Assembly (NCBI RefSeq): GCF_012931685.1
Contig: NZ_JABANC010000007.1
Location: 18,023 to 82,022 of the forward strand
Length of the DNA: 64,000 nt
Direction: 5' to 3'
Origin: Hanstruepera ponticola
GTDB lineage: Bacteria; Bacteroidota; Bacteroidia; Flavobacteriales; Flavobacteriaceae
The notes beneath the pieces are model-generated. The model was not told where the DNA came from and did no database searches. It was given only the letters and a program-made list of their open reading frames with translations. The translations under genes were made by a program, and so were the position numbers. This document shows positions 1 through 64,000 of this stretch, one piece after another (positions within the stretch are counted from its first letter, which is position 1; each line of letters starts with the position of its first letter).

Positions 1-28
1 GGCGTATATGACGAAAGAATTTAATCAT
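1..28 (-). CDS. DUF6090 family protein, N-terminal fragment cut by the window edge
   Basis: Nine codons are visible, reading MIKFFRHIR, which is the start shared by the paralogs to its right. The ATG (28-26) overlaps the stop of the preceding gene in the ATGATTAA arrangement seen at other junctions of this array. The rest lies outside the window, so length and integrity are unknown. It shows that the array continues to the left and has at least ten members. Confidence 0.8.
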
Positions 29-764
29 GCTTATCTTTTTGAGCATTCAAGATATCTAAAAGCTCCTCTGTCTTTGCTAAAACTTCTTTAGTTAAACCAA
101 GATAACGATTAATCGCATGGTTATTTACCAATAAGGCGTTTATGTAATGTGGTGCAAGTTTAACTGGATCAACATTTCCCCATAGCTGTTCAGCTAGTGC
201 TTGATTTATATCCTCACCCAAAACATAATTTTCCTTATAACTACTATAGAGGCTAAAATAGGAATTTCTATTACCGTTAGAAACCCCAATCTCAAATGCT
301 TGAAGCCGATTAAGCTCCATAATTTCTTGAATAATAAAATCCTCAAACAAATCAATATTGCCAGTAGAAGTTAAAATGTTAAGCGTATTAGTATTATACG
401 TATTCATTGTTCTCAAACCTATTAACCCCGAAATTTGAGCCATATTTTTAACATCTTTGGCTTTTGTTGTTGGTTCTTTAATAACTGCCAACAAAGAATC
501 TGAATGCTTTACAAAGCCCTCTTCATTCTCTTTGAGTCTAGCATTTAATTGAATGGTATCTTTAGTGAGATCATTTATTAAATTTTGAACGTAGACTTGT
601 TTAAGCTTATTTTTTTTGGAAGCTTCATACCAAGTGTTAACTTGAAGTGCTATCAATATACCAATAACAACAAGAACAATTTCGCCTAAAGCATATTTAA
701 GATATCTACCTGTTTTATTTTCCATAACTAGAGATTGGCGTATATGACGGAAGAATTTAATCAT
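21..764 (-). CDS. DUF6090 family single-pass membrane protein (array copy 1)
   Basis: 247 aa. A basic amphipathic start (MIKFFRHIR) is followed by one hydrophobic helix at about residues 25-43 (GEIVLVVIGILIALQ), then about 200 polar, probably helical residues. The basic N-terminus suggests cytoplasmic N and periplasmic C. The tail carries the second family motif at about 124-151 (NTLNILTSTGN then a hydrophobic pattern). This copy has NTW where most have NNWN after the helix, and lacks the D-S-L motif near residue 101. The last 8 bases overlap the next gene. The family is recognised as DUF6090, common in flavobacteria and without known function. Confidence 0.85.
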   Translation of the reverse strand: MIKFFRHIRQSLVMENKTGRYLKYALGEIVLVVIGILIALQVNTWYEASKKNKLKQVYVQNLINDLTKDTIQLNARLKENEEGFVKHSDSLLAVIKEPTTKAKDVKNMAQISGLIGLRTMNTYNTNTLNILTSTGNIDLFEDFIIQEIMELNRLQAFEIGVSNGNRNSYFSLYSSYKENYVLGEDINQALAEQLWGNVDPVKLAPHYINALLVNNHAINRYLGLTKEVLAKTEELLDILNAQKDKHD

Positions 765-1491
765 TTAACTGCTGTATGTAATCAGTACAAATTTCTATTG
801 TTTCAATATTTAATTGTAGTAGTTCTTTTAGCTCTTGATTATTACTTAAGGCAAAGTTATTTACGAGCCTGTTTTGTATTTCATTATCTTTGATTATGTC
901 ATTGAGTAGATTTTGATCTATGATTTCATGGGTAATAAATAATCTGCCATTAGTTTTTTCATAAACTAAATCTCGCATAATATTCCTATTTTCAACATAA
1001 TTTTTGCCTGTGTTTTCTTCCATACTGTCATAGGCATTGTAAAGCTTTAGTATTTGACTCCTTAACATTTCATCTTTGATGAGCGAAAGTCCACCAGCAT
1101 TTTTCACTTCTTCTATGGCTCCCTTGTTAGGAACAAAATTTTGGATACTACTAAATATGCCCCTCAAAAAGTGAATAGATAGTGAATCTGGTTTTCCCGT
1201 TTTACCATCAAAATAGTCGAGCAATATGTGTTTTGAATTCACAATTTTGTTTGAAACCATTACCAAATCTGTAAGATTCTCAGCATCAGACTGTAAGTCT
1301 TGCGTAAGTAACTCTACATAGTTTTGTTCTAGTTTTTGTTCTTTACTTCGTTGATTCCAGTTATTTATTTGAAGTGCAATTAAAATACCAATAACCACAA
1401 GGATGATTTCGCCAATGGCATATTTAAAGTACTTTGCAGTCTTGTTTTGATTCATTAGGTCGTATCTGATTTTTCTAAAAAACTTAATCAT
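757..1491 (-). CDS. DUF6090 family single-pass membrane protein (array copy 2)
   Basis: 244 aa. N-terminal block MIKFFRKIR, then NKTAKYFKYAIGEI leading into the membrane helix (about 25-43) and NNWN. A PDSL motif lies near residue 101, and the second motif at about 122-154 reads as GAIEEVKNAGGLSLI followed by a leucine-rich helix ending in Y. It starts inside the stop region of copy 3 and its own stop lies inside the start of copy 1, with 8-base overlaps at both ends, so translation is probably coupled. It ends in Asn-Asp, which the overlap dictates. Function unknown; a periplasmic or envelope role is inferred from topology alone. Confidence 0.85.
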   Translation of the reverse strand: MIKFFRKIRYDLMNQNKTAKYFKYAIGEIILVVIGILIALQINNWNQRSKEQKLEQNYVELLTQDLQSDAENLTDLVMVSNKIVNSKHILLDYFDGKTGKPDSLSIHFLRGIFSSIQNFVPNKGAIEEVKNAGGLSLIKDEMLRSQILKLYNAYDSMEENTGKNYVENRNIMRDLVYEKTNGRLFITHEIIDQNLLNDIIKDNEIQNRLVNNFALSNNQELKELLQLNIETIEICTDYIQQLND

Positions 1492-2272
1492 TTATTTCTG
1501 TATCAATTAATTGTATTAGGTTTTCAATAAAATGCACTAAATCTTGATGCAAACCAGCCAGAAAACTGTTATTCATAAAAGCAAGCCTTAATCCATTATT
1601 AAAAATTTCATTGTTATGCTGCCACTGTGCATCTTCAATAAGTTTCGCGTGATTGGGTATTGGAATTTCGTCGCTACTTAGTCGTCTGGGTAATCCATAA
1701 GCCGGTTGTTTTAAATCAAAAAAATTAAGTGCGCTCACATTATTAACATGCGTATCATATAAATACACCTCATATTCCCTCCTCATATGATGTTCTCCCG
1801 TTTCAATACCTGCATATAGCTTTTCTAATTCTAACAACCCATTTTTTATAGAGTCGTTTTTTATCAAGCTCAAATTTCCTGAACTTAATAGTTCTTTAAA
1901 TGTATTATTATTAGGAACAAACGTATTCCATATAAAAACAAGCTCATAAGTATCGGTGTAATCTTGAACAGCTTCAATAGAATTTGGCGCCATTGAGTTT
2001 AACAATAGAGAACTAGCTTCAGCTTTTTTGAATCTATAATCTGCAAATTTCTTATTATTCTTAAGTTCGCTTTCTAAATCAGATTTTAAGTTTTGAAGAT
2101 AATTTATTTCTTTAAGTCGTTCTTTGCGTAATTCATTCCAGTTATTAATTTGAAGCGCTATTAGAATTCCAATAACGACAAGGACAATTTCACCAATGGC
2201 GTATTTAAAATACTTGGATGTTTTATTTTCCATGAGTAATGATTTTCTGATATCACGAAAAAATTTAATCAT
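1484..2272 (-). CDS. DUF6090 family single-pass membrane protein (array copy 3)
   Basis: 262 aa, the longest copy. The N-terminal 46 residues match the family block, with DIRKSLLMENKTSK before the helix. The stretch at about 50-95 is charged and looks like coiled coil. The second motif at about 121-154 contains TFKELLSSGNLSLI and NDSIKNGLLELEKLY. The extra length lies in the C-terminal third, about residues 160-230, which has proline- and histidine-containing segments with no counterpart in copies 2 or 4. 8-base overlaps occur with both neighbours. Family DUF6090; function unknown. Confidence 0.85.
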   Translation of the reverse strand: MIKFFRDIRKSLLMENKTSKYFKYAIGEIVLVVIGILIALQINNWNELRKERLKEINYLQNLKSDLESELKNNKKFADYRFKKAEASSLLLNSMAPNSIEAVQDYTDTYELVFIWNTFVPNNNTFKELLSSGNLSLIKNDSIKNGLLELEKLYAGIETGEHHMRREYEVYLYDTHVNNVSALNFFDLKQPAYGLPRRLSSDEIPIPNHAKLIEDAQWQHNNEIFNNGLRLAFMNNSFLAGLHQDLVHFIENLIQLIDTEIND

Positions 2273-3023
2273 TTGATTCTAAATTTAAAACAGTATTGAT
2301 CTGCTCTATACCCTGTAAATTATCATCTAAATATCCTTTTGAAATATGATGCAAAACTTCAGTGTGATTCTTTATGGCATTAATATAATACTTGTAGGCG
2401 TTATCATTCAATATGCTTTCATAATCTGCTACTTGTGCTGTTCCGCTAACATATTTTCCATCTGTAATTTGAATAGGATACCACACACTAAAATAATTTG
2501 AAGCTTTGTTAATTCTAAAATCTTCAATTTGGTCAATAGCAGTTTGTTCCATTTGGCGCAACCAATTGAGGTTGCCTTCATATATTCTAAATATCAAATC
2601 TCTCAATTCCAAATCAGATATTAAGTCTAATCCTTTAGATTCAATAGTTTTATACGCACCAGCATTAACAATAAATTTTGTCCAAACAGCAGTATTAGCA
2701 AAATGAACTTTTAGAGTATCTGAATATGGCAATTTTTTATTTATATGATTTACTATTACATTCGAAGATTCTATCAAATTTTCTTGCATTCTAATATTGA
2801 ATTTTAAATCTCCAGAATTTCGCTCTAGATCATTTTTAAGCTGAATGAGTAGTTGTTTTTCATAGTTATCTAACTTTCTTTTTTCGTTCCAATTATTTAC
2901 TTGAAGTGCAATTAAAATACCTATAACCACGAGTATAATCTCTCCTATAGCGTATTTGAAATACTTACCTGTTTTTCCTGTTTCCATAAGTTTAAATCGG
3001 ATTTTTCTGAAAACTTTAATCAT
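2265..3023 (-). CDS. DUF6090 family single-pass membrane protein (array copy 4)
   Basis: 252 aa. It begins MIKVFRKIR (V for F at residue 4) and has METGKTGK where others have MENKTSK. The helix is at about 25-43. The motif YSDTLKVHF lies near residue 100, and the second motif at about 121-150 reads AGAYKTIESKGLDLIS then LRDLIFRIY. With copies 7 and 8 it forms a subgroup sharing G/S-AY at the start of this motif. It ends in Asn-Asp and overlaps copy 3 by 8 bases. Upstream it is separated from copy 5 by only 2 bases rather than overlapping. Confidence 0.85.
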   Translation of the reverse strand: MIKVFRKIRFKLMETGKTGKYFKYAIGEIILVVIGILIALQVNNWNEKRKLDNYEKQLLIQLKNDLERNSGDLKFNIRMQENLIESSNVIVNHINKKLPYSDTLKVHFANTAVWTKFIVNAGAYKTIESKGLDLISDLELRDLIFRIYEGNLNWLRQMEQTAIDQIEDFRINKASNYFSVWYPIQITDGKYVSGTAQVADYESILNDNAYKYYINAIKNHTEVLHHISKGYLDDNLQGIEQINTVLNLESND

Positions 3024-3025
3024 GG

Positions 3026-3805
3026 TTAGTCTTTCAATTCTTTATTAATAGCAAAAATTAAGCTATCAGAATAGTTAATAATTTGTTCCATCTTTTTGAA
3101 ATTAGCCTGTTGACCACCTTCAATTAAAGCCAAACCAATTTGTATGTTTTGGTATTTTTCTGAATTTTTATCAAAAAACCAAGTGTAGTTATTAATTTTA
3201 AAATTTAGACTGTCTTTATTATAGTCAAGTATCATTTTATAATATCCATCTCGCATAATACGAAATCCCTCGCGCATAGTTTCTGAATTTCCTTTGTTGT
3301 ACAATTCCTCTCTTTCACAGCGTTTATAATATTTTTTAATAGCATTTATTAGTGAATCAGACCCGATAGTATAGAGCTTTCCTGTATTAATTAATTCCTC
3401 ATATGTACTATTATGTAAATTTAAATAGGCTCCGCCAGCACCCAGATTGTTATTTAAAATAAATTCCAAATCAGATTCTTGCAAACCTCGATACGTTAAT
3501 TTAAATAATGAGTCACAGTTAGAGAGTGCCTTTTCTAATGGTATATAATTTTTTGGTAGTTCAGCAGATTCAAAAGCTAAAATCTTCATACGATTTTTAT
3601 TCATTTCTAAATCGTTAATAATTTTCTCCAAAAAGACCTTATTGCTCGATTTCATAAGCCTTTTTGAGTTCCAATTATTTATTTGAAGTGCCAATAAAAT
3701 GCCGATGACAACCAGAACAATTTCTCCAATAGCATACTTAATATATTTACTGGTTTTATTTTCCATTAGTAATGACTGCCGTATGTGGCGAAAGAATTTA
3801 ATCAT
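3026..3805 (-). CDS. DUF6090 family single-pass membrane protein (array copy 5)
   Basis: 259 aa. N-terminal block MIKFFRHIRQSLLMENKTSK, then the helix at about 25-43. The second motif is shifted about 10 residues later than in most copies (about 132-160, STYEELINTGKLYTIGSDSL) because of an insertion before it that includes LGAGGAY. Its central and distal segments are more basic than in the other copies. The ATG overlaps the stop of copy 6 by 4 bases (ATGA). It ends KELKD and stops 2 bases before copy 4 starts. DUF6090; function unknown. Confidence 0.85.
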   Translation of the reverse strand: MIKFFRHIRQSLLMENKTSKYIKYAIGEIVLVVIGILLALQINNWNSKRLMKSSNKVFLEKIINDLEMNKNRMKILAFESAELPKNYIPLEKALSNCDSLFKLTYRGLQESDLEFILNNNLGAGGAYLNLHNSTYEELINTGKLYTIGSDSLINAIKKYYKRCEREELYNKGNSETMREGFRIMRDGYYKMILDYNKDSLNFKINNYTWFFDKNSEKYQNIQIGLALIEGGQQANFKKMEQIINYSDSLIFAINKELKD

Positions 3806-4545
3806 TTTTCGAGTTTTTCTATTTCTTGATCTATTTTAGAAATTAGGTTATTGGCCTTTTTATTAAAGTTTTCAAATCTTTTATATGACCTTAACTGCCT
3901 GTAGCCTATTTCTGTACAAACATTATAAAATTCTTCATCTTGCATCATGGTTTCGTAATCAGTAGGAACATACGGCAAATATTCCTGGTTGAGTGTTATA
4001 TTTCTACGTAGATACTTTTTTGCAAGTGGTAGAAATAATGTTGTATTAATTTGATTCATACTTGACATGTCTGAATTATCCAAAATGTCCATTTCAACTT
4101 CAATGAGATTGATAATTTCTCTTCTTAATGGTGTACTAGATATTAGATTGACGCCAATACTTTTAAGGTTTTCAAATCCAGCATAGGTGAAATCCGGGTC
4201 CCAATAACCCGAGAAATTAGAAAAATAAACCAGCAAACTGTCATTAAAGGGCGTTTTGTTTTCGTAAAATTCTATGATTTTTGTATTATTAGATAGGCTG
4301 GATTTTGTATGCTTAATGCCTTCTGTTAAATTACTAATATTATCTTTAAGGTCACTTTTTATATCCTTTAAGATACTTATTTCTAGTTGTATTTTTTTTC
4401 GACTTTCGTTCCAATTATTTATTTGCAAGGCAATCAAAATACCTATAACAACCAGAACAATTTCACCAATAGCGTATTTGATGTATTTACCAGTTTTGTT
4501 TTCACTCATAAGGTTTAAGCGTATTTTTCGAAAAAAATTAATCAT
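3802..4545 (-). CDS. DUF6090 family single-pass membrane protein (array copy 6)
   Basis: 247 aa. It starts MINFFRKIR, the only copy with Asn at residue 3. The helix is at about 25-43, NDSLLVYF near residue 101, and the second motif at about 121-150 (YAGFENLKSIGVNLIS then LRREIINLI). WDPD just before this motif is shared in part with copy 9 (WDPS), which suggests those two are related. The start overlaps the copy 7 stop by 8 bases; the stop overlaps the copy 5 start by 4 bases. Function unknown. Confidence 0.85.
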   Translation of the reverse strand: MINFFRKIRLNLMSENKTGKYIKYAIGEIVLVVIGILIALQINNWNESRKKIQLEISILKDIKSDLKDNISNLTEGIKHTKSSLSNNTKIIEFYENKTPFNDSLLVYFSNFSGYWDPDFTYAGFENLKSIGVNLISSTPLRREIINLIEVEMDILDNSDMSSMNQINTTLFLPLAKKYLRRNITLNQEYLPYVPTDYETMMQDEEFYNVCTEIGYRQLRSYKRFENFNKKANNLISKIDQEIEKLEK

Positions 4546-5293
4546 TTAAATTCATTAATTCTATATTTATTTGGTCTAAACACTCTAATACTTTCGCTTC
4601 CAAATTTCTGTAGTTATTTAACATATATACTCTCAAATCTTCATTCATCACTAACGCATTTTTAAATTCTTCGTCTTTTTTAAGGGCTTCAAAATTTATT
4701 GGTCTGCCTAACTGCTCACCTGCTTTGAGGTCTTTGCTTAAATCTTTCTTCACAGAAATTCTCTTTAACACAGCTGGCATAACAATTTGATATTGTAATG
4801 CATGGTCGTCTTGGATTTCAAAATCAATGACATTTTGATAATGAAATGAATAAAGCTTCGTAATTGTCTGCCGCAAATCATCATTTGAAATAATTTCAAG
4901 TCCGCGAGATTTTAGAGTTTCATAGGCACTATAATTCACAACAGATCTTGTGGTATATAGCAGACTTCCGTAATAAACATCTAACGAGTCTGAATACGCA
5001 TCTTGCTCATTTAGGCTTTGCAAAACGACTTGACAGGCCTTCAGTCTTATCTTATTAAACTCTATATTAAACCTAACATCTCCTAGGTCAGTTTGTAAAT
5101 TATTTGCAATTTCTTGCAGATATTTTATTTGAATTTTCTTTAGCTGATTGTTATTATTCCAATTACTAACTTGTAATGCTATTAGAATTCCAATAACAAC
5201 GAGGATAATTTCACCAATGGCGTATTTGAAATACTTACCCGTTTTATTTTGTTCTAGAAGTGATTTGCGGATATGTCTAAAGAATTTAATCAT
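4538..5293 (-). CDS. DUF6090 family single-pass membrane protein (array copy 7)
   Basis: 251 aa from the ATG at 5293. An in-frame ATG further upstream (5314) would add seven residues before the invariant MIKFFRHIR and would overlap copy 8, so the internal start is preferred. Helix about 25-43; YSDSLDVYY near 100; second motif about 121-150 (YSAYETLKSRGLEIIS then LRQTITKLY), very close to copies 4 and 8. It ends LND and overlaps copy 6 by 8 bases. Copy 8 ends 4 bases upstream. Function unknown. Confidence 0.85.
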   Translation of the reverse strand: MIKFFRHIRKSLLEQNKTGKYFKYAIGEIILVVIGILIALQVSNWNNNNQLKKIQIKYLQEIANNLQTDLGDVRFNIEFNKIRLKACQVVLQSLNEQDAYSDSLDVYYGSLLYTTRSVVNYSAYETLKSRGLEIISNDDLRQTITKLYSFHYQNVIDFEIQDDHALQYQIVMPAVLKRISVKKDLSKDLKAGEQLGRPINFEALKKDEEFKNALVMNEDLRVYMLNNYRNLEAKVLECLDQINIELMNLND

Positions 5294-5297
5294 TGTT

Positions 5298-6026
5298 TTA
5301 TATTGTTTTATCAATAAGTGAAATGATATCTTCGGCTTCTTTAATAATTGGTACTATTACTCTATAGTTATTCCAATAAATATCACCTTCAATATCCAGT
5401 AATTTTAGTAAGTCTTTATTAGATTTTAAGTCCTTTGTATTTAAGCGAGCTCTTACATACCAAGTTTTTCCATTTACATAACTAAGTTCAAGAACCTTTT
5501 CACGTAATTTCACCCTTTGAGTGTACGTTTCGTTATATTCTTTAATAAGTTCTTTACCACGTGGCAACCTATTTTCATAAAAACGTATCAATCTATTTCT
5601 TAATGAATCATTAGTTATTTTATCTAAACCTATTGCTTTTAAAGATTCGTATGCACCTTTATCATATGTAAAAAGTATACCTGTACTCGCATCATTAAAA
5701 TTCTTTCTAATAATACTATCATGTGCTTTTTCATTACTGTGCATATTTTTTATCAAGTTCTCTATTCCCTTTCTTTTCGGTAATATTCGCTCTTCCAATA
5801 TGGATTGATTTCGTTCTAAATCTAGTTGTATAGAAGTTTTAATTTCTTTTAAAATTTTGGTTTGAAACTGGTTGCTTTTTCGGTTTTCATTCCAATTGTT
5901 AATCTGCAAAGCAATGAGAATACCAATAACCACTAGAAAAATCTCACCTATGGCGTATTTAAAATATTTGGATGTTTTATTTTCCATAAGGAGTGATTTA
6001 CGAATATGACGGAAGAATTTAATCAT
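5298..6026 (-). CDS. DUF6090 family single-pass membrane protein (array copy 8)
   Basis: 242 aa from the ATG at 6026, which gives the family start MIKFFRHIRKSLL. An in-frame ATG at 6053 would add nine residues unlike the family and lies in a short tandem duplication. The helix at 25-43 has IFLVVIG. HDSI lies near residue 102, and the second motif at about 122-151 reads GAYESLKAIGLDKITNDSLR. It lacks the C-terminal Asn-Asp because its stop does not overlap copy 7. A 55-base gap separates it from copy 9, so a separate start of transcription here is possible. Function unknown. Confidence 0.85.
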   Translation of the reverse strand: MIKFFRHIRKSLLMENKTSKYFKYAIGEIFLVVIGILIALQINNWNENRKSNQFQTKILKEIKTSIQLDLERNQSILEERILPKRKGIENLIKNMHSNEKAHDSIIRKNFNDASTGILFTYDKGAYESLKAIGLDKITNDSLRNRLIRFYENRLPRGKELIKEYNETYTQRVKLREKVLELSYVNGKTWYVRARLNTKDLKSNKDLLKLLDIEGDIYWNNYRVIVPIIKEAEDIISLIDKTI

Positions 6027-6057
6027 GATTATACATTTTACATGATTATACATTTTA
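6024..6057. repeat. Perfect 17-bp tandem duplication at the start of array copy 8
   Basis: CATGATTATACATTTTA occurs at 6024-6040 and again immediately at 6041-6057. The first copy contains the start codon of the gene at 5298-6026 (reverse strand). The second lies in its leader and adds an out-of-frame ATG upstream. Confidence 0.9.
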
Positions 6058-6081
6058 ACTATAGAAACAAAAACTCACAGA

Positions 6082-6825
6082 TTAATCCTCATAGGTTTCG
6101 CATTCACTTATTATTTCAAGATGCAATTGCTTGGCATCGTTATAGAATCTCAAAATAAATCTATTCTGAAAAACCCTATTTACCAAAACATTCTCATAGG
6201 ATTTTAATTTAAGAAGTTCTTCATTAGAACCTTCAAAATTTGAAATGCCGTAGCCCAATGGATCTCCTGAAGTTAAGTTTTTCACAATAGCATGTTCTTC
6301 CAAATACTCAAAATATTTTTTTCCTCCCGAAATATAAAAATCGTACCAGCTTAACAAATTGCTGTAAAAACTTTCCCACTCAATCAATCGTTCCTTTAAA
6401 TTATTATTGGAAAGCTTAGAAAGTTTTCCAGAATTCTTTATGTTACTCAAAGTGTATAGACTAGGATCCCAAACTGCCATCCTGAAGGTCATTCCAATAA
6501 GGCTATCAACTTTCCCTAAATCGCCTTCCATGTAGTCTGGACCAATATGGTCTAATAAAACATTTCCTGCATTGATAAACGCTTCCACATTACTCATATT
6601 AGACTCTAGATCGATTAAGTTCTTCTGGAATTCCAACTTAAGACTAGCTATGGTTGCTTTTTCTTCTTTTAAGGTTTTTCTACCTTCATTCCAATTGTTG
6701 ATTTGGAGCGCAATGAGAATACCAATAACCACAAGAATGATTTCGCCTAAAGCATACAGTAAGTATTTAGAAAACTTGTTTTCTGCCAATAGGTGTTGGC
6801 GTATTTTTCTGAAGAATTTAATCAT
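6082..6825 (-). CDS. DUF6090 family single-pass membrane protein (array copy 9, first in the array)
   Basis: 247 aa. This is the promoter-proximal copy if the array is one transcript. It is the most divergent at the N-terminus: NKFSKYLLYALGEI where the others have NKTxKYxKYAIGEI. Helix about 25-43; WDPS at about 119-122; second motif about 121-154 (LSNIKNSGKLSKLSNNNLKERLI). A short region with a possible -7 element (6846-6853) and the terminator of the upstream gene lie before it. The family resemblance is clear; function is unknown. Confidence 0.85.
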   Translation of the reverse strand: MIKFFRKIRQHLLAENKFSKYLLYALGEIILVVIGILIALQINNWNEGRKTLKEEKATIASLKLEFQKNLIDLESNMSNVEAFINAGNVLLDHIGPDYMEGDLGKVDSLIGMTFRMAVWDPSLYTLSNIKNSGKLSKLSNNNLKERLIEWESFYSNLLSWYDFYISGGKKYFEYLEEHAIVKNLTSGDPLGYGISNFEGSNEELLKLKSYENVLVNRVFQNRFILRFYNDAKQLHLEIISECETYED

Positions 6826-6845
6826 ATAGTTGGCTGTTTTATGTC

Positions 6846-6853
6846 TAAAGATA
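6846..6853 (-). promoter_or_regulatory. Possible -7 promoter element for the DUF6090 array
   Basis: On the minus strand this reads TATCTTTA, one base from the Bacteroidota consensus TAnnTTTG, about 20 bases before the copy 9 ATG. No TTG is seen at the -33 position, so support is weak. Confidence 0.35.
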
Positions 6854-6867
6854 AGTAATTTATAAAA

Positions 6868-6895
6868 TAAAAAAAGCCAGCTTAAAAACTGGACT
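6868..6895 (-). terminator. Rho-independent terminator after the barrel-like protein gene
   Basis: On the minus strand CCAG...CTGG forms a short hairpin followed by CTTTTTTT. It lies between the stop at 6921 and the DUF6090 array, so the array is probably a separate transcription unit. Confidence 0.6.
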
Positions 6896-6920
6896 TCAAT
6901 TATTTATCAATAAATAAAAC

Positions 6921-7682
6921 TCAAAAAGTTTTAATCACTCTTAATACTGCTGAAGCTTCTGTTTCTGAATCTTCAAATCTAGGACCTAGACCAAACTGAA
7001 ATGCCAGTCCACTATCAAATTCATAATGCATTTGAGGCAGCACCAATAGTGACATCTCATTATTATCACGTCCTTGCAGCGTTGGGTCTGTGTTATTAAA
7101 CTCCAAACCTAGAACTATATGTTCATTTAAATCTGCAAATACCGATGCATTCAATAAAATAGTTTCTTTTTTAGCTGGAGCATCAGATCCTGCTTCCAAC
7201 ATTACACCAAAAAGACCAAGTGTACTCCACGTTTCATTAAACCTATAGGCCGGCACATAAAGAAAACTAAATTCAGTTATATTATCATGTAGCATGGTCT
7301 CTCCAATTATCTGAATACCATGTATATATTTATTATTTTTTGATTGTCCAATGGTCCATTGTATGGCTATTTTTACCGCTTCCAACTCAAAATTTTCAAA
7401 AGGCAACTCTAATTCTACCGCAAAACCATCAAATAAAGCATATTCAACTTCAGGTGCCCACTCGACTTCTCTTGATGATATATTATTTATTGGAAAATCT
7501 GCAAGTGCATTTATTTCTAACTCACCTTTTTTTGCTCCTAATCCGCGTACTAAATCAAACATAAGAGGTTCAGGAATACTAACAGTTTCAACAACATCAG
7601 TCTCTTGTGCAAATGATTGATTATTGGGAAACAGAATTGTGATTAAAAGGATTCCAATTAACAAATTTTTAAAATGAGTCAT
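6921..7682 (-). CDS. Secreted protein, probable outer-membrane beta-barrel, function unknown
   Basis: 253 aa. A signal peptide is clear (MTHFKNLLIGILLITILF then NNQSFAQ, cleavage probably after AQ). The mature part alternates hydrophobic and polar residues in many short strands (for example EFSFLYVPAYRF, LLNASVFADL, LALQFGLGP-like runs) and ends in Phe (RVIKTF), a typical last residue of outer-membrane barrels. It resembles small flavobacterial barrel proteins of unknown role; no specific family could be named. It stands alone between two terminators. Confidence 0.6.
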   Translation of the reverse strand: MTHFKNLLIGILLITILFPNNQSFAQETDVVETVSIPEPLMFDLVRGLGAKKGELEINALADFPINNISSREVEWAPEVEYALFDGFAVELELPFENFELEAVKIAIQWTIGQSKNNKYIHGIQIIGETMLHDNITEFSFLYVPAYRFNETWSTLGLFGVMLEAGSDAPAKKETILLNASVFADLNEHIVLGLEFNNTDPTLQGRDNNEMSLLVLPQMHYEFDSGLAFQFGLGPRFEDSETEASAVLRVIKTF

Positions 7683-7725
7683 AGATATTTGTAATCTTTA
7701 GAGTAAAGATACTTCATTAAAAAAT

Positions 7726-7756
7726 AAAAAAACCAACTCACTTGTTGGTTTTTATT
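7726..7756 (-). terminator. Rho-independent terminator after asnB
   Basis: AACCAAC (7731-7737) pairs with GTTGGTT (7744-7750) around a 6-base loop. On the minus strand it is followed by a T-rich tract, directly after the asnB stop codon. Confidence 0.8.
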
Positions 7757-9418
7757 CTAATAGGCATCATCGTGTACTTTCGCGACTGCTCTTCCAGATG
7801 GGTCGTTCATGTTCTTGAATGCTTCATCCCACTCTAAAGCTATTTTTGTACTGCATGCCACACTAGGTTCCTGTGGTACGCATTTAGCTGCAGCATCACT
7901 TGGAAAATGGTCTTCAAAAATGGAGCGATAATAAAACTCTTCTTTGTTTTGCGGAGTTTGTATTGGGAATCGGAAATGTGCATTAGCCATTTGATCATCT
8001 GAAACATCCCTTTCTACCACTTCTTTTAAGGTATCAATCCAACTATAGCCCACACCATCACTAAATTGTTCTTTTTGTCTCCAAGCTACACTTTCTGGTA
8101 ACATATCTTCAAACGCTTTACGAATTACCCATTTTTCCATGCGTTCACCATTTATCATTTTATCTTCCGGGTTGATTCGCATAGCTACATCCATAAATTC
8201 TTTATCTAAAAACGGCACACGACCTTCAATTCCCCAAGCTGCTAAACTCTTATTAGCACGTAAGCAATCGTACATATGAAGTTTGCTTAATTTCCTCACT
8301 GTTTCTTCATGAAATTCTTGAGCATTTGGTGCTTTATGAAAGTATAAATAACCACCAAATAATTCGTCTGCACCTTCACCAGACAAAACCATTTTTATTC
8401 CCATAGATTTAATAACACGAGCCATTAAATACATGGGTGTACTGGCGCGAATGGTTGTAATATCATAAGTTTCTAAATTGTAAATCACATCTCGAATAGC
8501 GTCTAACCCTTCTTGTATGGTGAATTTAATTTCGTGATGAACTGTTCCTATGTGATTAGCTACTTTACGAGCAGCAGCCAAATCCGGTGACCCTTCCAAT
8601 CCTACGGAAAAACTATGCAATTGCGGCCACCAAGCTTGCTCTTTGTCATCTGCTTCAATACGCCGTTCAGCATACTTTTTGGCAATTGCTGATGTTATTG
8701 ACGAGTCTAAACCTCCTGACAACAGTACACCATAAGGCACATCACTCATAAGTTGTCTATGAACAGCATCTTCTAATGCTTGTCTAATTTTAGCAATTTC
8801 TGTTCTATTGTCTTTAACAGCTTCATAATCTTCCCAATCACGTTTGTACCATTGTACAAACTGTCCATCTTTACTTGATAGATAATGACCCGGAGGAAAT
8901 AATTCAATTTTTGAACAAACCCCTTCTAAAGCCTTAAGTTCCGAAGCAACATAAAAGGTACCATGCTTGTCCCAACCTATATATAAAGGAATAATTCCCA
9001 TATGGTCTCGCGCCACAAAATATTCATCCTTATCAACATCGTAAATAGCAAAACCAAAAATGCCGTTCATGTCATCAACAAAATCAACTCCTTTTTTCTT
9101 ATATAGTGCCAAAATCACTTCACAGTCACTTTCGGTTTGAAACTTGTAATCAGGAAATTGCTTTCTCAATTCTCTATGATTATATATTTCGCCATTAGCC
9201 GCCAGTATGAGTTTTTTATCTTCACTCAATAAGGGTTGTTTACCTGAAGTCGGGTCGACAATAGCCAATCGTTCATGAGCTAAAATAGCTTTGTCATTAT
9301 CAAATATTCCACTCCAATCAGGTCCTCTATGACGAATAGTTTTTGCCATCTCTAATATTTGAGGTCTTAATTCCTCTGTATTTTGTTTTAAATCAAAAGC
9401 ACATACAATTCCGCACAT
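7757..9418 (-). CDS. asnB: Asparagine synthase B, glutamine-hydrolysing
   Basis: 553 aa, close to the 554 aa of E. coli AsnB. It makes asparagine from aspartate, glutamine and ATP in the cytoplasm. The start at 9418 is chosen because it gives Met-Cys-Gly-Ile: Cys2 becomes the N-terminal nucleophile of the glutaminase domain. A start ten codons further upstream would bury it. The glutaminase domain covers about 1-190, with RHRGPD (29-34) and NGEIYNH (75-81). The synthetase domain has the pyrophosphate loop SGGLDSS (234-240) and SGEGADELFGGY. Transcribed alone, with a terminator downstream and repeated AT-rich inverted motifs upstream. Confidence 0.95.
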   Translation of the reverse strand: MCGIVCAFDLKQNTEELRPQILEMAKTIRHRGPDWSGIFDNDKAILAHERLAIVDPTSGKQPLLSEDKKLILAANGEIYNHRELRKQFPDYKFQTESDCEVILALYKKKGVDFVDDMNGIFGFAIYDVDKDEYFVARDHMGIIPLYIGWDKHGTFYVASELKALEGVCSKIELFPPGHYLSSKDGQFVQWYKRDWEDYEAVKDNRTEIAKIRQALEDAVHRQLMSDVPYGVLLSGGLDSSITSAIAKKYAERRIEADDKEQAWWPQLHSFSVGLEGSPDLAAARKVANHIGTVHHEIKFTIQEGLDAIRDVIYNLETYDITTIRASTPMYLMARVIKSMGIKMVLSGEGADELFGGYLYFHKAPNAQEFHEETVRKLSKLHMYDCLRANKSLAAWGIEGRVPFLDKEFMDVAMRINPEDKMINGERMEKWVIRKAFEDMLPESVAWRQKEQFSDGVGYSWIDTLKEVVERDVSDDQMANAHFRFPIQTPQNKEEFYYRSIFEDHFPSDAAAKCVPQEPSVACSTKIALEWDEAFKNMNDPSGRAVAKVHDDAY

Positions 9419-9427
9419 AATTCTTCT

Positions 9428-9544
9428 ATTATTATAATTATGAAACAAATATGATTCTAAATATACTAATTATAAACTTATTTTTATATTTTAATTATAA
9501 TTAAAAACTAAATATCCATTATTTGTATATAATTATAATTAAAT
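9428..9544. promoter_or_regulatory. Cluster of TAATTATAATTA-like inverted motifs between asnB and the DUF2911 gene
   Basis: Near-palindromes occur at 9491-9504 (TTAATTATAATTAA) and 9530-9543, with partial versions near 9430-9440 and 9468-9475. They sit in the 259-base divergent region upstream of both asnB and the gene at 9678. They could be operators or simply AT-rich filler; no protein partner can be named. Confidence 0.35.
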
Positions 9545-9677
9545 TACAACACAAAGAATATTTCACTTTAAAATGTAAACTTTATCAAAATCTTTCGACT
9601 GTTGGATAACTATTCTATAACTTTAAAAATTATTAATTAACCCATTTCCAATTCAATGGAAATTCAAACTATTCCAA

Positions 9678-10223
9678 ATGAAAAAAACATCAATTATTTC
9701 AACAATTACCATGGCATTCGTCATGTTATTAGCCATGAATGCTTCTGCGCAAGATTTTGAAGGATTAAACAAAAGTCCTATGGATGCAGCCTCTTTCCCA
9801 TCGAGCTACAAAGTATCCGATAAACTCATAAAAATAGTGTATAGTAGGCCACAATTAAAGGATCGTGAAATCAGTAAACTAGCACCTAATGGCGAGGTTT
9901 GGCGCACTGGTGCCAATGAAGCTCCTGAATTAACCTTATACACAGACATGAATTTAGGTGATACCAAAGTATCAGCTGGAACATATACTTTTTTTGTTAT
10001 TCCTGGTGAGAAAGAATGGACAGCTATAATTAGTAAAGACTTAAATGTTTGGGGAAGTTATTATTACAACCAAGCTAATGATGTAGCACGATTAAAAGTT
10101 CCAGTAACAACTGGAAAGGATGTGCTTGAAGCGTTCTCTATAGCATTTGAAGGTGTAGACAATGGCGTTCATATGCATTTAGGATGGGGAACTACTAGAG
10201 TTGCTGTACCGTTTACAAAATAA
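9678..10223 (+). CDS. Secreted DUF2911 domain protein
   Basis: 181 aa. It has a signal peptide (MKKTSIISTITMAFVMLLAMNASAQ, cut after AQ). The remainder matches DUF2911 as I know it from Bacteroidota: IVYSRPQLKDREI, APNGEVWRTGANEAPELTLYTDMNLGD, SAGTYTFFVIP, and WGSYYYNQANDVARLKVP. The biochemical role of DUF2911 is unknown; export to the periplasm is inferred. Single gene with its own terminator. Confidence 0.85.
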   Translation: MKKTSIISTITMAFVMLLAMNASAQDFEGLNKSPMDAASFPSSYKVSDKLIKIVYSRPQLKDREISKLAPNGEVWRTGANEAPELTLYTDMNLGDTKVSAGTYTFFVIPGEKEWTAIISKDLNVWGSYYYNQANDVARLKVPVTTGKDVLEAFSIAFEGVDNGVHMHLGWGTTRVAVPFTK

Positions 10224-10246
10224 TCTACTGAAATTACATTCCTACT

Positions 10247-10276
10247 AAAAACGCCTTGATTTCTCAAGGCGTTTTT
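10247..10276. terminator. Bidirectional terminator between DUF2911 gene and adhesin gene
   Basis: ACGCCTTGA (10251-10259) pairs with TCAAGGCGT (10264-10272), loop TTTC, with A-run on the left and T-run on the right. It serves the two convergent genes ending at 10223 and 10295. Confidence 0.85.
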
Positions 10277-10294
10277 AACTATTAAAAATTATAG

Positions 10295-13180
10295 TTATTG
10301 GTTGGTTGGTGCTAGTTGTGCTTCTATTTTTTCAATCCTACTCGATAAGGTTTCAAAATTTTGCAATTTTAACTTTAAAGCCTCAATTTCTTTTTGTTGT
10401 TGCTCAATACGTTTTTGTTGTTCTTGTGTTGCACTTACGTTCAACATACTAATGGCGTCATAATCCACACTATGAAAATCTTCTACTTGACTACCAAATA
10501 CAAATATTTGATTACCAAAATCATTAGTAGTTTTTTTAATAACTAAAGACTTCTCTGAAACTTTTAATACTTCAGCCAAAACCTCTATATTATCTTTAGT
10601 AACAAGTTTAATGGTATCTCCTTTTGAGAGCGAAATTGACTTTGAAAATTGCAATGACATATTTCCATTATTCAATTGTTTTACTGTAGCAAGTTGGTAT
10701 ACGTTAGGGATAAACTCTGTTGATAGATTTACAGCATTTGGCAATACTTCTTTTACTTGTTGTGCTATAACTTTTTTAGACACCATATCGCCTTTCATTT
10801 TATAATCTTTAAAGCTATAATCTGTAATTTCTATATTCATTAGGCTTTTTAAATCCTCTTTGCTATCACTAATACCAACGATGTTTTTAATACGTTCATC
10901 AGAACCCGTTGCAAAACCAAGAGATGAGAACATAGCTCTTGAAGCCGCAATACTGTACGTCCATCCTGAACCATTTGCACCATAACCAACACTAGCATTA
11001 AGGTAGTATGCTGGTGCACTATTAAGCCCATTAATAAATGAGGTAACATGCAATGGGTAAGATGGTGTAGTTGTACCAATACCCACATTACCATTTTTTA
11101 AAATAGTTAAGGCATTAGATCTTGAAGTATTACTTAATCCATTACCTACTTCAAAAATAGGATCAGTTCCAACATGAACTGTAGGATTTCCTGGGGCTCC
11201 AACATTAAATAGACCAATAGAAAACGCACCTACACTTTCCGATCTTGTACCATAACCGTGAGCTGAAGCATAATAACCTTTTGCAGAGGAATTAAATCCG
11301 GAAGTGAATGCATAATTTCCCATAGGACCATTTCCAACACGATATGGATTTCCTGTCGCTTGCGTAACCACTTCACTAGAAATAGAAAGATCAACTGCTT
11401 CAAATCCAAGACTACCATGACGTGTAAGATCACGTCCAATTAATCGAAAACCAGCCGTACCACCACCATCATCAACTATACGCTCCAAGCCCGTTGGGTT
11501 TGTTATTGTTGGTTGATTGGTTAAGTCGTTATAGTCGCCGCTAAATGTTGCATCAATATAATTTGCATCAGCATATTCTTTTGTTATTAAGGCTTTATTA
11601 TTTGTAATTTCAGAAATATCAAAGGATGGTGCTGTTATGGTCCCATTTTTAAGAACTGTAAGCGCATTAGAACTCCCAAAAACTCCATTTCCAATTTCAA
11701 ACAAGGGGTCTGTAGATACCCAAGCTGTAGTGTTACCTCCACCAACATTATAACGTCCTATAGCAGTTGAAAAACTAGCAGTAGCTTCTGTTTGGTTTCC
11801 CATTGCTACTGAATTAACACCAGATGCTTCTGTATTTAATCCCATTGCAGTAGAATTTTCACCAGAAGCAATTGTGCTGCGTCCCAATGCGGTAGATGTA
11901 ATACCAGAAGCTGTTGTACTTAGGCCCATTGCCGTAGAGTGAATAACCGATGCATTGGTACCAGCTCCCAATGCTATTGAATAATCACCTGAAGCAATTG
12001 TACCATTCCCGATTGCAAATGCATTAATTCCAGATGCTTCAGTATTTAATCCAATTGCAGTAGAATTTTCACCCGTTGCTCCACGAGTACCACTTGCACT
12101 ATTTGAATGACTATGATCTACTGCATTTAAACCTATATTTCCATAGTTTGCAGGGTTTCTACCAATTAATCGCCAACCAACTCCATTCCCTTCATCTATA
12201 GCTGCTAAACCTGTTGGGTTGGCACCAAGGTAATTGGCATCTGCATATTCTTTTGTTATTAAGGCTTTATTATTTGTAATTTCAGAAATATCAAAGGATG
12301 GTGCTGTTATGGTCCCATTTTTAAGAATTGTTAACGCATTGGATCTTACGGGAAAAGTTTGGCCGTTACCAACTTCAAAAATTGGATCTGTAGGAATCCA
12401 TGAATGATTATCACCAGTTCCAATATTCAGAACTCCAACGGCAGTTGATCTATATGCATCAGCATTTACATAATATCCCATTGCTGTGGAATTGTCACCA
12501 GAAGCAATTGTATTCCGTCCCATTGCAGTGGAAGTATTTCCTGAAGCTGTTGTACTTAGGCCCATTGCCGAAGAGTGAATAGCCGAAGCAGTTGAGCCAG
12601 CTCCAATTGCCATTGAATAATCGCCTGAAGCGATAGTACCATTCCCGATTGCTAATGCATTAATTCCAGATGCTTCAGTATTCAATCCAATTGCAGTAGA
12701 ATTTTCACCCGTTGCTCCACGAGTACCACTTGCACTATTTGAATGACTATGATCTACTGCATTTAAACCTATATTTCCATAGTTTGCAGGGTTTTTATCT
12801 ATTAACCGCCAGCCTATACCATTGCCTTCATCAAGAGCTTCCAAGCCTGTTGGGTTAGTGCCTAAGTAATTGGTGTCTCCATAATTTTTTTCGATTAAAA
12901 ACACCCAAGATGTTGTGGCGTTATCCCAATAATAAAACCCTTTGGCAGGCGCACCATTACCAGTTGCATATACCAGCATGCCGTCTTGATTGGCTCCAGG
13001 GTTACTTCCTGGAAACTCATCTATTTTAGGGATTAACAACCCATCTGTATTTTCGGGAGTAGCCTGGTTTGATGACTGAATGTCTAAACTTGCCGAAGGG
13101 CTTGTAGTACCAATACCCACTTGTGCAATGGTTATTTGAAATATTAAACTAAACAGGGCAACGATATATCTAGCTTTCAT
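10295..13180 (-). CDS. Secreted fibre/adhesin-like protein with YadA-head-like repeats and a C-terminal S74-type chaperone domain
   Basis: 961 aa. A signal peptide (to about residue 19, IAQ) is followed by VGIGTTSPSASLDI, typical of Bacteroidota tail-fibre-domain proteins. Residues about 104-540 are two copies of a 210-225 aa unit rich in 14-residue steps such as AIGxxTxASGxNS, the pattern of trimeric YadA heads; a diverged third unit follows. From about residue 759 SDERIKNIV begins, the signature of the peptidase_S74 intramolecular chaperone, which in phage fibres cleaves itself at the Ser. A coiled coil (EQQKRIEQQQKEIEALKLKL) ends the protein. Trimerisation and surface display are inferred. 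It lies directly downstream of a two-component pair on the same strand. No phage structural genes are nearby. Confidence 0.75.
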   Translation of the reverse strand: MKARYIVALFSLIFQITIAQVGIGTTSPSASLDIQSSNQATPENTDGLLIPKIDEFPGSNPGANQDGMLVYATGNGAPAKGFYYWDNATTSWVFLIEKNYGDTNYLGTNPTGLEALDEGNGIGWRLIDKNPANYGNIGLNAVDHSHSNSASGTRGATGENSTAIGLNTEASGINALAIGNGTIASGDYSMAIGAGSTASAIHSSAMGLSTTASGNTSTAMGRNTIASGDNSTAMGYYVNADAYRSTAVGVLNIGTGDNHSWIPTDPIFEVGNGQTFPVRSNALTILKNGTITAPSFDISEITNNKALITKEYADANYLGANPTGLAAIDEGNGVGWRLIGRNPANYGNIGLNAVDHSHSNSASGTRGATGENSTAIGLNTEASGINAFAIGNGTIASGDYSIALGAGTNASVIHSTAMGLSTTASGITSTALGRSTIASGENSTAMGLNTEASGVNSVAMGNQTEATASFSTAIGRYNVGGGNTTAWVSTDPLFEIGNGVFGSSNALTVLKNGTITAPSFDISEITNNKALITKEYADANYIDATFSGDYNDLTNQPTITNPTGLERIVDDGGGTAGFRLIGRDLTRHGSLGFEAVDLSISSEVVTQATGNPYRVGNGPMGNYAFTSGFNSSAKGYYASAHGYGTRSESVGAFSIGLFNVGAPGNPTVHVGTDPIFEVGNGLSNTSRSNALTILKNGNVGIGTTTPSYPLHVTSFINGLNSAPAYYLNASVGYGANGSGWTYSIAASRAMFSSLGFATGSDERIKNIVGISDSKEDLKSLMNIEITDYSFKDYKMKGDMVSKKVIAQQVKEVLPNAVNLSTEFIPNVYQLATVKQLNNGNMSLQFSKSISLSKGDTIKLVTKDNIEVLAEVLKVSEKSLVIKKTTNDFGNQIFVFGSQVEDFHSVDYDAISMLNVSATQEQQKRIEQQQKEIEALKLKLQNFETLSSRIEKIEAQLAPTNQ
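11571..11655. repeat. 85-bp exact direct repeat within the adhesin gene, copy A
   Basis: Identical to 12243-12327, 672 bases away. It encodes the end of each large unit (ITAPSFDISEITNNKALIT region). Such identity favours recombination between units. Confidence 0.9.
12048..12158. repeat. 111-bp exact direct repeat within the adhesin gene, copy A
   Basis: Identical to 12684-12794, 636 bases away. It encodes the NPANYGNIGLNAVDHSHSNS part of the large unit. Confidence 0.9.
12243..12327. repeat. 85-bp exact direct repeat within the adhesin gene, copy B
   Basis: Second copy of 11571-11655, identical over the whole length, then diverging at 12328. Confidence 0.9.
12684..12794. repeat. 111-bp exact direct repeat within the adhesin gene, copy B
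   Basis: Second copy of 12048-12158; single mismatches appear just outside both ends. Confidence 0.9.
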
Positions 13181-13234
13181 AACGTATGATTTTAACTATT
13201 ACTGCAAGATATTTTATATTAATAGCGAATAAAA

Positions 13235-13272
13235 TACGTAGTTTATGTAAAAACTACGTAGGCCTACGTAGT
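13235..13272. promoter_or_regulatory. Three TACGTAGT half-sites including a perfect 20-bp palindrome upstream of the adhesin gene
   Basis: ACTACGTAGGCCTACGTAGT at 13253-13272 is a perfect palindrome. A third half-site TACGTAGT at 13235-13242 forms a 10-base inverted repeat (TACGTAGTTT / AAACTACGTA) with the middle one. The group starts 2 bases from the response regulator stop and lies 55-92 bases upstream of the adhesin ATG. There is no T-tract, so an operator is more likely than a terminator. Confidence 0.55.
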
Positions 13273-13273
13273 A

Positions 13274-13918
13274 CTATATGGAAAGAATAAAATCCTTATG
13301 CTCCTGTGCCCAATTAGAAAGTGCATCCATCTCATTTGTCAAATCTAACTTTTTAATAATGTTAGATCTATGCTTCTCTACTGTACGTGAAGAAATAGAA
13401 ATAACATCTGCAATATCTTTTGAAGATTTCCCTTGTGCAACTAAGCGCACAATGGTTCTTTCTGAAGGAGATAAGAACTTCATTTTTTCTAATTCCGGTG
13501 ATACTTCATTTTGATTGACACGCTTAAATTCTGAACTAAAATAGGTTTCTCCACTTGCTACTGCTTGAATACATTTATGAAGCTCTACCGATGGTTCATC
13601 TTTTAATATATAGCCATGAATATTTAATTTTTGTGCTTTTAAAATAAAGCCTTTCTCTTTGTGAGAGGTGAGAATAATAAATTTTGTATTTAGGTTTTTG
13701 TCTTTACTTTTTTGAATGACCTCAAAACCTGTAAGTAAAGGCATTTGAATATCTAGTATAGCTACTTCAGGTTTAAGTGAAGTTATTTCACTTAAAGCCA
13801 TTGCACCATTATTTACTGCCGCAACTACATTATAGTTAAATGTTTCCAACTCATCCACCAATCCTTTTAAAAGTATAGGATGATCATCTGCCACTAGTAA
13901 AGATATCTTATCACTCAT
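13274..13918 (-). CDS. NarL/FixJ-type response regulator with LuxR helix-turn-helix
   Basis: 214 aa. The receiver domain (1-120) has the acidic pair D11-D12, phospho-acceptor D56 in AILDIQMP, T84 and K106, so it looks phosphorylatable. The C-terminal LuxR-type domain (about 148-205) has LSPSERTIVRLVAQGKSSKDIA and ISSRTVEKHRSNIIKKL. The ATG is one base past the stop of the histidine kinase gene, implying coupled translation and a cognate pair. The adhesin gene follows 93 bases downstream on the same strand and is the obvious candidate target. Confidence 0.93.
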   Translation of the reverse strand: MSDKISLLVADDHPILLKGLVDELETFNYNVVAAVNNGAMALSEITSLKPEVAILDIQMPLLTGFEVIQKSKDKNLNTKFIILTSHKEKGFILKAQKLNIHGYILKDEPSVELHKCIQAVASGETYFSSEFKRVNQNEVSPELEKMKFLSPSERTIVRLVAQGKSSKDIADVISISSRTVEKHRSNIIKKLDLTNEMDALSNWAQEHKDFILSI

Positions 13919-13919
13919 T

Positions 13920-16793
13920 TTACACTGGTATTGTAACTTCTATTGTTGTCCCATTATTTAAAGTACTTATAATGTGGAATTCTCCTCCTAATATACGTAT
14001 TCGTTCTGTCATGGTTTTTAGTCCTAAACTTTTTTGTCTTAACGCAGCAATATTATCAAACCCTTTTCCATTGTCTATGACAGAAAGTTTAACAATTTGG
14101 TTTTTATGTTCAATAACAACTTCTAGTGATTTTGCTTGAGCGTGTTTAATTACATTATTAACTGCTTCTTGAATAAAACGATAAATATTTAAGCTTTGCT
14201 CTTCGTTAAATAATTTGTTTATAGTATCTATATCTACTGAAACAAAGAGCTCTGTTTGTTCGTCAAGATCGTATAACAATTGCTCTATACTTTCAGTAAG
14301 CCCAAGTTGTTTTAGGTTAGATGGGTACAAGGCTCTGGATATACTTCTTACTTCTTCTAAAGCTTGATTGGTTAATGAAGAAAGTTCTTCTTGTTTATTA
14401 TTTTGAGCTTTCTTTTTTATTAAGGTTAATTGCTGCCCAACACTATCGTGTAGATCTTTAGAAACACGTGTACGTTCTTCTTCTTGAGCCTTAATTAAAT
14501 CTCTTGAAAATCTTTTTAATTGTTCTTTTTGGACTTTATTCCTCCAAACTATAATTATTAATGCGAGTAATGAGTTTAATAATACAAAACCAATCCAAAA
14601 CCAAGGCAACCTCCAAAAGGGAGCTTTTATTTTAAAAGGGTATGAATACATATTTTCCTGCCATATGCTATTCCCATTGCTTGCAGTAAATTCAAAAACA
14701 TAATCTCCAGGAGGAAGATATGAGTATACTACTGTATCATCATTTGTATCACCAGACCAAAGATCACTATCTCTTAAACCTTTTAGTCTATATTTATACG
14801 TTACATTTTCTGGATTAGAAAATGTAATTGCTTCCATATTAAATGTAAGGTAATTACTTGTATAAGGAAGTTCTAGAACATTATTCTTACGATATAAGCT
14901 ATCGTTTAGTGTTTCAGAGAACACTGACACCTTATTAAGGTTAATGTTTGGCGCAGTTATGTTGTACTTGTATTTTTCTTCATCAAATAATAGTAAACCA
15001 TCTGAAGATGCTGCTACTAATAGTCCATTATCTGTGAATTCTAAATTATGGTTACTATCGCCTTTAAATGAAGCGTTAAAAAAATCTTTATTAAAAAAGT
15101 AATTTTTAGAAACCACCGAATCTTTTTGTAATAAATAATTTAAATCAATCTTTTTAAGAAATTTTTGGGTTCCTAACCATAAATAATCCTTATTAACTTT
15201 AAGGGTATTCAAATTATCTAATTTTCCAAAACGACTAAATGGGAAATTAGTAATAGAAATAGAATCATTAGTAAAAGATAAGAATGAAAGTTGTTCTTTA
15301 TTAAGATCTCCTAAAACTATATTATTCTCTCCATAAGAATCTATTCCAAAAAAATATGAATCTTCAAAATCTTCAATATCAATTTCCTTTAATTGCCCCT
15401 TATAAAACTGAAGCAGCGCATTTCTATGTGCAAAAATATAGCGATTTTTTAGCGCTCTTATACCCAAAAAATACTTATTCCTATTGTTATGGTTTATAAT
15501 CTTAAAATCGTTTTCCTTCAAAAATTCATAATGTTCTCTTCTATAAAAAATTGATTGAATTGAATCGTTATAAAAATGTCTGAAATGCCCATCCTTAATT
15601 AAGTTTGGGATATTTTCATTATTTAAGCGGAATATGCTATCAAATGTTGAAAACAACATCTTATCATCAGCTGCTTTTGAAATACCGTAAATTGGTTTAT
15701 CTACAATAGTATTAACTTTTTCATCCTTTAGAGATATGAGACTTTGGTCGGTCGCAACCATAATTTCATCATCAAATGGCAAAACTCCTATAATTTCATC
15801 TGAATTAAATCCGACTTCGGTATTGTATAATTTAAATGAGAAGTCTCTATATTTTATTAAACCATGTCCATCTGTTGCTAACCAAATGTTATCTTCATTA
15901 TCTTTGATTACTTTATAAATGTAAGGTGTTGGCAACCCATTTTCTTGATTTATAATTTTACAGGATTTATTTAATTTATTATAAATTCCAAATCCATTAC
16001 CCTCAAAAGCCAATAGCAATTCTTGGTTGTTTAAAGGATATATGCCATAAACTCTATTTTGGTCATAGTTCGTGTTATTAAATTTTTCTTTAATAGTAAC
16101 TTTATCAGACTCTAAACTGACCATTTCTCCATAAGTCCCAACCCATAATGCATTACCATCTTTTAGTACGGAATAACAAATATTATTTAAGTCGTGCGTA
16201 TTATTATCAATAAATTCAATTTTAGCAGGGTTTAGTGTAAGTTTTGCTATGCCATAATTAAGCGTAGCTATATAGATTGTATTCTCATCAAACCAAGTGA
16301 CATTAAAATGTATAATTTTGGTATTGGATTTGTTCTCCACTTCCAATTTAGACAATACACCTTCTTTATAAGTCAGAAACCCATCTTTACTAAACATGTA
16401 AATTGTACCATCTTTTGATTCCAGAAATGCAGCGATATCTAGAACTCTATCTGGATGTAAATTGGTTAAATTTGTTATACTATTTTCATAAATAATTGAA
16501 GCTCCTTTAGCGCGAGTTCCAATCCAAATCCTACCTTTGGAATCTTCAAAAACAGTATTAATATAATTAGAAGACAAGCCATTATTTACATTGTAGTTAT
16601 TAAAATGCTTTCCGTTAAAACTAGACAATCCTCCGGGAGTAGCCAACCAAATTCTATTGTCTTTTCCTTGAATAATTTCATTAATAGAATTATGTGCTAA
16701 TCCATCTTGAGTAGTAAATTGCTTGAAGCTGTATTTCTGCCCAACAGTTAATAAGGGTAAAATAAACAGAAAGAAGAAAACGTATTTTCGCAT
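13920..16793 (-). CDS. Sensor histidine kinase with periplasmic two-component-regulator propeller and Y_Y_Y domain
   Basis: 957 aa. Signal peptide to about residue 18 (LTVGQ). Residues about 20-620 hold repeated propeller blades (GLSSNYINTVFEDSKGRIWIGT, KVIKDNEDNIWLATDGHGL). A Y_Y_Y-type domain follows (about 640-725, YRLKGLRDSDLWSG). The membrane helix is at about 734-750, then HisKA_3 with H782 in KDLHDSVGQQ, then an ATPase domain with NNVIKHA and DNGKGFD. It senses an outside signal and probably phosphorylates the regulator encoded next. Some propeller sensors of this kind act in polysaccharide use; no sugar-use genes are adjacent here. Confidence 0.93.
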   Translation of the reverse strand: MRKYVFFFLFILPLLTVGQKYSFKQFTTQDGLAHNSINEIIQGKDNRIWLATPGGLSSFNGKHFNNYNVNNGLSSNYINTVFEDSKGRIWIGTRAKGASIIYENSITNLTNLHPDRVLDIAAFLESKDGTIYMFSKDGFLTYKEGVLSKLEVENKSNTKIIHFNVTWFDENTIYIATLNYGIAKLTLNPAKIEFIDNNTHDLNNICYSVLKDGNALWVGTYGEMVSLESDKVTIKEKFNNTNYDQNRVYGIYPLNNQELLLAFEGNGFGIYNKLNKSCKIINQENGLPTPYIYKVIKDNEDNIWLATDGHGLIKYRDFSFKLYNTEVGFNSDEIIGVLPFDDEIMVATDQSLISLKDEKVNTIVDKPIYGISKAADDKMLFSTFDSIFRLNNENIPNLIKDGHFRHFYNDSIQSIFYRREHYEFLKENDFKIINHNNRNKYFLGIRALKNRYIFAHRNALLQFYKGQLKEIDIEDFEDSYFFGIDSYGENNIVLGDLNKEQLSFLSFTNDSISITNFPFSRFGKLDNLNTLKVNKDYLWLGTQKFLKKIDLNYLLQKDSVVSKNYFFNKDFFNASFKGDSNHNLEFTDNGLLVAASSDGLLLFDEEKYKYNITAPNINLNKVSVFSETLNDSLYRKNNVLELPYTSNYLTFNMEAITFSNPENVTYKYRLKGLRDSDLWSGDTNDDTVVYSYLPPGDYVFEFTASNGNSIWQENMYSYPFKIKAPFWRLPWFWIGFVLLNSLLALIIIVWRNKVQKEQLKRFSRDLIKAQEEERTRVSKDLHDSVGQQLTLIKKKAQNNKQEELSSLTNQALEEVRSISRALYPSNLKQLGLTESIEQLLYDLDEQTELFVSVDIDTINKLFNEEQSLNIYRFIQEAVNNVIKHAQAKSLEVVIEHKNQIVKLSVIDNGKGFDNIAALRQKSLGLKTMTERIRILGGEFHIISTLNNGTTIEVTIPV

Positions 16794-16846
16794 ATAAGAA
16801 CTAAATTTAATTGTTTATTTCTAATTGCTCAAATACTTCTCAAAAA

Positions 16847-17479
16847 TTAAGGAATATTCAAATACTTATGAGTCTGAAGAGAAACTTTCCATTTCGGATG
16901 TTTCATAACATAATCTACAATTTCAGGAATTACCTTTTCGCGTTTACTCCATTCGGGTTGTAAGTATAAAATACAGTCTTTATTTGCTTTCGCGGCTTGT
17001 TCTTCGGCAAATTTAAAATCACTTTTATTATAAATAATGCATTTTAATTCATGTGCTTTTTGATAAATCTCTTCGGTAGGCAATTTGAGCTTTTTTGGTG
17101 ACAAACAAATCCAATCCCATTGTCCAGTTAACTTATAAGCACCTGAAGTTTCAATATGTGTTTGAACGCCTTTAGACTTTAGCTGTTGTGTTAACGGCCC
17201 CATATCCCATGTTAACGGTTCGCCACCTGTGACTACTATGGTATCACTATACTTAATGGCATTTTCAACTATCTTTTCAGTTTCAGTAGGTGGATGTAAT
17301 TCCGCCAACCAGCTTTCTTTAACATCGCACCAATGACAACCCACGTCGCACCCACCTATTCTTACAAAATATGCGGCAGTTCCTTTATGATAGCCCTCAC
17401 CTTGAATGGTGTAAAATTCTTCCATTAAAGGCAATAAAAGTCCTTTATCTATTAGCTCTTGTCTTTCACTTCGTGTCAT
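16847..17479 (-). CDS. queE: 7-carboxy-7-deazaguanine synthase (radical SAM)
   Basis: 210 aa from the ATG at 17479. It converts 6-carboxytetrahydropterin to CDG on the way to queuosine. FYTIQGEG (22-29) and the cluster cysteines C44, C48 and C51 (C-x3-C-x2-C, the radical SAM spacing) are present, with VTGGEPL and HIETSG further on. A TTG three codons upstream lies inside a -7 promoter element, so it cannot be the start if that promoter is real. No other queuosine genes are nearby. Confidence 0.93.
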   Translation of the reverse strand: MTRSERQELIDKGLLLPLMEEFYTIQGEGYHKGTAAYFVRIGGCDVGCHWCDVKESWLAELHPPTETEKIVENAIKYSDTIVVTGGEPLTWDMGPLTQQLKSKGVQTHIETSGAYKLTGQWDWICLSPKKLKLPTEEIYQKAHELKCIIYNKSDFKFAEEQAAKANKDCILYLQPEWSKREKVIPEIVDYVMKHPKWKVSLQTHKYLNIP

Positions 17480-17485
17480 AGCTTG

Positions 17486-17493
17486 CAAAGATA
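17486..17493 (-). promoter_or_regulatory. -7 promoter element of queE, leaderless transcript suggested
   Basis: The minus strand reads TATCTTTG, a full match to TAnnTTTG, ending only 7 bases before the ATG at 17479. Transcription would begin at or within a few bases of the start codon. No TTG at -33. Confidence 0.5.
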
Positions 17494-17594
17494 GTTATTA
17501 AGTTGAAAGCTAATGCTCTGAATTCGTAAGATTTTGTTTAGAATAGTTTCTGTATATAGGCATAAGATTAGTATTTTTATGGAAATTTTTGAAA

Positions 17595-19130
17595 ATGAGT
17601 AGACAGGAAGAATTCTTTAAACATATAACGGAAGGGAATACCAACAAAGGTGAATATATAACTTTAGGCTCTGCTATGTTAGATGGGACAACCGTTAAGA
17701 ATGCCTTTGTGAATGTTCCACTAAAAACCATGAATAGACATGGTTTAATTGCTGGAGCGACAGGTACAGGAAAAACAAAAACTCTACAAGTTTTAGCAGA
17801 AAACCTTTCAGAAAAAGGCGTACCTGTTTTATTGATGGATATAAAAGGGGACTTAAGTGGATTGGCGCAACCAAGTCCAGGACATCCAAAAATCGATGAA
17901 CGTCATGAAGCCATTGGCCTTCCCTTTAATCCTAAAGCTTTTCCGGTTGAAATTTTAACACTTTCAGAACAAAATGGTGTGCGCTTACGTGCGACAATTA
18001 GTGAATTTGGACCCGTATTAATCTCTCGAATTTTAGATGTTACTGAAACACAAGCCGGCATTATTTCTGTAATATTTAAATACTGCGATGACAACAAATT
18101 ACCCTTGTTGGATTTAAAGGATTTTAAGAAAATACTACAATATGCTACTAGTGATGGAAAAAAGGAATTCGAAAAAGCCTATGGAAGAATTTCTACGGCG
18201 TCAACTGGTGCCATTTTGCGCAAAATAGTTGAGATAGAACAACAGGGAGGTGAGCTGTTTTTTGGCGAAAAATCATTTGAAGTAGACGATTTGTTACGTA
18301 TTGACGAAAATGGCAGAGGCTATATAAATATTATTCGGTTAACCGATATTCAAGATAAGCCAAAACTGTTCTCAACCTTTATGTTGAGCCTATTGGCTGA
18401 AATATATTCTACATTTCCTGAACAAGGCGATTCGGGAAGACCTGAACTCATTATGTTTATTGATGAGGCTCATTTAATATTTAATGAAGCCTCAAAAGCA
18501 TTGTTAAATCAAATTGAAAGCATCGTTAAACTCATCCGTAGTAAAGGTGTTGGGTTGTATTTTGTTACTCAAAACCCAACGGATGTACCTGAAGCGGTTT
18601 TAAGTCAATTGGGATTGAAAGTGCAACATGCGTTACGCGCTTTTACGGCTAAAGATAGAAAAGCCATAAAATTGACTGCTCAAAATTATCCTGATACAGC
18701 ATATTACGATACAGCCGACGTTTTAACCTCATTGGGAACTGGTGAAGCATTGGTTTCTGCATTAAATGAAAAAGGGAGACCGACACCATTGGCAGCAACT
18801 ATGATGCGCGCACCCATGAGTCGTATGGACATTTTAACGGATACAGAATTGAGAAATCTATTATCTGATTCTGATTTAGTTAAAAAATACAACGAAGAAA
18901 TTGACCGAGAAAGTGCTTATGAAATGCTTAACAAAAAAATAGAACAAGCCGAAGCCGAAGCAGCTAAAGAAAAAGCAAGAAAGGAAAAAGAAGCACTTAA
19001 AAAAGCTGAATCCAAAAGAAAAAATGGAAGCACCAGAAAAAGTACACGTATGAACCCAATTGTTAAAGTATTGACAAGCGCTACTTTTATTAGAAGTGTT
19101 TTTGGTATACTTACAAAAGTCATGAAATAA
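17595..19130 (+). CDS. HerA-like ATPase of the DUF853/YjgR type
   Basis: 511 aa from the ATG at 17595; a TTG two codons earlier is a weaker start. P-loop GATGTGKT at about 55-62, the Walker B region LIMFIDEAHLIFNEAS, and a sensor segment YFVTQNPTDVP identify the family of HerA-type helicase-like ATPases known as DUF853 or YjgR. The C-terminus is a charged helix (EQAEAEAAKEKARKEKEALKK) and ends in a hydrophobic/basic tail. Its cellular role is unknown. It is transcribed away from queE from a shared 115-base region. Confidence 0.88.
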   Translation: MSRQEEFFKHITEGNTNKGEYITLGSAMLDGTTVKNAFVNVPLKTMNRHGLIAGATGTGKTKTLQVLAENLSEKGVPVLLMDIKGDLSGLAQPSPGHPKIDERHEAIGLPFNPKAFPVEILTLSEQNGVRLRATISEFGPVLISRILDVTETQAGIISVIFKYCDDNKLPLLDLKDFKKILQYATSDGKKEFEKAYGRISTASTGAILRKIVEIEQQGGELFFGEKSFEVDDLLRIDENGRGYINIIRLTDIQDKPKLFSTFMLSLLAEIYSTFPEQGDSGRPELIMFIDEAHLIFNEASKALLNQIESIVKLIRSKGVGLYFVTQNPTDVPEAVLSQLGLKVQHALRAFTAKDRKAIKLTAQNYPDTAYYDTADVLTSLGTGEALVSALNEKGRPTPLAATMMRAPMSRMDILTDTELRNLLSDSDLVKKYNEEIDRESAYEMLNKKIEQAEAEAAKEKARKEKEALKKAESKRKNGSTRKSTRMNPIVKVLTSATFIRSVFGILTKVMK

Positions 19131-19161
19131 TAAAATCTAAATTTAAACTGAAATAACAGAC

Positions 19162-19713
19162 ATGAATAAAATTTTAATACCTCTTATATTAACCCTATTA
19201 GTATTTGTTGGATGCAGTAAACAAGAGGATCCATTTTTAATAAGTAAAAAAAGCATTGGTCTTCTTAATGATTCAACCCAAGTAAAAGATCTAAAAACTA
19301 TTTACAAAAATGATTCCTTGGGTTTTGTAAAGAACAACAATCAGTTTATTGATGATGGTCGAGACATTGAAGTATTTGATACTTCAGGGAAACCATTGTT
19401 AGTATTAACACCTAGTAAAGTTTCTGACTCAACTGCAACAATAGCAACTATTAAAATTATAGATTCACGTTATAAAACAGCAAAAGGCTTATCAACGAAT
19501 AGCACATTTGGAGATATAAAAAACAACTATAAAATATCAAGTATTCAAAACACCTTTAAAAATGTCGTTGTTTTTGTTAATGAAATAGACGCCTTTTTTA
19601 CAATTGATAAAAAAGAATTACCAGCCGAATTACAATTCAATTTAAACGCTGAAATTGAAGCCATTCAAATTCCAGAGAAAGCAAAGATTAAATATTTTAT
19701 GATTGGATGGTAA
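19162..19713 (+). CDS. Lipoprotein of unknown function
   Basis: 183 aa. MNKILIPLILTLLVFVGC is a lipoprotein signal peptide with the lipidated Cys at residue 18. The body is small, with DTSGKPLLVLTPS and repeated beta-type segments; no family was recognised. It begins 31 bases after the HerA-like gene and is followed 22 bases later by the YitT gene, so it may belong to a longer rightward transcript. Confidence 0.75.
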   Translation: MNKILIPLILTLLVFVGCSKQEDPFLISKKSIGLLNDSTQVKDLKTIYKNDSLGFVKNNNQFIDDGRDIEVFDTSGKPLLVLTPSKVSDSTATIATIKIIDSRYKTAKGLSTNSTFGDIKNNYKISSIQNTFKNVVVFVNEIDAFFTIDKKELPAELQFNLNAEIEAIQIPEKAKIKYFMIGW

Positions 19714-19735
19714 AACGAGACCTTAAAAGACCTTA

Positions 19736-20710
19736 ATGAAATCATCAATAGTTTCTAAATTACTCACTTTTGTTGCCAAGAAAAAGCTTGAAGCGCAAAA
19801 TGCTTCAAAAGATATTTCTAATAAGCAACTTGTTCCGCTTATAAGAAGTTTACAGGTAGAATTAAGCCATGCTGTCAAGGAATCTATATTTATTATCATT
19901 GGCGTGTTTTCAGCTGGATTTGGTTTAAAAGGATTTCTTTTACCCAATCGTTTTATTGATGGTGGTGCCACCGGAATTAGCTTACTTCTTGAAATAGTCA
20001 CGGAAATTCCATTAAGTTATTTTCTTATTCTAGTTAATATCCCTTTCATCATTTTGGGTGCCAAAATGTTCAATGTAAAATTCGCCATTAAAAGCATTGT
20101 AGCCATTATGCTTTTAGCGTTTGTAGTACACTATATTGATTACCCAACCATAACAGATGACAAGTTGCTTATTGCCGTATTTGGCGGATTCTTTCTTGGA
20201 CTAGGTATTGGTATGGCCATGAGAGGAGGCAGCGTAATTGATGGCACCGAAGTTTTGGCTATTTTTTTAAGCAGAAAACTTTCATTAACCATTGGAGATG
20301 TTTTGCTTTTAATTAATCTAATTATTTTTTCATTTGGAATTTACGTACTATCCATAGAAACTGGACTTTACGCTATGCTAACCTATTTAGCAGCTGCCAG
20401 AACAGTGGACTTTGTTGTTGATGGTGTAGAAGAATATGTTGGCGTAACTATAATTTCTGCTCATCATGAAGACATAAAAATCATGCTAATTGATAAATTA
20501 AGACGTGCGTGCACAATATATGAAGGAAAAGGTGGTTATGGAAAAAATGGCGTTAGCACCAAACGAGATATTATTTATACAGTTACCACGCGTTTAGAGT
20601 TAGCAAAATTAGAAACTGAAATAGATAAAATTGATAAAGAAGCCTTTATTATAAAAGGGTTAGTAAAAGACATTAAAGGCGGTATGATAAAAAAACGCCC
20701 TCTTAAGTAA
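19736..20710 (+). CDS. YitT family membrane protein with C-terminal DUF2179 domain
   Basis: 324 aa. About 55 polar N-terminal residues precede five or six membrane segments (for example SIFIIIGVFSAGFGLKGFL, YFLILVNIPFIILGA, LLIAVFGGFFLGLGIGMAM). The hallmark FLLPNRFIDGGATGIS is present, as is RGGSVIDGTEVLA. The soluble C-terminal domain (about 235-315, VTIISAHHEDIKIML and RACTIYEGKGGYGK) is DUF2179. The transported substrate of this family is not established. One base separates it from the cupin gene. Confidence 0.9.
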   Translation: MKSSIVSKLLTFVAKKKLEAQNASKDISNKQLVPLIRSLQVELSHAVKESIFIIIGVFSAGFGLKGFLLPNRFIDGGATGISLLLEIVTEIPLSYFLILVNIPFIILGAKMFNVKFAIKSIVAIMLLAFVVHYIDYPTITDDKLLIAVFGGFFLGLGIGMAMRGGSVIDGTEVLAIFLSRKLSLTIGDVLLLINLIIFSFGIYVLSIETGLYAMLTYLAAARTVDFVVDGVEEYVGVTIISAHHEDIKIMLIDKLRRACTIYEGKGGYGKNGVSTKRDIIYTVTTRLELAKLETEIDKIDKEAFIIKGLVKDIKGGMIKKRPLK

Positions 20711-20711
20711 T

Positions 20712-21077
20712 ATGAAAAAATATAGCGTACAAACATCTCCTTTTATTGTTTCAACTACAGATGGAAAAATTATAAAAGAACATTTTGGCTTGGCGAGCAC
20801 TGGTAATTCAGATATTAGCATTGCACATATGATTGCGCCTCCAGGTTGGAGCGAACCATTTCAAACACCAGAATTTGATGAATTTACATTTATTATAAAA
20901 GGGAAAAAGCAGTTTATTATTGAAGGCGAAACTATCGTTTTAGAAGCTGGTCAATCCATAAAAATCACCAAAAACACTAGAGTTCAATACTCCAACCCTT
21001 TTAATGAACCTTGTGAATATTTAGCCATCTGTAAACCCGCATTTTCTATAGATTTAGTAAATAGAGAACCATCGTGA
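20712..21077 (+). CDS. Small cupin-domain protein
   Basis: 121 aa, a single cupin barrel (about 30-110) with FDEFTFIIKGKKQFIIEGETIVLEAGQSI. The metal-binding His residues of typical cupins are mostly replaced: the first motif has PEFDEFTFIIKG, not HxH. It may therefore bind no metal or act as a sensor or isomerase-like protein. The stop overlaps the start of the next gene by 4 bases (GTGA). Function unknown. Confidence 0.8.
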   Translation: MKKYSVQTSPFIVSTTDGKIIKEHFGLASTGNSDISIAHMIAPPGWSEPFQTPEFDEFTFIIKGKKQFIIEGETIVLEAGQSIKITKNTRVQYSNPFNEPCEYLAICKPAFSIDLVNREPS

Positions 21078-21898
21078 TTGTCATTCAAAAATTAATAGGC
21101 TTGTTTATTAACATCGTTAGTTTATTCTCCAAAAAATTAGGAGCAAGATTAGCTTTATTTTTATTTACGAGACCTTTAAAAGGCCGAATAAATGAAGAAC
21201 AATCTGATTTTTTAGGGACCTCATTTAGGGAGGAACTCTTGGTGAATGGTACACCCGTGATGACCTATCGTTGGTTGGGAAAAGGCAGAACCATACTGTT
21301 AGCTCATGGTTGGGAAAGTAATTCGGCTAGATGGCAATATTTGATTGAGCCATTAAAAAAACTTAACTATAATATTATTGCTCTTGATGCTCCAGCGCAT
21401 GGGAGATCAGGAAGTAGTCGCTTTAATGCTTTGCTTTATGCTGAATTCATACAAGGTGTTGCAAAAAAATTTAAACCAGACATCATTATTGGACATTCTG
21501 TTGGAGGCATGGCTTCAGCTTTTTCACAAAGCAATTCTGAAAATTCTAATTTAAAAAAACTTATTTTAATTGGTTCTCCATCAGAATTTACAGATGTATT
21601 AAAACGCTATTTTAAAATGATGGGCTACAGCAAGCGTACAAAAAATGCCATAACTGCGTTAATAAAAAAAAGGTTTAATGTTGAAACTATTTCTTTTTCA
21701 ACTGCCAAACAATTAGAATTGCTAAATCTAGAAGGATTAATTATTCATGACGAAAAAGATGATGTCATCCCATATCATGATGCCATCCTTATCAACAAAA
21801 GCCTTAAAAACAGTAAACTTATTACAACCTCTGGATTAGGTCATTCTATGAATGACGAAAGCATTTCAAACCACATCTATGAGTTTATAGAGAGTTAA
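21074..21898 (+). CDS. Alpha/beta hydrolase
   Basis: 274 aa, starting with GTG inside the cupin stop (overlap GTGA). A hydrophobic N-terminal segment (about 3-35) may anchor it to the membrane. The fold is shown by LLAHGWESNSARW (oxyanion HG), nucleophile Ser in GHSVGGMAS, acid Asp in HDEKDDVIPY, and His in GLGHSMND. It could be an esterase or lipase-like enzyme; substrate unknown. Translational coupling suggests a shared task with the cupin protein. Confidence 0.88.
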   Translation: MIVIQKLIGLFINIVSLFSKKLGARLALFLFTRPLKGRINEEQSDFLGTSFREELLVNGTPVMTYRWLGKGRTILLAHGWESNSARWQYLIEPLKKLNYNIIALDAPAHGRSGSSRFNALLYAEFIQGVAKKFKPDIIIGHSVGGMASAFSQSNSENSNLKKLILIGSPSEFTDVLKRYFKMMGYSKRTKNAITALIKKRFNVETISFSTAKQLELLNLEGLIIHDEKDDVIPYHDAILINKSLKNSKLITTSGLGHSMNDESISNHIYEFIES

Positions 21899-21920
21899 AT
21901 TTTTAATCAACTGACTGACT

Positions 21921-22490
21921 GTGAATAATCATTTAGAACATATTAAATACGCATACAACAGTAGTACAAATTGTTCCTTTTACTCATATAATATTTTTAA
22001 AATAAATCATAAAAAAATAGAATTAGATGATATTTTTAATTTCGATCTACTCTTAATCGGAGATTATAGTAAATTAAAAAAACATCAAAGCGAACGTGTG
22101 ATAAATGAAGGCTTGTTTTCATCAAAACATACATATAAAACTAAAGTAATCGATGCTTATGGCCCTGTAATAAAATCAACGATAACAAGTAATGATTTTA
22201 AAAAACTCAGTTATGAAATGTTTGAGAAAAAAATGAACTCAATTATAGACCTTATGTACAATAGAAAAGATTTGCATGAAGCTGATGATTTATATAATTT
22301 TTTTAATCAATCTTTAATTGATCTTGAAAATTTTAATCTAGAAAATTGTGATTTTTATTTTTTGGACTCAAATTTATTTAGCAACACAAGAAAGCATAAG
22401 TTATCATTCATCTATTCCTATTTTATTTCAATAGTTGGTATCAATCCAGATTTAAATACTTTTTTCATCTTAAACTTTGGTAATGATTAA
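21921..22490 (+). CDS. Hypothetical protein of unknown family
   Basis: 189 aa with a GTG start at 21921; no better start is visible. It is soluble, rich in Asn, Lys, Phe and Tyr, with no signal peptide or membrane segment. I recognise no motif. It follows the hydrolase gene by 22 bases on the same strand. Local base composition is even more AT-rich than its neighbours, which may indicate an acquired or relaxed gene. It ends with FILNFGND. Confidence 0.6.
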   Translation: MNNHLEHIKYAYNSSTNCSFYSYNIFKINHKKIELDDIFNFDLLLIGDYSKLKKHQSERVINEGLFSSKHTYKTKVIDAYGPVIKSTITSNDFKKLSYEMFEKKMNSIIDLMYNRKDLHEADDLYNFFNQSLIDLENFNLENCDFYFLDSNLFSNTRKHKLSFIYSYFISIVGINPDLNTFFILNFGND

Positions 22491-22611
22491 AAAAGCATGT
22501 CAAACGATGCATTAATTAATTAATTGTTTTTGAATAAATTCAAGTTCCCTTTATAATATTTCGGTATTTTTGATTTCTAAAACCATTAATGATTCTTCAC
22601 AAATTCTTTTT

Positions 22612-23367
22612 ATGAACGAAAATTTAATCAGACTCAACAAATATTTAAGTGAAGCTGGCTATTGCTCACGTCGTGCAGCGGACAAACTTATAGATGCAGG
22701 TCGCGTTACAATTAATGGTGAAGTGCCAGAAATGGGAACCAAAGTAAGTCCTGATGATGTGGTATGCGTGGATGGTAAAGAAGTGAAGAACAACAAAAAT
22801 AAATTTGTATATCTAGCTTTCAATAAACCTATTGGCATTGTTTGCACTACAGACACACGCGTTGAAAAAGATAATATCATAGATTTTATAAATTATCCGA
22901 AACGTATTTTTCCCATTGGTCGATTAGATAAACCCAGTGAAGGCTTGATTTTTTTAACCGATGACGGTGATATAGTCAACAAGATTTTACGTGCCAGTAA
23001 TAATCATGAAAAAGAATACATTGTAACTGTTGACAAGCCTATTTCTCAAACTTTTATAGAACGTATGGCAAATGGCGTTCCTATCATGGATACCGTTACC
23101 AAAAAATGCTATGTTGAAAAGTTAGATTCACACACATTTAAAATTATTCTCACACAAGGTTTAAACAGACAAATTAGACGTATGTGTGAATATTTAAACT
23201 ATGAAGTGCAAACACTAAAACGTGTACGCATCATGAATATTTTACTGGATGTTCCTGTTGGAAAATATAGAGAATTTACAGATAGTGAATTAAAAGAACT
23301 TAATACATTATTGGAAGAATCTACTAAAACATTTGTTCCAAAATCTCATTCAAGACGCTCAAAATAA
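22612..23367 (+). CDS. rluF: 23S rRNA pseudouridine synthase, RluF type
   Basis: 251 aa from the ATG at 22612; a TTG start 14 codons earlier would add residues before the S4 domain. The S4-like RNA-binding domain (about 5-60, IRLNKYLSEAGYCSRRAADKLI) is followed by the catalytic domain with GRLDKPSEGLIFLTDDGD (catalytic Asp) and GLNRQIRRMCEYLNYEV. These features match the family that modifies U2604 of 23S rRNA (RluF), with the closely related RluB/E as an alternative. The C-terminal tail is basic (SHSRRSK). Confidence 0.88.
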   Translation: MNENLIRLNKYLSEAGYCSRRAADKLIDAGRVTINGEVPEMGTKVSPDDVVCVDGKEVKNNKNKFVYLAFNKPIGIVCTTDTRVEKDNIIDFINYPKRIFPIGRLDKPSEGLIFLTDDGDIVNKILRASNNHEKEYIVTVDKPISQTFIERMANGVPIMDTVTKKCYVEKLDSHTFKIILTQGLNRQIRRMCEYLNYEVQTLKRVRIMNILLDVPVGKYREFTDSELKELNTLLEESTKTFVPKSHSRRSK

Positions 23368-23447
23368 GACTACTTAAGATGTTAATTTATTATTAATTAA
23401 CAGCAGCTTTATCATTCTGATTGGTAACTTTAAGAAAACTAACAACC

Positions 23448-24017
23448 ATGAAAGCACTATTAATTGTTTTTTTTCTGTCATCTTTCTGCTCATTTTCTCA
23501 ATATGAATTCACAAGTAGTAAAGACTTTCCATTTGGGCAGCCGAACCCTGAAGCTCCCAATCAAATAACTGATTATGCGCCAATGATTGGTAGCTGCAAT
23601 TGTACCTCTACAAAACGTAATCAAGATGGCTCTTGGACTGATCCCGAAGCCATGACTTGGACATGGAAATATATTATGAATGGCATGGCCGTTCAAGATG
23701 AAACACTTAAATCAGATGGCTCACATTCTGGGAGTATACGGCAATATATTGCTGACAGCAGCAGATGGTATGTACACTGGTATAGCTCCAAGACTCCCTC
23801 AACAAAATTCCCAACATGGGAAGGCAATAAACAAGAAAATGGTAATATCGTTTTATACAGAGAACAGGCAGCACCAAATGGCACTGAAGGCTTTTTTAGA
23901 TTAACTTTTTATGATATTAGTAAAACGGGTTATAAATGGGTTGGTGAATGGGTTGACAAATCAGAATCCGTAGTTTTTCCAACTTGGAAGATAGATTGCG
24001 TTCGAGACGAGAATTAG
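23448..24017 (+). CDS. Secreted protein of unknown function
   Basis: 189 aa from the ATG at 23448 (a TTG nine codons earlier would hide the signal peptide). Signal peptide [18 protein letters not shown]. The mature part is Trp-rich ([41 protein letters not shown]) and looks like a small beta-barrel or lipocalin-like fold. Two Cys in GSCNCTS could bind metal or form disulphides. The pattern resembles DUF1579-type proteins, but this is a weak match by eye. It lies 13 bases before the VOC gene. Confidence 0.6.
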
Positions 24018-24030
24018 TCTATATTTGAAT

Positions 24031-24453
24031 ATGTCAAAGCTCTCACCATTTCACATCGCTATTCCTGTTCATAATTTAAATGAGTCTAGAATTTTTTATC
24101 GCGATATATTAAACTGCGAAGAAGGCAGAAGTAGTGACCATTGGGTTGATTTCAATTTATTTGGTCATCAATTGGTAATTCATTACAAACCAAAATCAAA
24201 AGAAGAACTTCAAACCAATACTGTTGATGGTAAAAATGTACCTATCCCTCATTACGGTGTTGTATTACCTTGGGATACGTTTCGTGAATTTGCTGAAGAT
24301 TTAAAAAATAAAGGCATCCAATTCATCATTGAGCCTTATGTTCGTTTTGAAGGTCAAACAGGCGAACAGGCTACGATGTTTTTCCTAGATCCAGCAGGAA
24401 ATGCTTTAGAGTTTAAAGCTTTTAAAGACATAGATCAGTTGTTTGCTAAATAA
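24031..24453 (+). CDS. VOC superfamily protein (glyoxalase/dioxygenase fold)
   Basis: 140 aa from the ATG at 24031. [22 protein letters not shown] is the typical first beta-alpha-beta of the VOC fold, and [15 protein letters not shown] the last. Candidate metal ligands are His9, His48/His53-region and the Glu of LEFKAF. Members include glyoxalases, dioxygenases and resistance proteins; the substrate cannot be predicted. It converges on folD with 2 bases between stops. Confidence 0.85.
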
Positions 24454-24455
24454 TC

Positions 24456-25337
24456 TTATTTATTATTGTGAATTTCCCTAGCCAACAACGTATTTTTTAA
24501 CAACATAGCAATTGTCATTGGTCCTACACCGCCAGGAACTGGCGTAATAAAACTAGCTTTTTTGCTAACATTTTCAAAGTCCACATCTCCTGTAATAACA
24601 TAACCTTTTGGTGAAGTTTCATCTTGAACTCTTGTAATTCCAACATCAATAATTACAGCATCATCTTTTACCATTTCAGCCTTCAAGAAATTAGGGACTC
24701 CAAGTGCCGATATAATAATGTCAGCTTGAGAAGTAATTTGAGTTATATTCTTTGTGTGACTATGTGTAAGTGTTACAGTTGAATTTCCGGGAAACCCTTT
24801 TCTACCCATTAAAATACTCATTGGTCTTCCTACAATATGACTTCTCCCTATTACAACTGTATGCTTTCCCTTTGTATCTACATTGTATCTATCTAACAAC
24901 TCCAAAATACCAAATGGTGTTGCTGGAATAAACGTGGACATGTCAAGTGCCATTTTACCGAAATTCATAGGATGAAAACCATCCACATCCTTATCTGGAT
25001 GAACAGCCATTAAAACTTTTTGAGTATTAATCTGACGTGGCAAAGGCAATTGAATAATAAATCCATCAATATCTGGGTTTTCATTTAATTCTTCAATTTT
25101 ATCTAATAATTCAATTTCACTAGTTGTATTTGACATACGAACCATGGTCGACTCAAAACCAACGCGCTCACAAGCCCTGACCTTACTGCCTACATACGTC
25201 AAACTAGCGCCATCATTACCGACAATAACTGCTGCCAAATGCGGAACTTTCTCTCCTTTGGCTTTCATTTTTTTAACCTCTTCGGCTATTTCGTTTTTGA
25301 TGTCGTTACTTACTTTTCTTCCGTCTAAAATGGTCAT
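24456..25337 (-). CDS. folD: Bifunctional methylenetetrahydrofolate dehydrogenase/cyclohydrolase
   Basis: 293 aa. It interconverts 5,10-methylene-THF and 10-formyl-THF. Seen: substrate-site YVGSKVRACERVG (catalytic Lys), QLPLPRQIN, DVDGFHPMNFGKM, the NADP loop VIGRSHIVGRPMS, and the C-terminal signature PGGVGPMTIAMLL. Length matches the family. It follows ffh on the same strand after the ffh terminator, so it probably has its own promoter. Confidence 0.96.
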   Translation of the reverse strand: MTILDGRKVSNDIKNEIAEEVKKMKAKGEKVPHLAAVIVGNDGASLTYVGSKVRACERVGFESTMVRMSNTTSEIELLDKIEELNENPDIDGFIIQLPLPRQINTQKVLMAVHPDKDVDGFHPMNFGKMALDMSTFIPATPFGILELLDRYNVDTKGKHTVVIGRSHIVGRPMSILMGRKGFPGNSTVTLTHSHTKNITQITSQADIIISALGVPNFLKAEMVKDDAVIIDVGITRVQDETSPKGYVITGDVDFENVSKKASFITPVPGGVGPMTIAMLLKNTLLAREIHNNK

Positions 25338-25371
25338 CTGTTGAAATTTGATTAATAGTTTTTATAAATAA

Positions 25372-25398
25372 AAAAACATGAGTTACCTCATGTTTTTC
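25372..25398 (-). terminator. Terminator of ffh that includes the stop codon in its loop
   Basis: On the minus strand AAAACATGAG pairs with CTCATGTTTT followed by T residues. The loop contains the TAA stop of ffh (25385-25383), so the last codons of the gene form the 5' arm. Confidence 0.75.
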
Positions 25399-26711
25399 AT
25401 AGCTTGCATCATACGTTTACCGCCACCACCTTGCATCATTTTCATCATCTTGCTCATTTGATCAAATTGTTTTAGTAATTGATTCACTTCTTGAACCGAA
25501 GTTCCCGAACCTTTACCTATTCGTTTTTTTCTACTTGAATTTATAATAGCAGGATTAGCGCGTTCTTTTGGCGTCATAGAATGAATAATAGCCTCAATAC
25601 CTTTAAAAGCGTCATCATCTATATCAATGTTTTTCATCATTTTTCCAGCTCCAGGTATCATGCCTATTAAATCTTTCATGTTACCCATTTTCTTAATCTG
25701 TTGGATCTGCTTTAAGAAGTCATCAAATCCGAACTGATTTTTAGCTATTTTCTTTTGAAGTTTCCTAGCCTCTTCTTCATCATATTGCTCTTGAGCTCTT
25801 TCTACTAACGAAACCACATCACCCATTCCCAAAATACGGTCTGCCATACGTGACGGATAAAACACATCAATAGCTTCCATCTTCTCACCTGTACCAATAA
25901 ATTTGATAGGCTTATTAACAACCGACTTAATAGAAATGGCAGCACCACCACGTGTATCACCATCTAACTTGGTAAGGATAACACCATCAAAGTTCAGTAC
26001 ATCATTAAAAGCTTTAGCTGTGTTAACAGCATCTTGACCAGTCATGGAATCAACCACAAACAAGGTTTCCTGTGGCTGAATAGCCTTATGAATATTGGAT
26101 ATCTCGGTCATCATAGCCTCATCAACAGCTAGACGACCAGCAGTATCTATAATTACCACATTGTGACCATTGGCTTTGGCATGAGCAATACCAGCTTGCG
26201 CAATGGCAACAGGATCTTGATTGCCTTTATCACTAAAAACCTCAACATTTATCTGTTCACCAACAACATGCAACTGGTCAATAGCAGCAGGACGATACAC
26301 ATCACAAGCAACTAATAATGGTTTTTTTGTTTTTTTGTTTTTTAAGTAATTGGCCAGTTTACCAGAGAAAGTTGTTTTACCAGAACCCTGCAAACCAGAC
26401 ATTAATATAATACTTGGTGTTCCTGATAGGTTGATTCCTTCGGCATCACCACCCATAAGTTCGGTTAACTCGTCCTTTACGATTTTAACCATTAACTGAC
26501 CAGGTTGTAACGTTGTCAATACGTTTTGACCAAGTGCTTTTTCCTTTACACGATTTGTAAATTCCTTGGCAATTTTAAAATTAACATCGGCATCTAAAAG
26601 CGCTCTTCGAACTTCCTTTAAAGTTTCAGCAACATTAACTTCAGTAATACTACCATGACCTTTTAAGACATGTAACGCTTTATCTAACTTTTCACTTAAA
26701 TTATTAAACAT
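25383..26711 (-). CDS. ffh: Signal recognition particle protein Ffh
   Basis: 442 aa. It binds 4.5S RNA and signal sequences and delivers ribosomes to FtsY. The N domain (1-85) is followed by the G domain with GLQGSGKTTFSGKL, DTAGRL, TKLDGDTRGGAA and GTGEK. The methionine-rich M domain contains SSRKKRIGKGSGTSVQEVNQLLKQF (RNA binding) and ends KMMQGGGGKRMMQAMKNMR. Length is usual. A -7 element sits about 26 bases before the ATG. Confidence 0.97.
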   Translation of the reverse strand: MFNNLSEKLDKALHVLKGHGSITEVNVAETLKEVRRALLDADVNFKIAKEFTNRVKEKALGQNVLTTLQPGQLMVKIVKDELTELMGGDAEGINLSGTPSIILMSGLQGSGKTTFSGKLANYLKNKKTKKPLLVACDVYRPAAIDQLHVVGEQINVEVFSDKGNQDPVAIAQAGIAHAKANGHNVVIIDTAGRLAVDEAMMTEISNIHKAIQPQETLFVVDSMTGQDAVNTAKAFNDVLNFDGVILTKLDGDTRGGAAISIKSVVNKPIKFIGTGEKMEAIDVFYPSRMADRILGMGDVVSLVERAQEQYDEEEARKLQKKIAKNQFGFDDFLKQIQQIKKMGNMKDLIGMIPGAGKMMKNIDIDDDAFKGIEAIIHSMTPKERANPAIINSSRKKRIGKGSGTSVQEVNQLLKQFDQMSKMMKMMQGGGGKRMMQAMKNMR

Positions 26712-26736
26712 AGGATTCTTGTAATTTTAAGAATTG

Positions 26737-26744
26737 CAAATTTA
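26737..26744 (-). promoter_or_regulatory. -7 promoter element of ffh
   Basis: Minus strand TAAATTTG matches TAnnTTTG, 25 bases before the ATG. No TTG at the -33 position. Confidence 0.4.
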
Positions 26745-26779
26745 AGGATTTGTAGTGTATTTATAAAGTTTAATCAAAC

Positions 26780-26804
26780 AAAAAAAGCTACTGTTTCCAG
26801 TAGC
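26780..26804 (-). terminator. Terminator of the LamG lipoprotein gene
   Basis: GCTACTG (26787-26793) pairs with CAGTAGC (26798-26804). On the minus strand the loop is GAAA and a run of seven T follows. Confidence 0.85.
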
Positions 26805-26837
26805 CTTTCACCTAAACTAATTAACCAAAAATTAGCA

Positions 26838-29153
26838 TTACAAGCAAGTATAACATTCTGCTTCTAAATTGTATAAATCGCCTACTTCATTATTGCTTAA
26901 TGTACGTCTGTAAACGCGTAAATCATCCAAACGGCCTTGAAAACCTTCACCTAAAAGATATTGAGATGTAGGATCAGGTCCAATGCTCAAATCGGAGTTC
27001 TCATCAATATTTCTTAAGACGCCGTCTCTATATAATCTAACAGTATTATTGGAATCTACTGTAACAACCAAGTGATGCCAGTCTGTATTATCCCAAACAA
27101 CATCTACCTCTTGATTCCAATCATTATCCCAAAGTGATGTGTTTAAATTATCAAAAAACAAAGGCGTATTTAAATCGTAAACTCCCAATTGAAATCCAAC
27201 GGTAGCATTACCTGGCTTTCTAAAAAACACTTCTAAATTTCCTGCGTCTGTATTTTGCATCTTAAACCAAACACTTATTGAAAAACTATCACCTTGTACT
27301 AATTGATTTTGTGTTGTAACTGGTATAGAGAAATTTGTATTTCCATCTAACGAAACAGCACAAGTGGCATTTCCAGCACGATCTTCTGTTAGAAATGTGA
27401 ATCCTTCAACAATTTCGCCACTAATTAGATCTTTAACTTCACCTCCAAATGGCATATAGATAATTAAATCATTCATTAATGTTCCCGGGTTATCACAATT
27501 TGAACAATCTTGTTCCATGACCATCGTACTATTACTATTTATCGCTTCGAATGCCATTATATCTGGGCATTCAACTAATAGCCAACTACCCGAAATAGCC
27601 TGAATATCTGGGCCTGCAACACTGTTAAACTCTAATATAGTTCCTGAACCCGATTGTGAAGTGGACCACATAGAAACAATAGTTAAACCGTTTCCAGTTA
27701 TAACTACCGTGCCGTCTGAATTAAAATCTAAATCATAAACAGCTAAATTACCACTTCCATCAAAATCAACCACGTTCCATATACACTCTACTAAATGAGC
27801 ATCAAGTTCTTGCTCTGAACATGGCACATTACATTGTTCAACAACTAACGTGATTTCAAAAACTTGAAAAGCTCCATTATCTGCTTCAATTCTTAAATAA
27901 ATAGTTTGTGGGTTTGTTGTGTTAGTAAATGTGTTTGGTTGTGCAATGGCATTCACATTGGCTTGAGCATTTGTCAAACTTAAATGAAATGAAGCTGAAA
28001 AATTTGCATCACAAATGATGTTGCCCAACACTAATGTTTCTAATTCAAATATTGCAAATCCATCATTATCAAAATCACATGCTGTTACTGTTGTATTTCC
28101 GAAACAATCAAATGGTAAGTCCGTATTATCACAATCTTGTTCCAACTCTAAAGTAATTGTATTGGCTCCTTCACCTTGAAAATATACAATTCTGTTTTCA
28201 TCACAACTTTGAAGTATCCACTCTCCATTTAGCAAATCAAAAGTTACTAAACCATCGATAGTTAATGCATTTTCATTAAACTCATCAACAGTCCAATTTC
28301 CTGTTTCTGTTACTGTAGGAGTTCCATTTACAACCACTGTTCCGTCTAAGTTGAAAACCAGATGATTTTCATCAACAGCATCACCATTTGCATCATAGGT
28401 ATAACCGTCCAAACCACATTCCACAAGCCATCCTGTTAATTCCGCATAATTTGCTTCACAGTCATCAATAGAACAGTTTGCATCAGCTGCTTCAATAGCA
28501 TCCTCTAGTTCTTGATTACTATTGACTTCAACGGTATTCCCATTTACATAAACAAGGGTAACTGGAAAATTTAAACTTGCCAATACACCTTGGTTGCCGT
28601 TCTCTAAATTATCTAAAAATATATATAACTCGTAATCATTGTTTATTTCAACTGTTTCAATAACCTGGAAATTAGTGTTATAAATTGAAAACACTATGGG
28701 ATACACAAAATCCACACACTCAATGACATCTTCATTGGCAACACAACTTTCAATAAAAGCATCTAACTCTTCAACAGATTCTATATTAATTTCTGTATAA
28801 TCATTTAAAATAATAGTTATTGGAAACAAGAAATCTATATCATCCTCGTCATTCGGGTTCTCGTTAAATATAGCTTCGATAATACTAAAATCGTCAATAG
28901 ACTCTATTGTAATTGTTATTCCATTAGCCACTATAGTTACAGGCAAATTAACTGTAAAACAGTCGCTACCATCCATAATATTATCAACTGTACCATCATT
29001 GGAAGCGGTATTACGCATTAAAGTAGCAAGTGTTGAATTTGGCGTGATGGTTTCTTCTTGATTTGGAGGGGTTTCTTCATTGGCTTCTTCTTGACATGAT
29101 ACGCCAACAAACAACATCATAAGTAGTAACAAAAGTGAAAATTTAAATTTCAT
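26838..29153 (-). CDS. Large lipoprotein with C-terminal LamG/concanavalin-like domain
   Basis: 771 aa. Lipoprotein signal with Cys20 (FVGVSCQEEANEE), followed by an acidic, Thr/Pro-rich linker. Residues about 60-230 hold repeated segments of the kind FPVTIVLNxxTEINIESVEELDAFIESC. Two lipocalin-like modules follow (ELTGWLVECGLDGYTYDANGD..., ELDAHLVECIWNVVDFDGSGN...). The last 190 residues are a LamG-like jelly roll (FSISVWFKM, HHLVVTVDSNNTVRLYRDG, RLDDLRVYRRTLSNNEV). Surface binding of glycans is inferred. It is divergent from the sigma-factor operon at 29255, a possible target of it. Confidence 0.8.
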   Translation of the reverse strand: MKFKFSLLLLLMMLFVGVSCQEEANEETPPNQEETITPNSTLATLMRNTASNDGTVDNIMDGSDCFTVNLPVTIVANGITITIESIDDFSIIEAIFNENPNDEDDIDFLFPITIILNDYTEINIESVEELDAFIESCVANEDVIECVDFVYPIVFSIYNTNFQVIETVEINNDYELYIFLDNLENGNQGVLASLNFPVTLVYVNGNTVEVNSNQELEDAIEAADANCSIDDCEANYAELTGWLVECGLDGYTYDANGDAVDENHLVFNLDGTVVVNGTPTVTETGNWTVDEFNENALTIDGLVTFDLLNGEWILQSCDENRIVYFQGEGANTITLELEQDCDNTDLPFDCFGNTTVTACDFDNDGFAIFELETLVLGNIICDANFSASFHLSLTNAQANVNAIAQPNTFTNTTNPQTIYLRIEADNGAFQVFEITLVVEQCNVPCSEQELDAHLVECIWNVVDFDGSGNLAVYDLDFNSDGTVVITGNGLTIVSMWSTSQSGSGTILEFNSVAGPDIQAISGSWLLVECPDIMAFEAINSNSTMVMEQDCSNCDNPGTLMNDLIIYMPFGGEVKDLISGEIVEGFTFLTEDRAGNATCAVSLDGNTNFSIPVTTQNQLVQGDSFSISVWFKMQNTDAGNLEVFFRKPGNATVGFQLGVYDLNTPLFFDNLNTSLWDNDWNQEVDVVWDNTDWHHLVVTVDSNNTVRLYRDGVLRNIDENSDLSIGPDPTSQYLLGEGFQGRLDDLRVYRRTLSNNEVGDLYNLEAECYTCL

Positions 29154-29254
29154 AACATGAATTTTATTGGTTATTTACAATATAACAGTTCCGTTTAAAA
29201 ATGTCCTACCTCTGTATTTCTTTTTTTATACATTTACGAACATAAAACCTAAAA

Positions 29255-29770
29255 ATGCCCAAAGACTTAAACAACCATATTTGCGATGAAGCTTTATTTT
29301 CAAAGGCATTTAGTGACTATTCTAAAGACCTACATGATTTCCTATATTACAAATTTGGTAGTCATATTAATCCGCAAGACAAAGTCCAAGAAGCTTTTGT
29401 AAAGCTTTGGCAAAAGTGCAAAGATGTTAAACCTTCAAAGGCAAAATCATTTTTATTTACGGTTGCCAACAATTTAACATTGAATGATATTGCCCATCAA
29501 AAAGTCGTGTTAAAATTTCAGGAAACCAAGCCCAAATCATCTACCCATGAAGATCCGGAATTCCTAATGCAGGAACAAGAATATAAACTAAAATTACAAA
29601 AGGCTATTTCTAACTTAACCGAAGCACAACGTGTGGCATTCTTAATGAACCGTATTGAAGGCAAGAAGCATAAAGAAATCGCTGAAGTTTTGAATATTTC
29701 ACAAAAAGCTGTTGAGAAACGTATTTATGGTGCATTAAAACAATTACGAAAAGAAATTGAGGGAATTTAA
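29255..29770 (+). CDS. ECF-type RNA polymerase sigma factor
   Basis: 171 aa. Region 2 (about 15-80) includes DKVQEAFVKLWQ and AKSFLFTVANNLTLND; region 4 (about 115-168) includes LTEAQRVAFLMNRIEGKKHKEIAEVLNISQKAVEKRIYGALKQLRK. It directs transcription of a small regulon and is expected to be held inactive by the FecR-type protein encoded 55 bases downstream. The set sigma / FecR / TonB receptor is the classical Fec-type surface-signalling arrangement. Confidence 0.95.
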   Translation: MPKDLNNHICDEALFSKAFSDYSKDLHDFLYYKFGSHINPQDKVQEAFVKLWQKCKDVKPSKAKSFLFTVANNLTLNDIAHQKVVLKFQETKPKSSTHEDPEFLMQEQEYKLKLQKAISNLTEAQRVAFLMNRIEGKKHKEIAEVLNISQKAVEKRIYGALKQLRKEIEGI

Positions 29771-29825
29771 TACTTTGAGGTAGGAGAAAAAGAGTCAAGT
29801 CTGTTATATATATGAAATACTGATT

Positions 29826-30728
29826 ATGGATAGAGAATATTTAATAAAAAAATGGTTGAATCACGACTTGAATGCTGAAGAAGAAAGCGCTTTCAAAGCA
29901 TTGGATGACTATCCTGATTTGAAAAAATTATCACATGCTCTAAAGGACTTCTCGGCTCCCGAATTAGATAATGAATCAGTATACTCTAAAATTCAAGAGA
30001 AAATTTCAACAAGTAACAATACAAAAAACAATACGGCTTGGTTTAAACCATTTTTAAGAATTGCCGCTGTTATTGCAGTCATTTTCAGCATGTATTATTA
30101 TACAACAACACTTGACACCACAACGGAAACCCTATTAGCAGAAAAGACTGAAATCACCTTACCAGATCAAACATTAGTAACACTGAATGCTAAATCGTCA
30201 CTTACTTTCAATAAAAAGAATTGGAGTTCCAAAAGAGATGTACACTTGGATGGCGAAGCCTTTTTTGATGTTGAAAAAGGATCAGAATTCACCGTTTTAA
30301 CAAGTTCAGGAAACATAACGGTTCTTGGTACTGAATTCAATGTAAAAAACAGACATGACTATTTTGAAGTCACTTGCTATGAAGGCTCTGTAAAAGTCAT
30401 TGCTAATACAAAAACCAAAGTGTTAAAACCTGGAGACCAGTTTTTAATCATTGATGGGAAATATATTGCTCAAGAAAAAGAAAAAAACAAAAAACCAAGT
30501 TGGCTGGGTAACGAAAGTTATTTTAAGAGTATTCCTTACAAGTATGTGTTACGTGAATTTGAACGGCAATACAAGGTTTCATTTAATTCTGATGCTATTG
30601 ATTCTGAACGATTATACACAGGAAGTTTTGTTCACGACAATCAGGAATTAGCTCTAAAGACTATTACGCTACCTTTAAACCTTAACTTTAACATTAAAAA
30701 CAGTGTGATTGTACTAAACCGTGAGTAG
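29826..30728 (+). CDS. FecR family anti-sigma factor
   Basis: 300 aa. The cytoplasmic N-terminus (about 1-75) has an anti-sigma-like helix bundle (EYLIKKWLNHDLNAEEESAF). One membrane helix is at about 78-93 (FLRIAAVIAVIFSMYYY). The periplasmic FecR domain follows (ITLPDQTLVTLNAKSSLTF, VHLDGEAFFDVEKGSEFTVLTSSGNITVLGTEFNV), and a C-terminal DUF4974-type domain (KSIPYKYVLREFERQYKVSF). It senses the loaded receptor and controls the sigma factor. The stop overlaps the receptor start by 8 bases. Confidence 0.95.
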   Translation: MDREYLIKKWLNHDLNAEEESAFKALDDYPDLKKLSHALKDFSAPELDNESVYSKIQEKISTSNNTKNNTAWFKPFLRIAAVIAVIFSMYYYTTTLDTTTETLLAEKTEITLPDQTLVTLNAKSSLTFNKKNWSSKRDVHLDGEAFFDVEKGSEFTVLTSSGNITVLGTEFNVKNRHDYFEVTCYEGSVKVIANTKTKVLKPGDQFLIIDGKYIAQEKEKNKKPSWLGNESYFKSIPYKYVLREFERQYKVSFNSDAIDSERLYTGSFVHDNQELALKTITLPLNLNFNIKNSVIVLNRE

Positions 30729-33009
30729 TATTAAAACAATAATTATTACCTGTTTATTTTTATGTAATTTTCTTTTAGTTCGTGCTCAAAATCAAACTAA
30801 TAAGGAGCCGCTTTCTGATGTTCTCGAAATGTTATCAGAACAATATCAAGTTCGTTTTTCCTATGCCGATGAGCATGTGATTGGTAAAACTGTTAGGCTT
30901 CCTGATGAAGACCTATCTCTTGAAACCCTCATCACATTCTTACAAAAAGAAACCCATTTGGTATTTCAGCAAATAGACACTAACAACTATGTTATAAGAA
31001 ATTCTATTACTGACACTCAATTTTTAGACGAAGTGCTTATCACCAAATTCTTAACTGAAGGAATTTCCATAAAAACTGATGGCACCTCTGAAATAAATCT
31101 TGACGAATTTGGCATATTACCTGGCTTGATTGAACCTGATGTTTTGCAAACTATTCAAGCACTTCCGGGAATAACTAGTGTTGATGAGCGTGTATCTAAC
31201 CTTAATATTCGAGGTGGAACAAATGATCAAAATCTTATTATGTGGGATGGCATAAAAATGTATCAATCAGGTCATTTTTTTGGTTTGATTTCTGCATTCA
31301 ATCCCTCATTAATCAATGCTGTATCCATTTCTAAAAATGGTACAAGCGCCCAATTTGGCGACGGTGTTTCAGGAATAATTAATATGCATAGTTCTGATAG
31401 TATTCATGATAAAGTTCAAGGTGGATTTGGTAGTAATCTAATTGCCGCAGATGGTTATATTAAAGTACCTATTACTAAAAAAATTGGTGTTCAAGTTTCA
31501 GCAAAACGGTCGCTTACCGATGTTTTTAATACACCTACTTACAACCAGTATTTTGATAGGATTTTTCAAGATTCAGATTTAACTCAACAAAACAGTAATC
31601 GTATTACCCAAGACGAACGCTTTTATTTTTATGATGTTTCAGCTAAAGTGATATTAAAACCCACCCCAAAAGATCAAATAACTATAAGTGGTCTGAAAAT
31701 ATTTAATTCCTTGGATTATCGCGAAACTTCAATTGCTAACAGCTTCAGTCAATCTTCAACCAGTAAACTGATACAAGAAAGTATGGCTTTGGGATTTGAA
31801 TACAAACGAAATTGGCAACCCAAATTACAAACCACAATAACGACCTCATTATCTAATTATGATTTAAACTCAAAAAACAACGATGTAAGTAATAATCAAC
31901 GGCTCATCCAAGAAAATGATGTCAGAGACAATAGGTTTGAATTTCAAGCCAATTATCAAATAAATGGTAATTTAAATTATTTAGGAGGCTATCAATATGC
32001 TGAAATTGGCATGAGCAACCTAGAAGACGTTTCTAATCCTGAATATAGGCGTTACGTGAAGGAAGTACTTCGGGCACACGGTCTATTTAACGAAGTTAGT
32101 TTTAAGTCTAATTCAGGAAAAACCTATGCCAGATTAGGGCTTCGCGCTAATTATATTGAACAGTTTTCTGACTTTTTTATGGAGCCTAGATTGGCAATCA
32201 ATCAAAAGATTTCAAAAAACTTTAGGTTAGAACTATTAGCCGAACTGAAAAGTCAGACGGCTTCTCAAATAATTGATTTACAAGATGATTTTCTAGGTGT
32301 TGAAAAAAGGCGCTGGATACTGTCCAACAATGACGATATACCAATTATTCAAAGTCAGCAGTTATCATTGGGAACACATTATAAAAAGAAATCACTGCTA
32401 GTTAGTTTGGAAGGATACATCAAACAGGTTGAAGGTATTACCTCTAGAAGTCAAGGGTTTCAAAACCAATATCAATATACCAACACGAGTGGCTCCTATA
32501 CAATATCAGGGTTAGATTTTTTAATTAACCAGCAATTTGATAACTGGAGTACTTGGTTAAGCTATTCGGTAAGTAAAAATGATTACACTTTTAATGATCT
32601 TAATAATGGCATTGACTTTCCCAATAACATTGACATAAGACACCAAATTACTTTTGCCGGAACCTACAGTATTAATAATTTAAAATTGGCTTTAGGTATG
32701 AATTGGCATTCCGGAAGACCTACAACAGGTTACAATACTGAAAACCCTATAGCCATTGGAAACATAAACTATAATGAACCAAACAGCAGTAATCTTTCAA
32801 GTTATTTTAGAACCGATTGTTCAGCGACATATAAATTTAAGCTTACCAAAAAATGGCAAGCACATTTAGGTGCCTCTATTTGGAATCTCTTTAATACTAA
32901 AAATACCATTAACAACTATTATCAGCTAAACAACCAAAACACGGTTACCGAAATCAATACGCAATCTTTGGGTATAACACCCAACTTTACCTTTCGGGTA
33001 AGTTTTTAA
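30721..33009 (+). CDS. TonB-dependent receptor with N-terminal STN signalling domain
   Basis: 762 aa, GTG start inside the fecR stop (overlap GTGAGTAG). Signal peptide to about residue 23 (LLVRAQ). The STN/secretin-like domain covers about 25-100 (LSDVLEMLSEQYQVRFSYADEHV). The plug (about 125-235) has LPGITSVDERVSNLNIRGG and QFGDGVSGIINM. The barrel ends in Phe (FTFRVSF). No SusD partner follows and no starch/glycan genes are present, so the ligand could be a siderophore, vitamin, peptide or sugar. Import would require ExbBD-TonB. Confidence 0.93.
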   Translation: MSSIKTIIITCLFLCNFLLVRAQNQTNKEPLSDVLEMLSEQYQVRFSYADEHVIGKTVRLPDEDLSLETLITFLQKETHLVFQQIDTNNYVIRNSITDTQFLDEVLITKFLTEGISIKTDGTSEINLDEFGILPGLIEPDVLQTIQALPGITSVDERVSNLNIRGGTNDQNLIMWDGIKMYQSGHFFGLISAFNPSLINAVSISKNGTSAQFGDGVSGIINMHSSDSIHDKVQGGFGSNLIAADGYIKVPITKKIGVQVSAKRSLTDVFNTPTYNQYFDRIFQDSDLTQQNSNRITQDERFYFYDVSAKVILKPTPKDQITISGLKIFNSLDYRETSIANSFSQSSTSKLIQESMALGFEYKRNWQPKLQTTITTSLSNYDLNSKNNDVSNNQRLIQENDVRDNRFEFQANYQINGNLNYLGGYQYAEIGMSNLEDVSNPEYRRYVKEVLRAHGLFNEVSFKSNSGKTYARLGLRANYIEQFSDFFMEPRLAINQKISKNFRLELLAELKSQTASQIIDLQDDFLGVEKRRWILSNNDDIPIIQSQQLSLGTHYKKKSLLVSLEGYIKQVEGITSRSQGFQNQYQYTNTSGSYTISGLDFLINQQFDNWSTWLSYSVSKNDYTFNDLNNGIDFPNNIDIRHQITFAGTYSINNLKLALGMNWHSGRPTTGYNTENPIAIGNINYNEPNSSNLSSYFRTDCSATYKFKLTKKWQAHLGASIWNLFNTKNTINNYYQLNNQNTVTEINTQSLGITPNFTFRVSF

Positions 33010-33013
33010 GCAA

Positions 33014-33493
33014 CTATATTTTTTCGAAAATTAGTTCGTCTGTACCATCATTTGTCAACTCAATTCGTGACTCCGTATAAGATTCTACATGCCAGTCATC
33101 AGACAATTCCTCATAAGCTGGTGGAGAATCAAATGATAAATTAAAATTCACACCATCATTGTTACTGTTATTTGACACCAAATAAGTACCATTATGAGTA
33201 TCAATACCATCAGTAGCAGCTACCGTGCCTTGTGACGTAAAACTAAAACCAAATGTTGTATAGTTATTGGTTTCTTCATGATCAGTATCAAAATAAAATG
33301 CCACACGCCAAGTGCCTTGTAACATAAGTGCTTTTACTTGTTGCACCTGAACAGACACATTGTTGCCGCCTCCATTTCCGCCTCCATTTCCACCTCCAGA
33401 GCCACTATCATCACTTGAACTGGAACAACCTGCAATTATAAAGAGTATTGCTAGGATACATACTTTATGGATAACCCATTTATTTTTCATCAC
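33014..33493 (-). CDS. Small lipoprotein with Gly-Gly-Gly-Asn spacer
   Basis: 159 aa (ATG at 33493; a second ATG one codon later is equally possible). Lipoprotein signal with Cys23 (FIIAGCSSSSDD) followed by a GGGN-repeat spacer and a lipocalin-like beta domain (LQGTWRVAFYFDTDHEETN, NGTYLVSNNSN, DELIFEKI). It converges on the receptor gene with 4 bases between stops. Flavobacteria have many such lipoproteins; function unknown. Confidence 0.75.
   Translation of the reverse strand: MMKNKWVIHKVCILAILFIIAGCSSSSDDSGSGGGNGGGNGGGNNVSVQVQQVKALMLQGTWRVAFYFDTDHEETNNYTTFGFSFTSQGTVAATDGIDTHNGTYLVSNNSNNDGVNFNLSFDSPPAYEELSDDWHVESYTESRIELTNDGTDELIFEKI
33366..33401. repeat. 12-bp tandem repeat encoding the GGGN spacer
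   Basis: Two perfect units of CCGCCTCCATTT (33366-33377, 33378-33389) and one degenerate unit (33390-33401). Lengths in multiples of 12 keep the frame, so copy number could vary without breaking the gene. Confidence 0.8.
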
Positions 33494-33656
33494 GCTATTT
33501 TTATTTATAAATTACGGTACTAATCTAAAAATAATTTCTGAATTTTATCAAGTGATTAACCACACATTCAAGCAAAATTACGTACAACTACGTATTGACT
33601 TTATAAACTTAAAAAACTAACTTCGCTTATCATGAGATATAAAACATTAAAACGAT

Positions 33657-33678
33657 TTATATCACTACGTTGGCATTA
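33657..33678 (+). repeat. Left imperfect inverted repeat of the single-gene cassette
   Basis: Its inner 10 bases, GTTGGCATTA (33669-33678), are exactly the reverse complement of 34598-34607. The outer part TTATATCAC resembles the reverse complement of the right end (TTATACAC). It lies 16 bases before the ATG of the cassette gene. Confidence 0.65.
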
Positions 33679-33694
33679 ATTTAAAGAAAAGAAT

Positions 33695-34591
33695 ATGAAA
33701 AAAAATTGGCTTGTCACATCAGGTTTTTCGGAAATAACTGAGACAGAAATAAAGTACATTCCAAAAACCATAAAGGATGAATTAAACGAAGATAGAATTG
33801 TAAATTCAATTGTTAGCACTGATATTGAATTTGAAAATGGAACGATTGAATTTGAAGTTCAATCCAAAGATATTTATGGAATTTGCCAACTAATTTTAAA
33901 CAGTGATACTGGACCTGACTTGAATGTTGGACTAAATACATCAGGTTATTTATATGGAATAGTTCAATTTAACAGAAAAACAAATAAATGGGAATTACTT
34001 AAGGGAGTTGGTGAACAAGAAACTTTTGACACCTCTAAATTCTACAAATTAAAAATTACAGTTACTGGTTCAATAATTTCTCTATTTGTTAATGGCATTT
34101 TAATTGCATCTGCAATAGAAAATGTCAGAAAAGGACAACTTCAAATTGCCTTTTCATCAAGAAAAGAAATAATTGTTAAAAACTTTAAAGTAAATCTTTT
34201 AAAACCAAAGGCATTTATAGTAATGCAATTTACCGAAGATTATAATCAATTATATACTGAGGTAATTAAACCAGTTTGCGAAAGTTATGGACTTGAAGTT
34301 GAGAGAGCTGACGAATTTTACACAGCAACACCAATTATAAAAGACATAGTAAAATCAATAAAAAATGCGTCCGTAATTATTGCAGAAATTACACCTGACA
34401 ATCCAAATGTATTTTATGAAGTAGGTTATGCTCATGCAATTGAGAAACCAACAATTTTATTAAGTGATATAAAAAGAGATAAACTTCCTTTTGACATATC
34501 TGGATTTAGAACATTATTTTACGAAAATACTATTGCTGGAAAAACTAAAGTTGAAAGAAACTTAAAGAAATTTCTTGAGAATATTTTTTAA
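33695..34591 (+). CDS. Lectin-like domain fused to a deoxyribosyltransferase/TIR-like nucleotide-binding domain
   Basis: 298 aa, no signal peptide, so cytoplasmic. Residues about 30-166 form a concanavalin/LamG-like beta sandwich (FENGTIEFEVQ, ISLFVNGILIASA, KGQLQIAFSSRKEI). Residues about 171-260 match the Rossmann-like domain related to nucleoside 2-deoxyribosyltransferases and TIR domains: KAFIVMQFTEDY, VEVERADEF-like strand, then NASVIIAEITPDNPNVFYEVGYAHA, where E242 is the candidate catalytic residue. In several defence proteins such domains cleave NAD or nucleotides; that role here is inference. The gene sits alone between imperfect inverted repeats. Confidence 0.75.
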   Translation: MKKNWLVTSGFSEITETEIKYIPKTIKDELNEDRIVNSIVSTDIEFENGTIEFEVQSKDIYGICQLILNSDTGPDLNVGLNTSGYLYGIVQFNRKTNKWELLKGVGEQETFDTSKFYKLKITVTGSIISLFVNGILIASAIENVRKGQLQIAFSSRKEIIVKNFKVNLLKPKAFIVMQFTEDYNQLYTEVIKPVCESYGLEVERADEFYTATPIIKDIVKSIKNASVIIAEITPDNPNVFYEVGYAHAIEKPTILLSDIKRDKLPFDISGFRTLFYENTIAGKTKVERNLKKFLENIF

Positions 34592-34597
34592 TAAAAC

Positions 34598-34618
34598 TAA
34601 TGCCAACAACGTGTATAA
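34598..34618 (-). repeat. Right imperfect inverted repeat of the single-gene cassette
   Basis: TAATGCCAAC (34598-34607) is the exact inverted copy of 33669-33678, continued by AACGTGTATAA. It starts 6 bases after the stop codon of the cassette gene. Confidence 0.65.
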
Positions 34619-34813
34619 TTTATTCTATGTTAGTTAACTAAAAGAATAATTCCTACTTTTAAGAAACATTAAGAACAATCGGAAAACTTGCAAGTCAGAG
34701 CCTTGCTGTTTTACTCCAGCGAATTTTTCGCCGTAATCGGCTCATCCGATCGCAAAGCGCTCGGTTAAAATCCGCACGAATACATACACAGAGACGATAA
34801 GCGTAATCCCAAT
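34617..34813. other. Non-coding tail after the cassette: hairpin and GC-richer remnant
   Basis: 34617-34651 can fold: AATTTATTCT against AGAATAATT (34643-34651), around the palindrome TTAGTTAACTAA (34630-34641). The following stretch 34675-34800 is visibly richer in G and C than its surroundings and contains no open reading frame. It runs up to the argS stop codon. I see no promoter or known RNA in it; it may be the end of a mobile unit. Confidence 0.45.
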
Positions 34814-36592
34814 CTACATTCTATCAGGCACCTGAATTCCTAATAACGCGAATGCTTGTTTGATTGTTCTGCCAACTACGTGTGATAGTTGTACTCTAAA
34901 TACTTTTTCTGCTTGGTCATCAGCCCCTAAAATAGAGACGTTTTGGTAAAATGAATTAAACTCCTTTACTAAATCATACGTATAATTAGCAATCAAAGCC
35001 GGACTAAAATTGCTAGCTGCCAGTTGTACCGTTTCTGGGAATAATTGGACTTGCTTAATCAGCTCACGTTCTTTATCATGTAAGTTTACAGGTGCTACGT
35101 GATTGCTGTAATCAAAATCTGCTTTACGTAAAATAGCCTGTATTCTGGCATAGGTATATTGAATAAAAGGCCCTGTGTTTCCTTGAAAATCTACAGATTC
35201 CTTGGGATCAAACAAAATACGTTTTCTAGGGTCAACTTTTAGAATATAATATTTTAAGGCTCCCAATCCAATAATATGGTAAAGTGCTTGCTTATCAGCT
35301 TCAGAATAACCATCTAATTTGCCTAACTCTTTTGAGATGTCTTCGGCAGTTTGCGCCATTTCATCCATCAAATCATCAGCATCAACTACAGTGCCTTCAC
35401 GACTTTTCATTTTACCACTTGGCAAATCGACCATACCATAACTTAAATGGTATAAATTTTCTGCCCATTCAAAACCTAGTTTTTTAATGATTAGGAACAA
35501 AACCTTAAAATGGTATTCCTGTTCATTCCCAACCGTATAAACCATTCCACCAACGTCAGGATAGTCTTTTACACGTTGAATGGCGGTTCCAATATCTTGG
35601 GTCATATAAACAGCAGTTCCGTCAGCACGTAGTACAATTTTTTCGTCCAAGCCATCATCGGTCAAATCACACCAGACTGAACCATCTTCTTTTTTATAAA
35701 AAACACCCGTTTTTAGACCTTCTTCAACAAACTCTTTACCTAATAAATAGGTTTCACTTTCGTAATATAGTTTATCAAAGTCAACGCCCAGATTTTTATA
35801 CGTAATATCAAATCCGTCATAAACCCAACCGTTCATGGTTTCCCAAAGCTTAACCACTTCGGAATCTCCTGCCTCCCATTGACGCAGCATATCTTGGGCT
35901 TCCACTAAAATTGGCGCTACCTTTTTAGCTTCTTCTTCAGTTTTACCTTCAGAAATCAAATGGGTTATTTCCTTTTTGTACTCTTGGTCAAACTTTACAT
36001 AGTAATTCCCAACCAACTTATCGCCTTTTACACCAGTGCTTTCAGGAGTTTCGCCATTACCAAAACGCTGCCATGCCAACATACTCTTACAAATATGAAT
36101 ACCACGATCGTTGATAATTTGAGTTTTATAAACCTTTTTGCCAGAGGCTTTTAAAATTTCAGAAACACTATAACCCAGCAAGTTATTACGTATATGCCCT
36201 AAATGCAACGGCTTGTTTGTATTTGGCGAAGAATATTCAACCATAACCGCTTTATCATTCGGTTTTGGCTTGATGGCACCAAATGCTTCATCATTAAAAA
36301 TGTCATTAAAACTCTGAAGAAAATAACTATCCTGAATCTCAATATTCAAAAATCCTTTAACCACATTAAATCCCTTGACCTCATCAACATGTTCCATTAA
36401 ATACTGACCAATGTTCTCTCCTATTTGAACAGGATTGCCTTTTACCACGCGTAACATAGAAAAAATAACAACCGTAATATCACCTGGAAACTCCTTACGC
36501 GTGGCTTGGAATTCAACAGTTGATAAATCACTATTATAAATTTGCTTTACAGCTTGCTTTACTGATTTTAAAAGCGTTTCCTGAAGATTCAT
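34814..36592 (-). CDS. argS: Arginyl-tRNA synthetase
   Basis: 592 aa, class I synthetase. N-terminal additional domain (about 1-110), then the signature HLGH in PNTNKPLHLGHIRNN and the KMSKS-equivalent KMKSREGTVV. The C-terminal anticodon-binding helical domain ends FALLGIQVPDRM, a typical ArgRS ending. Length is usual. A -7 element lies about 20 bases before the ATG. Confidence 0.97.
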   Translation of the reverse strand: MNLQETLLKSVKQAVKQIYNSDLSTVEFQATRKEFPGDITVVIFSMLRVVKGNPVQIGENIGQYLMEHVDEVKGFNVVKGFLNIEIQDSYFLQSFNDIFNDEAFGAIKPKPNDKAVMVEYSSPNTNKPLHLGHIRNNLLGYSVSEILKASGKKVYKTQIINDRGIHICKSMLAWQRFGNGETPESTGVKGDKLVGNYYVKFDQEYKKEITHLISEGKTEEEAKKVAPILVEAQDMLRQWEAGDSEVVKLWETMNGWVYDGFDITYKNLGVDFDKLYYESETYLLGKEFVEEGLKTGVFYKKEDGSVWCDLTDDGLDEKIVLRADGTAVYMTQDIGTAIQRVKDYPDVGGMVYTVGNEQEYHFKVLFLIIKKLGFEWAENLYHLSYGMVDLPSGKMKSREGTVVDADDLMDEMAQTAEDISKELGKLDGYSEADKQALYHIIGLGALKYYILKVDPRKRILFDPKESVDFQGNTGPFIQYTYARIQAILRKADFDYSNHVAPVNLHDKERELIKQVQLFPETVQLAASNFSPALIANYTYDLVKEFNSFYQNVSILGADDQAEKVFRVQLSHVVGRTIKQAFALLGIQVPDRM

Positions 36593-36611
36593 GTCTGATT
36601 TTTTAAGACTG

Positions 36612-36619
36612 CAAAGATA
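36612..36619 (-). promoter_or_regulatory. -7 promoter element of argS
   Basis: Minus strand TATCTTTG, full match to TAnnTTTG, 19 bases before the ATG. No TTG at -33. Confidence 0.45.
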
Positions 36620-36660
36620 AAACTTTTATTAAAGTGACACTTGTAAATATGTGATAATAA

Positions 36661-36697
36661 AAAAGCCTGTTTGAGTTGTAAACAGGCTTTTTTTACG
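36661..36697. terminator. Terminator after the small membrane protein gene
   Basis: AAAAGCCTGTTT (36661-36672) pairs with AAACAGGCTTTT (36680-36691), with an A-run on one side and a T-run on the other. It separates the gene at 36712 from argS. Confidence 0.85.
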
Positions 36698-36711
36698 CCA
36701 AAATTTAATGT

Positions 36712-36915
36712 TTATGATTTTTTACCACCCAAAAAACTTAATGCTACAGATGCGATTCCTAAAGCAATAGTGATATATGAATTATCATTATCTTGAGCCT
36801 CAATACTTAAATCACCTATTCCTACTGAAGCTTCTGGTGCAATAAGGGTATAAATACCGTAAATAACCAATATAATTCCAACTACTAGTAAGATCATTTT
36901 AACTGTTTTATTCAT
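36712..36915 (-). CDS. Small two-helix membrane protein
   Basis: 67 aa. Helix 1 at about 6-25 (VKMILLVVGIILVIYGIYTLI), a polar loop (APEASVGIGDLSIEAQDND), and helix 2 at about 46-62 (YITIALGIASVALSFLG) before GGKKS. Both ends are basic, so they probably face the cytoplasm. The layout resembles small DUF3185-like proteins but I would not assign a family. It has its own terminator, supporting a real gene. Confidence 0.7.
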   Translation of the reverse strand: MNKTVKMILLVVGIILVIYGIYTLIAPEASVGIGDLSIEAQDNDNSYITIALGIASVALSFLGGKKS

Positions 36916-37301
36916 ATGTTTTTGGTTTAAATTCTAATGAATATACTGAAAAAAAACAATATTCAAATTCGCGCTGTTTTATGACGAATCAGGATATCTA
37001 ATTTAGACATTAGAGTCATTGTGCATTTCATCGACAAAAGTGTCGTTTTTCCAAGATTTATGCCGTTAATCGAGTAGTACTTTTTTTACAAAAAAACAGG
37101 CATCCATTTCAACTAATTTTTTGGCATTAAAACCTAAAAATTAGCTTTTTGCAAGGGTTTTGTTAATTTTTGTTTAGTAATGCTATTAATCCCCAAATTA
37201 ATGAGCTTTCTTAAACTAACTAACATATCACAAGCTTCAATGATATCATTGTTTTCTGTTTCAGAAAAAAGATATACCAATTGTTGTTGTGTATTTACTG
37301 T
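36916..37301. other. 386-base intergenic region between divergent genes
   Basis: No open reading frame is credible here. It contains a plus-strand hairpin with T-run at 37032-37050, listed separately. The rest is AT-rich and must hold the promoters of the small membrane protein and of the histidine kinase; no clear TAnnTTTG element was found. Confidence 0.5.
37032..37050 (+). terminator. Plus-strand terminator-like hairpin without an upstream gene
   Basis: CGACA (37032-37036), loop AAAG, TGTCG (37041-37045), then five T. The nearest upstream gene is on the other strand, so a short untranslated transcript may end here. Confidence 0.4.
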
Positions 37302-39371
37302 ATGAAGAAATTAATTACTTTAATTATTTTCCTTTCTGTTTTTACTGGTTTTTCACAAACCATGGAACAGGACAGTCTTACCATACAGCTAGCTTTCCAA
37401 AAGGCTGACACCTCCAAAGTAAAAACCTCATTACGTCTTGTTAAAGTGCTTTATAATCAAGGGGATTACAATAAAGCATTGCAATACATTGCGCAAAGCG
37501 AAAAGCTTTCCAATGATTTGAATTATGAAAAAGGCATAGCCGAAATAACATACTACAAAGCAAAAATCTACGCCAAAAAGAATGATTATATCAATGCCAT
37601 TGCCAATTATTCTAAGTCTAAAGAATTGTTTTTAGCACAACAAGATACTTTAAGTGTTGCCAAGGTAAATAATAGCATCGGACTCATTGAAATTGAGCGT
37701 GGAAATTATAAAAAAGGACTTCAGCATGCGCTATCAGCTATTGAGGAATTGGAAAAACGTAATTTAAAGCGTGAATTGAGTTCCGCCTATAAAAGCCTGG
37801 CTACAGCTTATGAAAAAACCAATGATAGATTAAAATCAATTGAGTTTAACCTGAAGCGTCTTGAAATAGAGGAAGAATTACAAAACCAAGCAGGAATTAT
37901 AAGTACCTACAAAACGCTAGCAGAACTATATTCTGAAGAAAAAGAAAATAGAAAAGCTATTGATTTTTACGAAAAAGTACTAAACCTAATTGGCACTGAT
38001 AATGACTCCTTAAGAGGCGAAATTTTACCAAGATTAGGAGGTGAGTATCTCCAATTTAAAGATTACGATGAAGCATCAGAATATCTTATTGAAGGATTAC
38101 AACTTAATAGAAAGACCGATAATCAACTTGGTCTTTTAATCTCATTGAACAATTTAGGAAAATTGAATATTCAGCAAAAAAGAACCAAACTTGCCGATAT
38201 TAGATTAAACGAAGCTGGAAATATTGCCAAGGCCATTAACAACAAATCAGAACTCTTAAAAAACTATGAATTAAGAAGGCAGTTGGATTCAACCAGCCGA
38301 AATTTTGAACGTGCATTTAAGTGGCAACGGGATTATTATGAGTTAAAAAGCAAATTAGATAAAGAAAAGATTATTAAACCTAGTTATTCTGACATTGACG
38401 AATCTACACTAAAAAATATTACGTCAACGGCTACATCAAATAACACGGCACTTATTGATGAACACAATAAAGAAACCCTCTTAAACGAAAAGAGGATTAA
38501 GGATTTAAAGCTTGTTGTATATGGGCTTATTGCAGCACTTTCAATAGTGCTTATCTTTTTTATATTAACCTATTTAAAAAGAAATAATAACCTGCTGTAC
38601 ACTCAAGATTTAGAAGATAAAAACAAAAAGATTGAATTACAAAATGAAGCCATTTTAGAGCAAACGAAGCACTTAGAAGACATCAATAAAGTGAAAGATA
38701 AATTGTTCTCAATTGTTTCACATGATTTAAAAGACTCCTTGACATCTATTAAAGGGTTTATTGATTTATTAAAAGATGGACAACTTTCTCAAAGTGAATT
38801 CAACAATCTGATTCCCGAGTTAAGTGAGAATGCCAATAATGCCTCCATGTTGTTATTCAATTTACTTAATTGGTCAAAATCTCAAATGCAATCGTTGGAA
38901 TCAAACCCTTCTTTGTTTGATATTCAAGAGGTTTTTGAAGAAAAAGTGCAGTTACTGGAACAAAAAATGGACAAAAAAGGTATTTTGTTGAGAAACAAAA
39001 CACTGCGTGATTTTGTGTATGCCGATAGAAGTATGGTGGAGATAGTCATCCAAAACTTATTGACAAATGCTATTAAATTTAGTAAGGAAGGCGACACCAT
39101 CACCATATCAAACCACATAAGCAGCGGTAAATCCATTATTAGTATTTCAGATACTGGCGTGGGCATTTCTCCTGAAAATCAAAAGAAACTGTTTAAAAAC
39201 AGTACGTTTACCACTGTGGGAACTGGCAACGAGAAAGGAACTGGTTTAGGTTTAAGCATCTGTAAAGAACTTGTTGATTTAAATCACGGTAAGATTTGGG
39301 TTGAAAGCGACCTTAATAGAGGCAGCACGTTCTACGTAGAACTACCTAAATCCAATCCGCAAAACACTTAA
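37302..39371 (+). CDS. TPR-repeat sensor histidine kinase
   Basis: 689 aa from the ATG at 37302; a TTG seven codons upstream would spoil the signal peptide MKKLITLIIFLSVFTGFSQ. Residues about 35-330 are tetratricopeptide repeats (periplasmic), for example YNKALQYIAQSEKLS and AIANYSKSKELFLAQQD. A membrane helix follows at about 403-425, then a short coiled coil, HisKA with H474 (SIVSHDLKDSL) and an ATPase domain with NLLTNAIKFS, SDTGVGIS and GTGLGLSI. No response regulator gene is adjacent, so it is an orphan kinase. It overlaps ctlX tail to tail by 4 bases. Confidence 0.93.
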   Translation: MKKLITLIIFLSVFTGFSQTMEQDSLTIQLAFQKADTSKVKTSLRLVKVLYNQGDYNKALQYIAQSEKLSNDLNYEKGIAEITYYKAKIYAKKNDYINAIANYSKSKELFLAQQDTLSVAKVNNSIGLIEIERGNYKKGLQHALSAIEELEKRNLKRELSSAYKSLATAYEKTNDRLKSIEFNLKRLEIEEELQNQAGIISTYKTLAELYSEEKENRKAIDFYEKVLNLIGTDNDSLRGEILPRLGGEYLQFKDYDEASEYLIEGLQLNRKTDNQLGLLISLNNLGKLNIQQKRTKLADIRLNEAGNIAKAINNKSELLKNYELRRQLDSTSRNFERAFKWQRDYYELKSKLDKEKIIKPSYSDIDESTLKNITSTATSNNTALIDEHNKETLLNEKRIKDLKLVVYGLIAALSIVLIFFILTYLKRNNNLLYTQDLEDKNKKIELQNEAILEQTKHLEDINKVKDKLFSIVSHDLKDSLTSIKGFIDLLKDGQLSQSEFNNLIPELSENANNASMLLFNLLNWSKSQMQSLESNPSLFDIQEVFEEKVQLLEQKMDKKGILLRNKTLRDFVYADRSMVEIVIQNLLTNAIKFSKEGDTITISNHISSGKSIISISDTGVGISPENQKKLFKNSTFTTVGTGNEKGTGLGLSICKELVDLNHGKIWVESDLNRGSTFYVELPKSNPQNT

Positions 39372-40300
39372 TTTTTTGGCAAAAACACTTCTGCCATCAT
39401 ACAACGAGCACTACCACCACCACATGTTTCAATAGTTTCTAACGAACTAGATATAATAGGACAGAATTTTTCAATTTCTGTAATTTGAGCTTTAGTTAAA
39501 CTATTATGAGCAGCTTGGCTCATTACCAAATAACGTTGATTTAAATGTCCTCTAACCTGCAACATGTTTCCAGCAAACTGATGCATTTGTGATTCAGTTA
39601 TACTTATGATTGTTTTACCATCTTCTTTAAGACTCTTAACAACTTGCTTGCGCTCTTTTTTATCATCAATACTATCCAAGCAGATTACCGCAAATTTTTC
39701 TGCCAAACACATCATAACATTGGTATGATAAATAGGTAAACGTTCACCATCAACAGTTTGATTTGCTGTGAACACTATGGGTGTATATTCAAAATCTTCA
39801 CAAAACTCAATAAAGAGTTCTTCATCTGCTCTTGGTGATAAAGCACAATATGCTTTATGATTTATTCTATCTAGCAACAAGCTACCTGTACCTTCCAAAA
39901 ATACACCTTCTTCTTCGGCACTTGTATAGTCAACAATGTTTTCAATCTTGAAACCTTCTTTTTCAAGTCTAATAAAAACCTCATCGCGTCTTTCCTTACG
40001 TCTATTTTCAGCAAACATTGGGTATAAGGCAACATCACCATTTTCATGAAAGCTAACCCAATTATTTGGAAAAATAGAATCAGGTGTATCCATTAATTTA
40101 TCATCATTTTCAACAATAACATTAACACCAACAGCACGCAATTTTTCAACAAAAGCATCAAACTCCTCCTGTGCTTTAGCATTAATTTCAGCATTTTTTA
40201 AATCTAAGTCTTCCTGGAAGTAATTATTTACAGCTGTTTGCTCATTCATCCTAAAACTTACAGGACGAATCATTAAAATGGTATTTGTTGTTTGATGCAT
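39368..40300 (-). CDS. ctlX: Citrulline utilisation hydrolase CtlX (arginine deiminase-like fold)
   Basis: 310 aa. The start ILMIRPVSFRMNEQTAVNNYFQ is characteristic of CtlX. Guanidine-group-hydrolase features: PDSIFPNNW, EGTGSLLLDR, the active-site His in PIYHTNVMM, and the nucleophilic Cys in GGGSARCMMAE near the C-terminus. CtlX has been linked to citrulline breakdown in Bacteroidota. No other arginine or citrulline genes are in the window. Confidence 0.88.
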   Translation of the reverse strand: MHQTTNTILMIRPVSFRMNEQTAVNNYFQEDLDLKNAEINAKAQEEFDAFVEKLRAVGVNVIVENDDKLMDTPDSIFPNNWVSFHENGDVALYPMFAENRRKERRDEVFIRLEKEGFKIENIVDYTSAEEEGVFLEGTGSLLLDRINHKAYCALSPRADEELFIEFCEDFEYTPIVFTANQTVDGERLPIYHTNVMMCLAEKFAVICLDSIDDKKERKQVVKSLKEDGKTIISITESQMHQFAGNMLQVRGHLNQRYLVMSQAAHNSLTKAQITEIEKFCPIISSSLETIETCGGGSARCMMAEVFLPKN

Positions 40301-40317
40301 AGTATTCTAAAATTATG

Positions 40318-40325
40318 CAAAATTA
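40318..40325 (-). promoter_or_regulatory. -7 promoter element of ctlX
   Basis: Minus strand TAATTTTG, full match to TAnnTTTG, 17 bases before the ATG at 40300. No TTG at -33. Confidence 0.4.
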
Positions 40326-40404
40326 CTTCTTTTTAAAATGAAAAGCCATGCTACAAAACAATAAAATTGTTAAATTGAAAAACATTAATGTTAAAACATT
40401 TTTA

Positions 40405-40914
40405 ATGAGATATTTTTTCATACCTCTGATACTAATTTTTAGTTTTTTGTCCTGTGAGAATGACAAAGAAATAAGTTCCATTGACCCAGTTAATTGGGAG
40501 AAACGACGTGTCACAATTGACCTTAGTGACAGCTTAAGAATTGGGCAAAGCTATCTACCAGTATATTCTGAAATCTATAGCGAGTCAGAGCATCTTACCA
40601 TAAATTTAACCGCTACAGTAAGCTTGAGAAATATAAACCCTAGTGAATCTATTTATTTGAATAAAGCAGCGTATTATGATACTAAAGGTAACTTGATACG
40701 CACGTACTTTGATTATCCTATTTATATAAAACCACTTGAAACCATTGAAATAGTTATTGATGAAAGAGATACTACTGGTGGTGCAGGTGCCAATTTTGTA
40801 TTTGATTGGACTATAAATGAATCGCTACACGAACCTTTTTTTGAAGCTGTTATGATTTCAACTATTGAACAATTAGGAATTTCTTTTACTACTCAAGGTG
40901 TTACCATAAATTAA
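40405..40914 (+). CDS. DUF3124 lipoprotein
   Basis: 169 aa from the ATG at 40405, which gives a lipoprotein signal (MRYFFIPLILIFSFLSC, Cys17). An upstream in-frame ATG at 40348 would add 19 charged residues. The body fits DUF3124 well: GQSYLPVYSEIY, NLTATVSLRNINPSESIYL, AAYYDTKGNLIRTY, and GGAGANFVFDW. Function of the family unknown; envelope location inferred. It ends directly before the ATG of the methyltransferase, so the two are probably cotranscribed. Confidence 0.85.
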   Translation: MRYFFIPLILIFSFLSCENDKEISSIDPVNWEKRRVTIDLSDSLRIGQSYLPVYSEIYSESEHLTINLTATVSLRNINPSESIYLNKAAYYDTKGNLIRTYFDYPIYIKPLETIEIVIDERDTTGGAGANFVFDWTINESLHEPFFEAVMISTIEQLGISFTTQGVTIN

Positions 40915-41613
40915 ATGAAAAAGGAATTAATAGACGATATTATAGCTTGGGATATTGTAAACTGGTCAAAAAGTTTTGATTTTTGGAAAAAACATTTAGA
41001 TGTCAAAGACAAAGGTTATCAATGTCTTGAATTGGGTGCAAGACAAGGTGGTTTGTCATTATGGCTAGCTTTAAATAACAACCAAGTCATTTGTTCAGAT
41101 GTAAGTTATACAGATCAACAGCATGAGTTGGATAAAACCATTGCACTTCACAAAAAGCATGGTTGCGAACAAAACATAACCTATGAAGCCATAGATGCCT
41201 CAAAAATTCCTTATGAGAATCATTTTGATTTGGTAGTCTTCAAGTCGGTGTTAGGAGGCGTCAGCATTGATTCAGGAAAGCGTTTAGAACAGCAAACAAT
41301 TGATTCTATCCATAAAAGCTTAAAACCTGGCGGACGTGTGGTATTTATTGAAAACTTGGAGGGTTCTTTTTTACATATGTATGCTAGAAAGAAATTTGTA
41401 GGCTGGGGAAGTAAGTGGTATTATATGAAATTGAATGACATTGTAAAACTATTTAATTCTTACAAAAGTCTTGAATATAAAACAGTAGGTTTTTTTGGTA
41501 CCTTTGGAAAAACAGAAAAGCAACGTCAAATGCTCGGGAAACTAGATACTTTGATTGAAAAATTAATTCCCAAACACAATCGTTATGTTATGATTGGCAT
41601 TGCAAAAAAATAA
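40915..41613 (+). CDS. Class I SAM-dependent methyltransferase
   Basis: 232 aa. SAM-binding motif I CLELGARQGGLSLWLA (about 37-52), motif II ICSDVSYT, then YEAIDASKIP and FDLVVFKSVLGGV, and the post-motif LKPGGRVVFIENLEGS. Substrate unknown. Immediately adjacent to the DUF3124 gene, and converges on the SDR gene with 3 bases between stops. Confidence 0.88.
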   Translation: MKKELIDDIIAWDIVNWSKSFDFWKKHLDVKDKGYQCLELGARQGGLSLWLALNNNQVICSDVSYTDQQHELDKTIALHKKHGCEQNITYEAIDASKIPYENHFDLVVFKSVLGGVSIDSGKRLEQQTIDSIHKSLKPGGRVVFIENLEGSFLHMYARKKFVGWGSKWYYMKLNDIVKLFNSYKSLEYKTVGFFGTFGKTEKQRQMLGKLDTLIEKLIPKHNRYVMIGIAKK

Positions 41614-41616
41614 TAT

Positions 41617-42300
41617 TTAAGGTGTTGAGTTGGATACCTGCAGCGTTTTTCCGTTGTAAAATTTTTGTCCATTTAAGGCAAAATCAAGAATGTAATTTGC
41701 CATTTCTAAAGCTGTAGTAGGTGCCTGATAATCTGGAAATGCCTCTTCTAACATTTCAGTTTGCACAGCACCTAAAGCCAAAGCGTTAAATGATATACCA
41801 GAATCTTTATACTCCTCTGCCAATAATTCAGTTAATGTAATGACTGCCCCTTTACTTGAGCTGTAAGCCGAAAGTCCTGGAAATTTCATACTACCTTGAA
41901 TGCCACCCATCGAGCTAATGGTAACAACATGACTCCCTTTATTCATGAAAGCTAATACTGTTCTAATCATTTCAGAAACACCAAAAACATTAGTTCGGTA
42001 AACCTTTTCAAAATCGGCAATAGTTGTTTCAACAAAAGGCTTGTTTAATAACATTCCTGCATTATTAATTAAGACATCGACATGTCCCCATTCTTTGTCA
42101 ATGAATTTAGATACTTTTTGATAATCAGATTGGTTACACAAATCAAATGCAAATGACGTAATATTATCAAAATGCATGTTATTTACAGGTTGTGCATTTC
42201 TAGACAGTGCCAATATATTGAATCCCTGTTTGGCAAATAAATGTACTAACTCAAAACCAATACCACGACTTGTTCCTGTAATAATTATATTCTTACTCAT
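41617..42300 (-). CDS. Short-chain dehydrogenase/reductase (SDR)
   Basis: 227 aa. NAD(P) motif TGTSRGIGFELV (8-19), INNAGML, catalytic Ser in TISSMGG and YSSSKGA (Tyr and Lys of the YxxxK motif), then a proline-free end. The Arg after TGTS and Asn/Arg residues favour NADPH. The ATG overlaps the M28 peptidase stop by 8 bases, so it is the second gene of a pair. Substrate unknown. Confidence 0.9.
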   Translation of the reverse strand: MSKNIIITGTSRGIGFELVHLFAKQGFNILALSRNAQPVNNMHFDNITSFAFDLCNQSDYQKVSKFIDKEWGHVDVLINNAGMLLNKPFVETTIADFEKVYRTNVFGVSEMIRTVLAFMNKGSHVVTISSMGGIQGSMKFPGLSAYSSSKGAVITLTELLAEEYKDSGISFNALALGAVQTEMLEEAFPDYQAPTTALEMANYILDFALNGQKFYNGKTLQVSNSTP

Positions 42301-43300
42301 CTTTCAATACAACTTCTTTATTTTCAGTATTCATCATACCTTGCAATGCAGGAATCATTTTTACAACAAAATTAGCCATATGATCATAATCCATTTTATC
42401 GGCTTCATCATCAACATGATGATAATAATCAAAATTGGAGAAATCAAATGTTGAAATGGCATGTGCAGGAATATTTAAAGCCTTATAAAACGGATAATTA
42501 TCTGACCTCATAAACAGTTGAAATTCTTTTGCTTGAGGAAAAAATCCTACAACCTCCTCTCCAGCGTATTTATTAAGTGTTTCAGCAAAATTCGACCGTT
42601 CATACCCACTCATATACGATAAAGATTTATCAGATGCTCTTGGCACACCTATCATTTCAAAATTAATCATGGTATAAGCATTTATACCTTCTGCTTTCAA
42701 TCTTTCTGCTAAATGCCCTGAACCTTTTAACCCCATTTCTTCTGCCGCATATAAGGTTACCAGAATACTGCGTTTATTAGTTTTGCTTTTCGCAAAATAT
42801 TTAGCAAACTCCATAGCTGCAATAGTACCTGATGCATCATCATTGGCACCATTAGCAATCTTATCGCCATTAACTTCTTTTCCCATTCCAATATGATCGT
42901 AATGACCTCCGAGAATTATATACTCATTTTTGAGCTTGGGGTCATTTCCTTCAACAACTCCAACAATATTATAACCTATAATATCCTTAAGTCTAAAACT
43001 GTCACGATAGGTTTCAAAATAAGGTTTGATATCATTTGTCATTAAAAAATTTTCTATAAATACTGCAGCCTTTTCAATACCAACTGAACCTGTAGCTCTT
43101 CCTTCTAGATCATCTGAAGCGAGAAAAAACATACTTTCTTTGATTGATTTTTTAAAATCAGACGCATCAAGATTCACCTTTACATCTTTAGCTGGAACGC
43201 TATATGTAGTTTCTTCTTTATTGGTATTCGATGCTTCTGTCTTTGTTGCTTTACAATTGTAAAACAATAAAAAAGTAAAGATTATAAGAATGCTTTTCAT
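42293..43300 (-). CDS. M28 family zinc metallopeptidase, lipoprotein
   Basis: 335 aa. Lipobox LLFYNCKATK (Cys16) after a short signal. Zinc ligands can be read: GGHYDHIGMG (His), GANDDASG (bridging Asp), AEEMGLKGSG (Glu-Glu), NFEMIG, and a late His in YYHHVDDEAD. This is the usual M28 aminopeptidase order; release of N-terminal amino acids in the periplasm is inferred. Overlaps the SDR gene by 8 bases. Confidence 0.9.
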   Translation of the reverse strand: MKSILIIFTFLLFYNCKATKTEASNTNKEETTYSVPAKDVKVNLDASDFKKSIKESMFFLASDDLEGRATGSVGIEKAAVFIENFLMTNDIKPYFETYRDSFRLKDIIGYNIVGVVEGNDPKLKNEYIILGGHYDHIGMGKEVNGDKIANGANDDASGTIAAMEFAKYFAKSKTNKRSILVTLYAAEEMGLKGSGHLAERLKAEGINAYTMINFEMIGVPRASDKSLSYMSGYERSNFAETLNKYAGEEVVGFFPQAKEFQLFMRSDNYPFYKALNIPAHAISTFDFSNFDYYHHVDDEADKMDYDHMANFVVKMIPALQGMMNTENKEVVLKDE

Positions 43301-43320
43301 TGATAGAATTTTAATTTGTT

Positions 43321-43328
43321 TAAAGATA
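43321..43328 (-). promoter_or_regulatory. Possible -7 element of the M28 peptidase gene
   Basis: Minus strand TATCTTTA, one base from consensus, 20 bases before the ATG; adjacent to the pdhC terminator. Confidence 0.3.
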
Positions 43329-43329
43329 A

Positions 43330-43364
43330 AAAAAATCCCACTTGAAATATTTGTAGTGGGATTT
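43330..43364 (-). terminator. Terminator of the pdhA-pdhC operon
   Basis: AAATCCCACT (43333-43342) pairs with AGTGGGATTT (43355-43364); on the minus strand a T-run follows. Confidence 0.85.
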
Positions 43365-43391
43365 ATATTATTCTTACTAGCTTATTCTAGA

Positions 43392-45065
43392 TTATACCAA
43401 CATGGTAATTGGATTTTCAATATATCCTTTGAGTGTTAGTAAAAACTCGGACCCTGTTGCACCATCAACAGTTCTATGATCACAAGCCATGGTTAATTTC
43501 ATGGTATTACCAACAACAATTTGTCCGTTTTTCACTACAGGCTTTTCTTTTATAGCACCAACTGATAATATGGCTGAATTAGGCTGATTTATAATGGATG
43601 TGAAGCTTTCGATTCCGAACATACCAAGATTGGAAATAGTAAACGTACTGCCTTCCATTTCTTGAGGAGTTAACTTCTTATTTCTAGCTTTTACTGCATA
43701 ATCCTTAACAGCTGCACCAATTTGAGGTAAGCTTTGTTCGTTGGCAAAACGCACAACAGGAACAACCAAACCATCAGGTACAGCAACCGCAACACCAATG
43801 TGCACATGGTTATTTAATTGCATACGATCGTCAAACCATTGCGAATTGACTTGTGGGTGTTGTTTTAAAGCTAATGCACAGGCCTTTATTACAATATCAT
43901 TGTATGAAATTTTTGTGTCTGGAATTGAATTGTATTGCTGACGAAAAGCAATGGCATTTTCCATATCAAACTCAACATTCAAATAATAATGAGGGGCAGT
44001 AAATTTAGATTCAGCAAGGCGCTTGGCAATAACCTTACGCATTTGTGAGTGCTTTACCTCATCGAAATCTTCTTGTCCAGAAGGCACAAATTTACCAACA
44101 GATGCTGCCGAACTAGCTGCAGGATTATAATTTTCAATATCACGCTTAACAATGCGACCATTTTCACCTGACCCTTTGACTTGTGACAGATTAATATGGC
44201 GTTCTTCCGCCATTTTTTTAGCCAGCGGAGAAACAAATAGTCTTCCGTTTGAAGTTGATGTAGTTGATTTTGTTGCTTCTACTGGATTCGAAGCAACAGC
44301 TTCTTTTTTAGGTTCGGCTTTAGGCTTTTCTACAGGCTTTGATTCTTCCTTTTTAGCTTCAGAAGTATCTCCAGATGGGTTAAAATTCTTTGCAATTGCT
44401 GAAACCTCTGTTCCTTCAGGACCAATTATGGCTAATAAAGCATCAACTTTAGCCGATTCACCTTCTTGCAACCCAACATGTAATAAAGTCCCAGATTGAA
44501 ACGATTCAAACTCCATTGTAGCCTTATCTGTTTCAATTTCAGCAAGAATATCACCTTCTTCAACCTTGTCTCCTACTTTCTTTAACCATGTAGCGACAGT
44601 CCCTTCTTCCATGGTATCACTTAAACGCGGCATGGTTACTACTGTCACACCATCGGGTAATTCTGTTTTACTATCGTCATTTGAAGCTTCTTCAGAAGAA
44701 TCTTGCTTCTTTGATTCTGATTCTTCGTTTTTTGAATTATCATCTGCGTTCTTATCTTCTTCTTCAGAAGTTTTATTGTCAGCCGTGTTTTTGGTGCTAC
44801 CATTTAACAAGTCTGAAATATCTTCTCCTTCATCACCTATAATAGCCAAAAGCTCATCAACTTTAGTAGTTTCGCCTTCCTGAACACCTATATGCAATAA
44901 AGTCCCTTCGTGAAATGACTCAAATTCCATAGTGGCTTTGTCAGTTTCAATTTCAGCGAGAATATCACCTTCTTCAATTTTGTCACCCACTTTCTTTAAC
45001 CAAGTAGCAACGGTTCCCTCCTCCATGGTATCACTCAAACGAGGCATATTTATAATCTCTGCCAT
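43392..45065 (-). CDS. pdhC: Dihydrolipoamide acetyltransferase (E2) of pyruvate dehydrogenase
   Basis: 557 aa. Two lipoyl domains (about 1-80 and 140-218), each with the lipoylated Lys in ETDKATMEFES (K43 and K181), joined by an acidic Asp/Glu/Ser/Lys linker. A peripheral E1/E3-binding domain follows at about 275-312 (FVSPLAKKMAEERHINLSQVKGSG). The catalytic domain has the active-site His530 and Asp534 in DHRTVDG. The gene begins 3 bases after pdhA. E1-beta and E3 are not in this window. Confidence 0.95.
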   Translation of the reverse strand: MAEIINMPRLSDTMEEGTVATWLKKVGDKIEEGDILAEIETDKATMEFESFHEGTLLHIGVQEGETTKVDELLAIIGDEGEDISDLLNGSTKNTADNKTSEEEDKNADDNSKNEESESKKQDSSEEASNDDSKTELPDGVTVVTMPRLSDTMEEGTVATWLKKVGDKVEEGDILAEIETDKATMEFESFQSGTLLHVGLQEGESAKVDALLAIIGPEGTEVSAIAKNFNPSGDTSEAKKEESKPVEKPKAEPKKEAVASNPVEATKSTTSTSNGRLFVSPLAKKMAEERHINLSQVKGSGENGRIVKRDIENYNPAASSAASVGKFVPSGQEDFDEVKHSQMRKVIAKRLAESKFTAPHYYLNVEFDMENAIAFRQQYNSIPDTKISYNDIVIKACALALKQHPQVNSQWFDDRMQLNNHVHIGVAVAVPDGLVVPVVRFANEQSLPQIGAAVKDYAVKARNKKLTPQEMEGSTFTISNLGMFGIESFTSIINQPNSAILSVGAIKEKPVVKNGQIVVGNTMKLTMACDHRTVDGATGSEFLLTLKGYIENPITMLV

Positions 45066-45068
45066 AGC

Positions 45069-46067
45069 TTATAATTTATGTTGTAAAAATGGATAATCTT
45101 CTTGTTCATAAACAGCATCATACATCAGGCTCTTTTCTGGCCATGGGGACTCTTCAGCAAACTTTTCACATTCACTTACCAAATCTTTAACGCGTTTATC
45201 AATCTTTTTAATATCGGCTTCAGTAGCATATTTCTTTTCAAGAATAATATCCTTTACTTGATTTATTGGGTCTATTTTCTTGTATTCTTCAACCTCATCC
45301 TTGGTTCTATAATGTTGAGCATCACTCATGGAATGTCCTCGGTAGCGATAGGTTTTCATCTCTAAAAATGTTGGGCCATCACCTCTACGAGCTCTTTCTA
45401 TAGCTTCATGCATAGCTTCAGCAACCTTCACAGGATTCATACCATCAACAGGTCCACAAGGCATTTCATAACCAAGTCCGAGTTTCCAAATATCAGTATG
45501 GTTTGCTGTTCTTTCTACAGATGTCCCCATAGCATATCCATTATTTTCACAAACGAATACGACTGGTAATTTCCAGTTCATAGCCATATTAAAAGTCTCA
45601 TGCAAAGACCCTTGTCTTACAGCCCCATCTCCCATGTAACAAAGAGTTACAGCACCTGTTTCATGATACTTATCTCCAAATGCCATACCCGCACCTAAAG
45701 GAATTTGACCTCCAACTATACCATGACCTCCATAAAAACCATGCTCTTTTGAGAAAATGTGCATGGAACCACCCAAACCTTGTGAAGTACCAGTTGCTTT
45801 TCCATACAACTCTGCCATCACTCGTTTTGGATCAACTCCCATACCAATTGGTTGTACGTGGTTTCTGTAAGCAGTAATCATTTTATCTTTGGAAAGATCC
45901 ATAGCGTGTAAAGCTCCAGCTAGCACAGCCTCTTGACCATTGTATAAGTGAAGAAATCCTCTTACTTTTTGTTGGATGTAAACTGCAGCAAGTTTATCTT
46001 CAAACTTCCTCCAGAACAACATATCTTCATACCAATTAAGGTAAACTTCTTTTGTTATTTTCTGCAT
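45069..46067 (-). CDS. pdhA: Pyruvate dehydrogenase E1 component, alpha subunit
   Basis: 332 aa. Thiamine diphosphate motif GDGAVRQGSLHETFNMAMNW with the later ENNGYAMGT, and the phosphorylation-loop-like YRYRGHSMSD. Length fits alpha subunits of two-chain E1 enzymes. A beta subunit must be encoded elsewhere, as is common in Flavobacteriia. A -7 element lies about 29 bases upstream. Confidence 0.94.
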   Translation of the reverse strand: MQKITKEVYLNWYEDMLFWRKFEDKLAAVYIQQKVRGFLHLYNGQEAVLAGALHAMDLSKDKMITAYRNHVQPIGMGVDPKRVMAELYGKATGTSQGLGGSMHIFSKEHGFYGGHGIVGGQIPLGAGMAFGDKYHETGAVTLCYMGDGAVRQGSLHETFNMAMNWKLPVVFVCENNGYAMGTSVERTANHTDIWKLGLGYEMPCGPVDGMNPVKVAEAMHEAIERARRGDGPTFLEMKTYRYRGHSMSDAQHYRTKDEVEEYKKIDPINQVKDIILEKKYATEADIKKIDKRVKDLVSECEKFAEESPWPEKSLMYDAVYEQEDYPFLQHKL

Positions 46068-46095
46068 TGGTTACGTTAATTAAGTAAACGATTAA

Positions 46096-46103
46096 CAAAA
46101 GTA
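46096..46103 (-). promoter_or_regulatory. -7 promoter element of pdhA
   Basis: Minus strand TACTTTTG, match to TAnnTTTG, 28 bases before the ATG. No TTG at -33. Confidence 0.4.
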
Positions 46104-46157
46104 ACACTTTAGTTAGTAATGAAAAAACTGAAAATCGTAAAATTTACTCCGAAATCG

Positions 46158-46640
46158 TTATAGAAATGATTTATCAAAAACTAATGGTAATAAATTGGCT
46201 AGAGAGTTTGATTTCGCAACTTTACCAGTTTCACCCATAAAATAAATTTCTATTGGCGCATCTTGTTTCACTTCATATTCAGCAATGGCTTGCCTACAAG
46301 CACCACAAGGAGGAATAGGTGTAACTGTTTGATGAATTCTTGAACCAGCAGTTAAGGCCATTCTAACAATTTTGGCATCTGGGTATTTGGCACCAGCATA
46401 ATAAATGGCCGTTCTCTCTGCACATAACCCTGAAGGGTACGATGCGTTTTCCTGATTGTTGCCAGTTACAACCTCATCATTGTCCAATAAAATAGCAGCT
46501 CCAACACTAAATTTTGAGTAAGGTGCATAAGCGTTTTCTCTGGCGGCCATAGCTTGCTTCATTAAAGATGCTGCATTTACTGGTAATTCATCAAAATTAT
46601 CAAACACTTGCAATACTGATTCTATTTTCACTTCTTTCAT
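46158..46640 (-). CDS. cdd: Cytidine deaminase
   Basis: 160 aa, homotetramer-type length. Zinc and catalytic residues: CAERTAIYYA (Cys and catalytic Glu) and PPCGACRQAIAEY (two Cys). FSVGAAILL and NQENASYPSGL are further family features. It salvages cytidine and deoxycytidine to uridine forms. It is between pdhA and the T9SS genes without functional link to either. Confidence 0.94.
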   Translation of the reverse strand: MKEVKIESVLQVFDNFDELPVNAASLMKQAMAARENAYAPYSKFSVGAAILLDNDEVVTGNNQENASYPSGLCAERTAIYYAGAKYPDAKIVRMALTAGSRIHQTVTPIPPCGACRQAIAEYEVKQDAPIEIYFMGETGKVAKSNSLANLLPLVFDKSFL

Positions 46641-46680
46641 ACGGATAGTATAAGCACTAAATTAAGAAACTATTTTAGAC

Positions 46681-46711
46681 AAAAAAACTATTGCAATGCA
46701 ATAGTTTTTTG
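46681..46711 (-). terminator. Terminator of porV
   Basis: ACTATTGCA and TGCAATAGT form a near-perfect hairpin flanked by A-run and T-run. It lies between the porV stop and cdd. Confidence 0.85.
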
Positions 46712-46736
46712 AATTATTTTTTATGATATCATTTTA

Positions 46737-47975
46737 CTAATATTCTTGATAGGCTCCTCTGTCAATATTAAATGACAGTGAAAACCTCAATGTATTCTCT
46801 AATGGGTTTTGTACTTTAGACGATGAGAATAAATACGAAAGGTCAACACCAATAATATTATACTTAAATCCAGCTCCTATAGCAAAAAACTGTCTTGCTC
46901 CTTTTTCTTCAGCCTCATTGAAGTATCCTGCACGAATAGCAAATGAATCTTGATAAGTATATTCAGCACCCAATGCCCAAGTCCATTCTTTCATCTCTTC
47001 ACTAAAACCACCTGGTGCATCACCGAATGACTGAAACATCCCTTGAAAAAATCCAACGTTAGGATCTTTACCATCAATTATAACATTAGGAGTCACTACA
47101 GCACCTAACTCATCTTCTTCAGGATCATATTGCCCATTTCCATTTGTATCAGTATATTCAAATTCTGTACCATAAACGGGAGGCGTTGGCACCAACAGTT
47201 TAGTAACTTCAGCTGTAACAGAAATTTTATTAAAATCGTCTAAAATAAAATCAAAACCACCACCTAAACGTAATGTAGTTGGCTGAAAGTTTTCCTGTCC
47301 GCCTTCATCATATTTAAATTTTGGACCAATATTTTGTATGGCAAACGCCAATCTAGTTCTACCATTAAAACTGTTATAGGCTTGTTCCTCGCTTTGATAA
47401 TAACCTGAAATATCCACTCCAAATGTATTGGCTGCGATAGCCTCGGGATCAACAGCATCAATTTTTAAATCAGAACGCACATAACGCATAGTCACACCCA
47501 TAGCAAATTGTTCACTTAACTTAAGAGAATAAGATGCATCTAAAGCCATCTCATTAGGCTTTACTATTAGCGGTGTCGAATTTTCATCTTGAACCAATTC
47601 TATTTCACCCAATCCAAAATATTTAAAACTAGCAGCAAAAGCACTTCGCTCATTAATTTTATTGAAATATGTCAGGTATCCTAACGAGATATCTTTTACA
47701 ATTTTGGTTAAATATGGCGTATAACTAACACCTACACCTTGTTTGGTTTCAGAAAAAGCATATTTGGAGGCATTCCATTGTTGTGAGAAAACATCAACAG
47801 ATGTTGCCACACCCATGTCTCCCATGGCTGCACCACGAGCTTCGGGCGCCACTAATAAAAATGGCACACCCGTTGTAATGACTCGGGAATCAAAATTATT
47901 TGGCAACACAACAGTTTGTGCTTTAACAAAGGATGCTGTTAAAATTACAATGAGTATTAAAATTCGGTTTTTCAT
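46737..47975 (-). CDS. porV: Type IX secretion outer-membrane protein PorV
   Basis: 412 aa. Signal peptide to about residue 19 (SFVKAQ). The start of the mature protein, VITTGVPFLLVAPEARGAAMGDMGVATS, is a PorV/PorQ-family signature, followed by repeated strands of a FadL-like barrel. PorV binds cargo C-terminal domains and passes them to PorU for attachment. porU lies just upstream in the usual flavobacterial order. It also has its own promoter overlapping the end of porU. Confidence 0.94.
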   Translation of the reverse strand: MKNRILILIVILTASFVKAQTVVLPNNFDSRVITTGVPFLLVAPEARGAAMGDMGVATSVDVFSQQWNASKYAFSETKQGVGVSYTPYLTKIVKDISLGYLTYFNKINERSAFAASFKYFGLGEIELVQDENSTPLIVKPNEMALDASYSLKLSEQFAMGVTMRYVRSDLKIDAVDPEAIAANTFGVDISGYYQSEEQAYNSFNGRTRLAFAIQNIGPKFKYDEGGQENFQPTTLRLGGGFDFILDDFNKISVTAEVTKLLVPTPPVYGTEFEYTDTNGNGQYDPEEDELGAVVTPNVIIDGKDPNVGFFQGMFQSFGDAPGGFSEEMKEWTWALGAEYTYQDSFAIRAGYFNEAEEKGARQFFAIGAGFKYNIIGVDLSYLFSSSKVQNPLENTLRFSLSFNIDRGAYQEY

Positions 47976-47992
47976 GTATTCAATTTATTTAG

Positions 47993-48022
47993 CAAATATA
48001 ATTTTTTATTATAGTATTACAA
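47993..48022 (-). promoter_or_regulatory. Complete promoter of porV, overlapping the 3' end of porU
   Basis: Minus strand: TTG (48022-48020), 19 bases, TATATTTG (48000-47993). This fits the flavobacterial consensus TTG-N19-TAnnTTTG exactly. The -33 part lies in the last codons of porU. Confidence 0.65.
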
Positions 48023-51000
48023 GTTTCTCAATTTTTTCAACGGTCTTGTTTAAAAACGGTGATCTAACCGTTAACTTATAGATATAGACACCTTTTCCTA
48101 TTCTATCTCCAAAATCATCACGTCCATCCCAAACAATATCCCTTGATAATGCTGAAGTTCCTTTCCCACAACATTCTGATGTATTTGTTTGACCATTTAA
48201 GGTTCTAACCAATTTACCAGAAACAGTGAATATCTGTACTGAAACGTCTAAAGGGTCTGAACTATTGTGGTTAAACCAAAATTCTGTGTAATTAACAAAG
48301 GGATTTGGATAATTTAGTACATTGTTAATAACAAGACTTTGATTTTCATCATGAACAACAAACTGAATTTCTGATGTTGATGAATTGTTATAAACATCCC
48401 ACGCTTTCAGCGTTAAGGTGTGTAATCCTGGTTCTAAATCACGGAGCGGGTAGTTTGCAGAACCACGTTGATAGTTATCCAATTCAGTTTCATAATAATC
48501 ATTAAGCACATATTGATTAGTTTCATCACCATCTAGGATTGCTACGATATCATGACCAATTCCATTGGCAGTATTTATGCCATTGTCATCCTCAAGTTTC
48601 ACCAACAAACTAGGCGATTCATTTGTAATACCACCAGACACAAAGCTTTCATCGTTCATATATAGATTGATTACTGGGCCTGTATTATCTTCAGGTGCAT
48701 TGGTATTTAAACCTCCGATTACAACATCGGTAACATTAGCACCAGATTGATTTTCTAAAGCATCATTTCTTTTAGCATAAAAGCTAACTTTACCATTACC
48801 TTCAGGAATTTCAATATCTCTAGGAACTATAAATTCAAATTCAAACTCACCATTTGATACGGATGCTTGACCTCTAAAAATGGCAGGGCCTAATGTTTCA
48901 AAATTCATTCTAATTAATTGGCCGTTTTCCCTTGTTCCGTCATTTGCCAATGTTTGCCTTTCAATATTCTTGTCATAAACAACTGCAGACAGGACACCAT
49001 TGTAACCATCAAGTAAGTTTCCTTGCAAATCAACAACTTCCCCAGAAAACTTTACGCGACTTAATGCTTGTAATACTTCTGTGGATTGATTTACTGGAAC
49101 ATCGTTAATTTTAGTCAAACGAATATTTGGTTCTGGGAAAGCCAATTTCATAGCAGGATCACCAATAAAGAACACCAATCTTTTCTGACCAGCACTAGAT
49201 ACTAAAGGATCTGTTTTTGTAAGTCTCAAAGCCTCTGCCATAGTTGGGTATTCATAATCGCTGTAGTCATCATTATCACTATATGAAAATAAATACTCAC
49301 TCAACGTTTCATTAAAATTCCTTCCAACATTTACAAAAATCTGCCTAGTTGTTGTAATCAACGCTATCGCTCCACCATCTTTATTCCAATAAGTAAACTC
49401 TCCAGCAGTAGGTCTTAAAGGATTATCAAATCTCGTATACTCACAAGTTACTGTCACAAAGCAGTTGAGTTTACATACGTTATTTAAGTTTTGTGCATCA
49501 GCTTTTTCAAATATTCTTTCTTTTGCCAGTCCATCTTCACCGCCATGTCCAAAATAATTCACTACCAATGCTCCTGTTTCTATGGCATTTGCCATTGCAA
49601 CTGTAACACGCGGATAGCGATCACCACCAGCTGAAGATTCTTGAAGGTAAGCGTCAGAGTGAATTTTAATTGCATTAATAAATGATTTTTCTTCCGAAAC
49701 CTCATTTGCAATTCTATCAGTTGTTAATTGCAAATCTTTTTCCCAAGCCTCATCTACGTCATCAGAAACAACTAAAAAATTATTTCGCCAATTCCCATAA
49801 GATGCATCCACGTAATAAGACTCTATTTTATCGACCATTTCTTTAGCTCGTTGAGGTGTTTCAGCCAAAATTCTTCCAACAGCAATATCTAATTTATTAA
49901 AGGTTTGCATACCTCCTTCATTTTCATCCATCATGCCATAAAAATCATCTGACACAAAAGACCCAGTAAGCGTAAAGCTATCATAAGCATGCCAAGAAGG
50001 GACGTTGTTTGTATTATAGGAAAGTCTATTCTTATAATCATAAGATCCATCACCAAAAAGACATAGATATTTTAAACGTCTTTGATCAGTGCTCGCATTA
50101 TCATAGACATATTTTACAAAATTTCTTATCGCTCCAATATCTTGATTACTTGTACTAAATTCCTTATATATTTGAGTCAATCTCACAACCTTAACATTCA
50201 AGCCATATTGATTTCTATTAATTTGAGCAAGACGCTCTGCTTGATTATAAAAATTATTTGGTGTGATAATGATGTAATCAATATCCTCAAAAACACCTTG
50301 AGCATTATTGAAGATAGTTCCTTTAAGATTTTGATTACTGACCGATGGGTTAGAGACCATTATAGGTTGATAAAAATTATTATTACCAACCACGGCATAT
50401 TTTTTTAAAGTTCCTAATGGCGACGTAAAACTCAAAGTGGCATTGGAATCTGTATTAAGAAAATTCCCTACATTGTAAATATCCGTCACATCCCATATCT
50501 CTTTAACTTGAGCTGTATTAGACACATTATACTGTGCAATACCTGAAGCAGTTGCTACATCTTTATTATAAAATGTAAGTTGACCTCCCGGATAATTAAG
50601 ATTACGTTTAGTTTCTAATGAAATGTAATCAATATAACCTTTTGCTGAAGGGTTTCCACCATTATCATAGCTTAGAGCTACATTAATATTGCCAGAACTT
50701 ACATTTATCATCCCTTCATAAACAGCTTCACTAGCCAAAGTGGCATCGCTTACCGCAGGAATGGTTAATGTTGACACAGCATTGCCATTTACATTTACCT
50801 GCATACTGGTGGCTATTTCAGAAGTTGAAGCAACAATAACCTTCAAGTTTACGGGCTCACTGGTAATAATATCTGGAAAATTAAATTCAAATGTTTTATT
50901 GGTTTCAATATCAAACTTATCCCCAAACCATCTCCTTCCAACACTTGCTAAATTATACTCGTCTAATTCATGAAACTTATAACTATCAAAAGTATCTACA

Positions 51001-51881
51001 ACCAAATCAATATTGCCTGAAGGCTGTATAAAGGGTTGAATGCGCTTACCATTTCCTGGACCTATATTTATGAAATAATTAGTGTAATCTGTATAACAAT
51101 TAATATTGGTGTTTCTACTCGCATCATATCCTTTTGGACCCTCTGCATAAAATAATATATAATCTTGATCATTAAAATAACCATCAGTTTCACCAATAAT
51201 TCTTATGGCGTTTTCCTGAATGTCATAAGGATATGGTTCTGAATTTTCATAAGGTATCATTCTACCACCATTTCCATATAATTTTATACGTCTTGGATCA
51301 ATATTATTGATATCAATTCCCAATTGCTCTAAAAAGCTTTTAGAAATTTTATAAACGCCTGTTTTATCAACTTGAAATTTATACCAACTTCCAGAACTCA
51401 AAACAGAATTGGTAATATTCCTTCTGTAAGAATTTCTATAACTAAAGTTTGAATTTTGATAAGAAACTGTGAACGCTGTCACCTTTTTGTAAGAGCCGTT
51501 TTCATTTATTATTGGTGATAATGTAAAAAAAGCAGAATTTTCATCTCTTGCTTTGGCGTTATGAAGCTCGTATTTTAATTGACTTGATATAGAGTTAAGA
51601 TTTAAACCTGCCAGTTCTGCCCTAGATATTGGAGCATAAGAAACATTTGTTACTCTTACCGAATTCTCATCAATTACTTGCTGAATATCCCATTGCGCTA
51701 TGAATTGAATACCAGTACTAACATCAAAGCTAAAATGTTCCGAATTGAAACTAGGCACAGAAATCCTGTACGATTCTGTTTCAACAATTTTAGCCGCTCC
51801 CCAGGTAATATTGAATGTACGTTGTTGCGCAAAAACTGCAAAAGTAGCTAATATGGCTAGTAGTGTAATCTTCTTTTTCAT
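48009..51881 (-). CDS. porU: Type IX secretion sortase PorU
   Basis: 1290 aa from the ATG at 51881; an ATG eight codons earlier would precede the signal peptide MKKKITLLAILATFAVFAQ. The central region is a peptidase C25 (gingipain-type) domain with LVVNYFGHGGEDGLAKE (catalytic His) and CFVTVTCEYTRFDNP (catalytic Cys). The C-terminus is a T9SS-type CTD (NYPNPFVNYTEFWF, GKGVYIYKLTV, EKLVIL), as PorU is known to have. It removes cargo CTDs and attaches cargo to A-LPS on the surface. Confidence 0.95.
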   Translation of the reverse strand: MKKKITLLAILATFAVFAQQRTFNITWGAAKIVETESYRISVPSFNSEHFSFDVSTGIQFIAQWDIQQVIDENSVRVTNVSYAPISRAELAGLNLNSISSQLKYELHNAKARDENSAFFTLSPIINENGSYKKVTAFTVSYQNSNFSYRNSYRRNITNSVLSSGSWYKFQVDKTGVYKISKSFLEQLGIDINNIDPRRIKLYGNGGRMIPYENSEPYPYDIQENAIRIIGETDGYFNDQDYILFYAEGPKGYDASRNTNINCYTDYTNYFINIGPGNGKRIQPFIQPSGNIDLVVDTFDSYKFHELDEYNLASVGRRWFGDKFDIETNKTFEFNFPDIITSEPVNLKVIVASTSEIATSMQVNVNGNAVSTLTIPAVSDATLASEAVYEGMINVSSGNINVALSYDNGGNPSAKGYIDYISLETKRNLNYPGGQLTFYNKDVATASGIAQYNVSNTAQVKEIWDVTDIYNVGNFLNTDSNATLSFTSPLGTLKKYAVVGNNNFYQPIMVSNPSVSNQNLKGTIFNNAQGVFEDIDYIIITPNNFYNQAERLAQINRNQYGLNVKVVRLTQIYKEFSTSNQDIGAIRNFVKYVYDNASTDQRRLKYLCLFGDGSYDYKNRLSYNTNNVPSWHAYDSFTLTGSFVSDDFYGMMDENEGGMQTFNKLDIAVGRILAETPQRAKEMVDKIESYYVDASYGNWRNNFLVVSDDVDEAWEKDLQLTTDRIANEVSEEKSFINAIKIHSDAYLQESSAGGDRYPRVTVAMANAIETGALVVNYFGHGGEDGLAKERIFEKADAQNLNNVCKLNCFVTVTCEYTRFDNPLRPTAGEFTYWNKDGGAIALITTTRQIFVNVGRNFNETLSEYLFSYSDNDDYSDYEYPTMAEALRLTKTDPLVSSAGQKRLVFFIGDPAMKLAFPEPNIRLTKINDVPVNQSTEVLQALSRVKFSGEVVDLQGNLLDGYNGVLSAVVYDKNIERQTLANDGTRENGQLIRMNFETLGPAIFRGQASVSNGEFEFEFIVPRDIEIPEGNGKVSFYAKRNDALENQSGANVTDVVIGGLNTNAPEDNTGPVINLYMNDESFVSGGITNESPSLLVKLEDDNGINTANGIGHDIVAILDGDETNQYVLNDYYETELDNYQRGSANYPLRDLEPGLHTLTLKAWDVYNNSSTSEIQFVVHDENQSLVINNVLNYPNPFVNYTEFWFNHNSSDPLDVSVQIFTVSGKLVRTLNGQTNTSECCGKGTSALSRDIVWDGRDDFGDRIGKGVYIYKLTVRSPFLNKTVEKIEKLVIL

Positions 51882-51944
51882 TACACAAATAACGTGTTTT
51901 AACATGTGTTATTATGAAAAATGATATAATTTTAAAAAACGAAG

Positions 51945-51952
51945 CAAATTTA
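51945..51952 (-). promoter_or_regulatory. Possible -7 promoter element of porU
   Basis: Minus strand TAAATTTG, match to TAnnTTTG, 63 bases before the chosen ATG. No TTG at -33. Confidence 0.35.
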
Positions 51953-52150
51953 CAATAATAAAATATAAAATCTGACGTTATCATGTATCAAAACAGCGTT
52001 GAAATACACAAAAATCATCGTTGTATTGCATGATAAATAGGACGAAATGCATGTTTTTTTACTTAAAAATCAAAAAATTGCTTGTATTCTTAGGTATAAT
52101 TCTTATATTGCGTCACCAAAAATATTAATGGCTTACTTAAAAGTATGGAT

Positions 52151-53839
52151 ATGAAAAAAGTAATAACAATCAAGATACTACTTGTTTTAGCAGTATCAGT
52201 CACGATGGTTGGTTGTAAAAGATCATCAAGCTCGAACAGCTCCAGAGCTACTGGTTGGGACATAAACTCCAGAGATGGAGGATTCCAATACAATACAAGT
52301 TTTAAAGGGCAAGAAGCTGCTCCTGGTCTTGTAATGGTTGAGGGTGGTACATTTACCATGGGTAAAGTTCAAGACGATGTTATGCATGATTGGAACAATA
52401 CACCAAACCAACAGCACGTGCAATCATTCTATATGGATGAAACTGAAGTTACCAATTTAATGTATTTAGAATACTTAGATTGGATTAAACGTGTTTACCC
52501 ACCGACTGAAGATAACTTTAGAAAAATTTACAATGGTGCACTTCCAGATACTTTAGTTTGGAGAAATCGTTTAGGTTATAATGAAGTTATGACTGAAAAC
52601 TATTTACGTCACCCTGGCTACCAAGATTATCCTGTAGTTGGCGTTAGTTGGATTCAAGCGGTTGAGTTTGCAAATTGGCGTTCAGACCGTGTAAATGAAA
52701 TGTATTTAGAAGATGCTGGCTATATTGTTAGAGATGCCAAACTAAATTCCGTTTCATCTGATGCCACATTTAGCACAGATACATATATCAATGCACCAAC
52801 CAAAGTGTATGGTGGTAATGATAGTATTACTAATCCAGATAATACTAGAAGACGTGTTCAAACTACTGCTTCTGGAGATACTATTAATGTATATGCTTCA
52901 AGAGAAACTGGAATAATTTCTCCAAAATACAGGCTCCCAACAGAGGCTGAATGGGAATATGCAGCATTGGGATTAACATCAATCAGAAATTACAATATAT
53001 ACAGAGGTCGTAAAAAATATCCTTGGGATGGACAGTATACACGTTCAGGAAAACGTAAAGTTCGTGGCGACCAATTAGCCAACTTTAAACAAGGAAAAGG
53101 AGATTACGGTGGAATTGCAGGCTGGTCTGATGATGGTGCCGATATTACAAATGCCGTCAAATCTTATGAACCTAATGATTATGGTTTATATGATATGGCT
53201 GGAAATGTGGCTGAATGGGTTGCTGATGTTTACAGACCAATTGTTGATGACGAATTCAACGATTTCAACTACTACCGTGGAAATGTATACTCAAAAAATG
53301 AATTGAATGAAGATGGTACAGTAAAAGTAGTTATGCCAGGTGAAATAGTATTTGATACCTTACCAAACGGTAAAGTAGTAGCTAGAGATCTTCCAGGTGA
53401 AATTGCTCAAGTTCCAGTTGACGAAGACGAAACTTACTTGAGAACTAATTTTGATAGAAGTGACAATAGAAACTTTAGAGATGGTGATCAAAGTTCTTCA
53501 CGTTATTACCGTGAGAGTTTTGGTGATGATGAAGAAGCTGTTGATGGCGAAAGAAATAGTGTTACAAGAAAAATGTACAACTCACCTAAACACAGTGTTG
53601 AAACTGACTCTTCGGGTCAACTTATAAGAGAATATGACAAGTCTGACAAACGTACTTCTTTAATAAATGATGAAGTTCGTGTTTACAAAGGAGGGTCATG
53701 GAAAGACAGAGAATATTGGTTAGATCCTGCTCAACGTCGTTATTTTCCTCAAGATATGGCTACAGATTATATTGGATTTAGATGCGCTATGTCTCGTGTA
53801 GGTTCAAAATCTGAAACTAAAAACAAGACAAAAAACTAA
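52151..53839 (+). CDS. gldJ: Gliding motility lipoprotein GldJ
   Basis: 562 aa from the second ATG (52151); an ATG two codons earlier is also possible. Lipoprotein signal with Cys22 (VTMVGCKRSSS). A formylglycine-generating-enzyme-like (SUMF1) fold is seen in GLVMVEGGTFTMG, FYMDETEVTN, YPVVGVSWIQAVEFANW and YRLPTEAEWEYAA, with the ending VYKGGSWKDREYW and YIGFRCAMS. This and the porV-porU neighbourhood match GldJ of Flavobacterium johnsoniae, needed for gliding and for stability of other Gld proteins. It is transcribed divergently from porU. Confidence 0.95.
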   Translation: MKKVITIKILLVLAVSVTMVGCKRSSSSNSSRATGWDINSRDGGFQYNTSFKGQEAAPGLVMVEGGTFTMGKVQDDVMHDWNNTPNQQHVQSFYMDETEVTNLMYLEYLDWIKRVYPPTEDNFRKIYNGALPDTLVWRNRLGYNEVMTENYLRHPGYQDYPVVGVSWIQAVEFANWRSDRVNEMYLEDAGYIVRDAKLNSVSSDATFSTDTYINAPTKVYGGNDSITNPDNTRRRVQTTASGDTINVYASRETGIISPKYRLPTEAEWEYAALGLTSIRNYNIYRGRKKYPWDGQYTRSGKRKVRGDQLANFKQGKGDYGGIAGWSDDGADITNAVKSYEPNDYGLYDMAGNVAEWVADVYRPIVDDEFNDFNYYRGNVYSKNELNEDGTVKVVMPGEIVFDTLPNGKVVARDLPGEIAQVPVDEDETYLRTNFDRSDNRNFRDGDQSSSRYYRESFGDDEEAVDGERNSVTRKMYNSPKHSVETDSSGQLIREYDKSDKRTSLINDEVRVYKGGSWKDREYWLDPAQRRYFPQDMATDYIGFRCAMSRVGSKSETKNKTKN

Positions 53840-53861
53840 AAGTTTTTTCAAATAAATTTAT

Positions 53862-53893
53862 AAGTCCTGACAATATTAGTCAGGACTTTTTTT
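53862..53893 (+). terminator. Terminator of gldJ
   Basis: AAGTCCTGAC (53862-53871) pairs with GTCAGGACTT (53879-53888), followed by a T-run ending at 53893. Confidence 0.9.
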
Positions 53894-53906
53894 ATACTTT
53901 TATTTT

Positions 53907-55196
53907 ATGAAGATAGATAGATTACATCAAAAATTTCTAGAGTGTGAATCTGTAAGCACAGACACTCGAAAGATTAATGAAAACTCCATGTTTTTTGCTT
54001 TAAAAGGCGAGAATTTTGACGGCAATAAATTCACCGAAGAAGCACTAAAAAAAGGTGCCAAATATGTTATTATAGATAACCCTGATTTTTATCACAACTC
54101 TCAAACAATTCTTGTAAATGATGTCTTAAAAACGCTTCAAGACATTGCCACATTTCACAGAAACTATTTAGGAACTAAAATCTTAGCTCTTACAGGTAGT
54201 AATGGAAAGACAACAACCAAAGAGCTAATAAATACCGTACTTTCAAAAAAACACAGAACGACAGCTACAATTGGCAATTTAAATAATCATATTGGTGTAC
54301 CATTAACGCTTTTATCAATGACTAAAGAAACCAAAATAGGCATTGTTGAAATGGGAGCCAATCACCAAAAGGAAATACAGTTCCTCTGTAATATTGCTTT
54401 ACCAGATTATGGCTATATCACTAACTTTGGTAAAGCCCATTTAGAAGGCTTTGGTGGAATTGCTGGTGTTATTAAAGGGAAATCTGAAATGTATGACCAT
54501 TTAATAGCTCATAATAAAACTATATTTGTCAATACGAATGATCCTATTCAATTAGAAAAAACCAAAAACGCTGAAACCGTTACTTTTGGAACAGATACTA
54601 ATAATGGTGATTATAAAATTAATCTATTGAACTCAAACCCATTTGTTACTCTTGAATTTGATACGATTAAAATTTCCAGCCAGCTCATTGGAGCTTATAA
54701 CTTCACCAATATTTCAGCAGCCATTACCATAGGTAGTTTTTTTAATATTTCAAAACAAGAAATAAAAGATGCTATAGAAACTTATGTGCCAAAAAACAAT
54801 CGTTCTCAAATAATTAGAAAAGGTAACAATAAAATTATCATGGATGCCTACAATGCAAACCCAACTAGTATGGAAGCTGCTCTTACAAATTTCAAAGATT
54901 TAAATGATTCTAATAAAATTGTCATTTTAGGTGATATGTTTGAATTAGGAACTGATGCTGTTTTTGAACACAAAAAGATAGTAGATTTGGTAAAAAACAT
55001 GGCATTTGAAGCCAGTTTTTTTGTGGGAGAAAATTTTTATCAGCATGAAAGTAAATATGAGAACATTGATTTTTTTAAATCTTTTGAAGATTTTAGAAAT
55101 CATGCGGAAAATTTAAAACTAAACATAATCAACGCTACACTATTAATTAAAGGATCCAGAGGCATGGCATTGGAGCGCGTGTTGGATTTGATATAA
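53907..55196 (+). CDS. murF: UDP-MurNAc-tripeptide-D-Ala-D-Ala ligase
   Basis: 429 aa. N-terminal domain binding UDP (VSTDTRKINENSMFFALKGENFDGNKF), ATP loop LALTGSNGKTTTKELI (about 91-106), EMGANHQKEI and TNFGKAHLEGFGG, then the C-terminal ligase domain with DAYNANPTSMEAAL and LGDMFELG. It adds D-Ala-D-Ala to the peptidoglycan precursor. It starts 13 bases after the gldJ terminator, so its promoter must overlap the gldJ end or it depends on read-through. Confidence 0.95.
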   Translation: MKIDRLHQKFLECESVSTDTRKINENSMFFALKGENFDGNKFTEEALKKGAKYVIIDNPDFYHNSQTILVNDVLKTLQDIATFHRNYLGTKILALTGSNGKTTTKELINTVLSKKHRTTATIGNLNNHIGVPLTLLSMTKETKIGIVEMGANHQKEIQFLCNIALPDYGYITNFGKAHLEGFGGIAGVIKGKSEMYDHLIAHNKTIFVNTNDPIQLEKTKNAETVTFGTDTNNGDYKINLLNSNPFVTLEFDTIKISSQLIGAYNFTNISAAITIGSFFNISKQEIKDAIETYVPKNNRSQIIRKGNNKIIMDAYNANPTSMEAALTNFKDLNDSNKIVILGDMFELGTDAVFEHKKIVDLVKNMAFEASFFVGENFYQHESKYENIDFFKSFEDFRNHAENLKLNIINATLLIKGSRGMALERVLDLI

Positions 55197-55215
55197 AAGA
55201 AAAGTAAAATAGCAC

Positions 55216-55252
55216 AAAAAAAGCCCTGCACAAATTCATGTAGGGCTTTTTT
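55216..55252. terminator. Bidirectional terminator between murF and tRNA-Val
   Basis: AGCCCTGCA (55222-55230) pairs with TGTAGGGCT (55239-55247) with one wobble pair. A-run on the left and T-run on the right allow use by murF (+) and the tRNA unit (-). Confidence 0.85.
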
Positions 55253-55253
55253 G

Positions 55254-55328
55254 TGGGTCATACTGGATTCGAACCAGTGACTTCTACCCTGTCAAGGTAA
55301 CACTCTGAACCAACTGAGTTAATGACCC
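55254..55328 (-). tRNA. tRNA-Val (anticodon GAC)
   Basis: 75 bases. Acceptor GGGTCAT pairs with ATGACCC; the anticodon loop is TTGACAG with GAC, reading codon GUC/GUU; the T-arm CTGG-TTCGAAT-CCAG is intact. Discriminator A; CCA is not encoded. Terminators lie on both sides. Confidence 0.93.
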
Positions 55329-55335
55329 AAAATAA

Positions 55336-55360
55336 AAAAGTCCGTTCGAAACGGACTTTT
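55336..55360 (-). terminator. Terminator between the two tRNA-Val genes
   Basis: AAAAGTCCGTT (55336-55346) and AACGGACTTTT (55350-55360) form an 11-base-pair stem with a 3-base loop; on the minus strand T residues follow. Confidence 0.8.
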
Positions 55361-55361
55361 G

Positions 55362-55436
55362 TGGGCGATGAGGGATTCGAACCCCCGACCCCCTCGGTGT
55401 AAACGAGGTGCTCTGAACCAACTGAGCTAATCGCCC
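55362..55436 (-). tRNA. tRNA-Val (anticodon TAC)
   Basis: 75 bases. Acceptor GGGCGAT pairs with ATCGCCC; anticodon stem CCTCG/CGAGG with loop TTTACAC gives UAC, reading GUA/GUG; the D- and T-arms are intact. CCA is not encoded. Confidence 0.94.
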
Positions 55437-55451
55437 TCTGTAATTGGATTG

Positions 55452-55480
55452 CAAATATAAAGTAGTTTTTTTTACTGCAA
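55452..55480 (-). promoter_or_regulatory. Promoter of the tRNA-Val genes
   Basis: Minus strand: TTG (55480-55478), 18 bases, TATATTTG (55459-55452). The tRNA begins 16 bases after the -7 element. Good match to the flavobacterial consensus. Confidence 0.6.
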
Positions 55481-55500
55481 AACTTTTTTTGCGAAAAAAA

Positions 55501-56718
55501 TTAAATAATTTCAGCTACTACAAAAGTACTACCTCCAACATAAATTAAATCATCAATACTAGCTGTTTCTTTTGCTTTATTTAAAGCTTCGTTAACGCTA
55601 TTGCAAACTTCTCCAAAATAACCATTTACCTTCAATTCTTTTGCGAGAATATCAGCATCTAATCCCCTAGGGACATCTGGTTTACAAAAAAAATAATAAG
55701 CTTGTTTGGGAAGTAAACCAACCAATGCATTTAAGTCCTTGTCGTTCACAACTCCAAATACCATAAATAATTTATTAAATTTTTCTGTCATCAATTGCTT
55801 CATCACAATTTCCAGTCCTTCTTTATTATGAGCTGTATCACAAATAACTTTGGGCTTTTCTTGTAATGTTTGCCAACGGCCCAGTAAACCCGTATTTTTA
55901 ACCGTATTCAGTAAACCTCTTTTTAAATTGACTTTTGAAATGTTAAAATCAAGCGTATTTAAAACTTCAACTGTCTTAACAACTGCTTTGATATTAGCTT
56001 GCTGGTAAGCACCTTTTAAATCTGATTGATAGTTTGAGACACTTTCTTTATCCACAAAAAATATAGGTGCATTTTTCTCCTTTGCTATTTGTCTAAAAAC
56101 GTGTTCCGTTTGTTTACGCCATTCTCCAAGGACAACAGGTGTGTTTTGTTTTATTATTCCTGCTTTTTCAAAAGCAATTTTTTCCAATGTATTTCCCAAA
56201 AATTGTATATGATCAAAACCAATATTAGTAATTACCGACACTTTAGGATTAATAATATTAGTTGAATCTAATCTTCCTCCCAATCCGACTTCAATAACAG
56301 CTATATCAACATCTTGTTTAGCGAAATAGTCAAAGGCCATTCCTGATGTCATTTCAAAAAAAGACAAATGATTGTTATTTAAAAAAGATTTATTTCGTTT
56401 TATAAAACCCATAACAAAGTGCTTACTAACCATTTGGCCATTCACTTTAATGCGTTCCCTAAAATCCTTTAAATGAGGTGAAGTAAACAAGCCTACTTTT
56501 AAACCCGATTCTTGTAATATAGAAGCCAACATGTGGCTAGTAGAACCTTTACCATTGGTACCAGCTACATGAATGAATTTTATTCTTTCTTGAGGATTAT
56601 TGAGATGTTTAGCCAGATTAACGGAATTGCTTAAATCTGCCTTGTAAGCCGATTTACCTTGTCTTTGATACATTGGAAGTTTAGAAAACATCCACTTTAT
56701 AGTATCTTGGTATGTCAT
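55501..56718 (-). CDS. folC: Folylpolyglutamate/dihydrofolate synthase
   Basis: 405 aa, Mur-ligase fold. ATP loop FIHVAGTNGKGSTSHMLAS (about 49-67), LFTSPHLKDFRERIKVNG, EVGLGGRLDSTNII, TNIGFDHIQFLGNT, and the C-terminal VICDTAHNKEGLEI. It adds glutamate to folates and/or forms dihydrofolate. It is the last gene of a leftward operon behind exbB, exbD and a TonB-like gene (3-base spacing). Confidence 0.94.
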   Translation of the reverse strand: MTYQDTIKWMFSKLPMYQRQGKSAYKADLSNSVNLAKHLNNPQERIKFIHVAGTNGKGSTSHMLASILQESGLKVGLFTSPHLKDFRERIKVNGQMVSKHFVMGFIKRNKSFLNNNHLSFFEMTSGMAFDYFAKQDVDIAVIEVGLGGRLDSTNIINPKVSVITNIGFDHIQFLGNTLEKIAFEKAGIIKQNTPVVLGEWRKQTEHVFRQIAKEKNAPIFFVDKESVSNYQSDLKGAYQQANIKAVVKTVEVLNTLDFNISKVNLKRGLLNTVKNTGLLGRWQTLQEKPKVICDTAHNKEGLEIVMKQLMTEKFNKLFMVFGVVNDKDLNALVGLLPKQAYYFFCKPDVPRGLDADILAKELKVNGYFGEVCNSVNEALNKAKETASIDDLIYVGGSTFVVAEII

Positions 56719-56721
56719 GGA

Positions 56722-57606
56722 TTATTGACCTAAACTAAAATTAACTTCTACCCAACCAATTTGCGTTTGAGGAGCTTTTGAATCGGGAGGCCACTTATGT
56801 GAAAGTGCTGTTTTTTTGGCTGCTTCAAATAAACATGAATCACCAGTTGTACCTCTTTTACCTGGAATTGCTTTTATGACCTTTCCGTCCCTATTAACAT
56901 GTATCTCAACTACAACTCTGCCTTCTTCTTGACAATCAGGAATAACTTTATTGAAAGTAGCCCTTCCTCTTCCTCCTAATCCGTAACCTTTACCACCAGA
57001 ACCACTTCCTGGGTCACCAAAATAGCTTGGCGCATAAGGATCACCATCTAATTGTCCTTTATCACCTGGCGAATTGTCATTACCTTCACCTCCAGTTTCA
57101 GCACCTTCAGATTTGCTCACACCTCCTATTAAGGCATCAAGCTTTTTCTTTTTGGCTTCTTGTTCTGCTTTTTGTTTGGCAATTCTATCAGCTTCTGCCT
57201 TGGCTTTGGCATCTGCCTCAGCTTTGGCTTTTCTATCAGCTTCTAATTTAGCATTTCGTTCAGTTTCTTTTTGTTTTTTGATAGCTATGGCTTCCTCGTT
57301 AGCTTGAGTTAAAACATCTTCAGATTTTATTTTTTCAGAAGCGGCAGGTTCTGGAATTGCTTTTTCTGGTTCAGAAACCTCTTCTATAGGCTTTTGTATT
57401 TCTCTTGGCTCTGACTTAATAGGTTTTTTAGGCTGAATATTACCTTGTCCAACAGGACTGTTTCCAAAGTTAACAGCAACACCATATTCAATGGGCGGAT
57501 CCATATAAGGTGGACCAACAACAAACAATAACAATAACAAAATGACAACGATTAACGTTGTTATTTTTGCTGAATTACGTTCATGTTTGGTCTCAAAATA
57601 CTTCAT
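56722..57606 (-). CDS. TonB family energy-transducing protein
   Basis: 294 aa. One N-terminal membrane helix (about 15-33, TTLIVVILLLLLFVVGP), a Pro/Glu-rich stretch (KPIKSEPREIQKPIEEVSEPEK), a long charged helix with AEADRKAKAEADAKAKAE, a Gly-rich segment (GSGSGGKGYGLGGRGR), then a TonB_C-like domain (EGRVVVEIHVNRDGKVIKAI, KTALSHKWPPDSKAPQ). It would span the periplasm and transmit energy from ExbBD to outer-membrane receptors. A TolA-like role is an alternative given the charged helix. Confidence 0.85.
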   Translation of the reverse strand: MKYFETKHERNSAKITTLIVVILLLLLFVVGPPYMDPPIEYGVAVNFGNSPVGQGNIQPKKPIKSEPREIQKPIEEVSEPEKAIPEPAASEKIKSEDVLTQANEEAIAIKKQKETERNAKLEADRKAKAEADAKAKAEADRIAKQKAEQEAKKKKLDALIGGVSKSEGAETGGEGNDNSPGDKGQLDGDPYAPSYFGDPGSGSGGKGYGLGGRGRATFNKVIPDCQEEGRVVVEIHVNRDGKVIKAIPGKRGTTGDSCLFEAAKKTALSHKWPPDSKAPQTQIGWVEVNFSLGQ

Positions 57607-57607
57607 T

Positions 57608-58000
57608 CTAATTAGGCTTAACTGCTAAAATGACTTTTATTTTATTTCTATTAGCAATATCCATCACCTTAACAACATTATCTACTGGTACGGTTTTTTC
57701 GGCTCTTAATACAACAGTGGGATTTTCTTGATTTGATAATGAATTTAACAACTCGCTTTCTAGAACACTCTCTCCAACTAGTTTTTCATCAATATAATAA
57801 CGTAAGTCTTTGGTTATACTTACAGCAACTGATTTTTTGTTTTCAGTTTTACCATTGGCATTTGGTAAAAGAATATCAATGGCACTAGTAGTTACCAAAG
57901 TAGATGCAATCATAAAAAATATAAGCAGTAAGAAAACAATATCAGTCATAGAAGACATATTGAATTCTGGTGTTACTTTATTTCTTCCTCTGATATTCAT
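57608..58000 (-). CDS. exbD: ExbD/TolR family protein
   Basis: 130 aa. Short cytoplasmic start, one membrane helix at about 18-37 (MTDIVFLLLIFFMIASTLV) with the functional Asp (SMTDIVF), then a periplasmic domain (IDILLPNANGKTE, VVLRAEKTVPVDNVVKVMDIANR). Partner of ExbB; uses proton motive force. One base separates it from the genes on both sides, so the operon is compact. Confidence 0.92.
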   Translation of the reverse strand: MNIRGRNKVTPEFNMSSMTDIVFLLLIFFMIASTLVTTSAIDILLPNANGKTENKKSVAVSITKDLRYYIDEKLVGESVLESELLNSLSNQENPTVVLRAEKTVPVDNVVKVMDIANRNKIKVILAVKPN

Positions 58001-58001
58001 A

Positions 58002-58703
58002 TTATATAGGTTCGTTTAAGTGATCTAGAAACTCCAACGAGTGGGCTTCCATTTGATAAACCACCTTGTTTGTTTTAACTACCAAATGATTGTAAGCTAT
58101 ATAAGCCACAATACCAACAATTAAACCGGCTACCGTTGTAGTCATGGCAGTATATAAACCACTGGCTAATACATCCATTTGAATAGTTCCTCCTGCATTC
58201 GCTAACTCAAATATTGCCAATATCATACCAATTACTGTACCTAAGAACCCAATCATGGGAGCAGCACCTGAAATGGTTGCCAGCATACTCACGTTTTTCT
58301 CTAAACCATAAATTTCTAATCGACCAGCATTTTCTATAGCTGTATTGATATCCTCTAATGGCTTTCCAATTCTGGTGATGCCTTTGTTTATGAGTCTAGA
58401 AACTGGTGAATTTACTTGGGCGCAAAGCATTTGAGCAGAATCAATTTTACCATTACTAACATGGTCTTTTATTTGATTCATAAAATTATTATCAATTTTT
58501 GAGGCAGCTTTTATAGCAAAAAGTCTTTCGAAATATATATATGAGGCTACTATTAATAAAACAAATAATAATAATATTATTAGCATTCCTGCTGTTCCAC
58601 CACTCGTAATTAATTCAATGATAGATAATGTTTTTTCAACTGATTCACCATCTGTTAATACTTCAGAGCCATCTTGAACTTCTTGAATTATTGTATTTAT
58701 CAT
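58002..58703 (-). CDS. exbB: ExbB/TolQ/MotA family proton channel
   Basis: 233 aa. Membrane helices at about 38-58 (GMLIILLLFVLLIVASYIYF), about 145-165 (GAAPMIGFLGTVIGMILAIFEL) and about 185-205 (GLYTAMTTTVAGLIVGIVAYIAY). GFLGTVIGMI and TTTVAGLIVG are typical of the family. The N-terminal 35 residues are acidic. Forms the channel with ExbD and begins the exbB-exbD-tonB-folC operon. Confidence 0.93.
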   Translation of the reverse strand: MINTIIQEVQDGSEVLTDGESVEKTLSIIELITSGGTAGMLIILLLFVLLIVASYIYFERLFAIKAASKIDNNFMNQIKDHVSNGKIDSAQMLCAQVNSPVSRLINKGITRIGKPLEDINTAIENAGRLEIYGLEKNVSMLATISGAAPMIGFLGTVIGMILAIFELANAGGTIQMDVLASGLYTAMTTTVAGLIVGIVAYIAYNHLVVKTNKVVYQMEAHSLEFLDHLNEPI

Positions 58704-58719
58704 ACTAATTATGTTGTTT

Positions 58720-58727
58720 CAAATTTA
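58720..58727 (-). promoter_or_regulatory. -7 promoter element of the exbB operon
   Basis: Minus strand TAAATTTG, match to TAnnTTTG, 16 bases before the ATG at 58703. No TTG at -33. Confidence 0.4.
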
Positions 58728-58755
58728 TAACGACTTATTTATAACTAAATTATAT

Positions 58756-60147
58756 CTAAAAGATTGTTCTTGTAAACATAAATGCGACAGCTCCTACCAG
58801 AAAACCAACAAGTGCCAACCAAGAAATCTTTTTTAAATACCAGAAAAAATCAATTTTTTCCATTCCCATGGCAACTACACCTGCAGCCGAGCCTATAATT
58901 AACATACTTCCTCCAGTACCTGCAGAATAAGCAATAAAATGCCATAATTCATTATCCATAGGCACAGAGAACATGCCTAAACTAGCTGCTACAAGAGGAA
59001 CATTATCAATTACCGCTGAACCAACTCCCAATAACAATACAACCAAATCCGAAACACCCTCATGGTGCAGTTCCGTACCTAACATAGGCATATTCTCTTG
59101 TAATGAGGTAGCAAAACCAAATAATATACCTAAAGACTCTAATGCAGCTACAGCCATTAAAATTCCTAAAAAGAATAAAATACTGGGCATTTCAATTCTA
59201 GACAATGAATGATGTACTGGACTATGCGCACTGTGCGCATCACTTTCGGTTGAGTCTAATTCTGTTAAACTAAACTTTGAGGAACTGTATATTTCAGCAA
59301 AAACGGCTACAACACCAAGTGCCAACATCATACCCACATAAGGTGGTAAATGTGTCACTGTTTTAAAAATTGGTACTGAAACAATACCTCCTAATCCCAA
59401 GTATAACATGGTTGAACTATAACGACTCTTTGGTTTTTCATCTTGTTCAGAATGTTCAAGTTGACCTTTGAACGCGGGCAAAAAAGATGCGATAAAAAAC
59501 GGTACTAGCATACATAGTAGAGAAGGAATAAACAAGTAAATGAACAAATGTCCTGTTGAAACCTTTTTACCTATCCATAACATAGTCGTTGTTACATCTC
59601 CAATTGGTGACCAAGCTCCACCAGCATTTGCCGCAATAATAATTAATCCTGCATACCAAATTCTAACATTTCTGTCCGGAACAATTTTTTGAAGTATAGA
59701 AATAAGTACAATGGTTGCAGTTAAATTATCTATTATAGCTGATAAGAAAAATGCCAAAAAACCAAATATCCAGAGAATTCTTCGTTTACTTTTTGTTTTG
59801 ATAAAAGATTTTATTGTTGAAAATCCATCAAAATAATCAATAATTTCAACGATAGTCATGGCACCTAACAAGAACACCAAAATTTCAGCAGTTTTTCCCA
59901 GATGATGCAACAATGTTTCTTCCATTAGATGCATTTTTTCTTCATGGTCTAGCAGTCCAAAATTTTCCAATAATGTATGCTTTGCTGAATCAAACCATTG
60001 TGGAAAATGCTCTAACCCTAAAGCTATTAAAGCCCAACACAAGGACATCATGACCAGAGCAGGAATTAATTTATCAATTTTTAAATTATGTTCAAGTGTT
60101 ATGGCAAGATAGCCTACAACAAATACAATTATAATTAATGATTCCAT
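58756..60147 (-). CDS. nhaD: Sodium/proton antiporter NhaD
   Basis: 463 aa with about 11 or 12 membrane helices. Family features: LEHNLKIDKLIPALVMM, LDATLVLISIL-like IDNLTATIVLISIL, ANAGGAWSPIGDVTTTMLWIGKKVS, and VGSAVIDNVPLVAASLGM. NhaD exports Na+ for protons, consistent with a marine or halotolerant life. It starts 11 bases after the stop of the dehydrogenase gene and may share its transcript. Confidence 0.93.
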   Translation of the reverse strand: MESLIIIVFVVGYLAITLEHNLKIDKLIPALVMMSLCWALIALGLEHFPQWFDSAKHTLLENFGLLDHEEKMHLMEETLLHHLGKTAEILVFLLGAMTIVEIIDYFDGFSTIKSFIKTKSKRRILWIFGFLAFFLSAIIDNLTATIVLISILQKIVPDRNVRIWYAGLIIIAANAGGAWSPIGDVTTTMLWIGKKVSTGHLFIYLFIPSLLCMLVPFFIASFLPAFKGQLEHSEQDEKPKSRYSSTMLYLGLGGIVSVPIFKTVTHLPPYVGMMLALGVVAVFAEIYSSSKFSLTELDSTESDAHSAHSPVHHSLSRIEMPSILFFLGILMAVAALESLGILFGFATSLQENMPMLGTELHHEGVSDLVVLLLGVGSAVIDNVPLVAASLGMFSVPMDNELWHFIAYSAGTGGSMLIIGSAAGVVAMGMEKIDFFWYLKKISWLALVGFLVGAVAFMFTRTIF

Positions 60148-60158
60148 ATAGTTTTCTT

Positions 60159-61385
60159 TTAAATTAACTGCCCTAAAGCAATTTCAAATGCGGTTTTACT
60201 TATTTCTGTTTTAAATTGACTTTGTTCATTAACTTTTTGCAAAGCTTTTTTAATAATTTTAGACGTGTCATTAAAAATGGCTTCATCAGTCATTTGAACC
60301 TTTCTTTCCATGAAATATGCAAATACGCGTGCCATACCACAATTTGATATAAAATCTGGTATCAGACTCACTTTTCCATCAGTATATTCCATAATAGGAC
60401 CAAAAAATATTTCCTTATCTGCAAATGGCACGTTAGCACCGCAAGAAATGACTTCCAATCCACTTCCTATCATTTCATCAATCTGATTTTTGGTAATCAA
60501 TCTTGAAGCTGCGCATGGCATAAAAACTTCAGTTTCCAGTGACCAAATTCGTTTATTCATTTCCTCAAAAGGAATTAAATTTTCAGCTGATAGGGTATTT
60601 CCGTTTTTGTTTAGGAACAAGTCCGTGATTTCTTCAAAGGAAAATCCATCTTCTTTAATCAATCCTCCTGCAATGTCAATTATACCAACTACTTTTGCTC
60701 CCATTTTCGAAATATAGAATGCAGCGGCCGAACCGACATTTCCGAAACCCTGAACAACAACACGTTTATCTTTTATGTTACCTCCATAAATATCATAGTA
60801 ATGCTTGACAGCTTCGGCCACACCAAAACCTGTTATCATATCAGCAACTGTATATTTTAGTGCAACACTAGGAGAATAGTTAGGGTTTTCGATAACTTTG
60901 ATAACACCTTGTCTTAATTGACCTATACGATTTATCTTATCGGCTTGAGAAGGCTTAAAATGGCCTTCAAAAACACCTTCTTGTGGGTGCCAAACACCAC
61001 TTTCTTCAGTTATAGGAATAACTTCATGTATTTCATCAACATTCAAATCACCACCAGTACCATAATAACTTTTTAAAAGTGGTGAAACAGCTTTATACCA
61101 TCGTTCTAAAACACCTTTCTTTCTTGGGTCTTTTGGGTCAAAATTAATACCAGATTTAGCGCCTCCTATGGATGGACCTGAAACTGTAAACTTAACTTCC
61201 ATGGTTTTAGCTAACGACAGTACTTCGTTCATATCTAGCCCTTTTCGCATTCTAGTTCCTCCTCCTGCGGCACCACCTCTTAATGAGTTTATTACTGTCC
61301 AGCCTTCAGCTTCGGTCTCTGGGTCTTTCCAATTAAATACAATTTCGGGTTCTTTTTTCTCATACTTATGAAGTAAGTCTTTCAT
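60159..61385 (-). CDS. Glu/Leu/Phe/Val dehydrogenase (probable glutamate dehydrogenase)
   Basis: 408 aa. The N-terminal substrate domain has LRGGAAGGGTRMRKGLDMNEVLSLA and KFTVSGPSIGGAKSGINFDP (substrate Lys residues), with GTGGDLNVDE. The NAD(P) domain has VVQGFGNVGSAAAFY. The C-terminal SCGANVPFAD matches the superfamily. Reversible deamination of an amino acid is certain in kind; glutamate is a guess, since leucine dehydrogenase-like members look similar. First gene of a possible pair with nhaD. Confidence 0.88.
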   Translation of the reverse strand: MKDLLHKYEKKEPEIVFNWKDPETEAEGWTVINSLRGGAAGGGTRMRKGLDMNEVLSLAKTMEVKFTVSGPSIGGAKSGINFDPKDPRKKGVLERWYKAVSPLLKSYYGTGGDLNVDEIHEVIPITEESGVWHPQEGVFEGHFKPSQADKINRIGQLRQGVIKVIENPNYSPSVALKYTVADMITGFGVAEAVKHYYDIYGGNIKDKRVVVQGFGNVGSAAAFYISKMGAKVVGIIDIAGGLIKEDGFSFEEITDLFLNKNGNTLSAENLIPFEEMNKRIWSLETEVFMPCAASRLITKNQIDEMIGSGLEVISCGANVPFADKEIFFGPIMEYTDGKVSLIPDFISNCGMARVFAYFMERKVQMTDEAIFNDTSKIIKKALQKVNEQSQFKTEISKTAFEIALGQLI

Positions 61386-61427
61386 TTATTTGATGGTATT
61401 TAATTTCTTTAGTCAGTTTGAATTCAA

Positions 61428-61435
61428 CAAATATA
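61428..61435 (-). promoter_or_regulatory. -7 promoter element of the dehydrogenase-nhaD unit
   Basis: Minus strand TATATTTG, full match to TAnnTTTG, 42 bases before the ATG. No TTG at -33. Confidence 0.4.
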
Positions 61436-61474
61436 AAAAACTATAAAGCCTTAAATATTAATTTTACAATAATT

Positions 61475-62542
61475 TTAAGGTAGATATATTTTACCCGAAC
61501 TATGATCTCTATTCGCTCCAGTAACACTCGCCAAACAATTAATTTCGTTACGAATTTTTAATACGCCTAATAACCCAAAAATTAAAGCCTCTTTGAATTC
61601 TATTAAATTTATTTCTGGAATAATTAGAGTGCTTTTAGTTTGCTTTTTTATTTCAGAAATAAGAAAGTCATTATAGGTTCCGCCTCCAGTAATCAAAACT
61701 CTAGCATCTTGCTTATCTCTGATTTCGTTTGAAATCTGAAAAGCTATATGGGCAACAAACGTTCTTAAAATATCTTTTACATTTAGATTATAAGCATCAA
61801 TACGTGGAAATATATTTTCCTTTACCCACTCTAATCCTAGTGATTTAGGATAATCCTGGCTATAAAAACTCAAAGCGTTTAATTCACTAAAAAGTTTATC
61901 CTTAATTTTACCTGTAGTTGCGAGGTTGCCCTTATCATCATATTCCTTTCCAATTTTATTCATGTAATGATTCAAAACGATATTAACAGGACATACATCG
62001 TAGGCAATACGTTTACCATTTATGTCTGTTGAAATATTTGCAAACCCGCCAAGATTAAGACAGTAATCATATTCTGAAAATAATAACGCATCACCAATTG
62101 GCACTAATGGCGCTCCTTGACCTCCGAGTTCAACATCTTGCTTTCTAAAATCACAAACCACTCTATTTTGAGTCAACTTTGAAAGATCTTTCAAATTTCC
62201 TATTTGATATGTTATTCCATTTTCAGGTTGATGCAAAGCTGTATGTCCATGAGAACAAATAACATCGATGTCTAGTATTTTATACTTACTTATAAAATCT
62301 TTTATAACTTTTGAAAGAAATTGGGTGTATGCGATATCTATCTGCTTTAGTTCATTAGAGGAAAAAGCAACTAACCTTCCTAGAAGATCATGCCATTGAT
62401 TCGTATACTTAATTGTTTCAGCTTGAAGAATATCAAAATACCATTTATTTTTTCGGTAAGTAAAATCGACATAAATCAGGTCTACTCCATCTAATGACGT
62501 TCCCGACATTACTCCAATCACTTTATAGTTTGACTTTGTCAT
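61475..62542 (-). CDS. anmK: Anhydro-N-acetylmuramic acid kinase
   Basis: 355 aa. ATP-site motif GVMSGTSLDGVDLIYVD at the N-terminus, DVICSHGHTALHQPENG, DFRKQDVELGGQGAPLVPIGD (catalytic Asp), LNLGGFANIS, and ITGGGTYNDFLI. It opens and phosphorylates anhydroMurNAc during cell-wall recycling. Divergent from the acyl-CoA dehydrogenase gene. Confidence 0.94.
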   Translation of the reverse strand: MTKSNYKVIGVMSGTSLDGVDLIYVDFTYRKNKWYFDILQAETIKYTNQWHDLLGRLVAFSSNELKQIDIAYTQFLSKVIKDFISKYKILDIDVICSHGHTALHQPENGITYQIGNLKDLSKLTQNRVVCDFRKQDVELGGQGAPLVPIGDALLFSEYDYCLNLGGFANISTDINGKRIAYDVCPVNIVLNHYMNKIGKEYDDKGNLATTGKIKDKLFSELNALSFYSQDYPKSLGLEWVKENIFPRIDAYNLNVKDILRTFVAHIAFQISNEIRDKQDARVLITGGGTYNDFLISEIKKQTKSTLIIPEINLIEFKEALIFGLLGVLKIRNEINCLASVTGANRDHSSGKIYLP

Positions 62543-62566
62543 ATTCTGTAAAAATATAAATCCTTA

Positions 62567-62597
62567 TTGAAAAAATGCTAATAATAAAGTATCTTTG
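62567..62597 (+). promoter_or_regulatory. Promoter of the acyl-CoA dehydrogenase gene
   Basis: TTG (62567-62569), 20 bases, TATCTTTG (62590-62597). Transcription would start near 62604, which rules out the in-frame start codon upstream and supports the ATG at 62635. Confidence 0.6.
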
Positions 62598-62634
62598 CAG
62601 TCTTATTTTATCAATTCAACAATTAAATCAAATT

Positions 62635-63777
62635 ATGGATTTTACACTTACTGAAGAGCATATGATGATACGCGATGCTGCTCGCGATTTTGCACAAACT
62701 GAATTATTACCTGGAGTCATAGAGCGTGACAACGCGCAAACCTTCCCAGACGAATTGGTTCGTAAAATGGGTGAATTAGGTTTTTTAGGAATAATGGTTG
62801 ACCCAAAATATGGCGGAAGTGGTATGGATGCTATTTCATATGTATTAATAATGGAGGAGTTATCAAAAATTGATGCTTCAGCTTCTGTTATGGTATCTGT
62901 AAATAATTCATTGGTTTGTTATGGTTTGGAGGCTTATGGAACAGAGGAACAAAAACAAAAGTACCTTACCAAGTTAGCCACTGGTGAATATCTAGGCGCT
63001 TTCTGTTTAAGTGAACCGGAAGCTGGAAGTGATGCAACATCACAAGCTACAACAGCAATTGACAAAGGTGATCACTATGTTATAAATGGAACCAAAAACT
63101 GGATCACCAACGGTGGAAGATCTGATGTTTATTTAGTTATTGCTCAAACAGACAGAGAAAAAGGTCATCGTGGTATAAATGCTTTTGTTGTTGAAAAAGG
63201 CATGGAAGGTTTCGATATTGGTCCTAAAGAAGATAAATTGGGAATTAGAGGAAGCGATACACATACTTTACAATTTAACGATGTAAAAGTTCCAAAAGAG
63301 AATAGAATTGGTGAAGATGGATTTGGATTTAAATTTGCAATGAAAACTCTATCAGGTGGACGTATAGGTATTGCAGCACAAGCTTTAGGAATTGCTTCTG
63401 GTGCTTATGAGCTTGCTTTAAAATATTCGAAAGAACGTAAAGCCTTTGGAACAGAAATTTGCAATCATCAGGCAATAGCCTTTAAATTAGCAGATATGTA
63501 TACTGAAATTGAAGCAGCGAGAATGTTAGTTATGAAGGCTGCTTGGGATAAAGATCAAGGTAATAATTACGATATGTCTAGTGCCATGGCGAAATTATAT
63601 GCAAGTAAAGTAGCTATGGAACAAACAGTTGAGGCCGTGCAAATACATGGTGGTAATGGGTTTGTGAAAGAATACCATGTTGAACGTTTAATGCGTGATG
63701 CTAAAATCACCCAAATTTATGAAGGTACTTCAGAAATCCAAAAAATTGTAATTTCTAGAGGTGTAATTAGAGGATAA
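62635..63777 (+). CDS. Short-chain-type acyl-CoA dehydrogenase
   Basis: 380 aa from the ATG at 62635, the usual family length; an in-frame start 20 codons earlier lies upstream of the expected transcription start. The enzyme family oxidises acyl-CoA at C2-C3 using FAD and passes electrons to ETF. Seen: MDFTLTEEHMMIRDAARDFA, FCLSEPEAGSDATS, NGTKNWITNGG, KLGIRGSDTHTLQF, and the catalytic Glu in QIYEGTSEIQK, preceded by HGGNGF. Chain-length preference cannot be read from the sequence. Single gene with a strong terminator. Confidence 0.95.
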   Translation: MDFTLTEEHMMIRDAARDFAQTELLPGVIERDNAQTFPDELVRKMGELGFLGIMVDPKYGGSGMDAISYVLIMEELSKIDASASVMVSVNNSLVCYGLEAYGTEEQKQKYLTKLATGEYLGAFCLSEPEAGSDATSQATTAIDKGDHYVINGTKNWITNGGRSDVYLVIAQTDREKGHRGINAFVVEKGMEGFDIGPKEDKLGIRGSDTHTLQFNDVKVPKENRIGEDGFGFKFAMKTLSGGRIGIAAQALGIASGAYELALKYSKERKAFGTEICNHQAIAFKLADMYTEIEAARMLVMKAAWDKDQGNNYDMSSAMAKLYASKVAMEQTVEAVQIHGGNGFVKEYHVERLMRDAKITQIYEGTSEIQKIVISRGVIRG

Positions 63778-63793
63778 ATAAGATCACAAATAA

Positions 63794-63836
63794 TTCAACT
63801 AAAAAAGCCTAGTTTTTCTAGGCTTTTTTAGTTGAA
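63794..63836. terminator. Strong terminator of the acyl-CoA dehydrogenase gene
   Basis: A perfect 19-base-pair stem (63794-63812 with 63818-63836) around TTTTT, containing GCCTAG/CTAGGC and A/T runs on both sides, so it can work in both directions. Confidence 0.9.
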
Positions 63837-63886
63837 TATGTTCTTGTTTTTAATTAAACAACTCTTATATTTTTTGCTCAAAAAAA

Positions 63887-63916
63887 AAGACTCAACCAAA
63901 AAAATGATTGAGTCTT
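63887..63916 (-). terminator. Terminator of the rRNA operon
   Basis: AAGACTCAA (63887-63895) pairs with TTGAGTCTT (63908-63916). On the minus strand a run of T follows. It begins a few bases after the 5S 3' end. Confidence 0.85.
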
Positions 63917-63922
63917 AAAAAA

Positions 63923-64000
63923 GGCGGCGACCTACTCTCCCACGAGATGCAGTACCATTGGCGCTAACGGGCTTAACTACTCTGTTCGGAATGGTAAGAG
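63923..64000 (-). rRNA. 5S ribosomal RNA, 3' part (cut by the window edge)
   Basis: The minus strand reads CCATTCCGAACAGAGTAG and TTAAGCC, the conserved central part of 5S rRNA, and ends GGGAGAGTAGGTCGCCGCC. About 78 of roughly 110 bases are present. The 23S and 16S genes are expected beyond the right edge, so an rRNA operon runs leftward toward this window. Confidence 0.93.

Follow-up and report, generated by a model that had tools for sequence, protein, structure and literature searches.

Chromosomal integrons hold large collections of mostly unlike cassettes in one orientation, together with an integrase and attC sites, and antigenic variation of the pilS or vls type relies on silent partial copies without starts of their own. 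The orphan T6SS immunity-gene arrays of Vibrio cholerae are described as horizontally acquired, mosaic by homologous recombination and variable in content between strains; they are located at T6SS clusters, their genes correspond to cognate immunity genes, and their breakpoints are reported to be unconfined (PMC5361080). The rAID arrays of gut Bacteroidales are recombinase-associated arrays of orphan immunity genes whose known members neutralize T6SS effectors (PMC12247911), and polymorphic toxin systems consist of a constant part and diverse C-terminal domains joined by recombination (PMC3482391).

We analyzed a 64,000-nt stretch of the Hanstruepera ponticola genome (termed the window), in which a sequence-only reading had noted a head-to-tail array of DUF6090 genes. 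This array was borne out, with nine complete minus-strand ORFs at window positions 21-6825 and the start of a tenth. The left edge, which that reading had not reached, was found by extending leftward: the array stops just left of the window and has ten genes in total, since non-DUF6090 genes (an HTH-type gene, a membrane-protein gene and a gyrB-like gene, named from their sequences) stand beyond the tenth. All complete window proteins (9/9) pass the curated Pfam cut-off for DUF6090 (PF19578, 23.5 bits), with scores of 25.5 to 49.1 bits, and all ten genes are open throughout, each with a start of its own. The features are as follows.

1..28, minus strand: start (at 28) of the tenth DUF6090 gene, 244 aa; complete outside the window, L021:9317-10051
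21..764, minus strand: DUF6090 gene, 247 aa, 47.7 bits
757..1491, minus strand: DUF6090 gene, 244 aa, 29.7 bits; AlphaFold model, pLDDT 93
1484..2272, minus strand: DUF6090 gene, 262 aa, 49.1 bits
2265..3023, minus strand: DUF6090 gene, 252 aa, 37.3 bits
3026..3805, minus strand: DUF6090 gene, 259 aa, 25.5 bits
3802..4545, minus strand: DUF6090 gene, 247 aa, 44.3 bits
4538..5293, minus strand: DUF6090 gene, 251 aa, 35.2 bits; likely start 5293, listed ORF start 5314
5298..6026, minus strand: DUF6090 gene, 242 aa, 37.3 bits; likely start 6026, listed ORF start 6053
6082..6825, minus strand: first DUF6090 gene of the array, 247 aa, 34.3 bits; AlphaFold model, pLDDT 91
21-28, 757-764, 1484-1491, 2265-2272 and 4538-4545, minus strand: 8-bp ATGATTAA stop/start overlaps
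6826..6920, minus strand: 95-nt leader with, by eye, a terminator-like hairpin of the upstream gene, then the likely promoter stretch of the array

The nine joints thus comprise five 8-bp overlaps (ATGATTAA), one 4-bp overlap and gaps of 2, 4 and 55 nt. By analogy with the other members, the starts listed at 5314 and 6053 are probably too far upstream. No exact flavobacterial promoter consensus was found in the leader (6826..6920).

We then looked into the size and spread of the family. The H. ponticola genome has 49 different DUF6090 members; a profile search of its 3.18 Mb returned 48 Pfam matches, 46 of them above the cut-off, and the matches are not due to chance, since 0/14 control genomes yielded any. 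The sequence-only reading held that relatives with only single, unlinked copies would argue against a system; this objection fails, as the four Hanstruepera congeners have 12 to 43 matches each, many of them in arrays. Among the other relatives the count ranges from 0 to 77, isolated single genes also occur, and 36/60 relatives have no match. DUF6090 genes occupy about 49 slots of this 3.2-Mb genome and as many as 77 in one relative, so the family is probably important to these bacteria. Our literature search, with subscription papers and most preprints outside its coverage, retrieved no paper containing the term "DUF6090". Like integron arrays, the DUF6090 genes are a large, mostly different set in one orientation (337/339 close neighbors); unlike in integrons, the apparent joint is each gene's own anchor coding sequence, and neither an integrase nor attC sites were noticed on inspection. 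The congener member sets used below were partial (G001, 30 of at least 37; G002, 28 of at least 43; G003, 17/29; G004, 5/12); the anchor motif used to collect members missed some, and a relaxed motif still left ORFs out (six candidates in the selection analysis).

Comparison of the two parts of these genes shows that, in related bacteria, the anchor and the outer domain have had different recent histories. The first ~48 codons encode a protein-conserved anchor, in which G35, A39 and other residues are invariant. Congeneric genes from three genera were paired where their outer domains had at least 80% identity, and synonymous divergence (pS) was compared between the anchor and the outer domain; the comparisons excluded pairs below 60% identity, pairs with an insufficient number of aligned codons, N-containing ORFs and identical ORFs from loci that overlap, and duplicate rows were removed (some remain in the 60-80% Hanstruepera comparison and in the site-turnover and pN/pS sets). 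The anchor was the more diverged part in 49/50 pairs (33/34 independent families), a single pair going the opposite way, versus 47/97 pairs (16/43 families) among flanking-gene controls. Among pairs matched for pS(outer) <0.3 (26 for DUF6090 and 11 for controls), the median anchor pS was 0.57 and 0.19, respectively. Anchor DNA of the first Hanstruepera set was nearer to a same-genome paralogue than to the outer-domain partner in 50/70 comparisons. Hanstruepera pairs at 60-80% outer identity had no anchor excess (7/21). Sister arrays supply this sharp exchange test; in the window array no pair reaches 80%, and its three pairs have anchor/outer pS values of 0.76/0.56, 0.60/0.60 and 0.75/0.84. 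Between congeneric species, pS(outer) was as low as 0.05 versus a background of ~0.6, and between genera it was below 0.5 in 8/20 pairs (lowest, 0.17, versus 0.58 for the lowest of 79 controls), which shows that outer domains have crossed species and genus boundaries.

The breakpoints were located mostly inside the anchor code. Change points, computed only for pairs picked for low outer and higher anchor divergence, lay at nt 60-190 in 24/30 cases, and in a two-gene block identity falls over the anchor only. Outer-domain relatives of the first array gene (6082..6825) bear other anchor classes. We also found a 27-nt in-frame insert, the 16-nt core of which occurs in four anchors of the genome, and the outer domains behind these anchors are unlike; a dispersed repeat was rejected as its source, as the core (at most one mismatch) was found just these four times genome-wide, all in anchors. 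The idea that the anchors of one genome evolve in concert gave way to exchange among a pool of anchors, because same-array homogenization is slight (identity of 0.757 within an array versus 0.744 between genomes, a difference reached in 0/1000 label shuffles); the nearest anchor sits in another genome for 78/109 array members.

Like the V. cholerae arrays, the DUF6090 genes seem to be horizontally acquired and homologously recombined, judging from low outer pS and mosaic genes; unlike them, they have no T6SS found with them, and their change points concentrate in the anchor code (PMC5361080). They share with rAID an occurrence in Bacteroidota, arrays of orphan genes and a proposed protective role, and differ in that no recombinase was noticed in a reading of their neighbors (PMC12247911). 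As in polymorphic toxins, a constant part appears joined to diverse C-terminal domains through recombination (PMC3482391); instead of toxins, the diverse parts of DUF6090 proteins are membrane-anchored bundles predicted to lie in the periplasm.

Our best explanation, to which we give a little less than an even chance, is that this array belongs, with several others, to a modular family of predicted membrane proteins, whose exchanged outer domains likely act as orphan immunity-like shields of the envelope. Outer domains would be added, swapped or deleted in frame by homologous recombination at the repeated anchor code of ~150 nt, and the genes of the array would be expressed together, their translation coupled at the ATGATTAA overlaps. 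Each outer domain may then block one envelope-directed attack (a toxin, bacteriocin or phage factor) by a bacterium or phage, which is the least certain step. More tentatively, we propose an integrase-free flavobacterial cassette system, in which the anchor code is the joint, outer domains of other species and genera enter in frame after resident anchors and are translated in a coupled manner, and one of each kind is kept, as an updatable, heritable set of envelope shields. The separate travel of anchors and outer domains makes an annotation gap a testable system.

The structure predictions bear on another function. Two AlphaFold models have the same layout, with a predicted N-in topology, a short cytoplasmic helix and one membrane (anchor) helix that runs outward and continues into a periplasmic helical bundle. 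No fold match was obtained with Foldseek at E ≤ 0.001, the best PDB sequence hit (E 0.0084) was to an uncharacterized protein, and no NCBIfam model matched above any cut-off. The modeled passage of the membrane helix into a periplasmic bundle resembles the four-helix-bundle sensors of chemoreceptors and kinases, and the outer bundles could accordingly bind small molecules or stress cues and act via a shared membrane partner that touches the constant anchor. We consider such a sensor or ligand-binding repertoire unlikely; unlike those sensors, both modeled proteins end in the last bundle helix, without a second membrane helix or a cytoplasmic output domain.

The contents of the arrays speak to a further proposal, a hetero-oligomeric envelope assembly in which members co-assemble via the constant anchor and their mixed make-up sets an envelope property. 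The common anchor with its invariant residues and the overlapping, probably cotranslated genes favor it. However, array sites stay fixed across relatives while their contents turn over, with only 2/10 outer domains of the window array in common with the syntenic G002 array at 60% identity or above, so the subunit set is not fixed; copy number varies from 0 to 77 among relatives, and single genes stand alone. An obligate oligomer of fixed subunits is disfavored by this turnover and by the 36/60 relatives without a match, and we regard co-assembly in general as rather improbable.

The other suggestion of the sequence-only reading was a store of variants that share one anchor and differ in their outer domains. 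The separate anchor and outer-domain histories support and sharpen this suggestion; the store does not look silent. A store for phase or antigenic variation, with one member expressed and the rest donating outer domains, would fit the constant start, the variable end and recombination at the start, yet it is very unlikely, because 0/48 matches in this genome have an internal stop and the genes overlap; unlike pilS or vls cassettes, all ten array genes have their own start and a full frame, and the outer domains are under purifying selection (median pN/pS of 0.13 versus 0.10 in controls).

Similar outer domains (at least 60% identity) within one genome were seen in 0/2163 pairs in Hanstruepera and 1/6163 overall. 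Against the congeneric sharing rate, 20.2 were expected in Hanstruepera genomes versus 0 seen; against the cross-genus rate, 3.8 were expected versus 1 seen, which is not significant (P 0.1), and selection-enforced nonredundancy was rejected on this account. Since the congeneric rate includes vertical orthologues and the cross-genus deficit is not significant, we claim only that recent duplicates are absent. Ordinary lineage-specific tandem duplication and divergence, in which the anchor is simply held by tighter protein constraint, agrees with one family in one orientation and a protein-conserved anchor and may account for the remote origin of the family, but as an account of the recent history of the three genera tested it is contradicted by the near absence of recent duplicates, by the insert common to four unlike genes and by the 49/50 close pairs with an anchor synonymous excess, which protein constraint alone cannot yield, and we give it hardly any credence.

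Returning to the modular arrays with exchanged outer domains, we find their function as orphan immunity-like envelope shields, taken alone, possible but doubtful. If true, it would give marine flavobacteria a broad interspecies defense repertoire without dedicated mobile-element machinery. Against it stand the lack of a toxin partner and of T6SS VipA, selection that is purifying and not diversifying, and the many relatives without the family. VipA was above the cut-off in 0/60 genomes, this one included, with three weak matches (a divergent T6SS could escape), and MACPF was above it in just 2/60 relatives, both times in another family. PADLOC gave a single weak match in 1/9 window proteins (SP_VI, E 0.0014 over 24 residues). 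With one DUF6090 member as the query, neither 50,697 phage records nor 72,556 plasmid records matched, and not one of the 83 pattern matches that IMG/VR yielded to a profile search was confirmed.

No recurring toxin-like or effector-like partner was found among 333 neighbors or 68 tightly adjacent genes. The 333 neighbors form 259 clusters, in which some DUF6090 members missed by the motif remain (one cluster of seven). Outside Hanstruepera synteny, the widest non-DUF6090 clusters reach four genomes and contain an esterase-like, a serine-hydrolase-like and a membrane acyltransferase-like gene (names read from sequence); the serine hydrolase remains adjacent in G000 and G140 only. The widest cluster of the 68 tightly adjacent genes, with six members from five genomes, consists of DUF6090-like genes that carry another anchor.

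The window array was described in the sequence-only reading as nine complete DUF6090 (PF19578) genes in tandem plus the start of a tenth. ORFs and Pfam scores bear this out, 9/9 complete window proteins exceeding the Pfam cut-off (23.5 bits).

Window 21-6825, minus strand: nine complete DUF6090 genes
Window 1-28: start of the tenth DUF6090 gene
Window 10295-13180: 961-aa protein in which YadA-head-like motifs recur and the C-terminal part resembles a tail-fibre chaperone (by reading the translation)

Sequence left of the window completed the tenth gene and reached the array end, beyond which lie an HTH-type gene, a membrane-protein gene, and a gyrB-like gene (named by reading translations). 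Inspection by eye places a 95-nt gap and a putative terminator hairpin, belonging to the preceding gene, 5' of the first array gene. At 5/9 joints, neighboring genes share the 8-bp overlap ATGATTAA, within which the stop of one gene and the start of the next have bases in common. Overlaps of 8 and 4 bp occurred in 37/143 and 18/143 adjacent same-strand pairs, respectively, in a first set of 177 members, and in 74/389 and 51/389 pairs in the full set of 506; 337/339 close neighbors were on the same strand.

The source genome (G000; 3.18 Mb) contains 48 Pfam DUF6090 matches, 46 of them above the cut-off and none with internal stops, and counting ORFs in the retrieved loci gave 49 members. Its other arrays comprise 12 genes (locus L022) and 5 genes each (L028 and L030), the remainder being pairs and singles. 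Among the Hanstruepera congeners, we found at least 37 (G001), at least 43 (G002), 29 (G003), and 12 (G004) matches, the first two being lower bounds because they rest on 46 scored candidates. Matches were present in 24/60 relatives and, in a family-wide survey scoring up to 8 candidates per genome, in at least 234/397 genomes; G394, G330, and G426 have 77, 56, and 55, respectively.

We then compared the anchor (the protein-conserved first ∼48 codons) with the outer domain (the variable remainder) in members of congeneric genomes, using reciprocal best outer-domain matches to form the pairs. Within each pair, the two gene parts were compared for synonymous divergence (pS, Nei-Gojobori proportion), with flanking genes split at the same codon as controls. 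At ≥80% outer identity, anchor pS was the larger in 37/37 Hanstruepera pairs (medians, 0.68 for the anchor and 0.36 for the outer domain), versus 34/61 controls with larger pS in the 5' part. Two further genera gave 8/8 (controls, 2/6) and 4/5 (controls, 11/30), hence 49/50 versus 47/97 for the three genera together, and 33/34 versus 16/43 when counted by families. Pair selection by the outer domain was ruled out as the source of the excess by a matched comparison: among pairs with outer pS of <0.3, the median anchor pS was 0.57 in 26 DUF6090 pairs versus 0.19 in 11 control pairs. Under a single history, silent sites should not make the protein-conserved start of a gene look older than the variable end. 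Hanstruepera pairs at 60 to 80% outer identity lacked the excess (7/21), as expected with both gene parts near saturation, and we limit the claim of separate histories to the recent past.

Flanking genes of the congeners differ from those of G000 by a median pS of 0.61 to 0.67, and outer-domain pS falls to 0.05 (G000 versus G004) and 0.08 (G000 versus G001); in Hanstruepera, values of <0.3 were found in 16/58 DUF6090 pairs versus 4/63 control pairs. Between genera, pS was <0.5 in 8/20 pairs, the minimum among 79 controls being 0.58. One outer-domain type, located at site A in G000, occupies site B in three congeners; another, found in L030 of G000, occupies site A in three congeners. The flanking genes at array sites are conserved. 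By these sequence comparisons, outer domains move between genomes and sites. No DUF6090 relative was found in phage, plasmid, and IMG/VR collections queried with one member or one profile, which disfavors mobile elements as the usual carriers. Genes near site A (L039:343, 720; L050:1351, 1728) are unusually alike between G002 and G004 (pS, 0.14 to 0.17; genome-pair median, 0.37), as if flanks were occasionally cotransferred by recombination at the array.

Similar outer domains within one genome were nearly absent (0/2163 pairs in Hanstruepera, 1/6163 in all), which shows that arrays do not grow by recent tandem duplication; the deficit relative to the cross-genus sharing rate was not significant (P 0.1).

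The best change point fell at gene nt 60 to 190 in 24/30 selected pairs (median, nt 114) and ≤12 nt from the membrane-motif end in 17/30. In a two-gene block of G000 and G001, 30-nt identities were 0.83 to 1.0 (mostly 0.93 to 1.0) over both outer domains and 0.54 to 0.87 over the ∼150-nt anchor between them. The G000 version of this anchor contains an in-frame insert of 27 nt, whose 16-nt core has four copies, all in anchors with unlike outer domains and at two array sites, and was not found elsewhere in the genome. Since the drop is limited to the anchor and the insert is common to unlike genes, exchange of anchors alone seems to occur as well. From the breakpoints, we infer that homologous recombination at the repeated anchor code most likely drives exchange: members have in common ∼150 nt of similar sequence in an equivalent reading position, crossovers there would keep genes in frame, and incoming DNA carrying different outer domains could insert between two anchors.

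GC-rich, palindrome-like in-frame inserts occupy the same anchor codon, just before the G-K/R-Y motif, in two genera (27 nt in G000, 30 nt in G028; sequences unlike).

L022:11491, 13194, 15523: inserts
L028:7172: insert
L044:5510, 6292, 7158: inserts
L046:6589: insert

The window array shares its site and flanks with a likewise ten-gene array of G002 (L040), in which only 2/10 window outer domains have a partner at ≥60%. For two others, the best match among the collected members is a site-A gene of G001 (61%) or G003 (59%). No window pair reached ≥80% outer identity among these members, which precludes the sharp test here, and the three pairs tested gave anchor/outer pS of 0.76/0.56, 0.60/0.60, and 0.75/0.84; support for exchange is therefore drawn chiefly from sister arrays. 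Relatives of gene 6082-6825 (P0122-P0173, ≥55% protein identity) have differing anchor classes, e.g., ENKFSKYLLY, TGKTSKYLKY, and ENQMGKYFKY.

As for function, our favored reading, held with low confidence, is that the proteins are orphan immunity-like envelope shields, each outer domain acting against one attack. Outer-domain transfer, content turnover at fixed sites, the occurrence of one of each kind, the predicted position outside the membrane, and the lack of an output domain or constant partner gene speak for shields. Against them, no toxin partner was found among array neighbors and tightly adjacent genes, T6SS exceeded the cut-off in 0/60 relatives, MACPF did so in only 2/60, both of another family, a defence-library search gave no weighty match, and outer domains are under purifying selection (median pN/pS, 0.13). 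The closest kind of array is that of V. cholerae T6SS immunity genes, reported to be built by transfer and homologous recombination (PMC5361080). There, the arrays belong to T6SS clusters and breakpoints are reported as not confined, whereas DUF6090 change points lie mostly in the anchor code and no T6SS exceeded the cut-off. rAID arrays are described as recombinase associated (PMC12247911). Our literature search found no paper naming DUF6090, and a joint that consists of the membrane-anchor code within each gene itself, in a family lacking a described function, seems to be new.

In three Hanstruepera genomes, site-A arrays contain a membrane acyltransferase-like gene (by reading the translation), as does one G019 array; the G019 copy starts with MTKLFRKI, which resembles a leftover DUF6090 anchor.

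L036:12703-13947: acyltransferase-like gene
L039:7250-8527: acyltransferase-like gene
L042:6050-7294: acyltransferase-like gene
L052:9354-10643: acyltransferase-like gene

Six tightly adjacent DUF6090-like genes with another anchor type, inside arrays of five genomes (L081:4223; L049:2011-2694), may represent a second anchor class. A small GIY-YIG-like nuclease gene (by reading the translation; L037:8917-9270 and L043:7304-7657) lies within site B in both G001 and G003, the copies being near-identical (pS, 0.06 to 0.10). Long members of 338 to 426 aa (L022:6673-7731 and 19 others) have an extra C-terminal domain, with a weak DUF3471 match in 8/20, and one matches CIA30 and carbohydrate-binding models.
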